In this document: positions 1-64,000 of the stretch, piece by piece | Position numbering within the stretch: the first letter of the stretch is position 1 | Layout: every line of letters begins with the position of its first letter | Virus record (IMG/VR): IMGVR_UViG_3300032665_001045 | Location: 1 to 64,000 of that record | Strand: one strand, 5' to 3' | From: a virus | Length of the DNA: 64,000 bases | Position numbers and translations under genes: made by a program | Notes under the pieces: model-generated | Database searches by the model: none | What the model saw: the letters and a program-made list of their open reading frames with translations, nothing else | What the model was told of the DNA's origin: nothing

Positions 1-719
1 TCGACACGGCTAAGATTAGTGTTATACCTTGCGTATACATTTTTACCATCTCCTAGTTCAACAATGCGCTTCATGTAGCGCCAGTGTTGTTCGTACATTA
101 AGGGCTCTCCGCCTACCCAATATACTTCTTCTACTTGATGTTGTTCTACAGCATTTGCAAACTCTTGTTCAATTTGATTATCTTGAAACTCGGTTATTTG
201 TTCTTTGATTTCGGGTTTCATCCAATTATTCTTTGGATTCGTCCAATCGATCATATTGTGAGTGCGCTGTTCTGACTCCCAGGCACTAGATAACATATCC
301 CCACACATACGACATTTGAAATTACATAAGTTAGAGAATCGATAATCCCAACTAACAGGACGAAGTGTAGTAGTTCCGTCTGGTTGAGTATTCTCTAGTA
401 TACTCTTATACTTATGACCAAAGAGGCTATCAAAATAACTACGGTAAACTGAAGTGTTCAATAATTTATCATTACATACTTCACATTCTGGTAATGTTTC
501 ACCTGCCATCATGCGCACACGAACTGACTTCATATGGTCGCTATTCCAATGTTTTTCTAGGGTAATAGGAATATACTTGCCCGTGCCTGATTTAGTATCT
601 ATATACTGTTCAAAATTCTGTGCAGGCTCACGACTGGCACAGCACATGCGGCGTTCTGTTTGCGGACTTAGATATGTATGCACCCAAGGTGCTAAACACA
701 AGGTCTTAGGTTTATTCAT
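1..719 (-). CDS. Radical-SAM protein with N-terminal SPASM-like cysteines (3' end outside window)
   Basis: My own translation from the ATG at 719 stays open to the window edge (239 codons), so the C-terminus is missing. It begins with a Cys-rich segment (C8, C26-C27, C79, C82) resembling the auxiliary-cluster (SPASM/twitch) part of radical-SAM enzymes. The AdoMet-cluster motif CNFKCRMC follows at residues 132-139, and GGEP (203-206) is the usual SAM-binding motif. The family cleaves S-adenosylmethionine at a 4Fe-4S cluster to start radical chemistry on a peptide, sugar or other substrate; the substrate here is unknown. The start overlaps the stop of the preceding radical-SAM gene by 8 nt, so the two are translationally coupled. 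It is the last visible gene of the minus-strand operon starting near 9700. Confidence 0.85.
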   Translation of the reverse strand, partial: MNKPKTLCLAPWVHTYLSPQTERRMCCASREPAQNFEQYIDTKSGTGKYIPITLEKHWNSDHMKSVRVRMMAGETLPECEVCNDKLLNTSVYRSYFDSLFGHKYKSILENTQPDGTTTLRPVSWDYRFSNLCNFKCRMCGDMLSSAWESEQRTHNMIDWTNPKNNWMKPEIKEQITEFQDNQIEQEFANAVEQHQVEEVYWVGGEPLMYEQHWRYMKRIVELGDGKNVYARYNTNLSRV

Positions 720-3243
720 AGCCCATTGCACGTGCTATTTCTGGATGAGTAGTTAAAAAACTCTGTCCTCTATATTCATCAGTCTGACGCATCTTTTTTA
801 AAAAACTTTGGCCATCACTACCGCTTCCATTTTCGATAAATTGTATAATTTTATCAATCTCTACACGATGCTTTTCAATGAAAGTAGCTGCATGTAATCG
901 ATTAACAACTAATTCTTTAGCCGCTGGTGTTAGTTGACTAATACACATATCATTAGGATCATGCAGCATATTAAAATAAACATAGTCAAACGACTGTGTA
1001 TTGACCCAATCACATAATTCAGGTAGGTAGTAAACATTCTGAATGTTTACAGTCATACATACTTGCGTCACAATTTGTTTTGAACGTAGGAGATTAAACT
1101 TGCTAATATTCTCAGTTACTTCTGCCCACTTAGCACCATATCGCTCATATTCAAATCGATCACCTACATTGTCAATACTAACTGCAATTTCTACACGACT
1201 AAATTTCTTCCATAGTTCAACTTCATCAGCTGTAGGATACACTGTACCATTTGTATTATAGTGAATGTCAATCTTTTGACTGTATTCTTGTTCAACTGCA
1301 AATCGCAATAATTTAAAATGTTCTTCAATTAAAAATGGTTCACCACCTGTAAATTCAAAATATTTGATATTAGGTAGCAGTGTTTTTAAATTATCCCAGA
1401 ATATATCATTATTGCGTGGCCAAGCACCATCTTGTAAGAATGTATATGCTAAATGACTTTTACGATCGTAGAATTCTACACCAGCATCTTTATGATTTTT
1501 TTCTTCGTAATCAACTTCTTCTTTAGCCCACTTACTACTTGACCAACTACCGCAGATGCGACATTTAAGATTACAGATATTACCTAATTTAAGATCAATA
1601 AACCACAGTTGATCTGGTTTAACATTATTCCAATCAACAATTGTATAATACTTCTTTAGCCGTATGCGACTATTGATACGTTTACTGGTTCGACCACTTG
1701 CTTCTTCATCCCAACAACGATTACATGTACTAGGTTTCTTACCGTCTAGAAACTCCTGACGTAAATTCTGCATATATTCGCTTTGGTAGATTTCACCTAG
1801 GCTATTTTCTGTTAGTTTGTATACTGTACCATCAGGTTTAGTAATTTCATCTTTAGCCAAACAACACGGGCGTGCTGTGCCAACAGGACTGGCTTCTATG
1901 CTGACCCAAGGTAACATACAAATATTTTCGTGCGTTTTATTAATACCTAAGTAATTACGAAGTTCAGCATACTCTGGAAATACATCTTCAAATTTCTCTT
2001 TACGATGTTCATCAGTCTGATCATTAATTTTAAAGAATTCGCCTAATAAATGACTCTTATCATCTTGATACATAAATGAGATAAGACCCTTATACCCACT
2101 TACTGCTCGTTGTAAGTGATCCAATGGTTCTAGCCAAGCAATATGCTCTTCGAGACGTTGTTTAATACGATCCTTAAATTGAATAGGTAATACATCAACA
2201 CGGTCACGCTCTGGTCCTTGTAGAATATTAACATTCCAGTCCATTGGCTTGATTAATCCTAGATCAGCCCATTCTCTATGGAATTCACTAACATGCCAGG
2301 CATTGTAAATACTCACAGTAGCACTAATATAAAAATCTACATTAGGACAAATTTCTATCATTTTACGACGATTCTCTACAGTTTCTGCCCAATCTTGTCC
2401 TTTGCGCATATATTCACCACGCAAATAACTGTCATCTAAACTTGCACCTACACCAACACTGTCAAATAATTTCCAATAGTCAAATACATACTTGTCTTTA
2501 AGTTTCATATGGCTAAAGTTTGTATTGTATATTAAACGTACATGAAACATCTTACGCTTAACTAACTCTTCTAAGATGCGATAGTGTTCTTCCATAATCA
2601 ATGGCTCACCACCGGCAAAATAGATTTGTTCTAAATAAGGAATATGTTCTTGCATCTGCTCCCACATATCTTCTTTGTCTCGACCAGCATACATGATCTG
2701 TGGATGATTTAGTTTGCCAAACAGTTTTGTTTCTTCCTGATACCAACTTGAACTAAACAAACTACCACAGGTACGGCAACTAAAGTTACATAGGTTACTA
2801 AAACGTATATCGTAGTAGCGTAATTTAAAGTCCTCAAATGTACCATCTTCTTTGGTTTGATCAACTAATTTAATATGATGCCCAAAGTTTTTATTAGCAC
2901 TGTTGCGCATACTAAAGAAACCATTAGATTCTTGTTCGTAGCATTTACTACACTCCTTACACGATTTATCATTGAGCATATTGGTACGCATGCGACGATA
3001 AGCAACACCATTCCATACTTCCTTCATAGTATTTTTTCTGAAATTACCTACAGGCAATTGGGAATCTGCCAGACAGCAAGGATAAGCACGACCGTCTGGA
3101 AATCCATGTAGATGTATCCAAGGAATCATACAGAATGTTTTACTTTCAGTTAATTTATATTTTTGATCTGTTGTTAGTTGATCTTCATTTATATAAACAG
3201 GGTTGAGAGTATTATAATTGTGATTCTTATGTTGTTTGCTCAT
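712..3243 (-). CDS. Tandem (double) radical-SAM protein
   Basis: This 843-residue protein holds two complete radical-SAM units in line. Unit 1 has SPASM-like cysteines (C38, C56-C57, C95, C98, C101), the cluster motif CNFSCRTC at 152-159 and GGEP at 211-214. Unit 2 repeats the plan from about residue 440: CMLPW, CC at 460-461, the CNRC pair near 507-510, CNLKCRIC at 557-564 and a second GGEP. Each unit is close in length to a free-standing family member, so this looks like an in-frame duplication or fusion of two enzymes. All cluster cysteines are kept in both halves, so both may be active. It overlaps its upstream neighbour by 4 nt (ATGA) and its downstream neighbour by 8 nt. The substrate is not evident. 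Confidence 0.88.
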   Translation of the reverse strand: MSKQHKNHNYNTLNPVYINEDQLTTDQKYKLTESKTFCMIPWIHLHGFPDGRAYPCCLADSQLPVGNFRKNTMKEVWNGVAYRRMRTNMLNDKSCKECSKCYEQESNGFFSMRNSANKNFGHHIKLVDQTKEDGTFEDFKLRYYDIRFSNLCNFSCRTCGSLFSSSWYQEETKLFGKLNHPQIMYAGRDKEDMWEQMQEHIPYLEQIYFAGGEPLIMEEHYRILEELVKRKMFHVRLIYNTNFSHMKLKDKYVFDYWKLFDSVGVGASLDDSYLRGEYMRKGQDWAETVENRRKMIEICPNVDFYISATVSIYNAWHVSEFHREWADLGLIKPMDWNVNILQGPERDRVDVLPIQFKDRIKQRLEEHIAWLEPLDHLQRAVSGYKGLISFMYQDDKSHLLGEFFKINDQTDEHRKEKFEDVFPEYAELRNYLGINKTHENICMLPWVSIEASPVGTARPCCLAKDEITKPDGTVYKLTENSLGEIYQSEYMQNLRQEFLDGKKPSTCNRCWDEEASGRTSKRINSRIRLKKYYTIVDWNNVKPDQLWFIDLKLGNICNLKCRICGSWSSSKWAKEEVDYEEKNHKDAGVEFYDRKSHLAYTFLQDGAWPRNNDIFWDNLKTLLPNIKYFEFTGGEPFLIEEHFKLLRFAVEQEYSQKIDIHYNTNGTVYPTADEVELWKKFSRVEIAVSIDNVGDRFEYERYGAKWAEVTENISKFNLLRSKQIVTQVCMTVNIQNVYYLPELCDWVNTQSFDYVYFNMLHDPNDMCISQLTPAAKELVVNRLHAATFIEKHRVEIDKIIQFIENGSGSDGQSFLKKMRQTDEYRGQSFLTTHPEIARAMGYE

Positions 3244-4616
3244 AGTGTATCGTACCAGTCTGCTAATTGTGGAAATGTATATTTAAAGTCTAGACCACGT
3301 CTCTGGTCGTATTGTTGATAAAAATTCTTAAAGTCACGTTGTAAGATCTCACGTGACAAGGCACCGCTATGTGGACTATCTACAGTTTCGAGATAGTCGA
3401 CTAATCTAGTCACTTGATTGCCTTCAAATTCATGTATGATCTGAGTATTGGCCATATGGAATCTGGTCAATTCTCCTGCGGCTTGTTGTCTAAACTCTAC
3501 AGGTAAGATTAGTGGGCTTTGGAAACTAGGAAAGCGTAAGATGTTTAGGCTAAAGTTAATTGAATCCTTGCTATACTTCTGTTTAAGATTAACTATGCTC
3601 CACAGGAATTCAGTAAGACTCAATAAGCATAAGGCATTGATGGTACACATAACATGTAGGCCGCGCAGTTTGCCACTATCCAATAGATAACTAACATTGC
3701 TAACCCATTGATTCCAATCCAAACCATCACGAATATATACCGCATGTCTACCCATGCTTTCATTGCTTGTATATATATCAAGGTCAATACCTTCACATGC
3801 TTCCAACAATCTATCAATTTTATCACGATCGAATCCTAAGTTACTGTTTAATGCAAGACGTGTCTTGCTCTGACCTTTGTGCTCTTTAAACCAGTCGAGG
3901 AGTTTCCACGTGTAACCCGACATAAGCGGTTCACCCCCTGTGATGCGTAGCTCTTTGAGTGTTCTGTGTAGGTCTGATTCCCACCAACGGAAGAAGGCCT
4001 CAACGTAAGGATTAACTTCAGTGATAGTATACAGTTGACTACTATTATGCTCATGAGTAAAATGGTTGCGGCCATCGGATACCAAGTCGGTATATGGTCC
4101 ATTACGATGGATATCCTTAACCCAACTGCTACTGAAAGCAGGATTACAGTAGCTACAGGCAAACTGACAAGTGCGATCAAAAGCAATTTCCAAGGTTTGT
4201 AAGTTGACGTCCTGTTCCGGAGGTGTATTAAAAGCTTCATTTAAGTCTTGATCCTCATATATAACAGTTTTATAAACACGATCACTGATAGGCACAGGCA
4301 CATCTACCCCAGCATACTTAGGATCCTTGTACATATCTTCAATCTTCCAGCAGTATTCACATCCACTAGGGCGTTCGCCACGTTGCATCATACGACGCTC
4401 TTCTTTCTTCTGCGGTGTATTATGTATAGCACCAGGATTAATTAAGATAGCATCACGGTCAATGGCATGTGGTAGTGGATGATGACAACTTGTAGTCTGT
4501 CCTGATCCTAACCATATAGTAGCATTGTACCATTTGGCTGCACAGAAGCTTTCTGACTTAATGTCAATCACTCTACGCTTATATTGTAAGTCTGATTCGT
4601 TAGGCTTTTTCGGCAT
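3240..4616 (-). CDS. Radical-SAM protein with N-terminal SPASM-like region
   Basis: This 458-residue protein has cluster motif CQFACSYC at 150-157 and GGEP at 227-230. The N-terminal segment carries C25, C44 and the CEYC pair at 86-89, which could hold an auxiliary 4Fe-4S cluster. It is a paralogue of the next gene upstream: both share the CHHP/CYHP and CxYCW segments, the spacing to the cluster motif, and an NPYVEAF stretch just before GGEP. The start lies inside the end of that gene (17-nt overlap) and the stop overlaps the tandem radical-SAM gene by 4 nt. The chemistry is inferred from the family; the substrate is unknown. Confidence 0.87.
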   Translation of the reverse strand: MPKKPNESDLQYKRRVIDIKSESFCAAKWYNATIWLGSGQTTSCHHPLPHAIDRDAILINPGAIHNTPQKKEERRMMQRGERPSGCEYCWKIEDMYKDPKYAGVDVPVPISDRVYKTVIYEDQDLNEAFNTPPEQDVNLQTLEIAFDRTCQFACSYCNPAFSSSWVKDIHRNGPYTDLVSDGRNHFTHEHNSSQLYTITEVNPYVEAFFRWWESDLHRTLKELRITGGEPLMSGYTWKLLDWFKEHKGQSKTRLALNSNLGFDRDKIDRLLEACEGIDLDIYTSNESMGRHAVYIRDGLDWNQWVSNVSYLLDSGKLRGLHVMCTINALCLLSLTEFLWSIVNLKQKYSKDSINFSLNILRFPSFQSPLILPVEFRQQAAGELTRFHMANTQIIHEFEGNQVTRLVDYLETVDSPHSGALSREILQRDFKNFYQQYDQRRGLDFKYTFPQLADWYDTL

Positions 4617-5994
4617 GATATTTACATTCGTTCCAAAATTCTTTCATTTGTGGGAAAGCGGCTAAGAAGCCAGGATTTCCAGTTTGCATATATTCATCGC
4701 GGCGGTCATATTCACTGAAGAAACGATAAAAGTCTGCACGCTGTTCTTCAAGATATTTAGGTTCCTTAGGTTCTTTCATCCAAAGTAAGTTACGTTCCAT
4801 ACGCTGTATTTCATAGTCTTTAAATCCTACAAAACTATCTTCAGGCATGACATTTTCTTTCATATATGCTATTACGTCTTCTAACACAGTATAATAACTT
4901 GCTGGAAGTATTTGTAGACTTTGCCATGTAGGACTACGCAGCAATGGCGTGTCAAACCAAACACGTTGATAGGTTGTACTATGTAACTTGCGTAATTCTA
5001 AAATATGCTCTAATAAGCGTTTCAATCCAAGTATGTTTAAGTTACTCATAGTAATAATATAAGTTAAACTGTTGCGATATGGAATCTGTGTAAGGAAACG
5101 GTGTACATAAGTGTTTACGCGATGCGGCCCCATGCCTCTGCGTATGTAGGCAGACTGTACAGGATCACCACTATCTAAACTAACATACTGCATGAAGTGT
5201 TCTATGCGCTCACCTTTGCATAGTTGTTTAACTTTGTCCATATACTTGTCAAACAGTTCTGGTTCTACACTAAAGTTACTGGTAACGTCTACATGTAGGT
5301 CACTTTTAGGTAGTTCCAGAATATAGTCAAACACACGGTACGTGTTCTTATCCATAAGTGGCTCTCCGCCTGTCATACGGAAGTGTTTAAGACTACCATA
5401 TAAACTAGGCCACCAAGACCAAAATGCTTCTACATAAGGATTGTGTTCACGTACTGGAATAGGCTTACGTCTACCTTCAAAGTGTTCTGGCGCATTGTGC
5501 GGAGTACTTGTAGGATAAGCACCAAACTTAGCAATGTCTTTGCCCCATTCGGTTGAGTATTGTGGACTGCAATAACTACATGCTAGATTACAGCCATGAC
5601 TAAAGTTTACTTCTACATAACTAGGAGTAGCATCTTCAAGGCCTGTGCTGTTTACAATAGTGTCAAAGTGTTCTGCGGCCCATGGCTCGCCACTACGATA
5701 ATGACGGTCACTTAACTGTCCGTTATCTTCAGCTGACCAGCAATAACTACATTCACTTGGGCGTTCTTGTTTAAGCATGATAACACGTTGCTGTTTTTTA
5801 TACGCTGTGTTGTGTAAGGCACTAGGATTGGCCAGCAATGGTTGTGGATCTATTTCATGTAGGGGTGGATGGTAGCAACTATTAGTCATGCCTGTTGTTA
5901 GGTGTAGACTAACCTGTTGCCATTTAGCCAAGCAGAGTGCAGGACCTAGTTTGTCCTTCATTGACTCTGCGCTCGACATGAAATCACTGCTCAT
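4600..5994 (-). CDS. Radical-SAM protein with N-terminal SPASM-like region
   Basis: This 464-residue paralogue of the neighbouring 458-residue protein has N-terminal cysteines C21, C40 and CSYC at 82-85, cluster motif CNLACSYC at 135-142 and GGEP at 209-212. As in the other members of this operon, the putative auxiliary-cluster region precedes the radical-SAM core rather than following it, which reverses the usual SPASM order. It starts with ATG and overlaps the upstream 2OG-oxygenase-like gene by 11 nt. Iron-sulfur radical enzymology is strongly supported by motifs; the reaction is not predictable from sequence alone. Confidence 0.87.
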   Translation of the reverse strand: MSSDFMSSAESMKDKLGPALCLAKWQQVSLHLTTGMTNSCYHPPLHEIDPQPLLANPSALHNTAYKKQQRVIMLKQERPSECSYCWSAEDNGQLSDRHYRSGEPWAAEHFDTIVNSTGLEDATPSYVEVNFSHGCNLACSYCSPQYSTEWGKDIAKFGAYPTSTPHNAPEHFEGRRKPIPVREHNPYVEAFWSWWPSLYGSLKHFRMTGGEPLMDKNTYRVFDYILELPKSDLHVDVTSNFSVEPELFDKYMDKVKQLCKGERIEHFMQYVSLDSGDPVQSAYIRRGMGPHRVNTYVHRFLTQIPYRNSLTYIITMSNLNILGLKRLLEHILELRKLHSTTYQRVWFDTPLLRSPTWQSLQILPASYYTVLEDVIAYMKENVMPEDSFVGFKDYEIQRMERNLLWMKEPKEPKYLEEQRADFYRFFSEYDRRDEYMQTGNPGFLAAFPQMKEFWNECKYHAEKA

Positions 5995-6598
5995 TGATTA
6001 TCCTAGGTTTTATATAATTAACTATGTCACACCAATTTACAATAGTACTCGGTGCTTTACATCTAACACTTATACTCCATCGTTCTTTGTCAAATACTTC
6101 AATATTATGCGGAATATCTACTCTGACTATAGTAGGTATATCTCCAATGGTTCTACGTTCAATTTCAACTAATCCATCAGTTAGCCATCCAGAATACTTA
6201 ATCCAATCAGCAGCAGGCGTAGTACTGTGATCATGTATAGGTGAATTGACTGGTGTTTGATACCATACCATACTACTGATATCGGGATTGTTAATGACCC
6301 AATTTAAAGCAATAGTAGGCTGTACATTATTGTATACAAAATCAACGTGTGCTTCTGGATGAGTAAAAAATGGGCTTCTATAAAATAACATTGCAACAAA
6401 TACTTCTAGGTCAATGCTTTTCATATATGATAACCATTGGTCTGTGAATATTGTAGTCAATTGCTCTTGCTCATACCCCCATATACCGTGTTGTTTTTTA
6501 CTAATAAACGGTGAACTTTCTAATAAATGCTCAAAAGAAAAATTGCTATTAATAGCATTAGTAATGTCAACATCTACTAGGTACCAATTCTTATTCAC
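5984..6598 (-). CDS. Possible Fe(II)/2-oxoglutarate-type oxygenase
   Basis: The protein is about 204 residues from a GTG at 6598. I chose that start because an AAGGA lies about 10 nt upstream and it overlaps the glycosyltransferase stop by 8 nt; the longer frame starting at 6679 would run deep into that gene. Visible motifs are HVD (within HPEAHVDF) in the middle, a later histidine (DIPHNI) and RWSISVR near the C-terminus. This is the order HxD...H...R expected for a double-stranded beta-helix 2OG oxygenase. The fold is not proven; it could also be a non-catalytic cupin. Its place between a glycosyltransferase and radical-SAM genes fits a role in modifying the same product. Confidence 0.5.
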   Translation of the reverse strand: MNKNWYLVDVDITNAINSNFSFEHLLESSPFISKKQHGIWGYEQEQLTTIFTDQWLSYMKSIDLEVFVAMLFYRSPFFTHPEAHVDFVYNNVQPTIALNWVINNPDISSMVWYQTPVNSPIHDHSTTPAADWIKYSGWLTDGLVEIERRTIGDIPTIVRVDIPHNIEVFDKERWSISVRCKAPSTIVNWCDIVNYIKPRIINEQ

Positions 6599-7490
6599 GT
6601 ACCATTGGTCCTTGATTTTTAAAGTTACTCTTATAATGATGTTTAAAGAACTTGCTTTCTTCTGGATCCATATCCACAATAGGTAATGCTAAACGTTGAC
6701 GCAATGTATCACCTATTACCTTGCAGTGATCCACAGCAATATCTTCATGGTTATATTCATTCCATAGGTCTGCAAGTGTGTCAAAGTCTTGCACCCAACG
6801 ATATTCCCAATCGCATAGCATTGTTAAGTATGTACCCAAACGTGCGCCATATATTGCCCAAAATCCGTTTTCCACATCCGAGCCCACTGACTGCCAAATA
6901 CACAAATGGTCATAGTTGCGATGATGTACTTTACTTTCAAATTCTTGTAAGCTAGGTTTAGTGCCGCGATCTAAGCACATCTTAACACCTTCTCTAAAGC
7001 CTGCTCGCCATGCTTGAAATGGTGTTTGATTTGGATATGTTGTTGAATAGCAGTCACTCATAGCCCAATAGTTAGGGTAAAAACAAAACTCTACATCGTT
7101 CTTAGCGTCACCGTCACTGGCTTCATGTGTTCGCATGTTATACACAAACTCTTTAGTCCAGCAGCTTAGTCCTCCGTTTCCGTACTGTAGCCCATTAATA
7201 TGGTTGCGAGCACGCCAACGAAATACTTTATCGCTATTAGCATCAGTAAGAGCAAGCTGAAGGTTGAAAAATCCTGGATCGGGAATATTATCACCGTCAA
7301 CGACCACAAAACGATCAGTGTCGCTGATGTCAGCACATGCCTTGTGTGCGGCGTCACTGCCCTTAACGCCGTCAACCCTTTTTGCCCATGGTACCATGTT
7401 TTGAATCTTAATCCAATTTTGTTCTTTATTAGGTTCATCATATGTTAGGTAAATGCAGTCCAGGTCTGCGATATCAATTATTTGCGTCAT
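6591..7490 (-). CDS. Glycosyltransferase-like protein (GT-A type, DxD motif)
   Basis: This 299-residue protein has an N-terminal alpha/beta segment and the acidic metal-binding motif VVVDGDNIPD near residues 62-71, typical of GT-A nucleotide-sugar transferases. A conserved central region (YGNGGLSCWTKEFV, then WRAGFREGVKMCLDRGTKP) follows; I recognise it as a common protein of marine T4-like phages. Donor and acceptor are unknown. Candidates are virion proteins, host surface glycans or the product of the adjacent radical-SAM enzymes. It starts with ATG and overlaps the upstream small gene by 17 nt. Confidence 0.75.
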   Translation of the reverse strand: MTQIIDIADLDCIYLTYDEPNKEQNWIKIQNMVPWAKRVDGVKGSDAAHKACADISDTDRFVVVDGDNIPDPGFFNLQLALTDANSDKVFRWRARNHINGLQYGNGGLSCWTKEFVYNMRTHEASDGDAKNDVEFCFYPNYWAMSDCYSTTYPNQTPFQAWRAGFREGVKMCLDRGTKPSLQEFESKVHHRNYDHLCIWQSVGSDVENGFWAIYGARLGTYLTMLCDWEYRWVQDFDTLADLWNEYNHEDIAVDHCKVIGDTLRQRLALPIVDMDPEESKFFKHHYKSNFKNQGPMVRE

Positions 7491-7824
7491 AGTGTTCTAC
7501 GTTCTCATAGGTCTCACCGGGCTCTAATACAAGCCCAGCGTGATTTTTTACAGTTTTGTAACCAACTTCACTCTTACTTAATTGTACACGATAACCGGGA
7601 TTGTTGTCAATCAATTTAAGTTTATTATTCTCAACAGTGTACTTAGAATAATTAGTGTACTCATCCAAGGTTACTACAATATATGACTGATCTAAAGGAT
7701 CCCCAGTCATAGTACAATGAGTAATATTGCCCTGTTTATCGTAGTATATACGATATTCTTTATCTAGCACAGGCAATAGTTCAATCATTGCTATGGCTTT
7801 TAGAAACTCATCTTCTGAATTCAT
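7474..7824 (-). CDS. Hypothetical protein, about 116 aa
   Basis: I do not recognise a family. The frame opens with a TTG at 7830, but the ATG at 7824 is preferred because GAGAG lies 8 nt upstream. The protein is mixed alpha/beta with no cysteine, signal peptide or membrane segment. It sits between two sugar-transferase-like genes and overlaps both, so it is translated as part of that operon. It contains no core-peptide-like region, so there is no reason to call it a RiPP precursor. Confidence 0.7.
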   Translation of the reverse strand: MNSEDEFLKAIAMIELLPVLDKEYRIYYDKQGNITHCTMTGDPLDQSYIVVTLDEYTNYSKYTVENNKLKLIDNNPGYRVQLSKSEVGYKTVKNHAGLVLEPGETYENVEHYDANN

Positions 7825-8671
7825 GTTCAAATCTCTCTACTACTTCATCAGTGACCCAATTTTTATCCTGATAGTGGAATGGGTGATATTGATTAATATT
7901 ATTAACTCTGATCATAGGTAAGTCCAATTCACTTAAGACCAATTCTGGCCACGGAGTTGTTTCGGGCCAAGTGTTAATAGCATTTTTCATATGTGTAAAA
8001 TTAACAAAGTCTATTTCCGGTAAGGTGCAATTCTCTACTCCTAGGTGACTGGCAGCCATAGCATAAACCACATCTGTAGTAGGTAGTTCTTCTCTACAAT
8101 TAACCAATACGTTGTCTTTAATAAAGTTCCAAGAATTGTAAATACTTTCTGCTATATCAAAAAAATCATATGCTTCACGACTATAACGGAAATACATCAG
8201 TCCATTATAAGTATCCGGTAGATTATTGTCATCAAATATTTTTCTATATCGGCGCACTTCGCTGGCTTCGCCTTGGTAATCCCTACAACCTAGACTTAAT
8301 ACTACGTTACGCAATCTAAACATCGTCCACCAATGTTCGATACTGCGTGTAAACACAATGTCACTTTCAAGTTTAATTGTTTCTTTAAATGGTGTTAGTT
8401 CAAATACCTGCGGCTCGTTACGTAACTTCCATGTGTCGTCTTGGGCACTATCAAACGGAAGTTTGATAACGTAGTCGAATATCTGTCGATGTCGATCTTC
8501 GACTTTGGCTAACGTAGCTTCGTCTACTATCACAGCATACTTAGCAGTAGGCATAACAAGTTTAATGCTCATAGCCTGTACATAGGCCAGCTTTAAGTAG
8601 TTGACCTGTTCGGTATTTTGTGCAAAAGTAACAAACCCTTGCTGTTCTATAAATGGATTTATTCTTGACAT
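7808..8671 (-). CDS. Glycosyltransferase-like protein (paralogue 2)
   Basis: This 287-residue protein opens with GFVTFAQNTEQVNYL, matching the opening of the next gene upstream (GVLIFAFNTEAVDYV). Both then carry an acidic motif where GT-A enzymes have DxD: here KLESDIVF near residue 101. The spacing resembles small galactosyltransferase/GT8-like enzymes, but the motif is ESD rather than DxD, so activity is uncertain. It starts at ATG 8671, overlapping the upstream gene by 13 nt. A sugar-transfer role is inferred from the paralogy and motif. Confidence 0.6.
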   Translation of the reverse strand: MSRINPFIEQQGFVTFAQNTEQVNYLKLAYVQAMSIKLVMPTAKYAVIVDEATLAKVEDRHRQIFDYVIKLPFDSAQDDTWKLRNEPQVFELTPFKETIKLESDIVFTRSIEHWWTMFRLRNVVLSLGCRDYQGEASEVRRYRKIFDDNNLPDTYNGLMYFRYSREAYDFFDIAESIYNSWNFIKDNVLVNCREELPTTDVVYAMAASHLGVENCTLPEIDFVNFTHMKNAINTWPETTPWPELVLSELDLPMIRVNNINQYHPFHYQDKNWVTDEVVERFEHEFRR

Positions 8672-9402
8672 ACGGTATCCACAAACTTAACGTGTAAATC
8701 ACTTTGTAAATAATCTTTATCCATGATGTGTATGTTTTGACGGGGTATAAACCTAGCAACATCTTCTCTAACTATCAGCATATTGCCTCGAATGTCTATT
8801 TGTTTAACGGGCTTGTCAATGGTCAGCATAGGCCACGGTATTCCCTGTGATTGGTTAGGTGTGTAGCCATTGATGATATTGTTAGCAATAGCAAACGCAT
8901 AATCGTTGCGAAAGTTGCGTTCACGTAATTGATAGAGTTTGCAATAATAAGAGTAATTGCGCTGTATGCGTCCTACTAGATTAAACAGTAAGCGAGTTTT
9001 TTCTGTGCGTTTAAACACAATAGCAGTAGCCCAGACATAATCTAAACTAAGCACACCCATATTGCCTACACCATTATGCTGTAGTCTATAATCTTCTGTA
9101 GTATCTAATAGGGTAAGCAGACTACGGTCTAATACTAGGTAATCACTGTCAATTAAAATAGTTTCATCGTAGGGACTAACATCATATGCTGTGTATCTAT
9201 CACCATTACGCCAAGCAGTTCCGCCAGCATAACCAGCACGCACATTAGTAAAGGTATTATCAACTTCTTGATCTGTGATAATAGTCACAGGTAGTCCAAG
9301 TGTATGCTTAACAAGACGTGCAGTTTGTTCGGCAATTGCTACATAGTCAACTGCTTCTGTGTTAAAAGCAAAGATTAATACACCTCTAGATACGTCTTGC
9401 AC
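8659..9402 (-). CDS. Glycosyltransferase-like protein (paralogue 1)
   Basis: The protein is about 247 residues. Two non-ATG starts are possible: TTG 9417 and GTG 9402. I chose GTG because AAGAGA lies a suitable distance upstream and it aligns better with its paralogue. It has a DSD motif (ETILIDSDYLVLD) near residue 95, as expected for metal-dependent GT-A enzymes. It overlaps the end of the first gene of the operon. Function is inferred; the sugar and target are unknown. Confidence 0.6.
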   Translation of the reverse strand: MQDVSRGVLIFAFNTEAVDYVAIAEQTARLVKHTLGLPVTIITDQEVDNTFTNVRAGYAGGTAWRNGDRYTAYDVSPYDETILIDSDYLVLDRSLLTLLDTTEDYRLQHNGVGNMGVLSLDYVWATAIVFKRTEKTRLLFNLVGRIQRNYSYYCKLYQLRERNFRNDYAFAIANNIINGYTPNQSQGIPWPMLTIDKPVKQIDIRGNMLIVREDVARFIPRQNIHIMDKDYLQSDLHVKFVDTVCQE

Positions 9403-9700
9403 GCTTAATCTCTTCAAATTGAATATGCCATGTGTTCATTACACGTTGATAGTGATCTTGGCACAGGCTTAAAAATTCTGTACGAACAATTTTAATTGGG
9501 TTTTCGTAGGTATCTTCTAAGAACAATTCGTCACTGGGCCATGTGGCTAAGAACGCAATCAGTTCTGGGCTGACTTTGAACAAACCATTGTTGTAGGCTA
9601 CATGCAGATCAGTTAGAATCTTTTCACGTAGAATACGTTTATTGGTTTGATAATCAGTCGCTTGTTTGATTTGTGTTACTAATTGATCTAATTCACTCAT
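9386..9700 (-). CDS. Conserved hypothetical protein, 104 aa, first gene of the operon
   Basis: This small, mostly helical protein has no recognisable catalytic motif. It has the segment SPELIAFLATWPSDELFLED, which I associate with conserved phage proteins of unknown function. It starts at ATG 9700 with little Shine-Dalgarno and ends in TAG. It is the promoter-proximal gene of the glycosyltransferase/radical-SAM operon, just downstream of a hairpin terminator and an overlapping sigma70-type promoter. Confidence 0.7.
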   Translation of the reverse strand: MSELDQLVTQIKQATDYQTNKRILREKILTDLHVAYNNGLFKVSPELIAFLATWPSDELFLEDTYENPIKIVRTEFLSLCQDHYQRVMNTWHIQFEEIKRARRI

Positions 9701-9720
9701 ATAAGTATATAGCCGTAAAA

Positions 9721-9747
9721 AAAGGTAAGCAGGAAAAACTTACCTTT
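9721..9747 (-). terminator. Rho-independent terminator of the late tail operon
   Basis: On the minus strand a 9-bp perfect stem (AAAGGTAAG / CTTACCTTT, 9-nt loop) is followed by a run of T. It lies 22 nt after the last gene of the tail/fibre operon and before the radical-SAM operon, so it should stop late transcripts. Confidence 0.8.
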
Positions 9748-9776
9748 ATTATATACTCTATTTAACTATTATGCAA
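9748..9776 (-). promoter_or_regulatory. Sigma70-type promoter for the radical-SAM/glycosyltransferase operon
   Basis: The minus strand has TTGCAT, a 17-nt spacer and a perfect TATAAT (-10 at 9753-9748). Transcription would begin near 9741, inside the left arm of the terminator hairpin. The -35 match is weak (3 of 6). Confidence 0.5.
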
Positions 9777-10737
9777 TAGTCGGAGTACCCCAGCTATTAG
9801 TCAAATATGTAGATTCTGGTGGAATAATATCTACTCGATGTGTAACAGTTACGTTGACACTTTCATTAAATGATAAAGATTTTGCTGCTAAGTATACACC
9901 AATACTCAAATTGATCGTTACACCATTATCACCATGACCACTGGCATTTGTAGTGGAATTGTACGCATTAACGTATATATAATCACCATTATACGTACTT
10001 GCGGTACTATAAATATTTTGAATTAAGTTAACTTGGCTACCAATTGCATTAGGTAAGTTATAATACCCGTTGCTGGTATTTACAGTACCACCTGTACCAC
10101 CTGTGCCTGTGCGTCCACCAAAGGTAGTCGCTTTTAAACCTTGTGCAGTACCAACGTAACCTAACAATGTAACTACATCGCCGCTACGATTGCTACCGTC
10201 ATTATTAGTTCCACTCATAACTAAGTTAATTTGTCCGCCTGCGTTAAAGAAATAACGAGCAGCATCGCCACTGGCAAATGTTACAGTACGGGTTACTCCA
10301 AAGACAAGTGCCGAAGTAGTAGCAGCATTGGTCCAAGAAGCAGTAAAGTTACTACCTGTTATAGTTGTACCTTGTGAGCCGTAAGATGCTTTATTAGTAT
10401 TAATTGATGTTACCGCAGTTGCTACGTTTGAAAAATATGTAATTGTCTGTCCGGATGTAGCATTTAAGTTACCTGCAGCAATTTGTGTACCACCTTGATG
10501 CCCTAATGCACGATTAGTTAAAAGGAACAAACCGGCCCATTGAACGGCTGTTACAGTAGCAGCAGTAGACACTGTGTTAATTAAACTAAGATCTTGGCCG
10601 TACCCAAATTGGCCACTACCAACGCCCATAACATAAGCAACGTTATTTGGACTTGATGTGTATGTACCCTGTGTTCCGCCCCAGGCTAAGTTATTATAGT
10701 CCGTTGCTGCAATGGTGCCGCCTGATGAATATGACAT
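9769..10737 (-). CDS. Virion structural / fibre-associated protein
   Basis: This 322-residue, Gly/Thr/Ser/Asn-rich, beta-type protein has very few charged residues, as in T4-superfamily fibre or tail-tip proteins. It starts SYSSGGTIAATDYNNL and ends with a conserved-looking region (NVTVTHRVDIIPPESTYLTN). It is the last gene of the late minus-strand operon. The start ATG lies 12 nt after the TAG stop of the upstream fibre gene, in the same frame, and the AGGAT overlapping that stop is its ribosome-binding site. The precise virion location is unknown. Confidence 0.65.
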   Translation of the reverse strand: MSYSSGGTIAATDYNNLAWGGTQGTYTSSPNNVAYVMGVGSGQFGYGQDLSLINTVSTAATVTAVQWAGLFLLTNRALGHQGGTQIAAGNLNATSGQTITYFSNVATAVTSINTNKASYGSQGTTITGSNFTASWTNAATTSALVFGVTRTVTFASGDAARYFFNAGGQINLVMSGTNNDGSNRSGDVVTLLGYVGTAQGLKATTFGGRTGTGGTGGTVNTSNGYYNLPNAIGSQVNLIQNIYSTASTYNGDYIYVNAYNSTTNASGHGDNGVTINLSIGVYLAAKSLSFNESVNVTVTHRVDIIPPESTYLTNSWGTPTIA

Positions 10738-10749
10738 ATTTTCTTTATC

Positions 10750-12366
10750 CTAACTGTTTAATTTAACAATGGCTTCGATCATACCTTCACCATCTGTTGT
10801 TTTATCTTCTAATGCGCGACCAATTACATTAAATGCCGTCATTTCACTGCGCAATGCCGCACGTGCAAGGCCTCGACCAGCACTGACTAAACGATCGCCT
10901 TTGTTAACTCGACCAATAACTCTAACAGGCACACGCCCGTTAACTGCTACTGCTGGGTGAGTATCATCACTACCCGCTGTACCATTTAATAAAAAGCCCG
11001 GTAATGTACTTATAACGCCAAATACTGCTTCTGACAATTCTTGAACTGCCTGTGTAATTTCCTTAATGCCGCCCAACTCTACTACAGTACCTGGTGCCAT
11101 AGGAACATCTGCTTCAAAGCGTTCTGCAACGTCAGCGTATTGTGCTGAGGTAGCACGAGCAAATACTGTGTTAAACGGATTTGCGGCTGTACCAATGTTA
11201 CCTACACCAGAACCACTTGCACCGTTAATGATAGCATTTATACCACCGCCAGTATTAACAGTTAATGCACCTGATAATGTTCCAGTTGCCATAGATAAAC
11301 TAGAGCCGATAATATTTGTAGTATTTAAATTAGTAGCATACACGTTAGCGGTATATGCGTTAGTAGTTGTTACTCCAACTGAAAATACATTAGCAAATCT
11401 TGATGCTGAAAGACCAAGAGTATATTGATTGTCATTTGTTGGAATTATGTATTGACTACTTACATTGGCAAAAAATTGCGTAATTCCAGATGATCCGGAA
11501 ATATTAATTGCTTTAGTTTGTGTACTGCCTTTATTAACATAGATGCCTATATCTTTAATACCAGTGCCATTACTAAAAATTTGTACGTCTGTGGCACTTG
11601 GATCAATTAGCAAGTCACTACCTGCTTGTAATTTGCCTACACCTAATGTATAAGTGCCATTATTTGATCCTGCATCACTACGTAAGAATTGACTTGATGA
11701 TAGACTATTAAAATATGTTGAGTTATTAGCAGTTCCAGAAAATTGTGCTCCACTAAGCGACGCAGAACTGATAAGTGTTACACCTGGACTAATAGTTGAA
11801 AAACCCGTAATTGCATTCGAACCCGTAAGCGGAATACTAAATGCAGTACCATAGTTAAAAATAGCTACTACGTAACTATTTACGTATAATTTAACTACAA
11901 TGTGTGGATTATTACCTGTATCATACACAGTTTCTGCAATTGCACCACTGGTTCCTGCGGTTGATGTATATGCTGGTCCAATAATTACCCATGCTGATGA
12001 TCCTGTACCCCCACCATAAACACTAAGTTGTGAAGTAGTAGTATTCCACCATAAGTCACCTTGAACTGGACCTGGAGGTGCTGTAGGACTTGCGGCAGAA
12101 GTATGCAACGGTTTCCAAATGCTACCAGTATAGAATTTTATTAATGTGTTAGTGCTGTCGTACCATAGCTGACCTGTTAATGGTGCTTTTGGTGAATTAG
12201 AATTACTAAAATTTTCTAATAATTGTACAAAATTTTCGTTTAAAAAAATACCATAACCAGCATAGTTCTTACCTACTAAACTTAAACTTGTTGAAGTAGT
12301 ATTAACTGTATCATCTGCTAATGTTGTTAACGTAGCACCTGCGGTTGTAGTAATTATATATGACAT
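10750..12366 (-). CDS. Tail-fibre paralogue A with C-terminal maturation-type domain
   Basis: This 538-residue protein starts with the module shared by the next two genes upstream: an N-terminal TTAGATLTTLADDTVN segment, LVGKNYAGYG, LLENFS, GQLWYDS and a second WW/LWW block. A long repetitive beta region follows. The C-terminal domain (about residues 400-538: YADVAERFEADVPMAPGTVVE, then a domain with HPAVAVNGRVPVRV) resembles intramolecular chaperone or autoproteolytic domains that finish trimeric phage fibres. Only this paralogue has it. It stops with TAG, and the next gene is in frame after four codons. It probably contacts the host surface. Confidence 0.7.
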   Translation of the reverse strand: MSYIITTTAGATLTTLADDTVNTTSTSLSLVGKNYAGYGIFLNENFVQLLENFSNSNSPKAPLTGQLWYDSTNTLIKFYTGSIWKPLHTSAASPTAPPGPVQGDLWWNTTTSQLSVYGGGTGSSAWVIIGPAYTSTAGTSGAIAETVYDTGNNPHIVVKLYVNSYVVAIFNYGTAFSIPLTGSNAITGFSTISPGVTLISSASLSGAQFSGTANNSTYFNSLSSSQFLRSDAGSNNGTYTLGVGKLQAGSDLLIDPSATDVQIFSNGTGIKDIGIYVNKGSTQTKAINISGSSGITQFFANVSSQYIIPTNDNQYTLGLSASRFANVFSVGVTTTNAYTANVYATNLNTTNIIGSSLSMATGTLSGALTVNTGGGINAIINGASGSGVGNIGTAANPFNTVFARATSAQYADVAERFEADVPMAPGTVVELGGIKEITQAVQELSEAVFGVISTLPGFLLNGTAGSDDTHPAVAVNGRVPVRVIGRVNKGDRLVSAGRGLARAALRSEMTAFNVIGRALEDKTTDGEGMIEAIVKLNS

Positions 12367-12388
12367 ATTATTCCAGTTTTATTCTTAA

Positions 12389-13630
12389 TTAGTTCAGTGA
12401 AACCCATTGGCTACCAGTATATCCATAGAAAGTTGGACTTGCATTGGCACCAGATGTTACAAATACTGTCATACCAGCTTTTGGTGAAGTAATAGCTGCA
12501 TCGCGTGCTGTAGTAGTTGAATATACTGGATTTTGTATATAACCTGTAGCATTAACATTACCATTTAGATTATTGGAATAAACATTGGCAAATGGAGTAC
12601 CGGTAGATCCAATATTAACAGTGTTCGCTACATTTGGCAATAGACTGTTTGAATGCGTAGTAATACCTTGTATAACTGCATTTCCTGTTACATTCAATGT
12701 TGATCCTGCGTTTAATGTACCTAATACCGAAACGGTATTAGACAAGATAATTGCTGCATTTGATCCGTTGATATTAACTGCTCTTAATGAATTGCTATTA
12801 ACATAAAAACTAATGTCTTTCTTAGATGCACTATTGCTTGAAAAAGATATTTCAGATGATGCAGTAGGACTAACAAGTAAATCGCTACCGACTTGTAATA
12901 AACCGACACCTAATTGATAATTTGTTGTTGCGGCAGTATCGCTACGTAAGAATTGATTCGAACCAATTCCATTTAATAATAGTGCATTACTGGCATTACC
13001 TGTGAATTGGCTACCTGTTAATGTATTTGAACTAATTAAATTAAAACCTGGGTTAATAGTACCAAACCCACTAATAGTAGTTTGCGGAGTGAACGGAGTT
13101 GCATTACCACTAACAATACCAATTACTGTGCCAGCAGTATATAATTTAACCACTGTTTGATTATTATTATTACTATCTTTAATTGTTTCTGCTACTGCAC
13201 CTGATGTGCCGCCAACTGCTGAAAATGCAGGACCAATTGTAACCCATTGGTTAGTAGGACCACTCCATACGCTAAGTTGTTCTGATACAGTATTCCAATA
13301 TTGGTCGCCTACTGTAGGTGCTGGAGTACTCGGTGCAACACTGGCTGCTGTTAACGAACTAATTGGTTTCCATTCATTGCTACTACCACTAACACAAATT
13401 TTTAATAGAGTGTTTGCACTATCCCACCATAGTTGCCCAGTTAATGGGTTACTTGGAGGCGCACCGTATGAAAAATTCTCTAATAATTCTACAAAATTTT
13501 CATTTAAAAAATTACCGTAACCGGCATAGTTTTTGCCTATTAGGGTAAGGCTGGTAGCTGATGAGTTAACTGTACCATCTGCAATAGTTGCTATAGTAGT
13601 ACCAGCTGTGTTAGTTATTGGATATGCCAT
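12389..13630 (-). CDS. Tail-fibre paralogue B
   Basis: This 413-residue paralogue of its two neighbours shares the N-terminal module (TTIATIADGTVN, LIGKNYAGYG, NFLNENFVELLENFS, GQLWWDSANTLLK) with paralogue A almost word for word. Its middle is a diverged beta-rich region. It ends with a short domain (TTARDAAITSPKAGMTVFVT, then YGYTGSQWVSLN) common at the tips of phage fibre proteins, instead of the maturation domain of paralogue A. It is transcribed late, with a GATAAATA box just upstream at 13654-13661. Confidence 0.7.
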   Translation of the reverse strand: MAYPITNTAGTTIATIADGTVNSSATSLTLIGKNYAGYGNFLNENFVELLENFSYGAPPSNPLTGQLWWDSANTLLKICVSGSSNEWKPISSLTAASVAPSTPAPTVGDQYWNTVSEQLSVWSGPTNQWVTIGPAFSAVGGTSGAVAETIKDSNNNNQTVVKLYTAGTVIGIVSGNATPFTPQTTISGFGTINPGFNLISSNTLTGSQFTGNASNALLLNGIGSNQFLRSDTAATTNYQLGVGLLQVGSDLLVSPTASSEISFSSNSASKKDISFYVNSNSLRAVNINGSNAAIILSNTVSVLGTLNAGSTLNVTGNAVIQGITTHSNSLLPNVANTVNIGSTGTPFANVYSNNLNGNVNATGYIQNPVYSTTTARDAAITSPKAGMTVFVTSGANASPTFYGYTGSQWVSLN

Positions 13631-13653
13631 TTCTCTTACCTATTGTTATATGT

Positions 13654-13661
13654 TATTTATC
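13654..13661 (-). promoter_or_regulatory. Putative late (gp55-type) promoter box, GATAAATA
   Basis: The box lies in the short gap between fibre paralogues C and B, about 24 nt before the start of B. One mismatch to TATAAATA. Confidence 0.45.
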
Positions 13662-13669
13662 TTACTATA

Positions 13670-15046
13670 TTACGTCGTATATTGGAACCAGAAGTCACCG
13701 TTATTACTTCCAATATCGTTTACACCTGGATTAGGTGCTACGTTACTTACAAATTTAGCACTACCACCCCACCATTGTGTAGAATTTTTAACAAACTGTG
13801 TTGTAGCAACTGCTGCATTACCTGTACCATTATATGTATCCGGTTGAGTAATTGCAGTAGCACCGTTTAATAAATTTACACCACTAACGCTGGCTGTTAA
13901 TATTGCTGTATTATCGATCGTTAGTGTAGCAGTACCTGCGCCAGTGTCATCAATTTCAAAACCACTATTACCTTGATAGATTTTATTTGTAAAGAATCCA
14001 GAATTGTTAATAACAAACGCAGTAGTAGCAATTGCTGTATTAGCAGTACCGCCAGGCATAGTAGGTGCAGTAGGAACGCCAGTTAATGCTGTGTTAATAA
14101 AACTATTATCAACATACTGTTTAGTTGCAACTCCCAATGAATAAATTGGATCAGCATTAACATATACATGACCTGTTACACCACTAATATTAAATCCACG
14201 TTGTGAACCATATTGCGATGAATTTACATACATCGACAAGTTACCACCAGTTACTGAATTAATTAGTTGTGCAATGTTGCCGCTTACTGATAATGTCAAT
14301 GCACCATTTGTACCCACACTAATACCAGTATTATTAACAACAGACAATGTACCAGTACCAGTGTTATTTTGATTATTATACCAAACATTGGCGGCAGGTT
14401 GTGTGCCAATATAACTGGCAACGTTTGCAGTTCCCCAGATTGTGTATGTCGAAGACATATTATAACCTGGTTGTAATGAAGTAAATCCGCTGATACTTGG
14501 ACTTGGTGTAAATGTACTATCTTTACTGATAATTGCTGTTCTGATACCATCTAAATATAATGATACTACATCATGATTATTAGTTCCGTCACTGATAGTT
14601 TCCCATATTGCGCCACTTGCACCATTGTTAGAATTATATGATGGGCCTATTAATACCCATGTACTACCTGAATATGCATAAAATTGATTAGAACTGCTAT
14701 TGTACCATAAATCACCTGGTGTTGGGGAACTAGGTGCTGAAGAAGAATATGTTGCTCCTCCTACTGTTTTCCAACCATTGGTAGTACCATCTTTGTTAAC
14801 ACTTAATATATTAGCACTACTGTTCCACCAAAGTTGTCCTTTAATTTGATTTACAGGAGCAGTTGTATCGGAGAAGTTTTCTAATAATGCTACTAAGTCA
14901 TCTGCAATAATCTGCCCGTAATTAGGATAATTTCTTCCAACTAATGTTAGACTGGTAAATCCACCCGCAGTATTCGGTCCATTAACCTGCCCATCTGGGA
15001 TAGTACCTAATGTTGTTCCGTTCGTTGTTGTTATTGTATACGCCAT
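13670..15046 (-). CDS. Tail-fibre paralogue C
   Basis: This 458-residue protein is the first and most diverged of three tandem paralogues. The shared module is seen as TTLGTIPDGQVN, LVGRNYPNYG, LVALLENFS, GQLWWNSSANIL and PGDLWYNSSSNQFY. Later repeats of PTAPTMPGGTANTAIATTAFV and DTYNGTGNAAVATTQFV are typical fibre shaft units. It ends at GDFWFQYTT without a maturation domain. It follows the 206-residue structural gene by 13 nt. Confidence 0.7.
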   Translation of the reverse strand: MAYTITTTNGTTLGTIPDGQVNGPNTAGGFTSLTLVGRNYPNYGQIIADDLVALLENFSDTTAPVNQIKGQLWWNSSANILSVNKDGTTNGWKTVGGATYSSSAPSSPTPGDLWYNSSSNQFYAYSGSTWVLIGPSYNSNNGASGAIWETISDGTNNHDVVSLYLDGIRTAIISKDSTFTPSPSISGFTSLQPGYNMSSTYTIWGTANVASYIGTQPAANVWYNNQNNTGTGTLSVVNNTGISVGTNGALTLSVSGNIAQLINSVTGGNLSMYVNSSQYGSQRGFNISGVTGHVYVNADPIYSLGVATKQYVDNSFINTALTGVPTAPTMPGGTANTAIATTAFVINNSGFFTNKIYQGNSGFEIDDTGAGTATLTIDNTAILTASVSGVNLLNGATAITQPDTYNGTGNAAVATTQFVKNSTQWWGGSAKFVSNVAPNPGVNDIGSNNGDFWFQYTT

Positions 15047-15059
15047 TTTAATGTCCTAA

Positions 15060-15680
15060 TTATGCATTTGTACTCAAGTTAGTTAGAGTTTGAATTCGCA
15101 CTGTATAATCGATTTGAATAAGTCTGTTCAGTGATTTCTGCACTGGACTAAAAATTACATGTGTTAATAGTGGTAGTCCTACACCTAATCCGCTTACGCC
15201 TGATACTGAGCCAAATAAACCAAGTTCGTCAAAGGTAAAGGTATCATTTAAATTTTGACTATTATCAAAAACAGCCTGACCGCTTGGTTCGCCATAGTCT
15301 AATAAACAACTAACTAGAATATCAGTGTAAATTAAACCAGGTGTATGATTAACAGTTATTTTATTATTAATTGGATCTGGGTTAGCGGCATTTGTATCAT
15401 CGACTATTTTATAATATGTCGGATTATACAAATCTGCATTTTGTACATTAGTATTTGTTGGCAAATATGTAATAACTCCAGTAGGGTCAACAGTAGTACC
15501 GCCATTACCAAAGTGCATTTCTGTAATAAAGTTTGTGCTTTTGTTAGCAACATTTTGAGCTAGAGCCAAGCTCATGTTTTCGTAGTGAATAGCATTGCAT
15601 TTCTCTACATAAGTATGTTGTGATTCTGGATCATGGATTTTTAAAAACCCAATAATGCTTAAATTTGCTGTTGAATTCAT
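15060..15680 (-). CDS. Baseplate/fibre-attachment structural protein, 206 aa
   Basis: I do not have a firm T4 equivalent; its position after gp6 and the giant protein suggests a wedge or gp8-like role. It begins with SIIGFLKIHDPESQHTYVEK, a motif shared with the tiny gene immediately upstream. Its C-terminal half contains TFDELGLFG and LTHVIFSPVQKSLNRLIQID, which I associate with tail proteins of T4-like marine phages. It starts with ATG directly after the stop of the 54-residue gene (TAAATG), so the two are coupled. Confidence 0.65.
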   Translation of the reverse strand: MNSTANLSIIGFLKIHDPESQHTYVEKCNAIHYENMSLALAQNVANKSTNFITEMHFGNGGTTVDPTGVITYLPTNTNVQNADLYNPTYYKIVDDTNAANPDPINNKITVNHTPGLIYTDILVSCLLDYGEPSGQAVFDNSQNLNDTFTFDELGLFGSVSGVSGLGVGLPLLTHVIFSPVQKSLNRLIQIDYTVRIQTLTNLSTNA

Positions 15681-15845
15681 TTATGCTCGCCCGTTTACAA
15701 AAACTTCTTTAGTCTTTGGATCAAATATCTTAATATAACCTTCTACAAGAATGCCAGAATTTTCATCTGGCTTCTTAGTTGGTTGTACTGATTGCTCAGT
15801 TTTTTCTTTCGTTTTCATATCCATATTGTTATTTATTTCAATCAT
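15681..15845 (-). CDS. Small structural protein, 54 aa
   Basis: I found this gene by reading the gap between the giant gene and the 206-residue gene. It has ATG at 15845 with AAAGG upstream, 54 codons and a TAA touching the next ATG. The N-terminal half is charged and flexible. The C-terminal half, GILVEGYIKIFDPKTKEVFV, matches the IGFLKIHDPESQHTYV motif at the start of the next protein. The shared motif suggests both bind the same partner in the baseplate. No catalytic residues are evident. Confidence 0.75.
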   Translation of the reverse strand: MIEINNNMDMKTKEKTEQSVQPTKKPDENSGILVEGYIKIFDPKTKEVFVNGRA

Positions 15846-15864
15846 AGCATACCTTTTAGAATGC

Positions 15865-18800
15865 CTAACTTATAGGATATGCTTTTAAGAACAGTGCCGC
15901 AGGAGTTGTAGATCCAGTTAATCCTGTGCCATCTATTGCAGTACTAATACCATGATTATAGAATACATTTGCATAGTTTCGAGTATATGTAACATTTGCT
16001 ATAAATGTATATGTGTTACTAGATGTTGTAGTATCAGTAACATTAACAGTTGGTGTCCAACTATAATTACTTGACCCCACAATGTTTTGGTCAATACCTC
16101 CATCAATCACAGATGTTCCACTTGTGTATAAACTAACAGCTGCGGTACCCTGTGTGCCACGACGTATCTGTCCCAATACATTATTAACAAGATCAATAGT
16201 CCAATAAGTTATACGTTCACCACCAATAAATACCACCCCAGGTGTATTGTTTGCAATACTTGGCGGTGTTAATGCAGAAGCGTTAACCACTGATATCGTA
16301 GTATCAGTTAGTGCTAAATTGGCAGATAATGTTGTAGTATATGCAGTAGAAATACGTAGATAACTTGTTTGATTTAACATGTTATTGAATACTCTATATG
16401 CAATTACATTAGCCCCAGAGTTTATCTTAGTGTATATACGCATATCTAATGTATCAAATACAATACCCGGAACAAGTTCTTCTGGTGCATGACTTGCATA
16501 CTGGTCAACATACGCACCGCCATCAACGTTAATATCTTCTGCACGTGTTCCTAATGCTGCATCAGTGAACTGGCTTTGAATAATAGTGTCTAGGCTGGCT
16601 TGGCTTAGTATAGGACTACCATTGTCATCGTAATCGATATTGTCTAGAATTCCGCCAAATAATGATCCGTAATTTGGATTTAAATCAAAGTCTGCACCTA
16701 GCACCTGTACTCCCGGATAATCAACTCCCGGTACTAATTGTGTCAGATCTCTTGCTGGCATAGATGCACTCGGTTGATAGTAACCAATAATACGATCATT
16801 TGCATTACTAAATGAATTAGCTGACAATACAGTGTAATCCAATGGATTAAATATTGCACCAGTTGTTATATCTTCTGTAACTTGATATGCTGATCTAATA
16901 GATGTATTACCTTCAGATGATGCATAGCTAACAATAGTACCTGCGGTATATGCTGTATTAGGTTGCCAATCTTGCACAGTACTTGAATATGTAATACGAT
17001 CAAATTTAATAGTAGTATCAAAACTTCTAACTTGATAATTTTTTAATGTAGCGTATGCAGTTGCAGCAATGTTAGCTGAACCATTAATAATTATCGTAGG
17101 AGTTGTAACATATCCGCTACCTGGTGTAATAACATTAATTGCTGTTATTTCTCCTGTATTACCGTCGATGTAACAATTTGCAGTTGCTCCACCAGCGGTA
17201 GCACCACCGCCTACGATAGTAATCGATGGTGGTGTAGTGTATCCATATCCTGGATTTTCTATTAAGATGCTATCAACTTGAAGAGTTCTATTTTGATACC
17301 ATTGGTTGTATGGGAATGTTTGCCATGTTGCTTCATCTTCGGCCGTATACGGATACTCTCCACTCGGACTACGGAAAATACTTGTAATAGTTGAAGTATC
17401 GTAATAGGAAGGTAAATCAAAATCTGTGATGCTGCCGTTAAATGTGTCAGATCCACTGTAATTAATTAAATATTCACGAACTTTAGTTCTATAAGGCTTA
17501 ACTTCGTCGATATAGTCTTGATAATACGTTTGATTATCTGGTGTATAGCTCGGGAATTGACTTAGTGTTCTAAGCTGATGAACTACACTAATAAAACTAG
17601 ATTTAAATAACCAATCAACGTATGTTTGTTCAGTTAATAAGTAGTTAATTAATATAAAGAATAAATTGTTAAAATTTCCCTCTAATTGGTTAATAAAAAT
17701 TGTATCCTTAATTGCAGTTACAATTGAGCGAATTTCAATATTCGGATTTTGGTCGTATCTATTAGTTGAAAATCCTTGATTTCCAAAACCGATTTCATTA
17801 TTAGCAAAATCGCTAAGTGAACTATCTAATTGTATTGTACCATTTTGAATGCCCACAGTGGTAAATGTAGGAGCCGTACTTTCAACTAATAATAAAATCC
17901 AACCACCACGATCAGAGTTATTAACTTTAACAATATCACCAATGGCCAATGATAATTTTAATGCATCAACTTGAGTAGAAACTGAATATGTTGGCTTAGT
18001 ACCCGATGAATAACCAGTTGCATACCAATCAATATAACTCCAATATAAACTATTTTTATAAGATTGAACTTGGTAAATTCCCCATGTTAAATCTTCTTGT
18101 AATTGATACAATACCCACAATCCATCTTGTGTACTATCGTTTAGTACTAATACAACGTATCCAGGAGTTAATCCATTAACATTAATATAAGCCAATTCAG
18201 CATCTGTATCAATACTTAAATCATAGGCATTTAATTTTGCATTAGGTACTGGTTCTTGATCATTTAATGCTGTTAAATTAAATTCTTCCGTAATTGGATT
18301 AATAACAAATATACTATTAACATACGCAATTAATTCCGACAATGCAGTTAATCTATCCACAAACATGCTTTGTCTTGGACGTATACTAATACCATAACTA
18401 TTTGCCAAACTTAATCCTGGATCAGGAACTGCAGCACCCTGATTATCAATGCCAGCTAAGCTGTCTATTAATTTATTAACAACTCTATCTGGAATTATTC
18501 CGTTTGGTTTTCCTTTTTGTACTAATTGATACTCGCTGTGAATAATATTTGTATTAATCAACAATTGATAATCTAAATGCAAAATAGTATTTTTAGCTGA
18601 TAAGTATGATCCAACGTTGTATAAGATAATTGCACTATTTTGTATCACAGCCGCATAAGCAATACCTTGATTTTTAGGATTTAAAATTATATCCTGTATA
18701 GATGTAGTTGGTATGCTTCTTTCAGTGTTGTTAGGATCTACAGTAGTTTTACCCGTTACCCAGAAATAATAAACACTGCCGATAATATCAGTAATAGGAT

Positions 18801-21800
18801 CTACAGTAATAATTTCAACGTATGCGCTATCATCTGCATACTTAGGAACTCCATCACCACCATTAGCCACATATTTGCTTGGCAATACTGAACTTTGTAC
18901 CCATTCATTAATTTCTATAACAGATCCCGGAAATAAATTACCCCAGTTAATGCTACGATATGTTAAGGTATCTTGCTCATAATCAATATAACGAACTTGA
19001 CTTAAGTTCCACCATACTTTACCAACTTGCATCGTACCCCAATAAACATTAGTATTGATATCAGCAGCCGGATTAGATCCTCTATTATAAATAGCCGGAT
19101 CATATTCTGTTTTGAAACTAATTTCTTGTTCAGCTTGTCCTAAGATTTTACCTTTAGCAGGGTCAATAAATTGTAAGTTTTCAAGAATTTGATTAGATAA
19201 ACTGTTATATAAATAAATTCTACTAATACTATCAACGTCAACTTTATCTTGTTGATATCTAATTAAATTCCATCCTCTTTCTAATGTTGGGTTTTGGAAC
19301 ACGTAAATTGTTCCTGTACCTGTAGGCTCACCATTTACTGTTGAACCGGGTGCTGTCACAGTAATGTATTGTCCTTCGATATCTAATGCATATCCAAATT
19401 CTGCACCTGGAACTAAACTACCTGGATTTAGTTGTTGTGCAAATTGATAACGACCTGGATGTTCTACAACATTACGAGGATCATCGTACAATTCATAAAT
19501 GTAAACACTACCGCTAGACGGAATAGCATCAAGCCATCTAGTAGAATGATGATCGAAAATTGTACCAGAGGCTGTTGTTAACACATCATATGTAGTATCT
19601 GCCTTAGTAGTTCCTCTACCGCTACCGATTACTAACATGTAGGCACTGCTTGCTAATTTAACTTTGCTACCAAAAAATTCACCAGACATTCCGTACGGAT
19701 TAATAATAATTTGCATAAATGCAAATACACGCAAGTCGGCATCTACATATACTCCCGGACTACCTGGTTGACGAACTCCTGATACTATACGCAATTGATC
19801 TTTAAATACAGTAACATCTGAGTTCAATCTTAAATAACCACCTTGATTTACTGCACTAATACCTAGAATATCTGCGTCATTAATATTTGTTACTAGGTCA
19901 TTTAATGAAGCAACATTAGAACTTGGTGTACTTATGTTAGCTACAGTAACTTCAAAATTGTTTAAACGAATTGTATCACCTGTAGTAAATACAGGATTTA
20001 ATTGATATCCAGTATTAGTACCGTATAATCTTCCACGATTATGGAATTTCCAAACTGCACCGCTATTATGTTCTAATCCGTTGCTGTAATAAGGAGCACC
20101 AACATAAATTGCACAGTTATTTGAACAGATTGTTAGGCTTGTGCCAAATGCAGCATTAGCTTGAATAGCTTGTAGGCCGCCTTGTAAACTATCAACTCCG
20201 ACTAATTGTTCTAGTAAATTAAATTGGTTTACTTCAATATATAATATATGGCCTACCGGTGGTGGACTAACAAATGTAATTGTATTTGCACTAGATACAA
20301 AATAATCATTAACTTCAATTCCATCAAGTGTTACTTTATATATATTAGCAATCGTATTCTTAGTAGTGTATACTTGAGCGCCAGTCGTGTTAAATGCTTC
20401 GATTACACGATCATATACCCAGACACTACCTGCACCTGGCTGATTTATGCCGTTTGCGTCTGTTACTGTATCGCCTGGAGCGCCAACTGCCATTTGTGCG
20501 CCATCAAAACTACTTGACAATGCATAGCCGAATTGACTGTTAACATTGCTTGTAGGAATTGTTAACGTTGTTACTAATGAATAATACGGTTGTTGAACGA
20601 TTGTGATATCACTGGCTGATAGAAGTGCTGTAAAATATACAATTTTTCCTGATAATGTATAGTCAATATTAGGAATAAATGTTCTGCTATTACTTGTAAT
20701 CAACAATGAAGTTGCATCATTAGTAGCATATGGCGTAAATGGCAATGTTAATGCCGCTGTTGATGATGGTACAGAAATTATTGTACTTTGCACAGGAACA
20801 AAACGATTTAAACCGTACGCATATACTTTATTATTATTAGGAGCACCTACAAACATCCATTCACCGTCTTGGTTAAATGCAATACTGCTACCAAATGCAT
20901 CGTTTGTTGATGCTACATTACCAACAATAACCTGTGCCTTAGCAAATTTATATGCCGCACTTGGTTTATTGTATATGTAAACATACCCAAGATTATTATA
21001 ACTGCTCGGAGCACCTACAGCAAGAATAGTATTGTTTAATGCATCTTGAGCTAGATCAACTGTAGTACCAAAACCAGAAGTCGGAGTTATAACATTGCCT
21101 GCATCTGGAATTAAACTTAAGTTTTCGTTATAGTTTCCTTGATAATCTTTAAGGAATGTATTAACTATACCAGTATTTCCACTTGTTGGGCTACCAGATA
21201 CAATCACCATATTATCTGCACTCATCTTAACGCTAGAACCAAATCCATCGTTAGAAAAGTATTCATTAGTATTCTTTGTTAATGGTTGTTGTAATGTCCA
21301 TGGATGGGCTTTTTCATATACTTTCCACGTTCCACTAACTGTAGTAAATGGTTGTCCTTGTGTAGATGTAGTGGCTGCATCATCGTCAATCCAAATCTTT
21401 TCACCAACTTGCCATCCATTAGGAGGATTAGTTAATCCAAATATACGTGCATCTTCCATGTATGTAAAACGTAAACTGTCTAATACCAATAACAGGCCAG
21501 ATCCACTTAATGTTGTTAATTTGCTGGTATCACCGCTGTAGGCAACCATAACATTATAATCATCAACAATTTTATAAACTTGATAGAAACCATCAAATGC
21601 AGAATTAAAATTCTGAACAATGAATACCTGTGTTAAAGTTAATTGGTGCGGAGAAGATGTTGTAAATGTAACATATCCGTTTAATGAATTACTTACAGTT
21701 GTTATACCATTATTAGTTTCAGTAACACGATAAACGTTCCAATTCTGTGTAAAATCTTTGGCTACCCAGATGCGATATCCACTACCCATTTGGCTAATGT

Positions 21801-24800
21801 TGTTATCTAAATCTTGATAGTTAGCAAGATCAAATATAGTTAAATCAACATCATTAATATTAACATAACCGGCAGTAGGAATATCATTATCATAATTACT
21901 ATGCGAAGTTCTACTTAATGCAATATTACCAGTATAACTACCTTCCGATTTATACAATTGGTTTGAATTAAAAATAGTAATACCATTACCGGTATTATTA
22001 TTAATTCCTGCAACAAATTGTGCAATTGAAGGATTTACACCAAATGCTTTTTCGTCTAACGGAATTTCTATATACGGGTTACTATCAAGAGCACCGTACT
22101 CGCCAACACGCATTGCCCATTCTTCGTAGAATGCTATTTCACTACTTAAATTATCAAATGTAGCAGTAAGCATTTGGTTAACTGCATTGGCAGAACCTTT
22201 TTGTGCAATAAAACCTTTATAAAACTCAATTTGAGTAGTTTCACTTAGACCTAAATCACTTAAATATTGTCTTGGTTTAAAACCGATCAATGCATGACTA
22301 TATTCTATTTGATCTTTATCTTTAATCTCGCCATAACTATCATAGTATGATTGTGATTCAACTGCTAATGTTGCAAAGTTAGGCAAAAGACCTGTTTGTA
22401 TTTGCGTGCGATTAAGTTGTTGCCAGAATTGAAATTGGAATTCTGGATTAGCAATAATATTTTGCAATGCAGTATAATATTGATTTTTATATTGAACTAT
22501 ATCACCTTTAAGATAATCAGTTCCTTGATCCCATATATCAATTTCTCCACTGCTATAAATGAATCCCGGTGCACTTAAACTACCGTTCCATAAAGCAGTT
22601 TTTTGTCCAATTAATTTTAAACGATATTGTCTATTACCAGTTTCTGGTTGATAGATAACATCGTTAAACACTGTTGTGTTATCAAATACTAATACATGCT
22701 CGTATTGGACTAGATTAATTTCAACATACCCAATTACACTGGCACTATCATTTAACGTTAATTTAAATGTATTTGGACTACGCAGTACGTCATAATTATT
22801 ATTCTTAACAAGACCGAAGTTTTGGTCTAAAACCTTGCTTCCGTATTGGCTATCTTCGATGCCGTCAGTAATTGCACTAATACTAATAGCATTTAACACA
22901 TTAGCTACAGGACTCAATACAATAATACTACCATTTGACCAACCCTGTTGTGTCCAGAATAAAAATTCTTTAGAACTTAGTGTCCAATTACGTATTTCTC
23001 CTAATTGCGGATCCGAATCGGTAAATGTAAATCCTTGTGCAATTAAATAACGTTCATAACTAATAAGGAAATCTACAACCTGTTGTTGTGTTGTAAATTC
23101 ATATCCATAAGGCACAGTTAATTTTAAATTTTGATAATCTTTGAAAACCGTTGCAGTGTTGTTTAATACTGAAATTCCAACAGCATTAGAATTAATTTCA
23201 CTAGGAATAATTGTAAAGTACGGATCATTTAGATTGTATCCGCGAATACTATAACCATTTTCAGTTTTTTCAACAATTACAGCACTATATGTTAATGTCT
23301 GTATAGGTGTTGATTTGTATAGATATACACTGTAGTTTTCATTAGGTACCACAATACTATTACTGGTACTTGCTGGACTTACTTGTTCAGCTAATACTTG
23401 TAAATATTTTTGGTCAGTGAATCCACCTGCTTTATATGCTAATTCAACTTTATAATTTTGCAATAAAGGTGTGATATAACTTGCAGGATTAATTCCTTGA
23501 CTGGTTAAATAATCTGCAATCCAGTTTATATAACCTGCACCACGATATGGTGTGCCTGATGTTGTATCACCATTAAAATCTACATCAAATTGAGTTAGAT
23601 GTTGATTTGTATTAGAAGTTAGATATTGACCTATTGTGTAGTTATATGTATAATTGTAAGTATCTGCCAACAAGCCAAAGAATCTGCCAGGTTTAGCTAC
23701 AGCTAATGCTAATTGAACAGCATAAGGAAAATCACTACTATTACGCCAAGCATATTCTACAGGCCCATATTGACCCACTGACCACGAATTACCTGCTTTA
23801 ATTGAGTTAAATGATGCCGTTAATATTGCTGCCGGACTTAATAAATTGCCATTATCATCTACAGGAATAATTTGGCTTAGTCCTGTACGCACATAGTTTG
23901 AATCAATACCTTGACGCGGGCCGAATCTAATCATTCCTGCTTCTAAGTCGTCCCATAATAATTTATTACCGCCTGTGTAAGGTGCAGGACCATAAAACTC
24001 TACCCACCAGCTTGGCATTGCTGTGAATCCTAGCATCTCCCACGGCGTTAGATGCGGACGGAATGTATCGTAGAAGTATTGATAACATGCTCTCCAGCTA
24101 CCCGGTAATCGTTCTCCGTTAATACGGTCAACAAAATTACTATAATTCCATGTAAATGCATCACTGCTATCAAATGTTTCATTAGTAGAGAAATCTAATT
24201 TATTGTTTCCTAACCAGTGTAGGAAACTTTGCGATACAATCTGAGTAGTTTCAGCTAATGCATAGTCAGTTGTTCTAAATTTGCCAGGAATTACTGATAA
24301 AATATCTTCATATGTGCCTACGTCAGGTAGTTTAATATTATTGTAGATACGTAATTCAAGTTCTAATAAGAAACTATCGCGATAGTCGTTAAATGCAGGA
24401 GTAATACTACCGTCATGGCCACGAATAACATTGATACCTTGTATGTTAGTTGTCGGATCAACGTATCTATATGTGTCATCTAGAAACATTTCAGGAATAA
24501 ATTTTGGCCATAATCCTAATTTAGTAGGTGTTTCTGGAACAAATGCACCATCAGTATTTGCGTATTCTACTATGGTAATTACATCGCCAACATTAAAATT
24601 AGTTAACCAAACTTGATTTACAATATCATAAAACGTCACAGAAGGTCTGTCAGTTCTAAAATTAAAATCAATACCAACAACTAATTGTTCACCATTTAAG
24701 TAAACTAACACAGCAAGATTGCTTAGTTGTTGGTTATTGAAAATAGTCGTAAGTTCGTAATCAGTGGTTAACGGATCAAATACTGTATAAGTTAATGTAT

Positions 24801-27800
24801 TTTTCAATGTACCATACGGTACCATATCACTGTAATACCACGGAAATGATTTATTTTTAATACTGTTAATTGTTGTTAAAATTAAATCAACACTAGATAC
24901 TGGATCATTTGGATCAATACCATTTAATGACGCACTCAAGTTTAAAAATTTATTTTTAAATTTAGTATATTCTTGTTGCGCATATCTAGTAGCATCAATA
25001 AAGTTAGCGGTATTATCCAATAAAAATATTGCGCTATGCGGTACTGGGGCACTATTTTGTAAAATTGTGCCACCTTGTGAATTAATTTCGATATCTCGAA
25101 GATTGCTAGATCCCAATACATTGCCGACTACCGTTGTACTATTTTGTGCCAGTGCAACTAAGTGGTTTCTTATTTGACCTAAAGTCATTGTTGATATATC
25201 AGTATTTTGTGCATTTAATTCTAAGTTAGTAGGAATTTGATAAGATCCTATTTTACTTACTTCAGAACTATAAACTAATATATCGATTTTATCGCCTTCG
25301 TCCGGTACTGAAATTACTCTAATATCAATGTTTGCACCAGCATCTGGTGCAGTAGCAAATAATATAGTTGACCCAGAAACACCAAATTGTAATGGTGTTT
25401 GGACAATATTATCAACAATAACTACAACACCATTAACAGTATTGCCGTTAGTAACAGTAAATGTTTTAGTTACGCCGTCACCAGTAAATGTTTGATCAAT
25501 AGTCAAACGCACACTATTACCGATATATAGCCATTGTGATTGTTCTAAGTATGTGTAGTTATGATAAACTTTTAGATACGGAATAGATGCTTGTGTATCT
25601 GGTGTAACATCAATCGGAAATACACTATTAATGCCATTAGCGATATATCCAATTAACTGATATTGTTTTGTATATTCTACAACAGTTTGCCATGTATTTC
25701 TAGGCTCTAACGTATTAGCATCAACTATTGTTTGTAAAAATCCCGACGAAACATCCATAGTAGTCACTAATGAATCTACATAATTAAATGTATCTGTACT
25801 AAAATAAGTTTGAAATTCCATCTCACCTTGAGTTGTTAAATTTCTATAACTTAATGGAAATCCTAATACAGGATCATTAACACCGGCACTAGATTTTAAA
25901 TATCCAAATAATTGCGTTCCAGCAAATGTACTTCTGTTATATGTAGAAAAACTTTTACCAGTTGAATCAAATACATCAAATAATGGCGGTTGTTGTAGTC
26001 CAGTTTTTTGTTGACTATCATTCCAATTTACACCATCATACCACCACTGGCTACCTGCATATTTGCCCTGTAATACTACTAATGTATCGTATGCTGATGC
26101 AACTCCATCATCAGCTAATGTTAAGTCGATATATTGAGTACCTGTTGGTAATCCATTTTCATCAACTTGGTATTGAACTAGATTAACTACATAAATTCTA
26201 TTTTTAACCAACGGATCAATGTCATTAGCAAATAATACTCGAAGGCCATCAGTTACTGTAATACCAAATGCTTCTGTTAACGGTTGTCCTTGTAATTGCG
26301 TAAAGGCATCCAATGTAGTAGTATCTAAAATGTCAATTGGTTGCTTACCGATGCGCCCATAATTTAATAATAAGATGTCAGGATTAAACTGTATAATAGG
26401 ACGAGTTGCACGTAAAGATTGATCAAATACCGGAACTGTGTTATTATATGCTGCTGTATCAGTAATAACCTGTCTATGAAACCAGCGATTATTGCGTGAC
26501 CATGCATTAAGATCAACACTACTACGATTAATAGTAATATAATCAGGAAATATTTCGTCCGGATAATTTAATGCCAATTCATTATGGTATGCTTCTGGAG
26601 TTACTAATAGATTTACATCTACTAAACGAATACCGTTAGCTGATCCTACTTCTTCAACATAATATTGATTATTTTGATATGTTGAAGGAGTCACGTCAGT
26701 GCCAAATTGAATTTTTAGACCTGTAGTAAATTGTACTCCATTAGGGCTGGTATAATTTAATTTACCTAAAATATCGTTTTCGACATCAATTGACCAATTA
26801 CTAAATTCTACTAATTTAATCGAATCGTTAATATCAGAATTTATACCATCTTGTATGTACAAAACATTTGCACTTGCTGTAATTAATGGTACTTGGTGAA
26901 AGAACCCATCATAATCTTTATAAAAATCTTTATTTGCATTTACAAGTCCGTAGCGAACATAAACCTTTTGGTTAACCGCTACATCTTGAATATATACTAA
27001 TCTAATTAGTTTGTCAGTTACTCCAGGAACCGTTACAAGTTTTACTTGCCAAATTCCATATTGTTCAGAATCCGGAACTACTGTGCCTGCGTCATATCCT
27101 GGAATAGTAGCCTGTGTTATTGGATCAATAACAGCAGGAGCAGTCCAAATATTTTGTTGATTTTCTAATAACCCTTGATTTGCAAATATTAAATATTTTC
27201 CATCTAAGGTGCCTGTGATACCACCGTATTGTGGGAATGCCGCAAGGAATTGACTTATAAATTGGTTTTCTAAATCTGAATATGCTAATGGAGTTGCATA
27301 ATCTACATTATATATTGTAGGCATAGACAAATATACATCTTGTGCCGTTGATTGTGGTACTTGAAACGTGATAACACCAGAGTCGGTGCCGTTGTTTGTT
27401 ACACCTAATACATCACGTGAACTAATAGTAGGAGTTGCAGATAACACTCCGCTGGTTCCTAATTGAGATTGAATCCAAAAAGGATACCCAGGTTGGTTGA
27501 CTACAAAAGTATATGTACCACCACGTGCAAATGTTAATGAGTTATCAACTTCTCCTTCGGATGTAAACACATATTGGTTATTGGTTGTATCACGTGTTAC
27601 TACCCAGGTTTTTGTTAATTCAATGCCTGTGGTATCGACCATTACAGGATCAGGTCCATTAGGTAACCAATAGTATTGGCTGAAGTTAACAAACTTATCA
27701 AAACTAATTAATGGGTCAAAACTATAATATTCACTATCAAATAGTCTACTATGATTATTAACAATACCACCGTAATATTTGATTTTATTTAATAGATCAG

Positions 27801-28068
27801 GATAGCTACTAAAGAAAGAAATATTATTCTGTAAATCACGAACAACTACACTTGGTTCAAGTTGATAATTTTGTCTATCACTGGTATATTCTGTGATATA
27901 ACTATCCCCTGTCTTATATGTAGGAGCAAATTTTCTACCAATATATCCATATAATGTTGTTAAGTTAGGTTCACTAACTAATTGATCCATTGTAGCTGAT
28001 AGAAATTTTTGATTAGTATCAGATTGGAATATTACAGGAAGAAAATTTAAAGTTTTTATAGCTGCCAT
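15865..28068 (-). CDS. Giant baseplate/tail structural protein with FG-GAP-type beta-propeller (4,067 aa)
   Basis: This is one uninterrupted frame of 4,067 residues, beginning MAAIKTLNFLPVIFQSDTNQ. It lies directly after gp6, where T4 encodes gp7, but is about four times that length, so it is better described as a gp7-position wedge/fibre protein than as gp7. Between about residues 2265 and 2915 there are six or seven blades of the FG-GAP type: FGSS/FGTT/FGYA starts followed by VGAP or TAPG. These are typical of integrin-like beta-propellers and suggest a carbohydrate- or protein-binding head. Near 3600-3665 two copies of the GYGYTTPPSITI / GSGYVTTPTIII motif occur. It stops with TAG, followed two codons later by TAA. 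Confidence 0.8.
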   Translation of the reverse strand: MAAIKTLNFLPVIFQSDTNQKFLSATMDQLVSEPNLTTLYGYIGRKFAPTYKTGDSYITEYTSDRQNYQLEPSVVVRDLQNNISFFSSYPDLLNKIKYYGGIVNNHSRLFDSEYYSFDPLISFDKFVNFSQYYWLPNGPDPVMVDTTGIELTKTWVVTRDTTNNQYVFTSEGEVDNSLTFARGGTYTFVVNQPGYPFWIQSQLGTSGVLSATPTISSRDVLGVTNNGTDSGVITFQVPQSTAQDVYLSMPTIYNVDYATPLAYSDLENQFISQFLAAFPQYGGITGTLDGKYLIFANQGLLENQQNIWTAPAVIDPITQATIPGYDAGTVVPDSEQYGIWQVKLVTVPGVTDKLIRLVYIQDVAVNQKVYVRYGLVNANKDFYKDYDGFFHQVPLITASANVLYIQDGINSDINDSIKLVEFSNWSIDVENDILGKLNYTSPNGVQFTTGLKIQFGTDVTPSTYQNNQYYVEEVGSANGIRLVDVNLLVTPEAYHNELALNYPDEIFPDYITINRSSVDLNAWSRNNRWFHRQVITDTAAYNNTVPVFDQSLRATRPIIQFNPDILLLNYGRIGKQPIDILDTTTLDAFTQLQGQPLTEAFGITVTDGLRVLFANDIDPLVKNRIYVVNLVQYQVDENGLPTGTQYIDLTLADDGVASAYDTLVVLQGKYAGSQWWYDGVNWNDSQQKTGLQQPPLFDVFDSTGKSFSTYNRSTFAGTQLFGYLKSSAGVNDPVLGFPLSYRNLTTQGEMEFQTYFSTDTFNYVDSLVTTMDVSSGFLQTIVDANTLEPRNTWQTVVEYTKQYQLIGYIANGINSVFPIDVTPDTQASIPYLKVYHNYTYLEQSQWLYIGNSVRLTIDQTFTGDGVTKTFTVTNGNTVNGVVVIVDNIVQTPLQFGVSGSTILFATAPDAGANIDIRVISVPDEGDKIDILVYSSEVSKIGSYQIPTNLELNAQNTDISTMTLGQIRNHLVALAQNSTTVVGNVLGSSNLRDIEINSQGGTILQNSAPVPHSAIFLLDNTANFIDATRYAQQEYTKFKNKFLNLSASLNGIDPNDPVSSVDLILTTINSIKNKSFPWYYSDMVPYGTLKNTLTYTVFDPLTTDYELTTIFNNQQLSNLAVLVYLNGEQLVVGIDFNFRTDRPSVTFYDIVNQVWLTNFNVGDVITIVEYANTDGAFVPETPTKLGLWPKFIPEMFLDDTYRYVDPTTNIQGINVIRGHDGSITPAFNDYRDSFLLELELRIYNNIKLPDVGTYEDILSVIPGKFRTTDYALAETTQIVSQSFLHWLGNNKLDFSTNETFDSSDAFTWNYSNFVDRINGERLPGSWRACYQYFYDTFRPHLTPWEMLGFTAMPSWWVEFYGPAPYTGGNKLLWDDLEAGMIRFGPRQGIDSNYVRTGLSQIIPVDDNGNLLSPAAILTASFNSIKAGNSWSVGQYGPVEYAWRNSSDFPYAVQLALAVAKPGRFFGLLADTYNYTYNYTIGQYLTSNTNQHLTQFDVDFNGDTTSGTPYRGAGYINWIADYLTSQGINPASYITPLLQNYKVELAYKAGGFTDQKYLQVLAEQVSPASTSNSIVVPNENYSVYLYKSTPIQTLTYSAVIVEKTENGYSIRGYNLNDPYFTIIPSEINSNAVGISVLNNTATVFKDYQNLKLTVPYGYEFTTQQQVVDFLISYERYLIAQGFTFTDSDPQLGEIRNWTLSSKEFLFWTQQGWSNGSIIVLSPVANVLNAISISAITDGIEDSQYGSKVLDQNFGLVKNNNYDVLRSPNTFKLTLNDSASVIGYVEINLVQYEHVLVFDNTTVFNDVIYQPETGNRQYRLKLIGQKTALWNGSLSAPGFIYSSGEIDIWDQGTDYLKGDIVQYKNQYYTALQNIIANPEFQFQFWQQLNRTQIQTGLLPNFATLAVESQSYYDSYGEIKDKDQIEYSHALIGFKPRQYLSDLGLSETTQIEFYKGFIAQKGSANAVNQMLTATFDNLSSEIAFYEEWAMRVGEYGALDSNPYIEIPLDEKAFGVNPSIAQFVAGINNNTGNGITIFNSNQLYKSEGSYTGNIALSRTSHSNYDNDIPTAGYVNINDVDLTIFDLANYQDLDNNISQMGSGYRIWVAKDFTQNWNVYRVTETNNGITTVSNSLNGYVTFTTSSPHQLTLTQVFIVQNFNSAFDGFYQVYKIVDDYNVMVAYSGDTSKLTTLSGSGLLLVLDSLRFTYMEDARIFGLTNPPNGWQVGEKIWIDDDAATTSTQGQPFTTVSGTWKVYEKAHPWTLQQPLTKNTNEYFSNDGFGSSVKMSADNMVIVSGSPTSGNTGIVNTFLKDYQGNYNENLSLIPDAGNVITPTSGFGTTVDLAQDALNNTILAVGAPSSYNNLGYVYIYNKPSAAYKFAKAQVIVGNVASTNDAFGSSIAFNQDGEWMFVGAPNNNKVYAYGLNRFVPVQSTIISVPSSTAALTLPFTPYATNDATSLLITSNSRTFIPNIDYTLSGKIVYFTALLSASDITIVQQPYYSLVTTLTIPTSNVNSQFGYALSSSFDGAQMAVGAPGDTVTDANGINQPGAGSVWVYDRVIEAFNTTGAQVYTTKNTIANIYKVTLDGIEVNDYFVSSANTITFVSPPPVGHILYIEVNQFNLLEQLVGVDSLQGGLQAIQANAAFGTSLTICSNNCAIYVGAPYYSNGLEHNSGAVWKFHNRGRLYGTNTGYQLNPVFTTGDTIRLNNFEVTVANISTPSSNVASLNDLVTNINDADILGISAVNQGGYLRLNSDVTVFKDQLRIVSGVRQPGSPGVYVDADLRVFAFMQIIINPYGMSGEFFGSKVKLASSAYMLVIGSGRGTTKADTTYDVLTTASGTIFDHHSTRWLDAIPSSGSVYIYELYDDPRNVVEHPGRYQFAQQLNPGSLVPGAEFGYALDIEGQYITVTAPGSTVNGEPTGTGTIYVFQNPTLERGWNLIRYQQDKVDVDSISRIYLYNSLSNQILENLQFIDPAKGKILGQAEQEISFKTEYDPAIYNRGSNPAADINTNVYWGTMQVGKVWWNLSQVRYIDYEQDTLTYRSINWGNLFPGSVIEINEWVQSSVLPSKYVANGGDGVPKYADDSAYVEIITVDPITDIIGSVYYFWVTGKTTVDPNNTERSIPTTSIQDIILNPKNQGIAYAAVIQNSAIILYNVGSYLSAKNTILHLDYQLLINTNIIHSEYQLVQKGKPNGIIPDRVVNKLIDSLAGIDNQGAAVPDPGLSLANSYGISIRPRQSMFVDRLTALSELIAYVNSIFVINPITEEFNLTALNDQEPVPNAKLNAYDLSIDTDAELAYINVNGLTPGYVVLVLNDSTQDGLWVLYQLQEDLTWGIYQVQSYKNSLYWSYIDWYATGYSSGTKPTYSVSTQVDALKLSLAIGDIVKVNNSDRGGWILLLVESTAPTFTTVGIQNGTIQLDSSLSDFANNEIGFGNQGFSTNRYDQNPNIEIRSIVTAIKDTIFINQLEGNFNNLFFILINYLLTEQTYVDWLFKSSFISVVHQLRTLSQFPSYTPDNQTYYQDYIDEVKPYRTKVREYLINYSGSDTFNGSITDFDLPSYYDTSTITSIFRSPSGEYPYTAEDEATWQTFPYNQWYQNRTLQVDSILIENPGYGYTTPPSITIVGGGATAGGATANCYIDGNTGEITAINVITPGSGYVTTPTIIINGSANIAATAYATLKNYQVRSFDTTIKFDRITYSSTVQDWQPNTAYTAGTIVSYASSEGNTSIRSAYQVTEDITTGAIFNPLDYTVLSANSFSNANDRIIGYYQPSASMPARDLTQLVPGVDYPGVQVLGADFDLNPNYGSLFGGILDNIDYDDNGSPILSQASLDTIIQSQFTDAALGTRAEDINVDGGAYVDQYASHAPEELVPGIVFDTLDMRIYTKINSGANVIAYRVFNNMLNQTSYLRISTAYTTTLSANLALTDTTISVVNASALTPPSIANNTPGVVFIGGERITYWTIDLVNNVLGQIRRGTQGTAAVSLYTSGTSVIDGGIDQNIVGSSNYSWTPTVNVTDTTTSSNTYTFIANVTYTRNYANVFYNHGISTAIDGTGLTGSTTPAALFLKAYPIS

Positions 28069-28095
28069 CGTTATATCTCAAAGGTTATATAGTAT

Positions 28096-31000
28096 TTAAG
28101 CCAACGCAATTTGGTTGATTTGTGCCGCAGTAATCGCAGTAATAATTTCCACATTATCTACTGTAGCTGCACTGGTAATGATTTCATTCACATTACAATT
28201 AACCTGCATTAAACTACCAAACACACTCGATTCACTAACAGGAACAATAATAATACTCGAAATATTTGGAGCCAATGTAGTATGTAGATATGCCGATAAT
28301 TCACTAAAATAGAATGTTTCACCAAAATCCCAATTGTCAACAGAAAAATAATTATTAATTGCTGCAATCACACTGGTTTGTATATCATAGTCACTGATAA
28401 CAATGTTAGGATTTTTAATAACTTTAAATGTTGCCTGCAGAGAAGTATCTGCTTTTGCTCCAAACAATGGCTTGAATGCCGCCGGATTATAGATGATAGT
28501 ATCACTAATAGTTTTATAATTATCTAAGGTATTGTATGATAAATCTAAATCTTCACTTGTAGGAGCAGTAGGTTCAGTAATAGTATTTGATGTATCTTGT
28601 ATCCATGCAATATAATCTGTAGAATATTGTTTTGTTAAGATGTATAAGTCAATAATATTATTTGGACTTGGATCAATACGGCGATTATTCGGACTATTGT
28701 GTCTATATTGGAAATATAAATTTTGTCGTCCTACTTTAGCTGTATATCCAGTAACTGGATTTAATGTATACACAGAACCGTTTACTGATAATTGATAGAA
28801 TGCATCATCACTTGTTAGATAAAATAATTGTCCGTTAGTGTATAAAGTAGCTGCAATTTGTGCTGATTGAAAATCAGGGTATCTTGAAACAATAGTACTA
28901 TTATCAACAGGAGTTTGTACTACAAAGTTATCATATCCTGTTGATGCATATAGATATACATATTTTTCAGTAGTATTAACTGTTGGATTTACTAATAACT
29001 CAAATAATTCAGGATTATCTGGGATGCCGTCGTTGTTAGTATCTGGGAATGTTACTAAAATCCTATTAGGATCTTGATACCCATCAACTTCTGTAATACT
29101 GTCATATACATACCAGATATAATCTAAAGCCAATGGATTAGCATCATCGGAATTACTATTTGTTTTTAATATTTTAATTTGATCATACACTGTTAATCCT
29201 GTTGTAGCATCAAATATCTTAACTGAATTATCAAAGTAAAAATCTGTTTCTAATACACTTTCAAATACGTAATTCAGCCCACGATAAGTTACTGTATAGG
29301 TTTGTCCTACTGTTTGAAATAATATTAACCAGCTGGCATCTAGACTTTGTTGACTGGTATTGCCAGTATATTGTAAACTAAAATTGCTAGAATTAATATC
29401 TTGCGGTCCAATTATTTGCCAACTAGATGTTGGTACGTCATAACGTAATCCAAAATTAGAGAATGCCTGTATATAACTTACCATCGATGTAACTAAAGAA
29501 TTTGAAAATTCTACATTAAGTACAGAAAATACACGATCAGCAATTGCACCTTCAGGAAGAATCTGATTAATAGTAATTGGACCTACACCATTAGATAAGT
29601 TACCTGCACCACCATTAGTACCATCACCTACAATTAATTCCATTGCAGCATAGATATAATATTTGTCACCACTATTAGATGGTACACCAACTTGAATAGT
29701 ATTTTGAGCATCGAAATAATTGCCAGCACCTGCATTAAATCTAACAATAGCACCTTGTACTATGTAGCTATTTGGCCCACTTATCGATGAACCTACTTGC
29801 AACAATTTACCTGTGCTATCAACAAAATATCCAGTCGAGCCGTTAGCTAAAGTAGTCGATAAATTCCAATAGATATCTGTTAATGATATTGTAGGGAATT
29901 CAGAATAGAAAAATTGTTTAGTTGTTTGACTTTGTGCAATAGGAGCAATTTGATTATAAATTACTCTATAGATATCCGCAGTTGTAGAATAATCAAAATT
30001 AAATGTATTGGTAAAAGGATCACGATATAGTATACCATCTTGTGCAAAGATGTTAGTACTTGAATACTTACCGGTTACATCAATAACATCTAAGTATCGA
30101 CTAATACCAGAGCTTGTACGGTTAACTGCTTTAATTTTTAAAATGTCATTAAACAGTGTATAAGGTAAGATGTTATAATCTTCACCTGTAACCATACGAT
30201 TTTGTGTATAGTATTGTTGTGGTGCTTTTTGACGAATATCATCAATAGTATCACGACTTGTTGCATTAGCCACAGTATATTGCAAGCTGGCACGTATAGT
30301 GATTGTCTCTATACGTCCTGTACGGCTAACATAATTAACTGGCATAATAATGCCTTGCATTTCTGTTGGTGTAATTTTATAATCTAATCCATTACTTACA
30401 CGATAATAAACACGGAAATTACCTTGTGGAATATTTGCAAAAGATCCGTCGCCAAATACTAAATCAACCTGGTCATTGGCACGAGTATTGATTTGATAGA
30501 TATTTCTATTTGTACTTTGATTATAGATAACATTAGTGTTAGCTACTGCTGGCACTTGTGACCATAATACGCTAGGATTACCTGATGAATCTAAACTATA
30601 TAACCAGATATCTGTGTTATTGATGTTATCGACATTGATACTGTATACGCGATTAGGTAAACTTTCTTGAAAAGCAACATCGATAGATTTCAATCCACCT
30701 TGTTTAAAATATGTAAAGAATCCTGTGTTAAGACTACTATTACCTAAGTTATCATTTTTGTATAAAATATTAAACGGTAAATTAGTACGAGGAGCCGCTT
30801 CGTATATATAACTCTGGCCAGAACTTGTTGGACTAACCATTTCAAAAGCAGTCTGTGTTCCTTCTATTTGTGTAGTAAAACTATAAGTAGCTACGGTACT
30901 GGCCACTAAGCGAATTTGATATTCGTCGTTAGTAATACCGTTGATAATCTGACTGTTACTTGGTTTGCCGATAATTTGATTAGAAACCAAACTGGCATTG

Positions 31001-31479
31001 ATCACAGCCGTAAATTGTTCTAACCAATTATCATTGCCAGCATCGGCCCAATTAATCACAAGTCCGCTTAAATTGATACCATTACTGTCATAAATTTGTT
31101 CAGTAGTACTAACACTGCTTACTTTTAGAAAACCGCTGGCCGGAATATTACGTTTAGGATTATAACTAACTAGACGAGCAAGTTTAAGGATACTATCACG
31201 GCGTTGTGCTGTATCAATAAAATTTTCACGTGTATTTAAGTCTCCACGAAATGCAAGAGATTGACCTAAAAAAGAAATTAAATCAATTAATGCAACAAAT
31301 TCGCTCGAATCAATGAAATCGTTAAAATCTTCTGGGTAATATAGTCTTAAGTAACTAACCATCGAAGCGCGAAGCGTTTCAAAATCGTAACTTTGAAAGT
31401 CTGCATTACGAAAGGTTTGATATAGTTTAGTCCAGTCTTCTGAGACTAATAAACTGGTTTGTCGTGTCGTGGTTGCCAT
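28096..31479 (-). CDS. 6: Baseplate wedge protein gp6
   Basis: This 1,127-residue protein has an N-terminal region (YLRLYYPEDFNDFIDSSEFV, then DLISFLGQSLAFRGDLN and ARLVSYNPKRNIPASG) that is the signature of T4 gp6 and its marine homologues. gp6 forms the ring of wedge dimers that drives baseplate opening in contractile tails. It is longer than T4 gp6 (about 660 aa); the extra length is a beta-rich middle and a C-terminal domain. It is downstream of gp25, as in T4, with a late promoter box in between. Confidence 0.9.
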   Translation of the reverse strand: MATTTRQTSLLVSEDWTKLYQTFRNADFQSYDFETLRASMVSYLRLYYPEDFNDFIDSSEFVALIDLISFLGQSLAFRGDLNTRENFIDTAQRRDSILKLARLVSYNPKRNIPASGFLKVSSVSTTEQIYDSNGINLSGLVINWADAGNDNWLEQFTAVINASLVSNQIIGKPSNSQIINGITNDEYQIRLVASTVATYSFTTQIEGTQTAFEMVSPTSSGQSYIYEAAPRTNLPFNILYKNDNLGNSSLNTGFFTYFKQGGLKSIDVAFQESLPNRVYSINVDNINNTDIWLYSLDSSGNPSVLWSQVPAVANTNVIYNQSTNRNIYQINTRANDQVDLVFGDGSFANIPQGNFRVYYRVSNGLDYKITPTEMQGIIMPVNYVSRTGRIETITIRASLQYTVANATSRDTIDDIRQKAPQQYYTQNRMVTGEDYNILPYTLFNDILKIKAVNRTSSGISRYLDVIDVTGKYSSTNIFAQDGILYRDPFTNTFNFDYSTTADIYRVIYNQIAPIAQSQTTKQFFYSEFPTISLTDIYWNLSTTLANGSTGYFVDSTGKLLQVGSSISGPNSYIVQGAIVRFNAGAGNYFDAQNTIQVGVPSNSGDKYYIYAAMELIVGDGTNGGAGNLSNGVGPITINQILPEGAIADRVFSVLNVEFSNSLVTSMVSYIQAFSNFGLRYDVPTSSWQIIGPQDINSSNFSLQYTGNTSQQSLDASWLILFQTVGQTYTVTYRGLNYVFESVLETDFYFDNSVKIFDATTGLTVYDQIKILKTNSNSDDANPLALDYIWYVYDSITEVDGYQDPNRILVTFPDTNNDGIPDNPELFELLVNPTVNTTEKYVYLYASTGYDNFVVQTPVDNSTIVSRYPDFQSAQIAATLYTNGQLFYLTSDDAFYQLSVNGSVYTLNPVTGYTAKVGRQNLYFQYRHNSPNNRRIDPSPNNIIDLYILTKQYSTDYIAWIQDTSNTITEPTAPTSEDLDLSYNTLDNYKTISDTIIYNPAAFKPLFGAKADTSLQATFKVIKNPNIVISDYDIQTSVIAAINNYFSVDNWDFGETFYFSELSAYLHTTLAPNISSIIIVPVSESSVFGSLMQVNCNVNEIITSAATVDNVEIITAITAAQINQIALA

Positions 31480-31499
31480 GCTTATTTCCTGTTATAATG

Positions 31500-31507
31500 T
31501 ATTTATT
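31500..31507 (-). promoter_or_regulatory. Putative late promoter box, AATAAATA
   Basis: It lies between gp25 and gp6 on the coding strand, 21 nt before the gp6 start. The Shine-Dalgarno AGGAA lies between it and the start. Confidence 0.45.
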
Positions 31508-31526
31508 ATAAGGAAAAAGTGGGTAG

Positions 31527-31907
31527 TTAATTAGTCACTGATAGACTATTTGCTTGGTTATCAAACTGCAAACTCATTACACTTGACTGGTCAGTTTGAA
31601 GATATCTGATGTTCAAAACAATCTGTAGACCTTGTTGAAATTCTGTAACAACTATGTTATCGAAACTAACACGTGGATCATAATTAGCAATGGCTTCGAT
31701 GTCAGAAGTTATTACGCCTTTAAGCTCTTCTGTAAATGGTTCATGAAGTACATTCCAAATAATGGTCCCAAAACTAGGATTCATTAATTTTTCACCTTTG
31801 CGGATATTAAAGTGGTTAATAATGTCTCGTTTAACTAACTCCATATCAGTTAAACGAAATTTTTTATTATCAACTAATGTACTAAAACCTTTATATATAG
31901 TAGCCAT
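31527..31907 (-). CDS. 25: Baseplate wedge protein gp25
   Basis: This 126-residue protein is of the gp25/GPW family. It contains HFNIRKGEKLMNPSFG and WNVLHEPFTEEL, including the EPR-like core that binds gp6 and gp53 at the hub-wedge junction and initiates the sheath. The length matches T4 gp25 (132 aa). It lies between gp5 and gp6, the T4-type order. The Shine-Dalgarno AGGAT lies just before ATG. Confidence 0.93.
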   Translation of the reverse strand: MATIYKGFSTLVDNKKFRLTDMELVKRDIINHFNIRKGEKLMNPSFGTIIWNVLHEPFTEELKGVITSDIEAIANYDPRVSFDNIVVTEFQQGLQIVLNIRYLQTDQSSVMSLQFDNQANSLSVTN

Positions 31908-31926
31908 AAAAATATTTATCCTAAAA

Positions 31927-34029
31927 TTATACTGTCGTTGATGGTGCTTGATCTAACGTAGATATTTGTGGTGCTAATACAGCTACAGCATATTGTCCTT
32001 TAGCAAAATAATCAGCCCCTGTAGTTCCATAAGCATCTGATCCGCTTTGTCCGTTACGATAATTTTTGGCGCCGCCAGGACCCAATAAATGAGCTACAGC
32101 CAACATACCAGCAACATCAGCTGGGGATTGATCACTTGTAACTGCACCAATTTTAACCATTGCAGTATAATTACGCTTAGTGTAAGCACACATTGCTGCT
32201 TCCTGTTCTGGACCATTAGCTAACCAAGCAGTTAGGCTATCAATTCCGTTTTTGTTTGGACTCCACATATTAGGGTTTTTAAGTTGTGCGTTTGATTTAC
32301 AAGTTTTACTTACATACCCGCCATCAATAAGTGCAGGATATCCAAATTGGTACTTACCTACAAAACCAATTGAGTTTACAACATCATACTTGCCACCACT
32401 TTCGCTCTTGCCTATTGTAGTATAGTAAGCAGTTAATTGGTCTGAAGTTAAGTTACCAACTGAACAGTCACACTTAGGTTGATTGCGCAGATCAGTTGCA
32501 GTAGCAGGATTTTTAATAACTGTTCCTCCAGTGTTCTTTGTTGCATCTTGTGTACCGGTATATGTGCTAGGTTGTAATCCTGGTGAAGTTGTTGCTGCAT
32601 AAGGAGCTGCACCACGAGCATATGGTTCATGTGTTGGTGCCACTGTTACAATAGTATTCAATACACCTGGATTAGAAACATACAGTCCAGTAGCCGAATT
32701 TAAACTTACATCAGGTAAGCTGTTAACAGGTATACTTGCCAGAGCCGATATAGATTGTGTGCCACCACTGTTTTGTTTAACTAATGATCCTTCATAAGCA
32801 ACAGTGCCACCCGATTTAATACTCACTGTAGCACCAGCATCAATGATAAATGTAGATCCTGATTTGCATCCTATACTGCCACTTGATTGTAAATTAAGTG
32901 CACCGGTTAATATAGTAGTCGTAGAATTGTTTATATTCAATCCACTAGATGCTATATTAATATTGTTTACAGCATTGAAATTAATATCTTGATCTGCATG
33001 AAAGTTTAAACTACCTGTTGTTCTAACATTAAACCCATTTGTAGCAAATATATTCACAGCCCCATTTGAATCTAATTCTACCCAACTTGTTCCATCGGCA
33101 TGACCGATATAAATTGAGTTATCTGTATCGTGCATCATCAATTGATGCCCTTTACCTGTACGCAATCTAATTAATTGATCTACACCAGTAATACTACCAT
33201 CATCCATAAGGAATGTATGGCCACCACGACGTGTAGTATATGTATAGTCTGCTTCTGTTAACGTACCTGCTTGTACTTTAGCCAAGAATGCCTCAGGATT
33301 TTCTGCTCCATTATCTGGATAAGGACGACCCGGTGTACTGATTCCAAATACATTGCTAGGTGTTTCGCGTTGACTACTACTTGTAATAACGCCTCGAGTT
33401 GTGTCACGATCTAATCCCTGTACTTTTAAAATATTGTACTGCGGTTCATGTATAGGTTTAGGATTTGTTGTAAAAGATTGTTGTTGATATGTATCTTTAT
33501 TGTTTTCATTGAATTCTGTTACTGGAGCAGGTGTACCTTGTTGATACGATTTAGTAACGTCTGCGCTGGCACCTGATAAATCAACATTTGTACTTCCTGC
33601 AATTGCAGGAATCATATATCTACTGATATGTGAATTTATACAGCCAATCCAATAACCACGCATAGGATCACCTGCAATGAATACAACTATCACTTCTACT
33701 CCGATGTCAGGTGGAACCATCCACATACCGTAGGTATTGGGTGTATTGCCATATTTGTTAGTTTCATTAGGGCTACCGTTTGTGCCTACTGGTGTAATAT
33801 TAGTAGTGCCCATAAACGGACTCGAATAACTGGCTGTTCTCCAATTTTTACTATCGTTTTGATCTCCGCCGAGATCAGGTATCCATACTTGCAATCTACC
33901 ACATCTAGTAGGATCTAAGTTATTCATTACAATACCTATATAAGGATGTGGGTCAACTCGCGTGCCGGGAGCTTCCTCTCGGCGTTGACTTTTCATGACC
34001 TTATTACCCTGTCTATAATCTAATGCCAT
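31927..34029 (-). CDS. 5: Baseplate spike protein gp5 with C-terminal lysozyme-like domain
   Basis: The N-terminal OB-fold region (residues about 25-150: HPYIGIVMNNLDPTRCGRLQ, then VEVIVVFIAGDPMRGYWIG) matches gp5/VgrG spike proteins. A stretch of short beta-helix-type repeats (about 330-420) would form the membrane-piercing needle. The C-terminal 190 residues, starting CDCSVGNLTSDQ, carry IGKSESGGKYD and GFVGKYQFG, the Glu plus G-x-YQF pattern of lysozyme/transglycosylase folds. In T4 gp5 the lysozyme sits between the OB fold and the needle; here it follows the needle. It lies just downstream of the large hub gene. Confidence 0.85.
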   Translation of the reverse strand: MALDYRQGNKVMKSQRREEAPGTRVDPHPYIGIVMNNLDPTRCGRLQVWIPDLGGDQNDSKNWRTASYSSPFMGTTNITPVGTNGSPNETNKYGNTPNTYGMWMVPPDIGVEVIVVFIAGDPMRGYWIGCINSHISRYMIPAIAGSTNVDLSGASADVTKSYQQGTPAPVTEFNENNKDTYQQQSFTTNPKPIHEPQYNILKVQGLDRDTTRGVITSSSQRETPSNVFGISTPGRPYPDNGAENPEAFLAKVQAGTLTEADYTYTTRRGGHTFLMDDGSITGVDQLIRLRTGKGHQLMMHDTDNSIYIGHADGTSWVELDSNGAVNIFATNGFNVRTTGSLNFHADQDINFNAVNNINIASSGLNINNSTTTILTGALNLQSSGSIGCKSGSTFIIDAGATVSIKSGGTVAYEGSLVKQNSGGTQSISALASIPVNSLPDVSLNSATGLYVSNPGVLNTIVTVAPTHEPYARGAAPYAATTSPGLQPSTYTGTQDATKNTGGTVIKNPATATDLRNQPKCDCSVGNLTSDQLTAYYTTIGKSESGGKYDVVNSIGFVGKYQFGYPALIDGGYVSKTCKSNAQLKNPNMWSPNKNGIDSLTAWLANGPEQEAAMCAYTKRNYTAMVKIGAVTSDQSPADVAGMLAVAHLLGPGGAKNYRNGQSGSDAYGTTGADYFAKGQYAVAVLAPQISTLDQAPSTTV

Positions 34030-34036
34030 TTATTGA

Positions 34037-37000
34037 TTATCCTGTTAATGTAATTGTTGGAGCAGGACCGTAAGTATTACTACTGTATGTAACCACAACC
34101 CCTGTAGTTGCATTTGGCGGTGGTTGAATATTAGATGCCTGATCTGCTAAAGAATTTATTTGAGTATTTAATGTTGTTACTTGACTGCTAAGATCATTTA
34201 GTTGACCTTGTAATTGTGCATACTGTGGATATTTTGCACCTATTTCTGATGTGCTCATATCAGCAACTGTTGGGTCACTTGATATTAATTGATCTTCTAA
34301 TGCAGTAAAGGCCGAAGAAACACTATTACGTTGTGCAGCTAACGTATCTCGTTGCGAAATAGCCGCAGTAAGTTGTGATGAAAGATTTTGTAATTGTGAT
34401 TGATATTGTGAATTAGCCTGTGAATCTACTTGCGCTGGAGTTGTAGGAGCATTAGCATTGGTTCCAATGCTGGTAGTATTAACTACAGCTTGTGGTTCAT
34501 TTTGAGTAGTAATATCTTGTGTTGGTGCATTATTAGCAGTATCTGATAGATTAATTTGATCTGCTGTGGTTATCGGTGGTGGATTATCTTCTACAGGTGC
34601 ACTGTTTGGTGCTACAACATCCCCAGTTGTCTGAGTAGTTGGACTAGATGTAGTCGGTGGAGCAACTGTAACATTATTTGTAGGAATAGCAGTTCCATCA
34701 GCTGAACGTTGCGTTGTTTGATTATCTGCAACATAATCAAGTGTTGATTGTCTCGGAAGTCTAACAATGTCTAACGTTTGTTCAAACTTACCACCACTAA
34801 ATGTACTTTCAACTGTTAACACCCTGAACATTCCAGAGAATAAAGATGATTTTTGATAGTCCGAATCAAACTTCATTAGACCTGTACTTTCGTCAAGGTC
34901 ACTAGGAGTTCTAAACGTTACCTGTATATAAACTTCTTGTTGATCCATATGCAGGCTTCCATCAGCAATTAATCTATCATCTGACGAAGCTGGTGGCGTA
35001 CTTGTTGATCCAGATAATGGATCAACAACATTAACAGGTGCATAGAACGTATCATCTTGTTTGATATATTGTGGATCACCGATAATCTTTAATTGCCCCT
35101 GAAGCATATCGCCACCAGCCGAAGTATATAAAGATTCTTGTGTATCAACTGCCGCTGCATCTTTAGGAGTAATATCTCCGCCAGTTGCACGTGCTCTAGC
35201 ATCAAGTGTTTGTGGTTTTTCTTTCATTGGCTGAACTGCATTTGCAGGATCGTCAATACCATCATAGTTACTAGGATTTAATTCGTGATCATCATATAAC
35301 GTCAACCCATATGTAGCAGCCATATTCTTTTTATATGCAGTTACCGCAGTATAATATAAAGCATTAAACTCAAGATTAAAATCTAATACATCTAAATTTT
35401 TGCCAGTGTAATAATAATTGTATAACTTAAGAGGTTTAGTCCATGTACCTTGAGGAGCTGCGGCTATTTTTGTGTTGTAAATATCATATGTTACAACATT
35501 ATAGGTTATTTCTCTGGCCCAAACTTTTCTAATAATATCATATCCAATTAATGTTACCTGTGGAACAACTTTAAACCATTTTAACGGTAAATCTTTATTT
35601 TTAAGTTTAGCAGCTTGATAGGCTGCCGAATCTGATCCAAAATCTTCCGGTACCACTAATTGATTCTGTATATAATCACTATTACGTATTACATAATTAA
35701 TAACCATATCAATACTTGTACCAGTATTAATTGAAAAGATTTGTGTGCTATAATCTAATGCCGCATTAACTGCTCCTGCATTACCGGCTCTCATTGATAT
35801 TTCTGTAGCTTCATCTGCCATAGGTGTATCTTTTGGACTTAAATTTTGTCCTAGAATAAATTTTGCATTTTGTAGTTCTGGGGCAAATTTAAAATATATC
35901 TTATCCGCAACTTTAATCTTATTTGTTTTAACCATATCATCAAACCAGGCATTATAAGCACTTCCGTAAGATTTTACTCGATATACTGGATCTGAACTTA
36001 TAACATTAACCACAGTCTGATTAACCGTTGTTAGCGGTACAGGTTGTATAGTACCATCAGGTAATACCTTATTGCCGTTAGCATCTATTCCTTGTGATGT
36101 AGCAGTTTCTCGTTGAGATTGTGCAGATGCAAGATATGATTCACTTTCTGTACTTTGGAAGAAACTTGCAACGGTGCCAGCAACTACTTCAAAATGTGCA
36201 GGAGTTGACATTGTTGAAATATCAAATGCAGAGTGATTAAATGGTGCAGCTTCAATTTGGTATTCTGCACCTTTATTACTTGCTTTAATATTCATCGATA
36301 ATATTTTTATAGGGATTCGTTTAGTTTGATTTGGCACAACTCCTACAATAACACCTGTATCATCAGTAGCAAAGAAATCAATTTGCAACATATAAGGCTG
36401 TTCAACATAATTACGTGCCATAACATCTGGGCTCGAGCACAATTTAATAATTCTATCTACTAGAGTCATACCATACGGTTCGATGATAGTAAAAGATGTT
36501 TTAATAGCGTTCGTTGCTCGACTATGTTCATTTAATCCAATAACTGTATTAATACTCAATGAATCAAAATAAAAATCTTCAGCAAAATACGGAGCACGAA
36601 TAAATGCATTAGGATCATTTGGATCTTTTGTATTATTGTATCTACCGGCACTGGCAATAATTACTCGTTTAGGAGTATACTGTTGAGTCTTAACCACTTG
36701 ATTATACTCGTCTATAGTCATCATTGCTAGGCTTATTCCATAAGTATAACTAGGATAGCTATGCAATGGATTCATTAAAGGTGTTTGTAGTGCCGCCGAA
36801 CTATCTGGATTGGTTGCACTGTATCCTCCGCCACCCGGTTCGGTTTGTGGACCATTTGTTTGATTAAAATTAGGAGCAATAGTGTAATCTGTGCCAACTG
36901 CATTTACTTCAGATTGATTTGATGTTACTGCTGATTCTGCATCTGTCGAAATTTGAGTTGACGGAACTCCGCTCAAATTAATTTGCTCTTGTGTAGATAA

Positions 37001-37480
37001 TTGATTGGCAGGATTAACTGCCGCGGCTTGTGCTGCATTAGGATTTTGATTGTCTACGCTGGCCTGTGCTGTATCTTGTGTAGTTGGAGTAATATTTTGT
37101 GAAGCTAATGTAGATAATGTTGTATCACCATTTGCCGAAAGTTCAGCAGAGGCATCTTGTGCAGCCTGTATATCAGATTGTGCTGCAGTTATTTGATTCT
37201 GTATTGCTTGAATATCTGCGGTTACTTGAGCATTATATGCCGCTGATTTGCTTGGATCAAGTCGTGCTTGTTGTTCAGCTAACTGTGGTTGTAATTCTTG
37301 AATCAATTGATTGTCTGAAGCAACAGTCTTATTTAATTGTGCCACTGCATCAGCGGCGTTTGTTGTGCTGGTTGCCAGCCCTGTACCTGTAGTAGGGTTA
37401 GTAACTCGAATAATATTCGAAGAACTTGATGCAGTATAACTGATTGATGAAGAACCAGCAGTAACAGTTGTTGAGGCCAT
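34037..37480 (-). CDS. Large baseplate hub protein (gp27 position)
   Basis: This 1,147-residue protein sits between gp53 and gp5, so it is the likely hub partner of the spike. The middle (about 270-720) is an ordered region with AAPFNHSAFDISTMSTPAHF, IEPYGMTLVDRIIKLC and GYDIIRKVWAREITYNV. Both ends have heptad-rich coiled-coil segments (about 40-110 and 1060-1130) joined by Asn/Gln/Thr/Pro-rich linkers. Hub identity is inferred from position and from the similarity I recognise to hub-type proteins of marine T4-like phages. There is no direct T4 gp27 motif that I can point to. Confidence 0.65.
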   Translation of the reverse strand: MASTTVTAGSSSISYTASSSSNIIRVTNPTTGTGLATSTTNAADAVAQLNKTVASDNQLIQELQPQLAEQQARLDPSKSAAYNAQVTADIQAIQNQITAAQSDIQAAQDASAELSANGDTTLSTLASQNITPTTQDTAQASVDNQNPNAAQAAAVNPANQLSTQEQINLSGVPSTQISTDAESAVTSNQSEVNAVGTDYTIAPNFNQTNGPQTEPGGGGYSATNPDSSAALQTPLMNPLHSYPSYTYGISLAMMTIDEYNQVVKTQQYTPKRVIIASAGRYNNTKDPNDPNAFIRAPYFAEDFYFDSLSINTVIGLNEHSRATNAIKTSFTIIEPYGMTLVDRIIKLCSSPDVMARNYVEQPYMLQIDFFATDDTGVIVGVVPNQTKRIPIKILSMNIKASNKGAEYQIEAAPFNHSAFDISTMSTPAHFEVVAGTVASFFQSTESESYLASAQSQRETATSQGIDANGNKVLPDGTIQPVPLTTVNQTVVNVISSDPVYRVKSYGSAYNAWFDDMVKTNKIKVADKIYFKFAPELQNAKFILGQNLSPKDTPMADEATEISMRAGNAGAVNAALDYSTQIFSINTGTSIDMVINYVIRNSDYIQNQLVVPEDFGSDSAAYQAAKLKNKDLPLKWFKVVPQVTLIGYDIIRKVWAREITYNVVTYDIYNTKIAAAPQGTWTKPLKLYNYYYTGKNLDVLDFNLEFNALYYTAVTAYKKNMAATYGLTLYDDHELNPSNYDGIDDPANAVQPMKEKPQTLDARARATGGDITPKDAAAVDTQESLYTSAGGDMLQGQLKIIGDPQYIKQDDTFYAPVNVVDPLSGSTSTPPASSDDRLIADGSLHMDQQEVYIQVTFRTPSDLDESTGLMKFDSDYQKSSLFSGMFRVLTVESTFSGGKFEQTLDIVRLPRQSTLDYVADNQTTQRSADGTAIPTNNVTVAPPTTSSPTTQTTGDVVAPNSAPVEDNPPPITTADQINLSDTANNAPTQDITTQNEPQAVVNTTSIGTNANAPTTPAQVDSQANSQYQSQLQNLSSQLTAAISQRDTLAAQRNSVSSAFTALEDQLISSDPTVADMSTSEIGAKYPQYAQLQGQLNDLSSQVTTLNTQINSLADQASNIQPPPNATTGVVVTYSSNTYGPAPTITLTG

Positions 37481-37483
37481 CTA

Positions 37484-37786
37484 TTATAATCCCAATGCCG
37501 CAGTTAATGTTTCTTTTTTAGGTATAAAGATAGTTGCGCCAGGTAAGAAATCAAATACAGGATCTTGTATTGTATTTGGGTTACGAACCGCAAATACCCA
37601 CCATAGTGCGCTGCTTCCGTATAAGTCGTAGGCTAATAGATCTGGACGATTTTTGTATATAATATCAATCTTATATACTACATCTGTAGGATCATTGGGT
37701 ATGCTAGGAATATTTGCAACATCTAAAAATGCTCCAAATGTTTCATTGTTGTAATATGGACTTGCTTTGCTATATGATACAGCCAT
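37484..37786 (-). CDS. 53: Baseplate wedge protein gp53
   Basis: This 100-residue protein has the gp53 core YKNRPDLLAYDLYGSSALWW, followed by PVFDFLPGATIFIP, a LysM-like ending. gp53 clamps neighbouring wedges together around the hub. It is about half the length of T4 gp53 (196 aa), as I have seen in other marine relatives. Its start ATG overlaps the stop of the upstream gene (TAATG). Confidence 0.87.
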   Translation of the reverse strand: MAVSYSKASPYYNNETFGAFLDVANIPSIPNDPTDVVYKIDIIYKNRPDLLAYDLYGSSALWWVFAVRNPNTIQDPVFDFLPGATIFIPKKETLTAALGL

Positions 37787-39243
37787 TATAGGAATCCTCC
37801 GTAACCATTTGTTTTGTCTTGTAACAATTGACCTGCGGCAAATTTGTTAAGATCAAATCTATCATGTAGATTTTTACGACTGTACACTGGTTTTAACGTA
37901 ATTGAAATGGTGCTACTTGTTGGTACTCTTGTTTTAGAAGTTATCTGTGTTGCAGTTGTTCCGGATGGCGTTGATGTAGAACCCGATGTATTAGTTGCAA
38001 AATTTGGAGCAACTTGGCCTGCGTAAGCAGTTGTACCAAAAGGTGAAGTTGCTACAGTCGATCCTGAACTACTGGTTCCACTTGCACTGATAGAACTCGT
38101 TGACAACAGAGTTGATGTTATAGGTATTTCTATATAATCAACATCAGGTGATAAGGTATGAGAAAAACTACTAATTACGCAAGGCACATGTGGAAAGTAA
38201 TGATCACCGTAACCATCTAAAAATACTACAGGGGGCGGATTACCTACGTTTGTTCCACTACCAAAAAACATTTTAGTAGAACTTCTAAAGAAATAAATTG
38301 CTGCCATTAGATACTGACCTTCGTCGATACTTTGTACAGTAAAATCTCCGCTGATAGTTATATCACTAACTTCACTGTTTTGATAAAATTGTTGCGGATA
38401 GTTGCTATGTGTCGGATTTGTTCCAGAGTAGCTTGCCGCATGTGTAACTGTGATACTAGGAGTATAAGGAAAAATTACACCGTTTGTTTTCTTTAACGGC
38501 ATCATTAAAGAATTTGATCCACTAGGATCATTATAGAATATAGTAGCTTTGTCTGCTAGACTAATGCGTATACGCCAATCAGATGCCATAGCAGTGGTGC
38601 CATTACTTGTTTGTGTTTGATAAGATACACTAGGAGATGCGGCTGGCGCACTTGCCGATCCGCCTGCGTTAATACCTGCTGCTGCTAATCGTTGATTTGT
38701 CGGATCAGTCAATCCCTGTACTGATGGGTCATATCCGCCGCCGCTTGATTCTGTTTGATCACCATAATATCCGCCAGCAAAACTTGGTGCACCTGTATTA
38801 TCCTGTGATACTGCTGGTGCACCACCGATACTATTAGCTTCATTACCATAACTAGGATTATCAGGATCGTAACCGCCTCCTGTACTACCAATGGCATTAG
38901 GATCATACCCACCAATTACTGAGAAATCAGGTGCAGGTGCTTCGGTGTAACTATTAGTTGCTGTAGTATCTGCAGGGGTTCCGCTACTATCAGTTGCTAC
39001 ATATCCGGTAGAAGTGTTGTACGATCCACCATTTTCTGAAATTGGGCCATTAACTGCGGCCGCAGGAACATTAGTGTATGAACCAGTAGTTGCTACGCTA
39101 TTGAAAAAAGCATCCGATGCAGCATTATCAGCTTGCCACTGTTGTTGATCTGCTGTTGATAGTGAACCGTATTCAACCAATTCCCCAGTGGTTGGATCCT
39201 GCACTAACGTGTGTGCTGTCATGTGGTCGGTTAAGTAACTCAT
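37786..39243 (-). CDS. 48: Baseplate tail-tube initiator/cap protein (gp48/gp54-like)
   Basis: This 485-residue protein has a long, flexible Gly/Ser/Asn/Tyr-rich N-terminal part (about 1-205) and an ordered C-terminal half. That half starts DWRIRISLADKATIFYNDPSG and contains PLKKTNGVIFPYTPSITVTH and SDITISGDFTVQS. This is the pattern of the tail-tube initiation proteins that link hub and tube in T4-like phages; I cannot separate gp48 from gp54 by sequence alone. It is the first gene of the late baseplate operon, with a perfect TATAAATA box 23 nt upstream. Confidence 0.75.
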   Translation of the reverse strand: MSYLTDHMTAHTLVQDPTTGELVEYGSLSTADQQQWQADNAASDAFFNSVATTGSYTNVPAAAVNGPISENGGSYNTSTGYVATDSSGTPADTTATNSYTEAPAPDFSVIGGYDPNAIGSTGGGYDPDNPSYGNEANSIGGAPAVSQDNTGAPSFAGGYYGDQTESSGGGYDPSVQGLTDPTNQRLAAAGINAGGSASAPAASPSVSYQTQTSNGTTAMASDWRIRISLADKATIFYNDPSGSNSLMMPLKKTNGVIFPYTPSITVTHAASYSGTNPTHSNYPQQFYQNSEVSDITISGDFTVQSIDEGQYLMAAIYFFRSSTKMFFGSGTNVGNPPPVVFLDGYGDHYFPHVPCVISSFSHTLSPDVDYIEIPITSTLLSTSSISASGTSSSGSTVATSPFGTTAYAGQVAPNFATNTSGSTSTPSGTTATQITSKTRVPTSSTISITLKPVYSRKNLHDRFDLNKFAAGQLLQDKTNGYGGFL

Positions 39244-39255
39244 TCATAAAACCTC

Positions 39256-39284
39256 TTGTATAGTGTATTTATAGGCTATATAAT
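39256..39284 (+). promoter_or_regulatory. Sigma70-type promoter of the gp55-gp47-gp46 operon
   Basis: TTGTAT (39256-39261), 17-nt spacer and perfect TATAAT (39279-39284), with a start expected near 39291, 22 nt before the gp55 ATG. It overlaps the divergent late promoter box at 39266-39273. Confidence 0.55.
39266..39273 (-). promoter_or_regulatory. Late (gp55-type) promoter, perfect TATAAATA
   Basis: An exact match to the T4 late -10 box on the minus strand, 23 nt before the first gene of the baseplate operon. Confidence 0.75.
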
Positions 39285-39312
39285 AGTAGTAGTTAAAAGG
39301 AAACCTCCACCA

Positions 39313-40188
39313 ATGAGAAAGGTAAATTATCTAAATAATAAAGATATTTTAAAAGAAATTCACAAAAGTAAGTTAAATTATTGTAGTTTTATAGATCCAA
39401 GTGTTACCAGTTACGATACTATCGTTACTAATGTTTCATCAATTACTAAAAAGAATGTCACTGAAGCACGTAGATTGCGGGCCGAGCGCCTGGCTAAAGA
39501 AGCACAAGATGCAGAGTTAGCATTAGGCAACAAACGTAAATTAGATGAGTTTGCTATTCCTGTAGAAAATATCCCAGTTACAGATGTAGTGTTTCGTGTT
39601 ATGACATGGGACCATATACCAATCGACGACGCTAAACAAAAGAAAGCAGATGCCAAAGCCCAGGAAGAATGGGACGAAGATAACTTCGAAACAGAATACG
39701 ACGAACCCGTTGTAGTCAAAGGTGCTACCAAGTATGTTAAGGTTAATTTTCCTCCTTTCCAACATTTCCGTGTTAATGAAGACTATCAACCTTACGTAGT
39801 GGGCAAGAGTCACTGGACTAATGGCCTAAATCCAGGTGAGTTTAGTAAAGATCATGGCCAGATGACACCTAAATTGGCACACATGTTTGTTAAATTATGT
39901 GAACGCTATGCTACTAGATCTAATTGGCGAGGTTATACATATAACGATGAGATGCGTAGCCAAGCATTGCTACAGTTAAGTCAAATTGGTCTACAGTTTG
40001 ACGAAAGCAAAAGTCAAAATCCATTTGCCTACTACACAGCGGCAATTACCAATAGCTTTACACGTGTTTTAAACATTGAAAAGCGTAATCAAAACATTCG
40101 CGATGATATACTTGAACTTAATAATTATACCCCCTCATACACACGCCAAGGAGACTGGGGTGGTGGTGGCTGGGGAGCAGACGAGTAA
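39313..40188 (+). CDS. 55: Late-transcription sigma factor gp55
   Basis: The protein is 291 residues from ATG 39313, which has AAAAGGAAACC upstream; an ORF opening at 39256 lacks such a site. The C-terminal region (FVKLCERYATRSNWRGYT, DEMRSQALLQLSQIGLQFDE, PFAYYTAAITNSFTRVLN) is the region-2-like core of T4 gp55. That core binds RNA polymerase and recognises TATAAATA. It is longer than T4 gp55 (185 aa) because of an added charged N-terminal region. It heads the operon with the gp47/gp46 nuclease genes, from a sigma70-type promoter, as expected for an early/middle regulator of the late genes. Confidence 0.92.
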   Translation: MRKVNYLNNKDILKEIHKSKLNYCSFIDPSVTSYDTIVTNVSSITKKNVTEARRLRAERLAKEAQDAELALGNKRKLDEFAIPVENIPVTDVVFRVMTWDHIPIDDAKQKKADAKAQEEWDEDNFETEYDEPVVVKGATKYVKVNFPPFQHFRVNEDYQPYVVGKSHWTNGLNPGEFSKDHGQMTPKLAHMFVKLCERYATRSNWRGYTYNDEMRSQALLQLSQIGLQFDESKSQNPFAYYTAAITNSFTRVLNIEKRNQNIRDDILELNNYTPSYTRQGDWGGGGWGADE

Positions 40189-40922
40189 TGAATATATTAG
40201 TTGTAGGCTGTTCGTTTTCTGATAGTAGTGGATTTACTGAACCTACTGGTAAGGTATGGCACCATCACATACCTAAAACCCACAATGTAACAAATTTATC
40301 AATTGGAGGATGCAGCAATTATAAGATATTTGTTAAGGCGTGCACCGAGTTATTAGTTAATCTTAACTACGACTTAATTGTAATACAATGGACTTCTCTA
40401 TATAGACTAAGTTTAAATAAAGGATTAACAATATATGAAAATTTTGTACATTTAACGTTAAATAGCCCTACAGCAGACTATGATAAGTTTTACGATATAT
40501 GGCAGAAAAATTTTATTCATCCTAGGATTGCGTTATCTGAGTTTTTAACATTAATCTCAGCAATGGCTGACTTTTTAACAATACGTAAGTTAAACTATGT
40601 CTTTATCAAAGGTAGCGAAAACTTTTTAAATAGTTTAACCTACCCAGTCTGGCATCAAAGCGATGATGATTTTTTAGATATAGTGTTACATCGATCAGAG
40701 TTACCTGACTGGGAGATTGATACTTATTATAAACCATTGCGAGATCAATATGATGCTATGTCTAAACTAACGTCTGCTAGATGGGTTAATTTAGATCAGC
40801 AAGATTGGTTTTCTAATATGGTTGATCTAGCCGATGACAAAAAACATGGCGGGGTTTTAGCAAATAAAATGTACTATGATCAATTTAATAATTTTATCAA
40901 AACAATTGGAATTAATCTCTAA
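40188..40922 (+). CDS. SGNH/GDSL-type hydrolase-like protein
   Basis: This 244-residue protein begins NILVVGCSFSDSSGF, where GCSFSD (7-12) corresponds to the catalytic-serine block of SGNH esterases. GGCSNY near 40-45 could supply the Gly block, and DDKKHGGVLANKMYYDQ near the C-terminus the final His block. The family hydrolyses esters such as acetyl groups on sugars. A block-IV Asn/Gly is not obvious, so it may be a degenerate member. The start overlaps the gp55 stop (TAATG). Confidence 0.6.
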   Translation: MNILVVGCSFSDSSGFTEPTGKVWHHHIPKTHNVTNLSIGGCSNYKIFVKACTELLVNLNYDLIVIQWTSLYRLSLNKGLTIYENFVHLTLNSPTADYDKFYDIWQKNFIHPRIALSEFLTLISAMADFLTIRKLNYVFIKGSENFLNSLTYPVWHQSDDDFLDIVLHRSELPDWEIDTYYKPLRDQYDAMSKLTSARWVNLDQQDWFSNMVDLADDKKHGGVLANKMYYDQFNNFIKTIGINL

Positions 40923-40940
40923 TTAACATATACTAAACTT

Positions 40941-41957
40941 ATGGCAAATTTATTTAAAAAAGCAGCCGTGCTTACGGATATTCATTTTGGTCTAAAGTCT
41001 AACAGTCAACAACACAACGACGATTGTTTAAATTTTGTCAAGTGGTTCATTAGCAAAGCAAAAGCAGAAGGATGTGATACTTGCTTTATGCTAGGTGACT
41101 GGCACAACAACCGTGCGGCTATTAATATCGTTACCTTAAACTACAGCCTAACAGCACTAGAACTGTTAGGTAAAGCCTTTGACCGTGTTATCTTTATTCC
41201 AGGCAATCATGACTTATATTATCGCGACAAGCGTGATATACAATCAGCTGAGTGGGCTAGACACATTCCGAATATTGAAATTGTCAACGATTTCTACAGT
41301 GAAGGTGATGTTGCTATTGTTCCTTGGTTAGTAGGCGATGACCACAAAAAGATTCCTAAGATCAATGCCAAGTATATGTTTGGCCACTTTGAATTGCCGC
41401 ACTTTTTTATGAATGCTATGGTACAGATGCCAGAGCATGGTGAACTACGTGGTGAACACTTTGGCCACATCGACCATATGTTTAGTGGACACTTTCACAA
41501 ACGTCAAACCAGCAAGAACATTACCTATATCGGCAATGCTTTCCCGCATAACTACGCCGATGCCGGCGATGATGAACGTGGTATGATGATACTTGCCTGG
41601 GGAGAAGAACCTGTGTTCAAAGCATGGCCAGGGCAGCCTAAGTATCGTGTGTATAGTCTTAGTGATGTACTACGTACACCAGAAACGCTATTGTTAGCCG
41701 ATATGCACTGTCGAGTTAATATAGATGTTGATATTACCTACGAAGAAGCTACATTTATTAAAGAAACATTTGTTGGCACCTACAATCTGCGCGAACTTAC
41801 ACTAATTCCTGTTAAGAGTATGGATATTGGACAAGACATTGTTCTAGGCAACATTCAATTTGAAAGCATTGATACTATTGTTACCAACCAATTAACCAAC
41901 ATCAACAGCGAACATTACGATCCCAATCTACTACTTGATATCTACAGACACCTATAA
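40941..41957 (+). CDS. 47: Recombination nuclease subunit gp47 (SbcD/Mre11-like)
   Basis: The 338 residues have all metallophosphoesterase motifs: DIH (13-15), GDWH (52-55), GNHD (88-91), GHFELPH near 140 and GHFHKR near 190. gp47 with gp46 forms the Mre11/Rad50-type complex that resects DNA ends for recombination-dependent replication. The length matches T4 gp47 (339 aa). It lies directly before gp46 with a 3-nt gap. Confidence 0.95.
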   Translation: MANLFKKAAVLTDIHFGLKSNSQQHNDDCLNFVKWFISKAKAEGCDTCFMLGDWHNNRAAINIVTLNYSLTALELLGKAFDRVIFIPGNHDLYYRDKRDIQSAEWARHIPNIEIVNDFYSEGDVAIVPWLVGDDHKKIPKINAKYMFGHFELPHFFMNAMVQMPEHGELRGEHFGHIDHMFSGHFHKRQTSKNITYIGNAFPHNYADAGDDERGMMILAWGEEPVFKAWPGQPKYRVYSLSDVLRTPETLLLADMHCRVNIDVDITYEEATFIKETFVGTYNLRELTLIPVKSMDIGQDIVLGNIQFESIDTIVTNQLTNINSEHYDPNLLLDIYRHL

Positions 41958-41960
41958 CCT

Positions 41961-43733
41961 ATGTTTAGAATAAAAAATCTTACAGTAAGAAACTTCATGA
42001 GTGTAGGCAATGCTACACAGGCCGTTGAGTTTGACCGTAGAGACTTAACCTTAGTCCTAGGTGAAAACATTGACTTGGGCGGAGATGACAGTGGCGCACG
42101 TAATGGTACAGGTAAAACTACTATTATCAATGCATTAAGCTATGCTCTATACGGTACAGCACTTACTAATATTAAGAAAGATAACTTAATCAACAAAACT
42201 AACGCTAAAGGCATGTTAGTTACTATTGACTTTGAAGTTAATGGCGAAAGCTATCGTATTGAACGTGGACGTAAGCACAATGTACTTAAATTTTACATTG
42301 GTGATGTAGAACGTGAAAGTAAAGATGATAACAGTCAAGGTGACAGTAGAGAAACCCAGCAAGAAATCGAACGCTTGCTAGGCATGAGCCATGACATGTT
42401 TAAACATGTTGTAGCATTAAACACCTACACTGAACCGTTCTTAAGTCTTAAAGCCAACGATCAACGTACTATTATTGAGCAGTTACTTGGTATTACGTTG
42501 TTAAGTGAAAAAGCAGATTCTCTTAAAGAGCAGGGTAAAGCTACTAAGGACGCAATACAGCAAGAAGAGTTCAATATTAAAGCGATTACTGATGCTAATA
42601 AACGTATCGAAGAGCAAATTGAGAGTCTAAAACGTCGACAAACCTTGTGGACTACTAAACACACAGAAGATATCAGTAGATTGCAGACTTCTATCGACGA
42701 TTTGCAAAAATTAGATATTGATGCAGAAATACAAGCACACAAAGACCTAACTGCGTACAATCAAAAACGTAGAGACCTTGCTGATTTAAACACAGCGTTA
42801 CAGCGTGCCAGCAGTGATATGGATCGCGAACAAAAAACTGTTACAAAACTAGATAAAGAAATTGCTGACCTAAACAATCACAAATGCTATGCCTGCGGAC
42901 AAGACATGCACGACAGCAAGCACGAAGAAGTATTATTAAGCAAGGCTAATGCGTTACAAGAAGCGTTAACTGCATATACCACAGCAGAGCAATTACTATT
43001 AGAGCTAGGCAATGCTAAGTCAGCATTAGGTGTATTAGGTCAACAGCCTAAAGTTTACTATGATAAAGAAGAGGATGCTATCCATCATCGTAGCACTGTG
43101 GCTAATTTACAAACACAATTAGTCAGCAAAACTGCAGAAACTGATCCTTATAGTGAACAGATCGAGGAAATGAAGACCACTGCCTTAGCTGAAATTGATT
43201 ATACAGTAATGAATGAACTAATGCGTGTCAAAGAACACCAAGAATTCTTACTAAAACTATTAACAAACAAAGATTCGTTTATACGTAAACGTATCATTGA
43301 CCAGAACTTAAGCTACTTAAATGCCCGATTGAGTTATTATTTAGATAAGATTGGCCTACCGCACACTGTTAAGTTCCAAAATGACCTAAGTGTGCAAATT
43401 GAAGAACTAGGTAGAGAGTTAGATTTTGATAACCTAAGCCGTGGTGAGCGTAATAGACTTATCCTTAGCCTGTCATGGGCATTCCGTGATGTGTGGGAAA
43501 GTCTATATCAACCGATTAACTTATTGTTTATTGATGAGCTTGTTGATTCGGGCATGGATACTTCAGGTGTAGAAAATGCACTGGCTATCCTTAAGAAAAT
43601 GACCAGAGAGAATAACAAAAGTATTTGGTTAGTATCGCATAAAGATGAATTAGCAGGTCGTGTAAACAATATTTTAACAGTAGTTAAAGAAAATGGGTTC
43701 ACAACATATAACAATGATGTCGATGTTACCTAA
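41961..43733 (+). CDS. 46: Recombination nuclease ATPase gp46 (SbcC/Rad50-like)
   Basis: The 590-residue protein has the Walker A motif GARNGTGKTT (45-54), a coiled-coil middle with the zinc hook CYACG near 310, the ABC signature LSRGERNRL near 492 and Walker B LLFIDEL near 521. It pairs with gp47 in DNA end resection. The length is close to T4 gp46 (560 aa). The downstream radical-SAM gene begins inside its last codons. Confidence 0.95.
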   Translation: MFRIKNLTVRNFMSVGNATQAVEFDRRDLTLVLGENIDLGGDDSGARNGTGKTTIINALSYALYGTALTNIKKDNLINKTNAKGMLVTIDFEVNGESYRIERGRKHNVLKFYIGDVERESKDDNSQGDSRETQQEIERLLGMSHDMFKHVVALNTYTEPFLSLKANDQRTIIEQLLGITLLSEKADSLKEQGKATKDAIQQEEFNIKAITDANKRIEEQIESLKRRQTLWTTKHTEDISRLQTSIDDLQKLDIDAEIQAHKDLTAYNQKRRDLADLNTALQRASSDMDREQKTVTKLDKEIADLNNHKCYACGQDMHDSKHEEVLLSKANALQEALTAYTTAEQLLLELGNAKSALGVLGQQPKVYYDKEEDAIHHRSTVANLQTQLVSKTAETDPYSEQIEEMKTTALAEIDYTVMNELMRVKEHQEFLLKLLTNKDSFIRKRIIDQNLSYLNARLSYYLDKIGLPHTVKFQNDLSVQIEELGRELDFDNLSRGERNRLILSLSWAFRDVWESLYQPINLLFIDELVDSGMDTSGVENALAILKKMTRENNKSIWLVSHKDELAGRVNNILTVVKENGFTTYNNDVDVT

Positions 43734-44583
43734 AATATTACATCTAGAACCTACAGATGCTTGTAATGCAGCGTGTCCGCAATGTAGCAGAGAAACTGAT
43801 CCTACATTTGATAAGTCTGTGCTACACCATTTAACTGTAGATAATATAGCAGATGCTATTTCAGAAGATACCATCAAAGCATTAGACAAGATGTATATGT
43901 GTGGAAATTATGGTGATCCTGCTGCAGGCAAGCACACCTTAGAAATTTATAGATATTTTCGTAAATTAAACCCCGCAATAACATTGGGTATGAATACCAA
44001 TGGAGGTCTACGGTCTACTGCTTGGTGGAGTTCTTTAGGTGCAATGTTATCTTATCAGAAAGATTATGTAATTTTTAGTATCGACGGATTAAACGATACC
44101 AATCACATATACAGAGTAAATGTTGGTTGGGATAAGGTTATAGAAAATGCGCAGGCATTTATAGCCGCAGGTGGTAGAGCGCACTGGGAGATGCTGGTAT
44201 TCAAACACAACCAACATCAGGTAGATCAAGCACAAACATTAGCAAAAGAATTAGGATTTAAATGGTTTCGAGCTAAAGTTAGTCGTCGGCATACTAATCA
44301 CCCTATATCTTTTTTAAATCCCCCTACCGGATGGAAAAATCCTAGTGTAAATATCGGAACTATTGATTGTGTTGCTCTTAAAGAACAAAGTCTATATATT
44401 TCTACCAAGGGTATAGTGTATCCGTGTTGCTGGTTGGGCAATACTAATTATACTTTAGATACTTTTAATAGTATACAGCAATCTTGGGCCGCTACTCCCA
44501 ATATTATCTGTAAACAAACTTGTACAAAAAATGCAACAGGTACAAGTTACTCAAACCAATGGCAACGTGAGGTCGAATTTTGA
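43693..44583 (+). CDS. Radical-SAM protein (cluster motif at N-terminus)
   Basis: This 296-residue protein has AdoMet-cluster motif CNAACPQC at 24-31 and an auxiliary-cluster-like C-terminus (YPCCWLG, then CKQTC). It thus has the normal core-then-SPASM order, unlike the left-hand operon. A GNYGDP motif replaces the usual GGEP. The start is uncertain: ATG 43693 lies within gp46, with ATGs at 43714, 43717 and 43723 also in frame. It is coupled to the following paralogue (TTGA overlap). The substrate is unknown. Confidence 0.85.
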   Translation: MGSQHITMMSMLPKILHLEPTDACNAACPQCSRETDPTFDKSVLHHLTVDNIADAISEDTIKALDKMYMCGNYGDPAAGKHTLEIYRYFRKLNPAITLGMNTNGGLRSTAWWSSLGAMLSYQKDYVIFSIDGLNDTNHIYRVNVGWDKVIENAQAFIAAGGRAHWEMLVFKHNQHQVDQAQTLAKELGFKWFRAKVSRRHTNHPISFLNPPTGWKNPSVNIGTIDCVALKEQSLYISTKGIVYPCCWLGNTNYTLDTFNSIQQSWAATPNIICKQTCTKNATGTSYSNQWQREVEF

Positions 44584-45596
44584 AATTAGCAACGTGGCAT
44601 TGGCATATCGAAATATCCAGTAAGTGTACATTAAAATGTCCGCGCTGTGCTCGCACAGAAGTTCCCGACACCTTAGTAAACACAGAATTAAGTTTAAATT
44701 TCTTTAAGAAGAATTTTACTCCAGAATTTATACAAGACAACGTAGAAAAGATTACGTTTTGTGGCGACGATGGTGATCCTATATATGCACATAGCTTAAT
44801 AGACGTGATCGAATATATTAAAAGTGTTAAACCAGTGAAATTTGTTATTGTTACCAACGGTAGCTATAAAAATGTTGACTGGTGGGCTAGACTAGGGCAA
44901 GCATTAGATCATAATGATCATATTCACTTTAGTTTGGATGGATGGGATCAAGGCAGTAACGAACAATATCGTATAAACAGCAATTGGTCGAGTATCATTC
45001 AAGGCGTTACTACCTTACGCAATAGCAGTCATGTTTATATGACCTGGGATGCTATTGCATTTAAATTTAACGAAGATAAATTAGATGATATGAAATTGTT
45101 GGCCAAAGAACTAGGGTTTGATCAATTTCAGTTGACGTTAAGTACAAAGTTTAATAAAGTATATAGTATATACCCAGAAAGCGACCAATTACAGCCCAAG
45201 GATAACTTAATTAGTACTAACTACAGATTCCAACGGATTTTTACACAATTCAATGAACGTAAAGAAAGTACAGTAGGTGCAAAAACTAATTTAAGATTAT
45301 ATAACCAAGCAGAAACGTTTGGCGAAGTAACTCCGTTATGTGGAATCGGTAATAAGGGTTTGTTTATCAACAGTCAAGGACATTTATTTCCTTGTTGTTG
45401 GGTAGCAAATAGATATTCACATAACAACGAGTGGTTAGATGTAAGTAAGAACCAGTTTGATCTGAATCAAAGATCATTAAATGAGGTCCTAAATGACCAG
45501 TATTGGAGCGAAGAGTTTGAAATTTTCTCCAGGACCGAATGTAGGACTAAATGTAATATATCAGTGGTAAATCAGCAGTACGCAACAGAATGGTAA
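44580..45596 (+). CDS. Radical-SAM protein (second of a pair)
   Basis: The 338 residues start with TTG at 44580, overlapping the TGA of the previous gene. Cluster motif CTLKCPRC at 16-23, CGDDGDP instead of GGEP near 60, and a C-terminal SPASM-like set (PLCGIGNKG, FPCCWV, then CRTKC). It is a paralogue of the preceding gene: both have the NVDWW/TAWWSSLG and FSxDG segments. The pair is transcribed with the gp46/gp47 nuclease genes. Confidence 0.85.
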   Translation: MKLATWHWHIEISSKCTLKCPRCARTEVPDTLVNTELSLNFFKKNFTPEFIQDNVEKITFCGDDGDPIYAHSLIDVIEYIKSVKPVKFVIVTNGSYKNVDWWARLGQALDHNDHIHFSLDGWDQGSNEQYRINSNWSSIIQGVTTLRNSSHVYMTWDAIAFKFNEDKLDDMKLLAKELGFDQFQLTLSTKFNKVYSIYPESDQLQPKDNLISTNYRFQRIFTQFNERKESTVGAKTNLRLYNQAETFGEVTPLCGIGNKGLFINSQGHLFPCCWVANRYSHNNEWLDVSKNQFDLNQRSLNEVLNDQYWSEEFEIFSRTECRTKCNISVVNQQYATEW

Positions 45597-45616
45597 TTTC
45601 ACAAGGAGAAGTAAAA

Positions 45617-45808
45617 ATGGCAACAAATCATGAACAAATCGTAGCAGCATATGAAGCATACTTAACAGAACATGCTAAATTTGAAGAAAAAGGTGTAGCA
45701 GCGGCAGGAACACGTGCTCGTGGTGCATTAGGCGACCTAGGTAAACTAACCAAAGCTCGTCGTGCAGAAATTCAAGAGAAGAAAAACGCAGCTAAAGCCG
45801 CTAAATAA
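45617..45808 (+). CDS. Small Hc1/histone-H1-like basic protein, 63 aa
   Basis: ATG 45617 is chosen because AAGGAG lies 8 nt upstream; an earlier in-frame ATG at 45590 has no such site. The sequence is helical, Ala/Lys/Glu-rich and basic at its end (AAGTRARGALGDLGKLTKAR, then KKNAAKAAK). It has the AAGTRAR...L..L.KL pattern of bacterial and chlamydial histone-H1-like proteins. A nucleoid-binding or DNA-packing role is inferred from this. Confidence 0.6.
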   Translation: MATNHEQIVAAYEAYLTEHAKFEEKGVAAAGTRARGALGDLGKLTKARRAEIQEKKNAAKAAK

Positions 45809-45811
45809 CTT

Positions 45812-46249
45812 ATGGCATCATACGATTATCCTTGGATTTATAACGGTGTAGCATTTGAATCCGAGGATATCGGCACTTATTATGGTTTTATCTACAGAAT
45901 TACAAATAATATAAATGGTCACGATTATGTTGGCCGCAAATATTTTACCACAATCAAAAAGAGACCACCTCTAAAAGGCAAGAAAAACAAACGTCGTGAA
46001 GTTGTAGAAACAGATTGGAAGACCTACTGGGGATCTAGTCCGAGACTGCAAGCAGACATCGACACACATGGCAAAGAAAACTTTACTCGCGAAATAATTC
46101 ACTTATGTGCAAGTAGGGGCGAAACAAATTATCTAGAGGCATACTATCAATTTAAAGAAAATGTGCTGTTACGAGAAGACAATTATAATGGCATTATCCA
46201 AATCAAACTTGGCAAAAATTCAGTAAAAGATTTAGTAATAAAGAAGTAA
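45812..46249 (+). CDS. GIY-YIG endonuclease (SegE-like)
   Basis: The 145 residues carry GFIY (25-28) and YVG (39-41) as the two halves of the GIY-YIG motif, then R43 and a conserved Glu in NYLEAYYQF. These are the active-site residues of the nuclease family that includes T4 Seg homing enzymes. There is no separate DNA-binding domain. It is not inside another gene, so it is free-standing. It lies 3 nt after the Hc1-like gene and just before the structured noncoding stretch. Confidence 0.85.
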   Translation: MASYDYPWIYNGVAFESEDIGTYYGFIYRITNNINGHDYVGRKYFTTIKKRPPLKGKKNKRREVVETDWKTYWGSSPRLQADIDTHGKENFTREIIHLCASRGETNYLEAYYQFKENVLLREDNYNGIIQIKLGKNSVKDLVIKK

Positions 46250-46254
46250 ATTAG

Positions 46255-46715
46255 CCGCAATTGCAGTTTAAAACTGTATCTAGAGGAGATAGCGCTCGCG
46301 TAATGGCCGCGCTTGGAACGTGTAGAGTAGACTACACACTGGATGGCACCGACGATCAATTAGGCTTAAACGCCGAATGATGTGGGCTCTGAGAAAAAGA
46401 TACAACCCACGTGACTACTATAGTTGGCTAACTACGGCTATAGAGCATCCGTCAGAAGAAGCAAGAGTAGGGGGTACCGGCTGACCGCCTCCGTGTTAAT
46501 GATAACAATCTCTTTTAGTTAGTTTGACTGTCGACTCAGATGAAGCGATCGGTTTGTACTTTGCCTCGGATAGGTGAAGTATGACCAAATCTAGATGAAT
46601 ACGTAAAGAACAAACAATAGTTCAAATTAACTAATTTAATTAGATTAGAAGAAAAAGAAATGCATTGAGCGATAGCGATAATGCAGATGTCGCAAGACAT
46701 CTTAAACAAGTAGTC
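46255..46715 (+). ncRNA. Candidate large structured RNA in a 523-nt gene-free stretch
   Basis: No frame of useful length lies between 46250 and 46772, and the DNA is visibly more GC-rich than its flanks. It contains many perfect hairpins: AGCGC/GCGCT (46291/46309), GTGTAG/CTACAC (46320/46332), a 7-bp stem 46380-46386/46406-46412 (one G-T), CTATAG/CTATAG (46418/46438) with TAGTT/AACTA inside, GTCAG/CTGAC (46451/46481), TGTTA/TAACA (46494/46503), CTAAT/ATTAG (46631/46639), TGCATT/AATGCA (46661/46680) and AGATGTC-GCAA-GACATCT (46685-46702), a 7-bp stem with a GNRA loop. The GNRA loop favours the plus strand. I cannot assign a known class; ends and strand are estimates. Confidence 0.6.
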
Positions 46716-46720
46716 AATAA

Positions 46721-46747
46721 AAAAGACTATACGAATATAGCCTTTAA
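46721..46747 (-). terminator. Terminator of the gp26/gp51 operon
   Basis: The minus strand reads AAAGGCTATA-TTCG-TATAGTCTTT (one mismatch, stable UUCG loop) followed by a T run. It lies 26 nt after the gp51-like stop. The plus-strand version could also end the candidate RNA but has a poorer T run. Confidence 0.75.
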
Positions 46748-46772
46748 TATGTACTTTAAGGATAAATATGAC

Positions 46773-46991
46773 TTAAAAGAATGGTAGTCCCGATTTCTTA
46801 GTAGTTTCCATATTATCATTAACAATTTTACTAATAATATCTTTTTCTTCTTTAGTCAATAACATAGCATCTTCATAAGACAATCCACCACGCATATACC
46901 AACACATACGTAATGCCTCGTCTCTATAGGCTTTTGATTCTTTATCGTAACTTTCGAGTAAAGCTACAATTTCTTCATTATCTAAAATCAA
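46773..46991 (-). CDS. gp51-like / tail-assembly protein, 72 aa (TTG start or frameshift product)
   Basis: This small helical protein has CWYMRGGLSYEDAMLLT and ends KKSGLPFF, a pattern I associate with the short gene after gp26 in marine T4-like phages (gp51-like hub assembly factor). The only start is TTG at 46991, which overlaps the TGA of gp26 (TTGA). It lies in the -1 frame of gp26 and the junction reads GGC TTT TGA, so a gp26-gp51 fusion by -1 slippage on TTTT is possible. Identity is moderately supported by order. Confidence 0.65.
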   Translation of the reverse strand: MILDNEEIVALLESYDKESKAYRDEALRMCWYMRGGLSYEDAMLLTKEEKDIISKIVNDNMETTKKSGLPFF

Positions 46992-47836
46992 AAGCCTTGA
47001 CCGAAAAAACTTGCATAATCAAAGTCAACAGCTAATTTAAATTCATGCTCGCACGCTGTACAAGCAACATCTATTGGTTTAATAGTAACTGCGTCTGATA
47101 TTTCTTTAATAGCAGTCTGCACTTGGCGCATAACATCAGATTTGGCATTCGCGTAGAATTCTTTAATAAAATTATGATCTGTAACTATTTGCCCATCTTC
47201 GGTTGAGATACTTTCTGTACAATTAACTACTGCTTCTAAATTTAGATTAATCATTTTTTGTACATGTGCTTCATACTGTGATTTTCTAACATCGGGGTCT
47301 AAATCTGGATCTGCTAGAGTTTGTATTAGTTTTTCCTCTTCAAACACTGAATTGCCGTTTCTGCTAACCTGCAGATAGTTCATTGGTTTTAGCCTAATAG
47401 ATAAACCTTCTACATCGACTGTTTTAGAATAGTCTGGCATTGTAATAGAACTAAGTACAGCAGGCAGATCTACATCATAATCGTGTTCTTCTCCACATTG
47501 TGGACAAATAGAACCGATGGCCATTTTTGGTCCATAGCTGGCAATACGTATAGCAATTAATGTACTGTCTACATCTACACTAGGCATCTCCCATGCATTT
47601 TTAATACTCGGGCAACAACTTTGTATAACATCTACTACACTGGTGCCGTTAATCAACGCATCAGGTGTGCGTAGTGTAATTTCATCACGTGTAGTCATTG
47701 GATATACAGGAATTTCTCCAGTGACTGGCAAATCTAAAGAACCTTGTTTCCAATAACGTCCGCGGCTGGTTAATTTAATATACAGTGCAGGTTGGCGAAA
47801 ATGTTTCGCTAATGGGTTATTGCTTTGTTGAGTCAT
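46988..47836 (-). CDS. 26: Baseplate hub assembly protein gp26
   Basis: The protein has 282 residues from ATG 47836 with AGGAAT upstream; the longer frame to 47923 would cross the divergent promoter region and the next gene. The body (SRGRYWKQGSL, PMTTRDEITLRTPDALING) is the T4 baseplate gp26-like family. It has two CxxC pairs (C111/C114, C259/C262) that could form a zinc site. It diverges from the tape-measure gene; hub/chaperone proteins and the tape measure act together in tail initiation. Confidence 0.87.
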   Translation of the reverse strand: MTQQSNNPLAKHFRQPALYIKLTSRGRYWKQGSLDLPVTGEIPVYPMTTRDEITLRTPDALINGTSVVDVIQSCCPSIKNAWEMPSVDVDSTLIAIRIASYGPKMAIGSICPQCGEEHDYDVDLPAVLSSITMPDYSKTVDVEGLSIRLKPMNYLQVSRNGNSVFEEEKLIQTLADPDLDPDVRKSQYEAHVQKMINLNLEAVVNCTESISTEDGQIVTDHNFIKEFYANAKSDVMRQVQTAIKEISDAVTIKPIDVACTACEHEFKLAVDFDYASFFGQGF

Positions 47837-47847
47837 GGTTTTATTCC

Positions 47848-47855
47848 TATAAATA
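47848..47855 (+). promoter_or_regulatory. Late promoter, perfect TATAAATA (tape measure)
   Basis: It lies in the 54-nt gap between divergent gp26 and the tape-measure gene, 35 nt before the latter's ATG. Confidence 0.7.
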
Positions 47856-47871
47856 TAATTGATATACCTTA

Positions 47872-47879
47872 TATTTATT
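47872..47879 (-). promoter_or_regulatory. Late promoter box AATAAATA (gp26)
   Basis: Minus-strand box 35 nt before the gp26 ATG, mirroring the plus-strand box; one mismatch to TATAAATA. Confidence 0.5.
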
Positions 47880-47890
47880 GGTAAACATTT

Positions 47891-50611
47891 ATGGCTGAAA
47901 ATAACGAAATAGACCAGGATCAAATTGATAAGATTAATGATATCCTGAGAGAATTAGGAACTACATTTGAGGATGAAATCAAGCGTCGTCACGTAGGTAG
48001 CAAATCTTGGGGTGATGCTGAAAAAGAAGTAGTAAAATATACTGAAATGTACAAAAAGTCTAGAGAGCAGTATAAGAAAACTGCTCAAGAACTTAATCGA
48101 GACATGCAGTCTATTAGAAAAAGCCTTAATGCTGGAGAAATGTCGGCTGAAGAACTTAGCGATAGATTAGAAACACTGCGTAAAGAAGTCGATAAAACAA
48201 TCGAGCAAGATAAGAAAAAAGCTCTATTAGATCAAAAAATGGACCTTGAGCGTCTAAATGCTCAAAATAAAGCCAGTGCTGTGCTTAAAGATGGTGCTTT
48301 TCAAACAGCAGGAGCCATGGGTGCAGGTATTGCTAAAGCAATAGGTGGATTGGCTAGATCTGCATTAACCAGTAGTGATAGTTTTGAAGTTGCAGGTAGT
48401 CTAATGTCTGCGGGTGTTGATATTATCAACACAGCTAATCAAGGTGGTGCTAATGCACTTAAATCGTTTGGCGCTGCTACAGCAGGCGCAGGTGGTAAAG
48501 TTGGAATATTAGGTGCCGGCGCCGAGATTGCAGGTACAGCACTAGGCGCATTAAGTGACGGAATGACTGAATTAGCTAAAGCCGGTATCGGCTTTATGAT
48601 AGGTCAGACTAAACAGTTAATAGGTGGCTTTAATGCAATGTCATCTGCTGGTGCAATATATACTGGCGGTATGACAGAAATGATTAGTACTGCCCAAACC
48701 GCAGGAATGACTCTTGATCAATTCTCCAAAGCAGTATCAAGTAATACAACAGCATTAGCTAAATCGGGCCTAGGGGTAGGTGATGCAAGTAAACGCATGG
48801 CTGGCGCTATGGAAAAAGGCGGTAAGTCCGCTCAAGCAGGCATGTTTGCTCTAGGTATGAGCATGGAAGACCAAGCTGCAGCCTATGCACAAACAATGGC
48901 TACTATGGCTGGTCCAACTGGTCAATTAAAAGCCAGCAATGCAGAAGTAGCGGCACAGACACAAGAGTATGCAAAAACTCTTAAAATGGTATCAGACATA
49001 ACAGGTGAAGATGCTAAAGCAAAGCAAGAGAAATTAAGACAAGATAACGATACTTTAGCATTTAACGCAGTATTGGACAAAATGTCCGAAAAAGAACGTG
49101 CTGCAACAAACAATGCTATGATGTTAATGAGCGCAGACCAACAACGTGCATTCCGCGAACAACATTTATACGGCACAATTATTAGTAAAGATTTGGCTGG
49201 TACAGCGGCAACTAACACAGCTATTGCTAAAAACTTTAATGATACATTCCAAGCATCTAAAAATCATACATTAGATGCTAAGAAAATGGCAGAAATTCAA
49301 CATGATACTGCTGCTGACATGAAAAAACAATCTGATGAAGCTGGCGCAAGCATTGGTTTAGCTACTTCTGGACCAGCTACTGAAATTGCTAAATCAATGA
49401 ACGAAATTAATCAATACGGTCAAAAATTTAGTAATGCACAAAAAGTAGCTGCTGAGATAGCAGAAGCACAGAAAAAAGGTCAGACAGGTCAAGCCGGTGA
49501 TGAAGTAAAATTACAACAACAACAACAACAATTTATGCTAGAACAGCAGGCACTTGCAGCAAAAAATCTAGGATTGTTTAGTAAAGCATTAGAAGAATCA
49601 CAAAAAGCTGCAATTTTAGCAGTAAAAGCATTAGGTTCATTAGCTGAAACTGCTAAGGAAAACCCAATCAAAGCAGGTATATTAGCTGCACTACCTGCTA
49701 TACTTGGTTTTGTGGGACCAATGTTATTGTCAAAGTTTGCTGGCGGAAAATTTGGAGTACTAGGCACACCAGGAAATCCAATGCACGTTACCATGGGTGG
49801 TGGCGGTGGCGGGCCTGATTTAAGTGACCTTGGCGGTGGAGAGAAAGGTGGCAAAGGTAAAGGGCTAACACAGGATAAATCAGGTAAATGGCGCAATGAA
49901 AAAGGTCAGTTTGCCAGCAAAGCTGAAATTGCTGAACATCTGGCAGAAAAAGAAGCCAAGCAAGCTGGTGGAGTAATGAGCAAGTTTAAGCAATTTGGCA
50001 AAATAGGTGGTAAGGCATTAGGTATTGCGGGTGCTGTAGCGAGTCTTGGTATGATGGCTAAAGACTTATACGATACTTCAAAAGATACTAAATTAACTAC
50101 AGGACAAAAACACGAAAAAGAAGGTGGTATTGTTGGCGAAGGTCTAGGTGGTGCTGGTGGTGCATGGGCCGGAGCTGCATTAGGTGCCGCTAATCCTGTT
50201 GCACTTGCACTAGATCCATTTACATTTGGTATGTCATCTGTAGTTGGTGGAGCCCTTGGTGGGGCATTGGGTTATTGGGGTGGTAGTAAACTTGGCGGAA
50301 TGGCAGGTAAAGCCGTTATGAAAGATAAACCAGTTGCACCGGCCGCACCAACTACACCAGCTGCACATCCTTCTCCTAGTGTACAAAATACTGCGCCTAA
50401 ACCACCTACATCAGATCATGCAGTTACTACTGCTTCTGCAGCATTAGCAACAACCCAAGCAGAAGAAAAAGCAAGAAAAGATGCTATGGTTACACCTGCG
50501 GCTAATTTACCACCGGGCGTACAGCAACAAATTGAGTTATTGCAGCAAATATTAACAACAATGTTAAAAAATAATCAAATAACAAATGGAATATTGCAAC
50601 ACTCAATGTAA
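47891..50611 (+). CDS. Putative tail tape-measure protein
   Basis: The 906-residue protein has an N-terminal charged coiled coil (about 1-125), a long Ala/Gly/Met-rich helical middle (such as QTAGMTLDQFSKAVSSNTTA and GDASKRMAGAMEKGGKSAQA), a hydrophobic segment near 593-617 (AGILAALPAILGFVGPMLL), a Gly-rich patch and hydrophobic helices near 690-810. This is the make-up of tape-measure proteins, which set tail length and can enter the host membrane. T4 gp29 is 590 aa, so the tail may be longer here. Identity rests on composition and position; an internal virion protein is the alternative. Confidence 0.65.
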   Translation: MAENNEIDQDQIDKINDILRELGTTFEDEIKRRHVGSKSWGDAEKEVVKYTEMYKKSREQYKKTAQELNRDMQSIRKSLNAGEMSAEELSDRLETLRKEVDKTIEQDKKKALLDQKMDLERLNAQNKASAVLKDGAFQTAGAMGAGIAKAIGGLARSALTSSDSFEVAGSLMSAGVDIINTANQGGANALKSFGAATAGAGGKVGILGAGAEIAGTALGALSDGMTELAKAGIGFMIGQTKQLIGGFNAMSSAGAIYTGGMTEMISTAQTAGMTLDQFSKAVSSNTTALAKSGLGVGDASKRMAGAMEKGGKSAQAGMFALGMSMEDQAAAYAQTMATMAGPTGQLKASNAEVAAQTQEYAKTLKMVSDITGEDAKAKQEKLRQDNDTLAFNAVLDKMSEKERAATNNAMMLMSADQQRAFREQHLYGTIISKDLAGTAATNTAIAKNFNDTFQASKNHTLDAKKMAEIQHDTAADMKKQSDEAGASIGLATSGPATEIAKSMNEINQYGQKFSNAQKVAAEIAEAQKKGQTGQAGDEVKLQQQQQQFMLEQQALAAKNLGLFSKALEESQKAAILAVKALGSLAETAKENPIKAGILAALPAILGFVGPMLLSKFAGGKFGVLGTPGNPMHVTMGGGGGGPDLSDLGGGEKGGKGKGLTQDKSGKWRNEKGQFASKAEIAEHLAEKEAKQAGGVMSKFKQFGKIGGKALGIAGAVASLGMMAKDLYDTSKDTKLTTGQKHEKEGGIVGEGLGGAGGAWAGAALGAANPVALALDPFTFGMSSVVGGALGGALGYWGGSKLGGMAGKAVMKDKPVAPAAPTTPAAHPSPSVQNTAPKPPTSDHAVTTASAALATTQAEEKARKDAMVTPAANLPPGVQQQIELLQQILTTMLKNNQITNGILQHSM

Positions 50612-50646
50612 AAAGGTTAAATATAGTATCATAAAGAGAATAGAAT

Positions 50647-52368
50647 ATGTCTTGGAAAAAGCATTTTAAGACCGCAAATAATAGCGGTATGATGAGTCCG
50701 TTGGGTGGTAGTGGTAATAACAACACTAACCTGCCAGACGCAAAATACAGTAACTTTGCCAGTCAATTGCCGGAAGTATATGTAGGTCATCCAAATCGCA
50801 CTGAGCGTTACAACCAGTATGAACAAATGGATATGGACAGTGAAATTAATGCGGCATTAGATATCCTTGCTGAGTTTATGACACAGCCCAATATCGAAAA
50901 CGGTACAGGTTTTGATTTATTCTTTAAAGAAGACCCAACAGATAACGAAGTTAAGATCCTTAAAGATCAACTACAACAATGGGTTAGTCTTAACGACTTA
51001 AACAAGAGATTGTTTAAATTAGTTCGCAATGTAATCAAATACGGCGATCAGGTATTTTTACGTGATCCAGAAACATTCAAATTGTTCTGGACAGAAATGT
51101 TTAAAGTTACTAAAGTTATTGTTAACGAAGCTAAAGGTAAAGAACCAGAGCAATACGTTATTAAAGATCTTAACATTAATTTCCAAAATTTAACTGCTAC
51201 AGCTTTAAGTAGTAGCGATACATATATTAATCATCCACAAGTTGGTGGACCTAGTGGAAGTTATGTACAACCACAAACTCCATATAGTGGTGGCAGCCGT
51301 TTTAGTCATGCTAAAAACGAAGCTGTTATTGATGCAGAACACGTAGTACACTTAAGTTTAACAGAGGGACTAGACTTAAACTGGCCTTTTGGTAACAGTG
51401 TGTTAGAAAGTATCTTTAAGATCTTTAAACAAAAAGAACTATTAGAAGATGCTATTATTATCTATCGCATACAACGTGCTCCGGAACGTCGTATCTTTAA
51501 GATTGACGTAGGTAATATGCCAACACACTTGGCTATGGCTTATGTTGACCGTATTAAAAATGAAATCCATCAACGTAGAATCCCAACGCAATCAGGTGGC
51601 GGACAAAACATGATGGATGCTACATATAATCCATTAAGTACAAACGAAGATTATTTCTTCCCAGTTACAGCAGACGGGCGCGGATCTAGCATAGATACAT
51701 TCCCGGGTGGTCAAAATCTAGGTGAAATTACAGACTTACGCTTCTTTACGAACAAGATGTTCCGTGGTTTACGTATTCCTAGTAGTTATTTGCCTACTGG
51801 AACAGATGAAAGTGAGCGTACATTTAGTGATGGTAAAACAACTACAGCATTGATTCAAGAATGGCGATTTAACCAATATTGTATGAGATTGCAAAAGTTA
51901 ATAGTTGAAAAACTTGATTCTGAGTTTAAGATGTTTATGCGTTGGAGAGGTATTAATATTGATAGTAGTTTGTTTGAACTACGTTTCAATGAACCACAAA
52001 ACTTTGCAAAATATCGTCAAGCTGAAATAGACACAGCACGTATTAACTCATTTACTGCACTAGAACAAATTCCTTACTTAAGTAAACGTTTTTTATTAGA
52101 GCGTTATTTAGATTTAAGCGAAGAAGAAATGCAACGCAATGATGAATTGTGGGCTCAAGAAAACGGTACAGTTGAAGATACTGAAGTTCCAAAAAGTAGT
52201 TTACGTGCAGTTGGTGTAACTACAGCAGGTCTACAACAAGATATGAATACACTATCACCAGAAGGTGGTACTCAGCCAGGAAATCTACCACCAGCAGAAA
52301 CTGGTAATCCAGCAGCTGCTACACCGCCACCAGGTGGACCTAATAGTGTTAGCTCAGGCGCAATCTAA
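50647..52368 (+). CDS. 20: Portal vertex protein gp20
   Basis: This 573-residue protein has typical T4-family portal segments: MDSEINAALDILAEFMTQ, VIKYGDQVFLRDP, IYRIQRAPERRIFKIDVG, YFFPVTADGRGSSIDTFPGG and SYLPTGTDESERTFSDGKT. The dodecameric portal is the DNA gate and the tail-attachment vertex. T4 gp20 is 524 aa; the C-terminus has an extra Pro/Gly-rich tail. It is followed by core, protease, scaffold and capsid genes in the T4 order. Confidence 0.96.
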   Translation: MSWKKHFKTANNSGMMSPLGGSGNNNTNLPDAKYSNFASQLPEVYVGHPNRTERYNQYEQMDMDSEINAALDILAEFMTQPNIENGTGFDLFFKEDPTDNEVKILKDQLQQWVSLNDLNKRLFKLVRNVIKYGDQVFLRDPETFKLFWTEMFKVTKVIVNEAKGKEPEQYVIKDLNINFQNLTATALSSSDTYINHPQVGGPSGSYVQPQTPYSGGSRFSHAKNEAVIDAEHVVHLSLTEGLDLNWPFGNSVLESIFKIFKQKELLEDAIIIYRIQRAPERRIFKIDVGNMPTHLAMAYVDRIKNEIHQRRIPTQSGGGQNMMDATYNPLSTNEDYFFPVTADGRGSSIDTFPGGQNLGEITDLRFFTNKMFRGLRIPSSYLPTGTDESERTFSDGKTTTALIQEWRFNQYCMRLQKLIVEKLDSEFKMFMRWRGINIDSSLFELRFNEPQNFAKYRQAEIDTARINSFTALEQIPYLSKRFLLERYLDLSEEEMQRNDELWAQENGTVEDTEVPKSSLRAVGVTTAGLQQDMNTLSPEGGTQPGNLPPAETGNPAAATPPPGGPNSVSSGAI

Positions 52369-52389
52369 TCTTTTTTGGTAAATAACTTT

Positions 52390-52629
52390 ATGAACCTATT
52401 AGAAATGTTTAATGAAAGCGATTTGCCTGGATACTATAACGAAAAGGACGATAATACTCCTTTAAAGTTAAGCGATCTTCGTAAGACTAAAATTACGTTA
52501 AAACAGCTTAATCGATTACGTATTATGAATGATGTGCGTAAACTTGAATATGAACAAAAAATAACATCGGTTCAAAAACAATATGCTCAACCACCTGCAG
52601 AAAGTTCAGAAGGCGGAATGTCTGCTTAA
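52390..52629 (+). CDS. Small head protein between portal and core, 79 aa
   Basis: The frame opens with TTG at 52375, but ATG 52390 gives a more natural start (MNLLEMFNESDLPGYYNEKD). The protein is helical and charged (KLSDLRKTKITLKQLNRLRI). T4 has the prohead core protein gp67 here; this protein has no clear similarity to it that I can state. Its place between gp20 and the acidic core gene suggests a prohead role. Confidence 0.65.
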   Translation: MNLLEMFNESDLPGYYNEKDDNTPLKLSDLRKTKITLKQLNRLRIMNDVRKLEYEQKITSVQKQYAQPPAESSEGGMSA

Positions 52630-52685
52630 TTATCTCTCAGAATCAATCAAAAAACACGCATTTAACCCAGTTTTTGTCTTATATA

Positions 52686-52693
52686 TGTAAATA
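52686..52693 (+). promoter_or_regulatory. Putative late promoter box, TGTAAATA
   Basis: It lies in the 117-nt gap before the prohead core gene, 54 nt upstream of its ATG, keeping the TAAATA core. Confidence 0.4.
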
Positions 52694-52746
52694 TTATTAC
52701 AAAGAATACATGATATGTATTATCTTACTCATTTTAAGGAGTTCAC

Positions 52747-53700
52747 ATGAACAAATACGAACAATTAGTTGAATTCATCATTAATGATGAAACTGAAAAG
52801 GCTCGTGAATTATTCCACAATATCGTTGTTGAAAAATCACGTGACATTTATGAAAGCCTAGTCGATCAAGAAGACTTAGAAGAAGTTGGTGGAAACCAAG
52901 TTAAAGGATTAGTTAAAGACGTTCAAATGGACGAAGAAGGCCTAGCTGAAGAAGAAGAATTTGATTCAGAAGAAGATGAAGACGGTGATTTTGACCATGA
53001 TGAATTTGGTGGCGAAGAACACGAAGAAGCTTCTGATGAAGAGCGTATCACTGATTTAGAAGATGCACTTGACGAACTTAAAGCTGAATTTGATGCATTA
53101 ATGGCTGACGAAGAACACGAGCCAGAACATCATGATGGTATTGATGATCCAGACTTTAGCGAAATTCATGGCGGCGAAGAAGAGTATGGCCAAGAAGATG
53201 AAATGGAAGGTATGATGTATGAGTCAGCTGAAGAAGATGACGAAGAAGATGACGAAGAAGATAGTGAAGAACTAGATGAATCAGTTATCCGCGAATACGT
53301 TGATTTAGTTGGCAAACCTTACTCAGGCGAATTAGATGGATCTGAAGGTCGTACAGTTGGTAAAGGCGGTGATGCTCCAGTAGTTAATGCTAAGGGTATT
53401 GTAGCTGGTAAAAATCCAATTGGTGCCGGTGCTGCTAATGCTCGCAACATTGCTACTGGTAAAGCAGGTCAAAACCCAGATGGTAAAGCAATTCCAAAAC
53501 CAAGCAATCAATATAGCAAAAATGAAGGCGATTTACCACACGCTGGTCAATTCAAAAACACCCCAGGTAAAAAGAAAGTTTGGGATGGTAGCGGAGATGG
53601 CGGTCACGGAGCTGAAAAGAAATCAGGTTCAGAAGGTAAATTAGTTGGTAATGACGGTAGTCGTCCTATCAATAAAAAGAGCCCATTAAAAGCTCGTTAA
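52747..53700 (+). CDS. Acidic prohead core protein
   Basis: The 317-residue protein has an N-terminal helix (NKYEQLVEFIINDETEKARE) that I associate with prohead core proteins of marine T4-like phages. A very acidic Glu/Asp-rich middle (about 60-185) and a Gly/Lys-rich basic tail (about 200-317) follow. Acidic core proteins fill the prohead and are cut by the gp21 protease. The start has AAGGAG 7 nt upstream. The T4 counterpart would be gp67/gp68, but it is much larger. Confidence 0.7.
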   Translation: MNKYEQLVEFIINDETEKARELFHNIVVEKSRDIYESLVDQEDLEEVGGNQVKGLVKDVQMDEEGLAEEEEFDSEEDEDGDFDHDEFGGEEHEEASDEERITDLEDALDELKAEFDALMADEEHEPEHHDGIDDPDFSEIHGGEEEYGQEDEMEGMMYESAEEDDEEDDEEDSEELDESVIREYVDLVGKPYSGELDGSEGRTVGKGGDAPVVNAKGIVAGKNPIGAGAANARNIATGKAGQNPDGKAIPKPSNQYSKNEGDLPHAGQFKNTPGKKKVWDGSGDGGHGAEKKSGSEGKLVGNDGSRPINKKSPLKAR

Positions 53701-53713
53701 TTAGGAAACAGCA

Positions 53714-54355
53714 ATGGCTTTATATCTTAAAGAAAACTTAACCTATGATGCTGCAAGAATGGAAGTTCTTACTGAGGACTCACATGACGGCAAAGGTAAG
53801 AATCTTTATATGAAAGGAATATTCATTCAAGGTGGCGTAAAGAACCATAATGAGCGTGTATACCCTGTTCAAGAGATTGGTAAAGCTGTTTCTCAAATTA
53901 TGGAACAAATCAAGGGTGGCTACAGCGTTTTAGGCGAAGTAGATCACCCAGATGATTTGAAAATTAATTTAGACCGTGTAAGCCATATGATTACTGATAT
54001 GTGGATGGACGGTCCTAATGGCTTTGGTAAATTAAAGATTCTTCCAACTCCTATGGGTAAGTTAGTAGAAACCATGTTAGAGAGTGGAGTAAAACTAGGC
54101 GTTAGTTCTAGAGGTAGCGGAAACGTTAGCGAAGGAAGTGGCCAAGTTAGTGACTTTGAAATAGTCACAGTAGATGTAGTTGCGCAACCAAGCGCACCTA
54201 ATGCGTATCCGACAGCGATTTACGAAGGACTGATGAATATGCGTGGTGGTGCTAAGGCATTCGAAATTGCTCGTGAAGCAAGCGCAGATCAAAAGGTACA
54301 GAAGTATTTGAGAGAGCAGGTTACTCGCTTGATCAAAGATCTAAAAATTAAATAG
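53714..54355 (+). CDS. 21: Prohead core protease gp21
   Basis: The 213-residue protein has the serine-protease catalytic pattern of the herpes assemblin/gp21 family: GEVDHPDD with H78 and GVSSRGSG with S131/S132. It cleaves the scaffold, capsid and core proteins during head maturation. T4 gp21 is 212 aa. It ends in TAG; the next codons (GAG ATC ACA) lead in frame to the gp22 ATG, and the stop overlaps the gp22 ribosome-binding site (TAGGAG). Confidence 0.95.
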   Translation: MALYLKENLTYDAARMEVLTEDSHDGKGKNLYMKGIFIQGGVKNHNERVYPVQEIGKAVSQIMEQIKGGYSVLGEVDHPDDLKINLDRVSHMITDMWMDGPNGFGKLKILPTPMGKLVETMLESGVKLGVSSRGSGNVSEGSGQVSDFEIVTVDVVAQPSAPNAYPTAIYEGLMNMRGGAKAFEIAREASADQKVQKYLREQVTRLIKDLKIK

Positions 54356-54364
54356 GAGATCACA

Positions 54365-55459
54365 ATGTTAGACGCTATCAAACCATTGTTGGAAAGTGGC
54401 ATCATTAACGAAGAAACTCAAACTGCTATTACAGAAGCTTGGGAATCACAAATTAATGAAGCACGTGAAGTTGTTCGCGCAGAATTGCGTGAAGAATTTG
54501 CTCGTCGCTACGATCATGACAAACAAGTAATGGTTGAAGCTCTAGACAAAATGGTTACTGAAAGTCTTACCGCCGAACTTAAAGAGTTCGCCGAAGAAAA
54601 ACAAGCTCTAGCTGAAGACCGTGTTAAATTTAAACGTAACATGGTAGAAAGCGCAGGTAAATTTAACAATTTTATGATTGGTAAATTATCTGAAGAGATT
54701 AAAGAGTTACGTACAGATCGCAAAGTTCAACAAGAAAGCGTTGCTAAACTTGAGAAATTTGTAATCAAAGCGTTAGCTGAAGAAATCAAAGAGTTTGATC
54801 AAGACAAGAAAGCTGTAGTTGAAACTAAAGTGAAACTGGTTGCTGAAGCTAATACTAAATTAGCTGAACTACAAAGTCAATTTATTAAACGCAGTGCAGC
54901 TCTTGTTAAAGAGTCAGTAACAAACAATCTAGGGTCAGAATTGACTCAACTAAAAGAAGACATCCAGGCTGCTCGTGAGAACATGTTTGGTCGTCGCCTA
55001 TTTGAAGCATTTGCAAGTGAATTTGCTGTAACTCACTTAAATGAGAACAAAGAATTTGCTAAACTTCAAGCTCAATTAGCTAAGAAAGACCGACAGTTAG
55101 CTGAAAGCAAGAAAGCAATTGCAGAAAAAGAAGCATTAGTTGAATCTAAGAACCGTGAAGTTCGAGTAATCAAAGAAAGTGTTAACCGCAAGGAGACACT
55201 AAATGGTTTACTTAAAACGTTAAATAAAGAGAAAGCTGAAGTAATGAGCAGTTTACTCGAAGGTGTGCAAACTGAAAGACTTCAGGCTGCATACGACAAG
55301 TATCTACCAGCAGTTCTAAACAATGCTCCGGCAGTCAAAACTGAAAAAGTAATGATCGCTGAAAGCCGCAAAGAAGTAACTGGTGATAAATCTGCTAAAG
55401 CAAACGTAGAATCTGACAACAATGTTGTTGAAATTCGTCGTTTAGCAGGGCTAAAATAG
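54365..55459 (+). CDS. 22: Prohead scaffold protein gp22
   Basis: The 364-residue protein is almost entirely charged and helical, with long coiled-coil stretches rich in Lys/Glu/Ala, as in T4 gp22 (269 aa). It forms the internal core on which gp23 assembles and is later degraded by gp21. It ends with two stops in a row, TAG TAA. The order gp21-gp22-gp23 is exactly that of T4. Confidence 0.93.
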   Translation: MLDAIKPLLESGIINEETQTAITEAWESQINEAREVVRAELREEFARRYDHDKQVMVEALDKMVTESLTAELKEFAEEKQALAEDRVKFKRNMVESAGKFNNFMIGKLSEEIKELRTDRKVQQESVAKLEKFVIKALAEEIKEFDQDKKAVVETKVKLVAEANTKLAELQSQFIKRSAALVKESVTNNLGSELTQLKEDIQAARENMFGRRLFEAFASEFAVTHLNENKEFAKLQAQLAKKDRQLAESKKAIAEKEALVESKNREVRVIKESVNRKETLNGLLKTLNKEKAEVMSSLLEGVQTERLQAAYDKYLPAVLNNAPAVKTEKVMIAESRKEVTGDKSAKANVESDNNVVEIRRLAGLK

Positions 55460-55489
55460 TAACACACTTTTATTAAGGAAAATAAAGAA

Positions 55490-56659
55490 ATGACAACCCA
55501 ACTATTAGAAGGCCGTTGGAACGAGACCAAAGACGCCCTGTTAGAAGGTCTACAAGGTTCTAAAAGAACTACAATGGCAATTATCTTAGAAAACACTAAG
55601 AAACACTTGATGGAAACTGCAACAGCTGGCGCTACAGCAGTTGGTAACGTAGCAACATTAAACCGCGTGATTCTTCCAGTAATCCGTCGTGTAATGCCTA
55701 CAGTTATCGCTAACGAAATCGTTGGTGTACAACCAATGACTGGTCCAGTTGCACAAATTCACACATTACGTGTGCGTTATGCAGACCAAGTTAGTGCTTC
55801 TTCAGGTGACAGCACTACTCCAGGTGATGAAGCATTATCACCATTCAAGATCGCTACTGCGTATTCTGGTACAACAGCAGGTTTAGCTGCTTCAACATCA
55901 ACACTTGAAGGTGTGCCAGGTAATCGTATTAACGTTCAAATCTTGAAACAAGTTGTTGAAGCTAAAACACGTAAATTAAGCGCACGTTGGACATTTGAAG
56001 CTGCACAAGATGCACAATCAATGCACGGTCTAGACGTTGAAGCTGAAATTATGGCTGCTTTAGCGCAAGAAATTACAGTTGAAATTGACCAAGAAATTTT
56101 GGCAAGTTTAGCTTCTCTTGCTGGTAACACATATAACTTCAACCAAGCTACAGTATCTGGTACTGCTACATTCGTTGGTGACGAACATGCTGCTCTTGCA
56201 GTTGTTATCAACCGTGCTGCAAACTTGATTGCACAACGTACACGTCGTGGTGCTGCTAACTGGGCAGTTGTAAGTCCAGAATCTTTAACAGTATTACAAT
56301 CTGCAACTACTTCAGCTTTTGCTCGTAGTACAGAAGGTACTTTCGAAGCTCCAACAAACACAAAATTTGTTGGTACATTAAACAATGCTATGAAGATCTA
56401 TGTAAACAGCTTTGCTGCTTCTGGTACTTCAGTATTGGTAGGTTACAAAGGTTCTAGCGAAGCTGATGCAGCTGCGTTCTATTGCCCATATGTGCCTTTA
56501 ATGAGTTCTGGTGTTGTGTTAGATCCTAGCACGTTCGAACCAGTAGTAGGCTTCATGACACGTTATGGTTATGCTGAGCTTACAAATACTGCTTCTTCAC
56601 TAGGTAACGCAGCTGACTACTTAGAAACAATCGGTATCTCAAACCTATCATTCCAATAA
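55490..56659 (+). CDS. 23: Major capsid protein gp23
   Basis: The 389-residue protein has typical T4-superfamily capsid segments: ILPVIRRVMPTVIANEIVGV near the N-terminus, MTGPVAQIHTLRVRY, LSARWTFEAAQDAQSMHGLD and a C-terminal PVVGFMTRYGYAE. It forms the hexamers of the head shell. It is shorter than T4 gp23 (521 aa), as in marine relatives. It is followed by a strong hairpin terminator at 56689-56713. Confidence 0.97.
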   Translation: MTTQLLEGRWNETKDALLEGLQGSKRTTMAIILENTKKHLMETATAGATAVGNVATLNRVILPVIRRVMPTVIANEIVGVQPMTGPVAQIHTLRVRYADQVSASSGDSTTPGDEALSPFKIATAYSGTTAGLAASTSTLEGVPGNRINVQILKQVVEAKTRKLSARWTFEAAQDAQSMHGLDVEAEIMAALAQEITVEIDQEILASLASLAGNTYNFNQATVSGTATFVGDEHAALAVVINRAANLIAQRTRRGAANWAVVSPESLTVLQSATTSAFARSTEGTFEAPTNTKFVGTLNNAMKIYVNSFAASGTSVLVGYKGSSEADAAAFYCPYVPLMSSGVVLDPSTFEPVVGFMTRYGYAELTNTASSLGNAADYLETIGISNLSFQ

Positions 56660-56688
56660 GATTAAAAACCTTAAAGGTATAGATAAAG

Positions 56689-56713
56689 AAAAAGCCCCGC
56701 AAGGGGCTTTTTT
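56689..56713 (+). terminator. Strong bidirectional terminator after gp23
   Basis: AAAGCCCC-GCAA-GGGGCTTT with a T run on the plus strand, and a shorter T run on the minus strand serving the converging 104-residue gene. Confidence 0.9.
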
Positions 56714-56717
56714 GTGA

Positions 56718-57032
56718 CTAATATTTCTCGTTGTAATCTAGTGTATCGGTACGAGGAATATTTTTAACTAACTGTAAAATTTTATTAGCATCATTTCTAT
56801 CAAAGTTCGGGTGTCTAAAGTGCCACTGTTTTTTACTTTCTGCCCTATCTAAACAATAAAGTAAATCCATCTTAACATCAAAACTTTTAGTAGTTAAAAG
56901 CAGTGCATTCATTTCTTGTATATCTAAAAAGTATTCTACATATTTCTTAGTAGCGTTAACACTGTTATAGTTAGTAGCACCACCTCTGAAAGTAGGTTTA
57001 CTTTTTTTATATTTTGCAGTATACCAAGTCAT
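56718..57032 (-). CDS. Hypothetical protein, 104 aa (early-type promoter)
   Basis: I do not recognise the family. It is Lys/Asn/Tyr-rich and basic at its N-terminus (TWYTAKYKKSKPTFRGG), with no cysteine cluster or membrane segment. AAGGAG lies 8 nt before the ATG. A consensus sigma70 promoter lies 29-57 nt upstream, so it should be made in quantity from host polymerase early in infection. A host-takeover role would fit but is a guess. Confidence 0.7.
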   Translation of the reverse strand: MTWYTAKYKKSKPTFRGGATNYNSVNATKKYVEYFLDIQEMNALLLTTKSFDVKMDLLYCLDRAESKKQWHFRHPNFDRNDANKILQLVKNIPRTDTLDYNEKY

Positions 57033-57060
57033 AATCTACTCCTTATACAAATGAAATGCA

Positions 57061-57089
57061 ATTATACTATAGTTTAGTTAATTTGTCAA
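57061..57089 (-). promoter_or_regulatory. Perfect consensus sigma70 promoter (TTGACA-17-TATAAT)
   Basis: -35 at 57089-57084 and -10 at 57066-57061 on the minus strand, with a 17-nt spacer and a start near 57054. The -35 lies inside the last codons of the 57-residue gene. Confidence 0.85.
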
Positions 57090-57251
57090 GTCTGCATACT
57101 TTAACCTAAAATAAGTTTCAGTTATGCCGGGTTCTATAATATCTATTGTGTAGCCACGAGAACTTTTATGAAATGGACCGTGCTTGACGTTATTATCTTT
57201 GATGATCTGTTGAAACTCACGTAGTTCATTGTGTTTAATAGTTATCGTCAT
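57078..57251 (-). CDS. Hypothetical protein, 57 aa
   Basis: I found this gene by reading the gap: ATG 57251 to TAA 57078. It overlaps the end of the upstream gene by 17 nt, in another frame. The sequence (TITIKHNELREFQQIIKD, then RGYTIDIIEPGITETYFRLK) reads like a small folded alpha/beta protein. No function can be assigned. Its last codons encode the -35 element of the next promoter. Confidence 0.6.
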   Translation of the reverse strand: MTITIKHNELREFQQIIKDNNVKHGPFHKSSRGYTIDIIEPGITETYFRLKYADLTN

Positions 57252-57801
57252 CATTGTCTAGATCCTCGTCTTCATACTCCCAAATTTCTTGACCGCTGGC
57301 ATAGTCAAAGTAATATTTTTCGTTGGGTACTAACAAGCGGAATTGACCAGCATACTTAAGAGCAGCCAAGAGTGCTTCATTCTTGTCTGTTAGGTCACAG
57401 ATAATAAAGCTACTGCCACAGCCACCATGAACATGTTTAATCTCGCTGTGTTGAAATTCATCTGCTAATAAAGCATTATGAAAATTTCCACGATTGCCGG
57501 CAATGATACGATTAGCAATGAATGGGTGTGGTAAACGTTTATCTAATAGACCTAACTTGCTGAGTGTAGCATTGTTATCGCGGTCAATACTTAGCTTACA
57601 GTCTTTAAACTTGATACTACCTTTGGTACTTGGATTGTCTGGAGTTTCTTTAGTAGTCCAGGGAATTTCTGCTGATACATGATTTACATAAAATGTAATA
57701 CCATGACTTTTGACACACCACATAGGAACACTTGGATCCTCTAGGTGTTTTTTGTTAAAATGAAAAACTACGTCTTTACAACTATATTCAATCTACAACA
57801 T
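57235..57801 (-). CDS. Conserved-type hypothetical protein with in-frame amber at codon 3
   Basis: The ordinary ORF starts at ATG 57723 (162 aa), but no good Shine-Dalgarno precedes it. Upstream, the same frame is open for 23 more codons that read like protein (KDVVFHFNKKHLEDPSVP). It reaches ATG TTG TAG ATT GAA at 57801, with AAGGAG correctly placed before that ATG. The natural start therefore gives Met-Leu-amber-Ile-Glu, and 185 further residues. A tRNA with a CUA anticodon heads the same transcript. The acidic C-terminus ends DDDDNY. Alternatives are an ATT start at 57792, reinitiation at 57723, or a sequencing error. No enzymatic motif is seen. Confidence 0.6.
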
Positions 57802-57805
57802 GTTA

Positions 57806-57997
57806 TTACTCTCCTTGTTTATCAAGATACTTTCTTGTATCTGCTCTGGTATTTATACCGTGTAACTCCGCTGTTACTAAACTAGACAAATCCTGTGGCG
57901 AACAAACTTCTTCAAATCCTACTCCTAACTTCTTAGCACGTGGTACTACCTCGTTAAGTAAAATTTTTGCTGTAAGTTGAGCGTATTGTTTATCCAT
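57806..57997 (-). CDS. Hypothetical protein, 63 aa
   Basis: This small helical protein (KQYAQLTAKILLNEVVPRAK, then LHGINTRADTRKYLDKQGE) has no recognised family. AAAAGGA lies just before its ATG, immediately after the tRNA CCA end. Its last codons contain the AAGGAG that serves the amber-containing gene downstream, so translation of the two is linked. Confidence 0.65.
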   Translation of the reverse strand: MDKQYAQLTAKILLNEVVPRAKKLGVGFEEVCSPQDLSSLVTAELHGINTRADTRKYLDKQGE

Positions 57998-58007
57998 ATA
58001 ATCCTTT

Positions 58008-58081
58008 TGGTGCAGTTGACGGGAGTCAAACCCGTTACCAGGAGTTTTAGAGGCTCTTGCTATTCGATCAGCTTCAACTGC
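58008..58081 (-). tRNA. tRNA with CUA anticodon (putative amber suppressor)
   Basis: The 74-nt sequence folds as a tRNA: a perfect 7-bp acceptor (GCAGTTG/CAACTGC), discriminator A and encoded CCA, and a perfect 5-bp T stem (ACGGG/CCCGT) with loop TTTGACT. The variable loop has 5 nt. The anticodon loop is CTCTAAA with U33 in place, giving anticodon CUA (58050-58048), which would read UAG. Oddities: the D loop is only 6 nt and lacks GG, the anticodon stem has only three firm pairs, and T-loop C56 is U. It may be degenerate. A strong sigma70 promoter begins transcription about 3 nt before it. Confidence 0.65.
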
Positions 58082-58090
58082 AATATGTTA

Positions 58091-58119
58091 ATAATACACT
58101 GATCTAAGCTGGTTGTCAA
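58091..58119 (-). promoter_or_regulatory. Strong sigma70 promoter (TTGACA-17-TATTAT) of the tRNA operon
   Basis: -35 at 58119-58114, 17-nt spacer, -10 at 58096-58091, start near 58084. The -35 sits in the short palindrome GGTTGTCAACC. Confidence 0.85.
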
Positions 58120-58127
58120 CCATTTTA

Positions 58128-58135
58128 GATAAATA
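58128..58135 (+). promoter_or_regulatory. Putative late promoter box, GATAAATA
   Basis: It diverges from the tRNA promoter and lies 93 nt before the 300-residue virion gene, leaving a structured leader of about 75 nt. Confidence 0.5.
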
Positions 58136-58145
58136 TATGTGTTCG

Positions 58146-58183
58146 CCCTTAATCGGAAGGGTTTATGCGGTCCCCACCGCGTA
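58146..58183 (+). other. Structured 5' leader with two hairpins
   Basis: CCCTT/AAGGG (58146-58161) is followed by an 8-bp stem TATGCGGT-CCCC-ACCGCGTA (58164-58183, one G-T). It lies between the late promoter box and the AAGGAG site at 58208; this could stabilise the mRNA. Confidence 0.5.
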
Positions 58184-58220
58184 TAGCCTAGAACGCTAAA
58201 CTTATACAAGGAGAAAACAA

Positions 58221-59123
58221 ATGGGACGTCCTCTAAAAAGAAAATATTTTGGTGTTAGTAACGTTAATGACGGCCAATCATACAGCGGTACTGGTGGTGA
58301 AAGCGTAGTTAGCTTTACTATTACTAACGTTGGTAGTAACTATTCACAAGGTGTAACATTAAGTGTAGCACCAAGTCCAATTGGTGGTACTACAGCATTA
58401 GATAGTTACACAGAAGCTGCTAACGGTTCTATCATGACAGTCACAGTGTCAAATGGTGGTACAGGTTACGATACTGCACCAGCAGTTACAATCAACAAAC
58501 CAGGTAACGTTGCTACTACAGCTACAAGTTACTATCCAGCCAGCAATGTACTTACAGTAGGTACTACGACAGGTTTATATATTGGTATGGCGGCTAACGT
58601 AGGATTTAGTTCAACTGCACGCATTACTACAATTTATACAGCTAACTCAAATGTTGTATTAAGTGGTTCAAACACTGCGGCATTAAGTGGTACACCAATT
58701 AGCTTCGGTGATATCGGTTCTGGTGCAGCAATTACTGCGGTATTAGCAAGTCCAAACACTACAGCTAACACAATACAAGCTAACGCATGGATTACTGGTG
58801 GCACGATTGGTAAAATTGCTGACATTGTTAAACAAGAAGGCGCACGTCGTTATAAAGTAGTTAATGCAGATGGTACAGCATTAGTTAACCTATATGGTAA
58901 TGCGGCTATAGTAGCAGCAGGTGGTCCAATTGGTCCAGGTCAAATGACTATTACAGCAACAGATTCAGCTGGTGGTACTTATTTCGTTGAAAAACTATAT
59001 GATCGTACAGCTACCTTGAATCCGATAACTGGTACACAATTTACTCACTATCAAAAAGTAAAATGGGTATTCAATGGTCCGGCTGTTCTTAACACAAGCG
59101 TGACTTTAGCACAAAACAACTAA
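58221..59123 (+). CDS. Virion structural protein, 300 aa
   Basis: It begins GRPLKRKYFGVSNV, an opening I recognise in structural proteins of T4-like marine phages. Two copies of the VGSNYSQGVTL / GGTGYDTAPAVTI motif near residues 37-90 match those in the 4,067-residue tail protein, so they share a module. The C-terminal region (EGARRYKVVNADGTALVNLY, TDSAGGTYFVEKLYDR) is beta-rich. It has a strong AAGGAG site, a structured leader and its own terminator, suggesting high expression. It may be a head or fibre decoration protein. Confidence 0.65.
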   Translation: MGRPLKRKYFGVSNVNDGQSYSGTGGESVVSFTITNVGSNYSQGVTLSVAPSPIGGTTALDSYTEAANGSIMTVTVSNGGTGYDTAPAVTINKPGNVATTATSYYPASNVLTVGTTTGLYIGMAANVGFSSTARITTIYTANSNVVLSGSNTAALSGTPISFGDIGSGAAITAVLASPNTTANTIQANAWITGGTIGKIADIVKQEGARRYKVVNADGTALVNLYGNAAIVAAGGPIGPGQMTITATDSAGGTYFVEKLYDRTATLNPITGTQFTHYQKVKWVFNGPAVLNTSVTLAQNN

Positions 59124-59137
59124 TTTTATTAGTTATG

Positions 59138-59166
59138 AAAATAGCACCTACGGGTGCTATTTTTTT
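59138..59166 (+). terminator. Rho-independent terminator
   Basis: AATAGCACC-TACG-GGTGCTATT followed by a T run, directly after the 300-residue virion gene. Confidence 0.9.
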
Positions 59167-59181
59167 CTATATTGCTTTTAG

Positions 59182-59189
59182 CATAAATA
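59182..59189 (+). promoter_or_regulatory. Putative late promoter box, CATAAATA
   Basis: It lies between the terminator and the 202-residue gene, 21 nt before its ATG; one mismatch to TATAAATA. Confidence 0.5.
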
Positions 59190-59209
59190 ATAGAAACTGG
59201 ATGATTTAA

Positions 59210-59818
59210 ATGGCAATAGTTAAAAGAGTTAGTTCACCATATACCATACAAACTATTAATAGTACTGATGGAATTACCTTAAACAGTAGTTTGGTTACTG
59301 TCACAGGTAATTTAGTAGTATTGGGCAACACATCACAAATTGAATCAAATGCCACGAGCATTACTGATAACTTTGTTACATTAAATGCAGGTGAAACAGG
59401 TCCTGGTGTTAGCCTATTGGGTACAACTTCTGGGATTATTGTTGATCGCGGTACACGTGCTAATGTAAAATTGCAATGGCAAGAAGGTGCAAACGTTTGG
59501 CAAGTTAGTGATGTTACAGGTAGTGTTTTTGCTAATATCTACGGTGGAGGCCTAGCTGGTGATCCAAGTCCAACATTACACGCTAATTTAAATACTCAAA
59601 GCTATCAGATATTTTCAAATGTTGGGAATATTAATTTTAATGGTAATTTACAATTAGTTAATCAAACTTCATTACCTGCATATAGCTTAGGTAATACGAT
59701 TATCTATGCCGCCAATGTAGGTGGTGGTACATCTGGAATTTATGTAGTCAGCTCAGGGGCTGCAAACCAAGAATTAGTTACCAAAGCACGAGCATTTGGC
59801 TTTTCATTATTATTATAG
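59210..59818 (+). CDS. Fibre-like structural protein, 202 aa
   Basis: The protein is beta-rich with a regular N-terminal repeat region (NSTDGITLNSSLVTVTGNLV, NATSITDNFVTLN) like a short fibre shaft, then GIIVDRGTRANVKLQWQE, a segment common in phage fibre proteins. It ends in TAG. The next codons (GAA CAC AAG) lead in frame to the ATG of the 105-residue gene, and the stop overlaps that gene's AGGA site. Confidence 0.65.
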   Translation: MAIVKRVSSPYTIQTINSTDGITLNSSLVTVTGNLVVLGNTSQIESNATSITDNFVTLNAGETGPGVSLLGTTSGIIVDRGTRANVKLQWQEGANVWQVSDVTGSVFANIYGGGLAGDPSPTLHANLNTQSYQIFSNVGNINFNGNLQLVNQTSLPAYSLGNTIIYAANVGGGTSGIYVVSSGAANQELVTKARAFGFSLLL

Positions 59819-59827
59819 GAACACAAG

Positions 59828-60145
59828 ATGTCTTTAATTAACACCCAATTAACAACAAATATAGCAAATATATACGTTAGTACCGGAAACACGGTAATTC
59901 CAGTTACTTACTTCTGTAATACATATTCATCATCGATTTTCTTTAATTTGTATGCAGTACCTTACGGAAGTTCAGCTAATGTATCTACACAAATATATAA
60001 TAATGTACAAATAGCATCTGGTGATACATTTGTTATGGATTGGGAAAAACTGGTATTAGGCAGTGGAGATTCTCTAAGAGCAAATATTACTTCAACAGCT
60101 GCTAATTTAGCAGTTATTTCGACAGTTAGCTACGTAGGAATTTAA
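59828..60145 (+). CDS. Small structural protein, 105 aa
   Basis: It is beta-rich with few charges (TTNIANIYVSTGNTVIPVTY, then SGDTFVMDWEKLVLGSGDSL). It resembles small virion accessory proteins in which a Trp-Glu-Lys element is followed by a beta-strand, but I cannot name a family. It is in frame with the preceding gene across a TAG stop and lies one base before the next gene. Confidence 0.6.
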   Translation: MSLINTQLTTNIANIYVSTGNTVIPVTYFCNTYSSSIFFNLYAVPYGSSANVSTQIYNNVQIASGDTFVMDWEKLVLGSGDSLRANITSTAANLAVISTVSYVGI

Positions 60146-60146
60146 A

Positions 60147-60593
60147 ATGGGACGCATGATTAAAAATACCGTATTTAAAAATGGTAGTTATGCGATAGGG
60201 ATTCCGCAAGGCTCAAGTACAGTAATTCCAGCATTTCCAACAACAGGACAAGTGCGTTTTAATGACGATACTCAAAAATTAGAATTTTATAGTAATGTTA
60301 GTGGCACACCTACATTTCAAGTTATATCTCGTGAAGGAAATGCAAATATTCTACGTGATAGTTTTACTGGAAATGGTACACAAACTACATTTACGTTTTC
60401 TTCTATGTCATATAGCGGAATATCACTAACTACTGCGGTAAATTATGTGGTAGTATTTGTTGGCACAGTTATTCAACAACCTACTACTAATTATACTTTT
60501 CCGACCAGTAATAGTATACAATTCCTTTCGGCTCCATTGAATGGGGCAACTATTAGTGTAATTCATAATCTCGGAAGTACAGTAGCGTCTTAA
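60147..60593 (+). CDS. Structural protein, 148 aa
   Basis: The N-terminal half (KNGSYAIGIPQGSSTVIPA, TTGQVRFNDDTQKLEFYSNV) is a fibre-type module. The C-terminal half (SFTGNGTQTTFTFSS, VVVFVGTVIQQPTTNYTF, LSAPLNGATISV) is a small beta domain also seen in the giant tail protein near residue 915. The shared module supports a virion role. Confidence 0.65.
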   Translation: MGRMIKNTVFKNGSYAIGIPQGSSTVIPAFPTTGQVRFNDDTQKLEFYSNVSGTPTFQVISREGNANILRDSFTGNGTQTTFTFSSMSYSGISLTTAVNYVVVFVGTVIQQPTTNYTFPTSNSIQFLSAPLNGATISVIHNLGSTVAS

Positions 60594-60601
60594 CAGCTTC
60601 G

Positions 60602-60609
60602 GCTAAATA
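60602..60609 (+). promoter_or_regulatory. Weak late promoter-like box, GCTAAATA
   Basis: It lies 19 nt before the 973-residue gene and keeps the TAAATA core; GAGGGG is the ribosome-binding site. Confidence 0.3.
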
Positions 60610-60627
60610 TTAGTTAGAGGGGTTGTT

Positions 60628-63549
60628 ATGGCATTAGCACAAATACCAGGATCGTCATTATTATCAAATCTTGATCGTCAAGGCTATCCATTATCATTTA
60701 CAACGAACGGCAACGCATTAGTCTACATGGACTTTTCAAGCTTCAGTGTAGGTATAAATGAAGCTAATCCTGCCTCTTTTGGTCAAAGTTTAGTAGTAAA
60801 TGGCAATGCTCTAATAGAAGCAGGTCATATACTATCGACTGGTAATTTAATATATAGTATCGGTAACGTTACTAACCAATGGAATACTGTTTATGCTAAT
60901 AGTATTTCAGGTACATTATTAACCGCAAGTCAGCCAAATATTACTTCTATTGGTACTTTAGGTAATTTAACTGTTAATGGATCTATTACTTCTGGTACTA
61001 TTAATGCTAATATTACTGGTAATTTAAATGCTGGTAATAATAGAATTATTAATGTCGGTACTCCTATAACAAGCACAGATGCCGCAACTAAAGCCTATGT
61101 TGATTCTGCAATTGCATCAGAAAGCTCAGGAAACTTAATTCCTTTAGGTACGCCAACAGTTAATAGTGGTAACCTACAGGCCAACGCAGCCTATTTAGGA
61201 TTCACTACTGGTACACTAATTACAGATGCTATTGATATTTTAAATTCAGTAACTGAAAACCTATTTACAAATACGTTTGTGCGTAGTGTTAGTTTTTCAG
61301 CTAATACTACCGCAGGTGGTGCAGGCCAAGATGTATTACTAACAATGGTGCCACAAGGCAACGTTAATCAATATGTAATTAATTGGGGCGACGGAACCGC
61401 AAACACAACAACAAGTTCTACTACGGCTACACATCAATATGCTACAAACGCAGGTACCCCGTTTACAGTTACAGTAGTAGCATCTAATACCAATGGTGCT
61501 GGGCCCAGCAATACAGCTACAGCAACTATTCCTGGTTATATTCAAATTTACGGCCCTAATCCAGTAATGAGTTTTAACCTATATAGAACCAACACTGGTG
61601 GTACTGTTCTTAGTGGTAACAATTTATATGTTATCCAAGGTAATACAGTATACCTACAAAATACCACAACTAACACAGCTACAAGTACAGTGACTTGGAG
61701 TGTGCTATGGGGTGATGGCACAACATCAAACATAGCCAGCAACAGTAATTCGGGTGGTGTATTGGGTGCTAACCTATCTTATACCTATAACAGTAATAGC
61801 GGAACAAGCACTGATACAGTAACATTGAACTTGTTAACAGATAATCTAGCCAATCCGGCGATTATCCCAATGAGTACTACACAGGCATTAAAAGTCTATG
61901 CTAACGTGCCACCAACTCCGTACGGTACAAGTACTAGATCGTTGGGATTTGGTACCAGCACAGGAACTTCACCGTATCTAGCATACGGATATACAGATAA
62001 TACCGGTGGTACAACATTAACGGCAGGATCGTCAGTCAATCGTGCTACATACAATCAAGCTACAATTCTGATTAACACAGGTACAATTACTAACACATAT
62101 ACCTACACTGCTAACGCAGGCATATTAACAGCGTTAATTAATAATGTCGGCAGTGGTAATGTTAATTTAGCACTACCACAGACTACTGGTATATATGGAA
62201 ATTTAGGATTGTCTGCTCTTAGTGATTACAATCTAGTATCACAATCAGGTGCCGCAACAACCTTTGCCAGTTCGATTTATTATCCTGGTTGGGGATACGG
62301 ATTCCAGGCCAACGTATATACGTCGGGTAGCAAACTACCTGTTGGAGTTAATAGAGCACAAATTGTACATTCAATTACTGGTTCTACACCTAACGTAGAC
62401 TTTGTTGTAGACAATGTCACTTCAACTCCGACCTTGTCAGTAGGCAACATAGCTATTCAGACTGCAGGCACCTATAGATATATTTCAGGTATACCATATT
62501 TTAACAGCGGCAGTCCGACACTTTGGGTGCAGAATGTTACTATCGGTCCTAACTGGATTGGCCAAACTTATGCAAGTGTAGCAAATCCACTACAGGTATT
62601 AACTGGTCAATACCAAGAAGGAACATCGAGTGCAGTAGTTAATAGTACAAGTTATTCTTATACACAACTTAGCAATTCTAGTGCTACTATGTTAAACGGT
62701 AGTACACCGATTGCAAATACCGGTAATGCCAGTCCTTATGCTATTGCTAATTTAACATTAGCTATTACATCTAGCTCTATTAGAAGTATTGCTAATATCG
62801 GCATGTATGTAACAAATGTAAATGGAACAGCGGCAACACAATACGGTACAACCAACGTAGCAGTACATACAGCAAGTCAAAGTGGTATCAGCGAAATAGC
62901 TATTACGGCTAACGCAAGTTTAGGTGATGGAACGTATACTTCTAGTGGCGTGCGTAGTTTCTATTTTAATGCCGCAACTACAAATACACCTAGTTATGTA
63001 AACTCAACAAACTTCTATACTACATCAGTATACTCGGAAGCAAGTAACCCTGGTGTAGCTGGCACTAAAGAAGCAACTATTCGTTTAGGTGTACTTGGAT
63101 ATAATGTAACAAATTATAGTAGTGGTTACTTACCAGTTGGACCAAACCGTAGCGGTGATACAGGTACACAATATTTTACTTTTGCTTTCCAACGTAAAGC
63201 AGTGGCAAGTTTCCATATTAATATTGTAGCACCATCAGGAGTTGCTGGTGCATGGATAGCTGCTCCAGGAACTACATTAGATAATACCAGTGGATTAAAT
63301 GGTTGGTTACGTTGTGATACTCAATATGCAGGTAGTGGTAAACCTGGTAGCAATACAGGCAATGGTGGCAATGGATCTGATGGTGTAGCGTTTACTGGTA
63401 GCGATAAAATAACAGGCAATACGGCATTAAATGGCAATTATCAAATGACATTAGGAACAGAAAACTTAACTAACGCTACGAATAACGTATGCTTAGTTCG
63501 ATTAGCATTGGTAAGTGGTCAAACTGTAACTGCTTTGGGGATAGTATAA
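60628..63549 (+). CDS. Large fibre/structural protein with PKD-like domains, 973 aa
   Basis: The N-terminal part (about 1-190) has fibre-type repeats (TLGNLTVNGSITSGTINANI, AATKAYVDSAIASESSG). Two PKD/Ig-like domains follow: INWGDGTANTTT with THQYAT (about 245-280), and VLWGDGTTSN with LSYTYN (about 355-395). PKD domains on phage virions are thought to bind polysaccharide weakly. The C-terminal half is a long, low-charge beta region. It is probably a long fibre or a host-recognition protein. Confidence 0.7.
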   Translation: MALAQIPGSSLLSNLDRQGYPLSFTTNGNALVYMDFSSFSVGINEANPASFGQSLVVNGNALIEAGHILSTGNLIYSIGNVTNQWNTVYANSISGTLLTASQPNITSIGTLGNLTVNGSITSGTINANITGNLNAGNNRIINVGTPITSTDAATKAYVDSAIASESSGNLIPLGTPTVNSGNLQANAAYLGFTTGTLITDAIDILNSVTENLFTNTFVRSVSFSANTTAGGAGQDVLLTMVPQGNVNQYVINWGDGTANTTTSSTTATHQYATNAGTPFTVTVVASNTNGAGPSNTATATIPGYIQIYGPNPVMSFNLYRTNTGGTVLSGNNLYVIQGNTVYLQNTTTNTATSTVTWSVLWGDGTTSNIASNSNSGGVLGANLSYTYNSNSGTSTDTVTLNLLTDNLANPAIIPMSTTQALKVYANVPPTPYGTSTRSLGFGTSTGTSPYLAYGYTDNTGGTTLTAGSSVNRATYNQATILINTGTITNTYTYTANAGILTALINNVGSGNVNLALPQTTGIYGNLGLSALSDYNLVSQSGAATTFASSIYYPGWGYGFQANVYTSGSKLPVGVNRAQIVHSITGSTPNVDFVVDNVTSTPTLSVGNIAIQTAGTYRYISGIPYFNSGSPTLWVQNVTIGPNWIGQTYASVANPLQVLTGQYQEGTSSAVVNSTSYSYTQLSNSSATMLNGSTPIANTGNASPYAIANLTLAITSSSIRSIANIGMYVTNVNGTAATQYGTTNVAVHTASQSGISEIAITANASLGDGTYTSSGVRSFYFNAATTNTPSYVNSTNFYTTSVYSEASNPGVAGTKEATIRLGVLGYNVTNYSSGYLPVGPNRSGDTGTQYFTFAFQRKAVASFHINIVAPSGVAGAWIAAPGTTLDNTSGLNGWLRCDTQYAGSGKPGSNTGNGGNGSDGVAFTGSDKITGNTALNGNYQMTLGTENLTNATNNVCLVRLALVSGQTVTALGIV

Positions 63550-63550
63550 T

Positions 63551-64000
63551 ATGACAATATCCACTGGCCAACAGGTTGATTATTTATGGAAAAAGATAGG
63601 ATACGGTGCTGCTAAAACCGATATACCTACAGTACTTGATGCAACTAACGAACCATTTGCAAGTCCGTTACAAATTCGTGCTGATAAAATTTTACAACAA
63701 TCAGGATCAATTCCTAATGTTATCCCTGTAAGCAATACCAGTGTAGTTAGTGTATATACAACCAGTGCACCAGTACAATGTATTGCTGATACAGGAGCAA
63801 GCACTAACAGGTCATGGGAAACAGGATTGTCTTTCTGGATACCTCCTGAGTTTGGGTCAACATATCAAGTTAAGGTTTATATTAGTCCTACTGGTCAACC
63901 CGGCAATGTGCTTTCAAAAGGAACACAGATATTTGCTACAGGATCAGGTAACAGCGATGAATGGTTCTTTGATTATCAAGCAGGTATCTTAAACTTTATT
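63551..64000 (+). CDS. Virion structural protein, 3' end outside window
   Basis: My translation from ATG 63551 is open for 150 codons to the right edge. It begins TISTGQQVDYLWKKIGYGAA and includes SFWIPPEFGSTYQVKVYI and FFDYQAGILNF. I associate this set with structural proteins of T4-like marine phages. It starts one base after the stop of the 973-residue gene. Confidence 0.7.
   Translation, partial: MTISTGQQVDYLWKKIGYGAAKTDIPTVLDATNEPFASPLQIRADKILQQSGSIPNVIPVSNTSVVSVYTTSAPVQCIADTGASTNRSWETGLSFWIPPEFGSTYQVKVYISPTGQPGNVLSKGTQIFATGSGNSDEWFFDYQAGILNFI

Follow-up and report, generated by a model that had tools for sequence, protein, structure and literature searches.

A start-proximal amber codon and a linked suppressor tRNA as a candidate translational gate in phages where TAG still ends other genes

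Why should a phage that keeps the standard genetic code carry a tRNA that reads a stop codon? Stenotrophomonas phage Summit (PMC9022506), XacN1 (PMC5852040) and Atu_ph07 (PMC6102473) are standard-code phages with suppressor tRNAs for which no targets were identified. The authors of the Summit and XacN1 studies sought read-through mainly at gene ends and found no target (PMC9022506, PMC5852040). The locus described here raises the same question. It lies in a window of 64 kb, the whole stretch of DNA analysed, which is part of a 67.5 kb viral contig. The structural genes of the window are presumably T4-type. A first-pass annotation of this DNA had proposed that an amber-reading tRNA is co-transcribed with a gene carrying TAG near its start, and that the full-length product requires read-through of UAG by this tRNA. 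We now consider it likely, with a probability of roughly 0.87, that the two elements form a translational AND gate that depends on the suppressor tRNA, in phages whose other genes can still end in TAG.

A promoter, a tRNA and an interrupted gene

The unit lies wholly on the minus strand. A sigma70-type promoter (58091..58119, minus strand; TTGACA-17-TATTAT) matches the consensus at 11 of 12 positions and probably serves both the tRNA and the interrupted, or locked, gene. It is followed by a putative amber-suppressor tRNA (58008..58081, minus strand; Rfam RF00005) with a CUA anticodon, the discriminator A73 and an encoded CCA. G1 of the tRNA lies 9 nt past the -10 box and ∼2–3 nt past the expected transcription start, in good agreement with the earlier placement of the tRNA about 3 nt into a strong sigma70 transcript. 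Between the tRNA and the locked gene sits a small ORF of 63 amino acids (57806..57997, minus strand), which has no Pfam or PHROG match above the cut-off and none in the phage collection; its 3′ end overlaps the Shine–Dalgarno (SD) region of the locked gene. The gene order proposed for the co-transcribed unit stands, with the corrections that a single gene intervenes and that everything is on the minus strand. A search for a terminator between the promoter, the tRNA, the small gene and the locked gene found none.

The locked gene (57235..57801, minus strand) has 189 codons including start, amber and stop, an extent supported by translation and conservation. Its SD sequence, AAGGAG (57811..57816, minus strand), precedes an ATG (57799..57801, minus strand) that is the only SD-preceded in-frame start, as had been noted, and both elements are kept in homologues. 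The leader reads ATG-TTG-TAG-ATT-GAA at 57801. The in-frame amber at codon 3 (57793..57795, minus strand) constitutes the lock and is kept in homologous loci, and the frame then remains open for 185 codons, to 57235. No in-frame ATG, GTG or TTG with an SD occurs at 57792, and 57723 (the M of PMW) is inside the conserved domain; homologues retain ATG...TAG and do not start at the equivalent of either position. A downstream ORF of 58 amino acids (57078..57254, minus strand) overlaps the 3′ end of the locked gene, to which it is possibly translationally coupled; no Pfam or PHROG family was found for it.

Other features of the window deserve mention in their own right. A perfect sigma70 promoter, TTGACA-17-TATAAT (57089-57061, minus strand), precedes a 104-aa ORF (56718-57032). 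On the plus strand, a freshwater-2 RNA motif (RF02980, 58145-58223) is divergent from the suppressor tRNA and stands ahead of a gene at 58221; several of the phages have RF02980 next to their suppressor tRNA, and the motif also occurs at L006:3271-3337 and L229:5815-5895. At 712-5994 (minus strand), three long ORFs are clustered that show, by eye only, CxxxCxxC-like motifs of radical-SAM/SPASM type.

ARAGORN made no call on the window tRNA, whereas the Rfam tRNA model RF00005 (gathering score 29) gave it 45.8 bits, bearing out the earlier description of a CUA tRNA with a CCA end. The tRNA body spans 58081-58011 and the encoded CCA 58010-58008, and the 7-nt anticodon loop, CUCUAAA, includes U33. 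An odd D arm had been remarked upon. A19 and U56 replace G19-C56, in four relatives as in the window (whose row in our table of tRNA positions is offset by one base at the 5′ end). The odd D arm is partly a tertiary change, and a double change of this kind is what retention of the 19-56 pair would lead one to expect.

The anticodon stem is weak, as first described, with mismatches at pairs 27-43 and 31-39, and this weakness is typical of the tRNA family. Pair 31-39 is mismatched, mostly as C.A or A.C, in 43 of 48 suppressor tRNAs compared with 2 of 50 tRNAs of other kinds in these loci (Fisher p = 1.6e-19; the mismatch was recorded in suppressor tRNAs of loci L063-L142). It may tune suppression, and the window tRNA, with a 3-bp anticodon stem, could be a poor suppressor. 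In a related study, tRNAs with 4-bp anticodon stems are reported to favour stop read-through, the top pair 27-43 being the one concerned (PMC13092985). Those tRNAs have a shortened anticodon stem in common with the phage suppressors, but in the phage tRNAs it is mainly the loop-closing pair 31-39 (A.C or C.A) that is affected rather than 27-43.

Position 73 is A in nearly all suppressor tRNAs of related loci. By established identity rules, U35, A73 and a short variable arm point to LysRS as the enzyme most likely to charge the suppressor tRNA, and with blast relatives that are mostly tRNA-Lys, charging with lysine is probable. Many tRNA-Lys are likewise among the named blast relatives of the corresponding tRNA of Rhizobium phage RHph_I1_18. 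A tRNA-Pyl architecture was considered and rejected: the variable loop is ∼5 nt (not 3) and the anticodon stem 3–5 bp (not 6), and the 'tRNA-Pyl' annotation derives from the anticodon alone.

Conservation of the early amber and its tRNA

The first eight relatives of the locked gene, 59–100% identical, all read SD-ATG-NNN-TAG-ATT. A profile search then found 385 viral relatives, of which 80 were kept, and none in bacterial genomes; 78 of the 79 relatives examined had an early in-frame TAG. As a guard against selection bias, a second sample of loci was drawn on the downstream motif FHFNKKHLE alone, and the outcome was the same. When distinct phage loci with this gene family (hereafter HFNKKH) were pooled, 111 of 118 had an in-frame TAG at codons 2–10. 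The stop is TAG in 111/111 locked loci and never TAA or TGA. Its modal position is codon 3, an SD precedes the ATG in 107 of the locked loci, and TAG is followed by A in 106 of the 111 and by G in the remaining 5. In E. coli, an A after UAG generally makes for weak termination and favours suppression.

Mere inheritance would not account for this pattern. Within this family, 59% of pairwise comparisons at 4-fold degenerate sites show a difference, near saturation, and invariant residues are encoded by several different codons. Since TAG is retained despite such divergence, it is under selection as a stop codon, and its retention, judged against these sites, is far beyond chance. Sequencing error as the source of the TAG was ruled out by its recurrence in >100 independent contigs and in sequenced isolates; isolates with an early TAG in either of the two locked families described here are RHph_I1_18, CBB, GAP32, BF, ME3, Arash and Phosso.

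The codon after TAG is Ile (ATT, ATC or ATA) in most loci, including 60 of 60 distinct loci in one set. AUU is a known rare start codon (infC). For part of the family, one could accordingly read ATG-NNN-TAG as a two-codon minigene, with the protein starting at the adjacent AUU by reinitiation or at an infC-like, IF3-sensitive start. We regard this as very improbable. Reinitiation would tolerate TAA or TGA, which the locked loci never use. The Ile codon does not follow TAG in RHph_I1_18, L286 or L298, nor in several genes of the second family; the codon found there is AAC in RHph_I1_18, AAT or AAC in the second family and AAG or AAA in other HFNKKH loci, none of which is a start. Moreover, Atu_ph07 pairs a TGA with a UCA tRNA, and a non-AUG start would leave the linked tRNA without a reason.

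The tRNA is indeed linked. In most loci with flanking sequence, a CUA tRNA on the gene's own strand is detected by ARAGORN; with few exceptions it lies 0.1–4.5 kb upstream, and it is often the sole tRNA there. Some locked loci have no CUA tRNA by ARAGORN inside the fetched stretch, and several ARAGORN-negative loci, including those of the window type, were rescued by Rfam. Among the new loci drawn on FHFNKKHLE, 34 of 45 have a CUA tRNA by ARAGORN alone. By contrast, ARAGORN found 0 CUA tRNAs in 839 kb of control sequence, made up of 80 loci around the capsid gene. The only one of these loci with the gene reads ATG-TCA-TAG-ATT, with TAG at codon 3, and has a weak CUA tRNA. The -10 box sits 8 nt ahead of the suppressor tRNA in most related loci, and promoter matches of at least 11/12 occur in 19 of 49 related loci, compared with 0.06 expected from shuffles. 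Transcription therefore probably starts at the tRNA itself. The conserved ATG...TAG and the accompanying CUA tRNA support the original proposal that the full-length product needs UAG read-through by this tRNA.

Further RNA elements were seen on these contigs. Permuted beta-type tmRNA genes occur at L072:169-495, L112:10791-11259 and L344:8287-8682, on phage contigs where the locked gene is present as well. A phage contig of 353 kb has an apparent ochre-reading tRNA (anticodon TTA) at L424:8241-8313, and GOLLD RNA is found inside the phage tRNA arrays of L313 and L338.

A suppressor tRNA, together with TAG stops somewhat rarer than in controls, is also what whole-genome reassignment of TAG (code 15) would produce, with this gene as one among many. 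The difference in TAG stops (6% in related loci, 13% in control loci) is only suggestive, as gene content differs. We give reassignment hardly any credence: TAG still ends 7 of 43 genes in the window and, among ORFs of related loci, 52 of 869. When 1.64 Mb were scanned, the only further family with a conserved early TAG was PTH2, the second family to which we now turn.

A second locked family and the unlocked members

Cultured isolates carry the lock on two unrelated genes. In Rhizobium phage RHph_I1_18, an unannotated 82-codon homologue of the window gene reads MSEFM-TAG-NESCREVIFHF..., with TAG at codon 6, and an annotated tRNA-Pyl(cta) comes immediately after it. Sinorhizobium phage Phosso and Agrobacterium phage Atu_ph07 have an HFNKKH domain that is unlocked, with a gene for PTH2 (peptidyl-tRNA hydrolase 2) two genes upstream that is annotated from an internal Met. 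The Phosso PTH2 leader is ATG-AAG-TAT-TAG, and Phosso has two CUA tRNAs; the Atu_ph07 leader is ATG-ATT-GGC-GAA-CAC-TTT-TGA, and Atu_ph07 has a UCA tRNA. As read from the two genomes, stop and suppressor anticodon match in each, and the early-TGA PTH2 gene is a candidate target of the Atu_ph07 suppressor tRNA.

PTH2-like genes with TAG at codon 3–4 are also found in Serratia phage BF, Erwinia phages, Pectobacterium phage CBB, Cronobacter phage GAP32, XbC2, Kaldavass, Arash and Acinetobacter phage ME3, and each of these genomes has a nearby CUA tRNA. Phosso, Atu_ph07, CBB, GAP32, BF, Arash and ME3 are jumbo phages. The match to Pfam PF01981 (cut-off 23) is clear for Phosso (72.9 bits, 3e-20) and Atu_ph07 (73.9 bits, 2e-20). 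The BF gene is called 'PTH2-like' because it scores just 17.2 bits (0.006), below the cut-off, and the compact PTH2-like proteins are without the GK motif. In sequence, the PTH2-like family is unrelated to the HFNKKH family. No early stop was found in the PTH2 genes of XacN1, SCTP-2, RAS14, RaK2 or Hallingskeid, and no close relatives of Phosso PTH2 among viral contigs. A search of the whole Summit genome gave no convincing early-amber gene, so its suppressor tRNA is still unexplained; nor was one found within 16 kb in phiN3.

The HFNKKH gene is unlocked in 7 of 118 loci. In four of these seven (L087, L291, L296 and L327), the TAG lock is on a PTH2-like gene a short way upstream, which follows a CUA tRNA (of only 22 bits in L296). 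L314 has a lock on each of the two genes (ATG-ACA-CAT-TAG-ATT and ATG-ATG-TAG-ATT), and a tRNA with the loop CTCTAAA lies 1.8 kb downstream. Because the lock is found on one or the other gene, and on both in L314, the HFNKKH and PTH2-like genes probably form one functional module. The L278/L299 and L287 types are unlocked with no locked partner seen, and CUA tRNAs are present in the L299 and L287 contigs. In unlocked L299 (∼30.5 kb), the words ATG-TTG-TAG-ATT persist upstream, followed by a terminator-like hairpin, and are a possible relic.

The distribution of ambers also bears on whether the arrangement has any regulatory value. By constructive neutral evolution or tRNA addiction, the tRNA could have come first and the gene later become dependent on it by drift; selfish pairs of a tRNA and a linked gene would presumably persist in the same way. 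Neutral ambers, however, would be expected in various genes and at various positions, and single changes would turn them back into sense codons. The amber is instead restricted to codons 2–10, is never sense in locked members and occupies the same place in two unrelated families. A neutral dependence is thus unlikely, if less so than a non-AUG start.

A translational gate and what it may control

The AND gate would work as follows. Sigma70 transcription would start almost at the 5′ end of the CUA tRNA and continue into the gene with TAG at codon 3. Without the tRNA, host RF1 would terminate at UAG and leave a 2-residue peptide from the window gene (1–9 residues across the family); a leaky transcript would yield no protein, because ribosomes would stop at once on UAG. 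Once the tRNA had accumulated and been charged, probably with lysine, it would compete with RF1 at UAG and the full protein would be made. Because one promoter would drive both, output would depend on tRNA and message together. With the promoter shared, the arrangement would amount to a coherent feed-forward AND gate, by which expression would be delayed and leak removed. The same gate could equally be read as a sensor of the balance between suppression and termination.

The locked protein has a beta-rich N-terminal domain of ∼80 aa (FHFNKKHLED...TKETPDN..TKGS) and a C-terminal ferredoxin-like or RRM-like domain with an acidic tail (AlphaFold2 pLDDT 83.9). PDB sequence and Foldseek searches found nothing significant among solved structures: the C-terminal domain had weak matches of RRM/ACT-like type, and a few phage proteins without names also came up. 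No Pfam or PHROG family or recognised domain was found. An idea formed by eye, that the C-terminal half is itself a PTH2, was rejected: hhalign gave a probability of 0.3%, and none of 50 HFNKKH family members had a PTH2 match. Our best guess is a role in tRNA or ribosome handling, proposed because the PTH2-like partner shares the functional module. A stress role is a second possibility, suggested by neighbours that include AhpC in 37 of 61 loci and AhpD in 36 of 61 (a peroxiredoxin system, for example in L068 and L078), and GroES elsewhere.

A narrower version of the AND gate makes the sensor its point: the locus would measure suppressor tRNA against RF1, and the product and its PTH2-like partner would act on peptidyl-tRNA or terminating ribosomes to restore the balance. 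The alternative lock carrier, PTH2-like and in the same gene run, speaks for such a sensor, as do the permuted tmRNA genes in L072, L112 and L344 and the precedent of prfB, a known stop-gated translation-factor gene that measures RF2 (PMC12421855). It is weakened by the HFNKKH protein, with no recognised domain and a C-terminal half that is not PTH2 by profile comparison, by the compact PTH2-like proteins that lack the GK motif, and by neighbours that instead include ahpC, mostly with ahpD, in 37 of 61 loci. We hold the sensor to be a tentative reading, somewhat short of an even chance.

For the AND gate as a whole, there are instructive parallels. In the synthetic 'leak dampener', one inducer drives a suppressor tRNA and an amber gene; the design worked in E. 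coli, cut leak strongly and in one version placed the amber right after the initiator Met (PMC7969014). The circuit is the same, but the dampener was engineered, whereas the phage version is natural, conserved and apparently co-transcribed. In prfB, which encodes RF2, an in-frame UGA near the start gates full-length translation and is widely conserved (PMC12421855). That gate uses a +1 frameshift and responds to RF2 level, while in the phage lock the frame is unchanged and the stop would be read by a tRNA; a prfB-type frameshift was rejected for the window gene, where ATG, TAG and downstream codons are all in one frame. In code-15 crAss-like and Lak phages, a phage CUA tRNA reads UAG and is proposed to time late or lytic genes (PMC10879173). 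Those phages share the phage-encoded CUA tRNA with the loci described here, but they reassign TAG in many genes; here TAG still works as a stop, and the tRNA is linked with a single codon close to the start, in one gene or module. In the open-access papers searched, no earlier account was found of a stop codon close to the start that is paired with a phage suppressor tRNA. Suppressor-tRNA control of phage genes is a known hypothesis for recoded phages; the single-gene lock in standard-code phages would be a new form of it.

Taken more broadly, we lean towards an AND gate that is widespread, built from UAG/CUA or UGA/UCA pairs, that arose independently on two unrelated genes, controls a tRNA/ribosome effector module (HFNKKH and/or PTH2-like) and would explain many orphan suppressor tRNAs. 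The lock offers a specific, testable answer to a puzzle in several genome papers, namely the purpose of suppressor tRNAs in standard-code phages. It also has a practical side: because the stop lies at the gene's beginning, annotation pipelines miss or truncate such genes, as in RHph_I1_18, BF, CBB, GAP32 and Arash. Cultured phages such as GAP32, CBB, ME3 and Atu_ph07 can serve as models for the lock. Finally, these loci suggest that stop-codon choice can act as a natural gene-level switch, of the same form as a synthetic anti-leak design.
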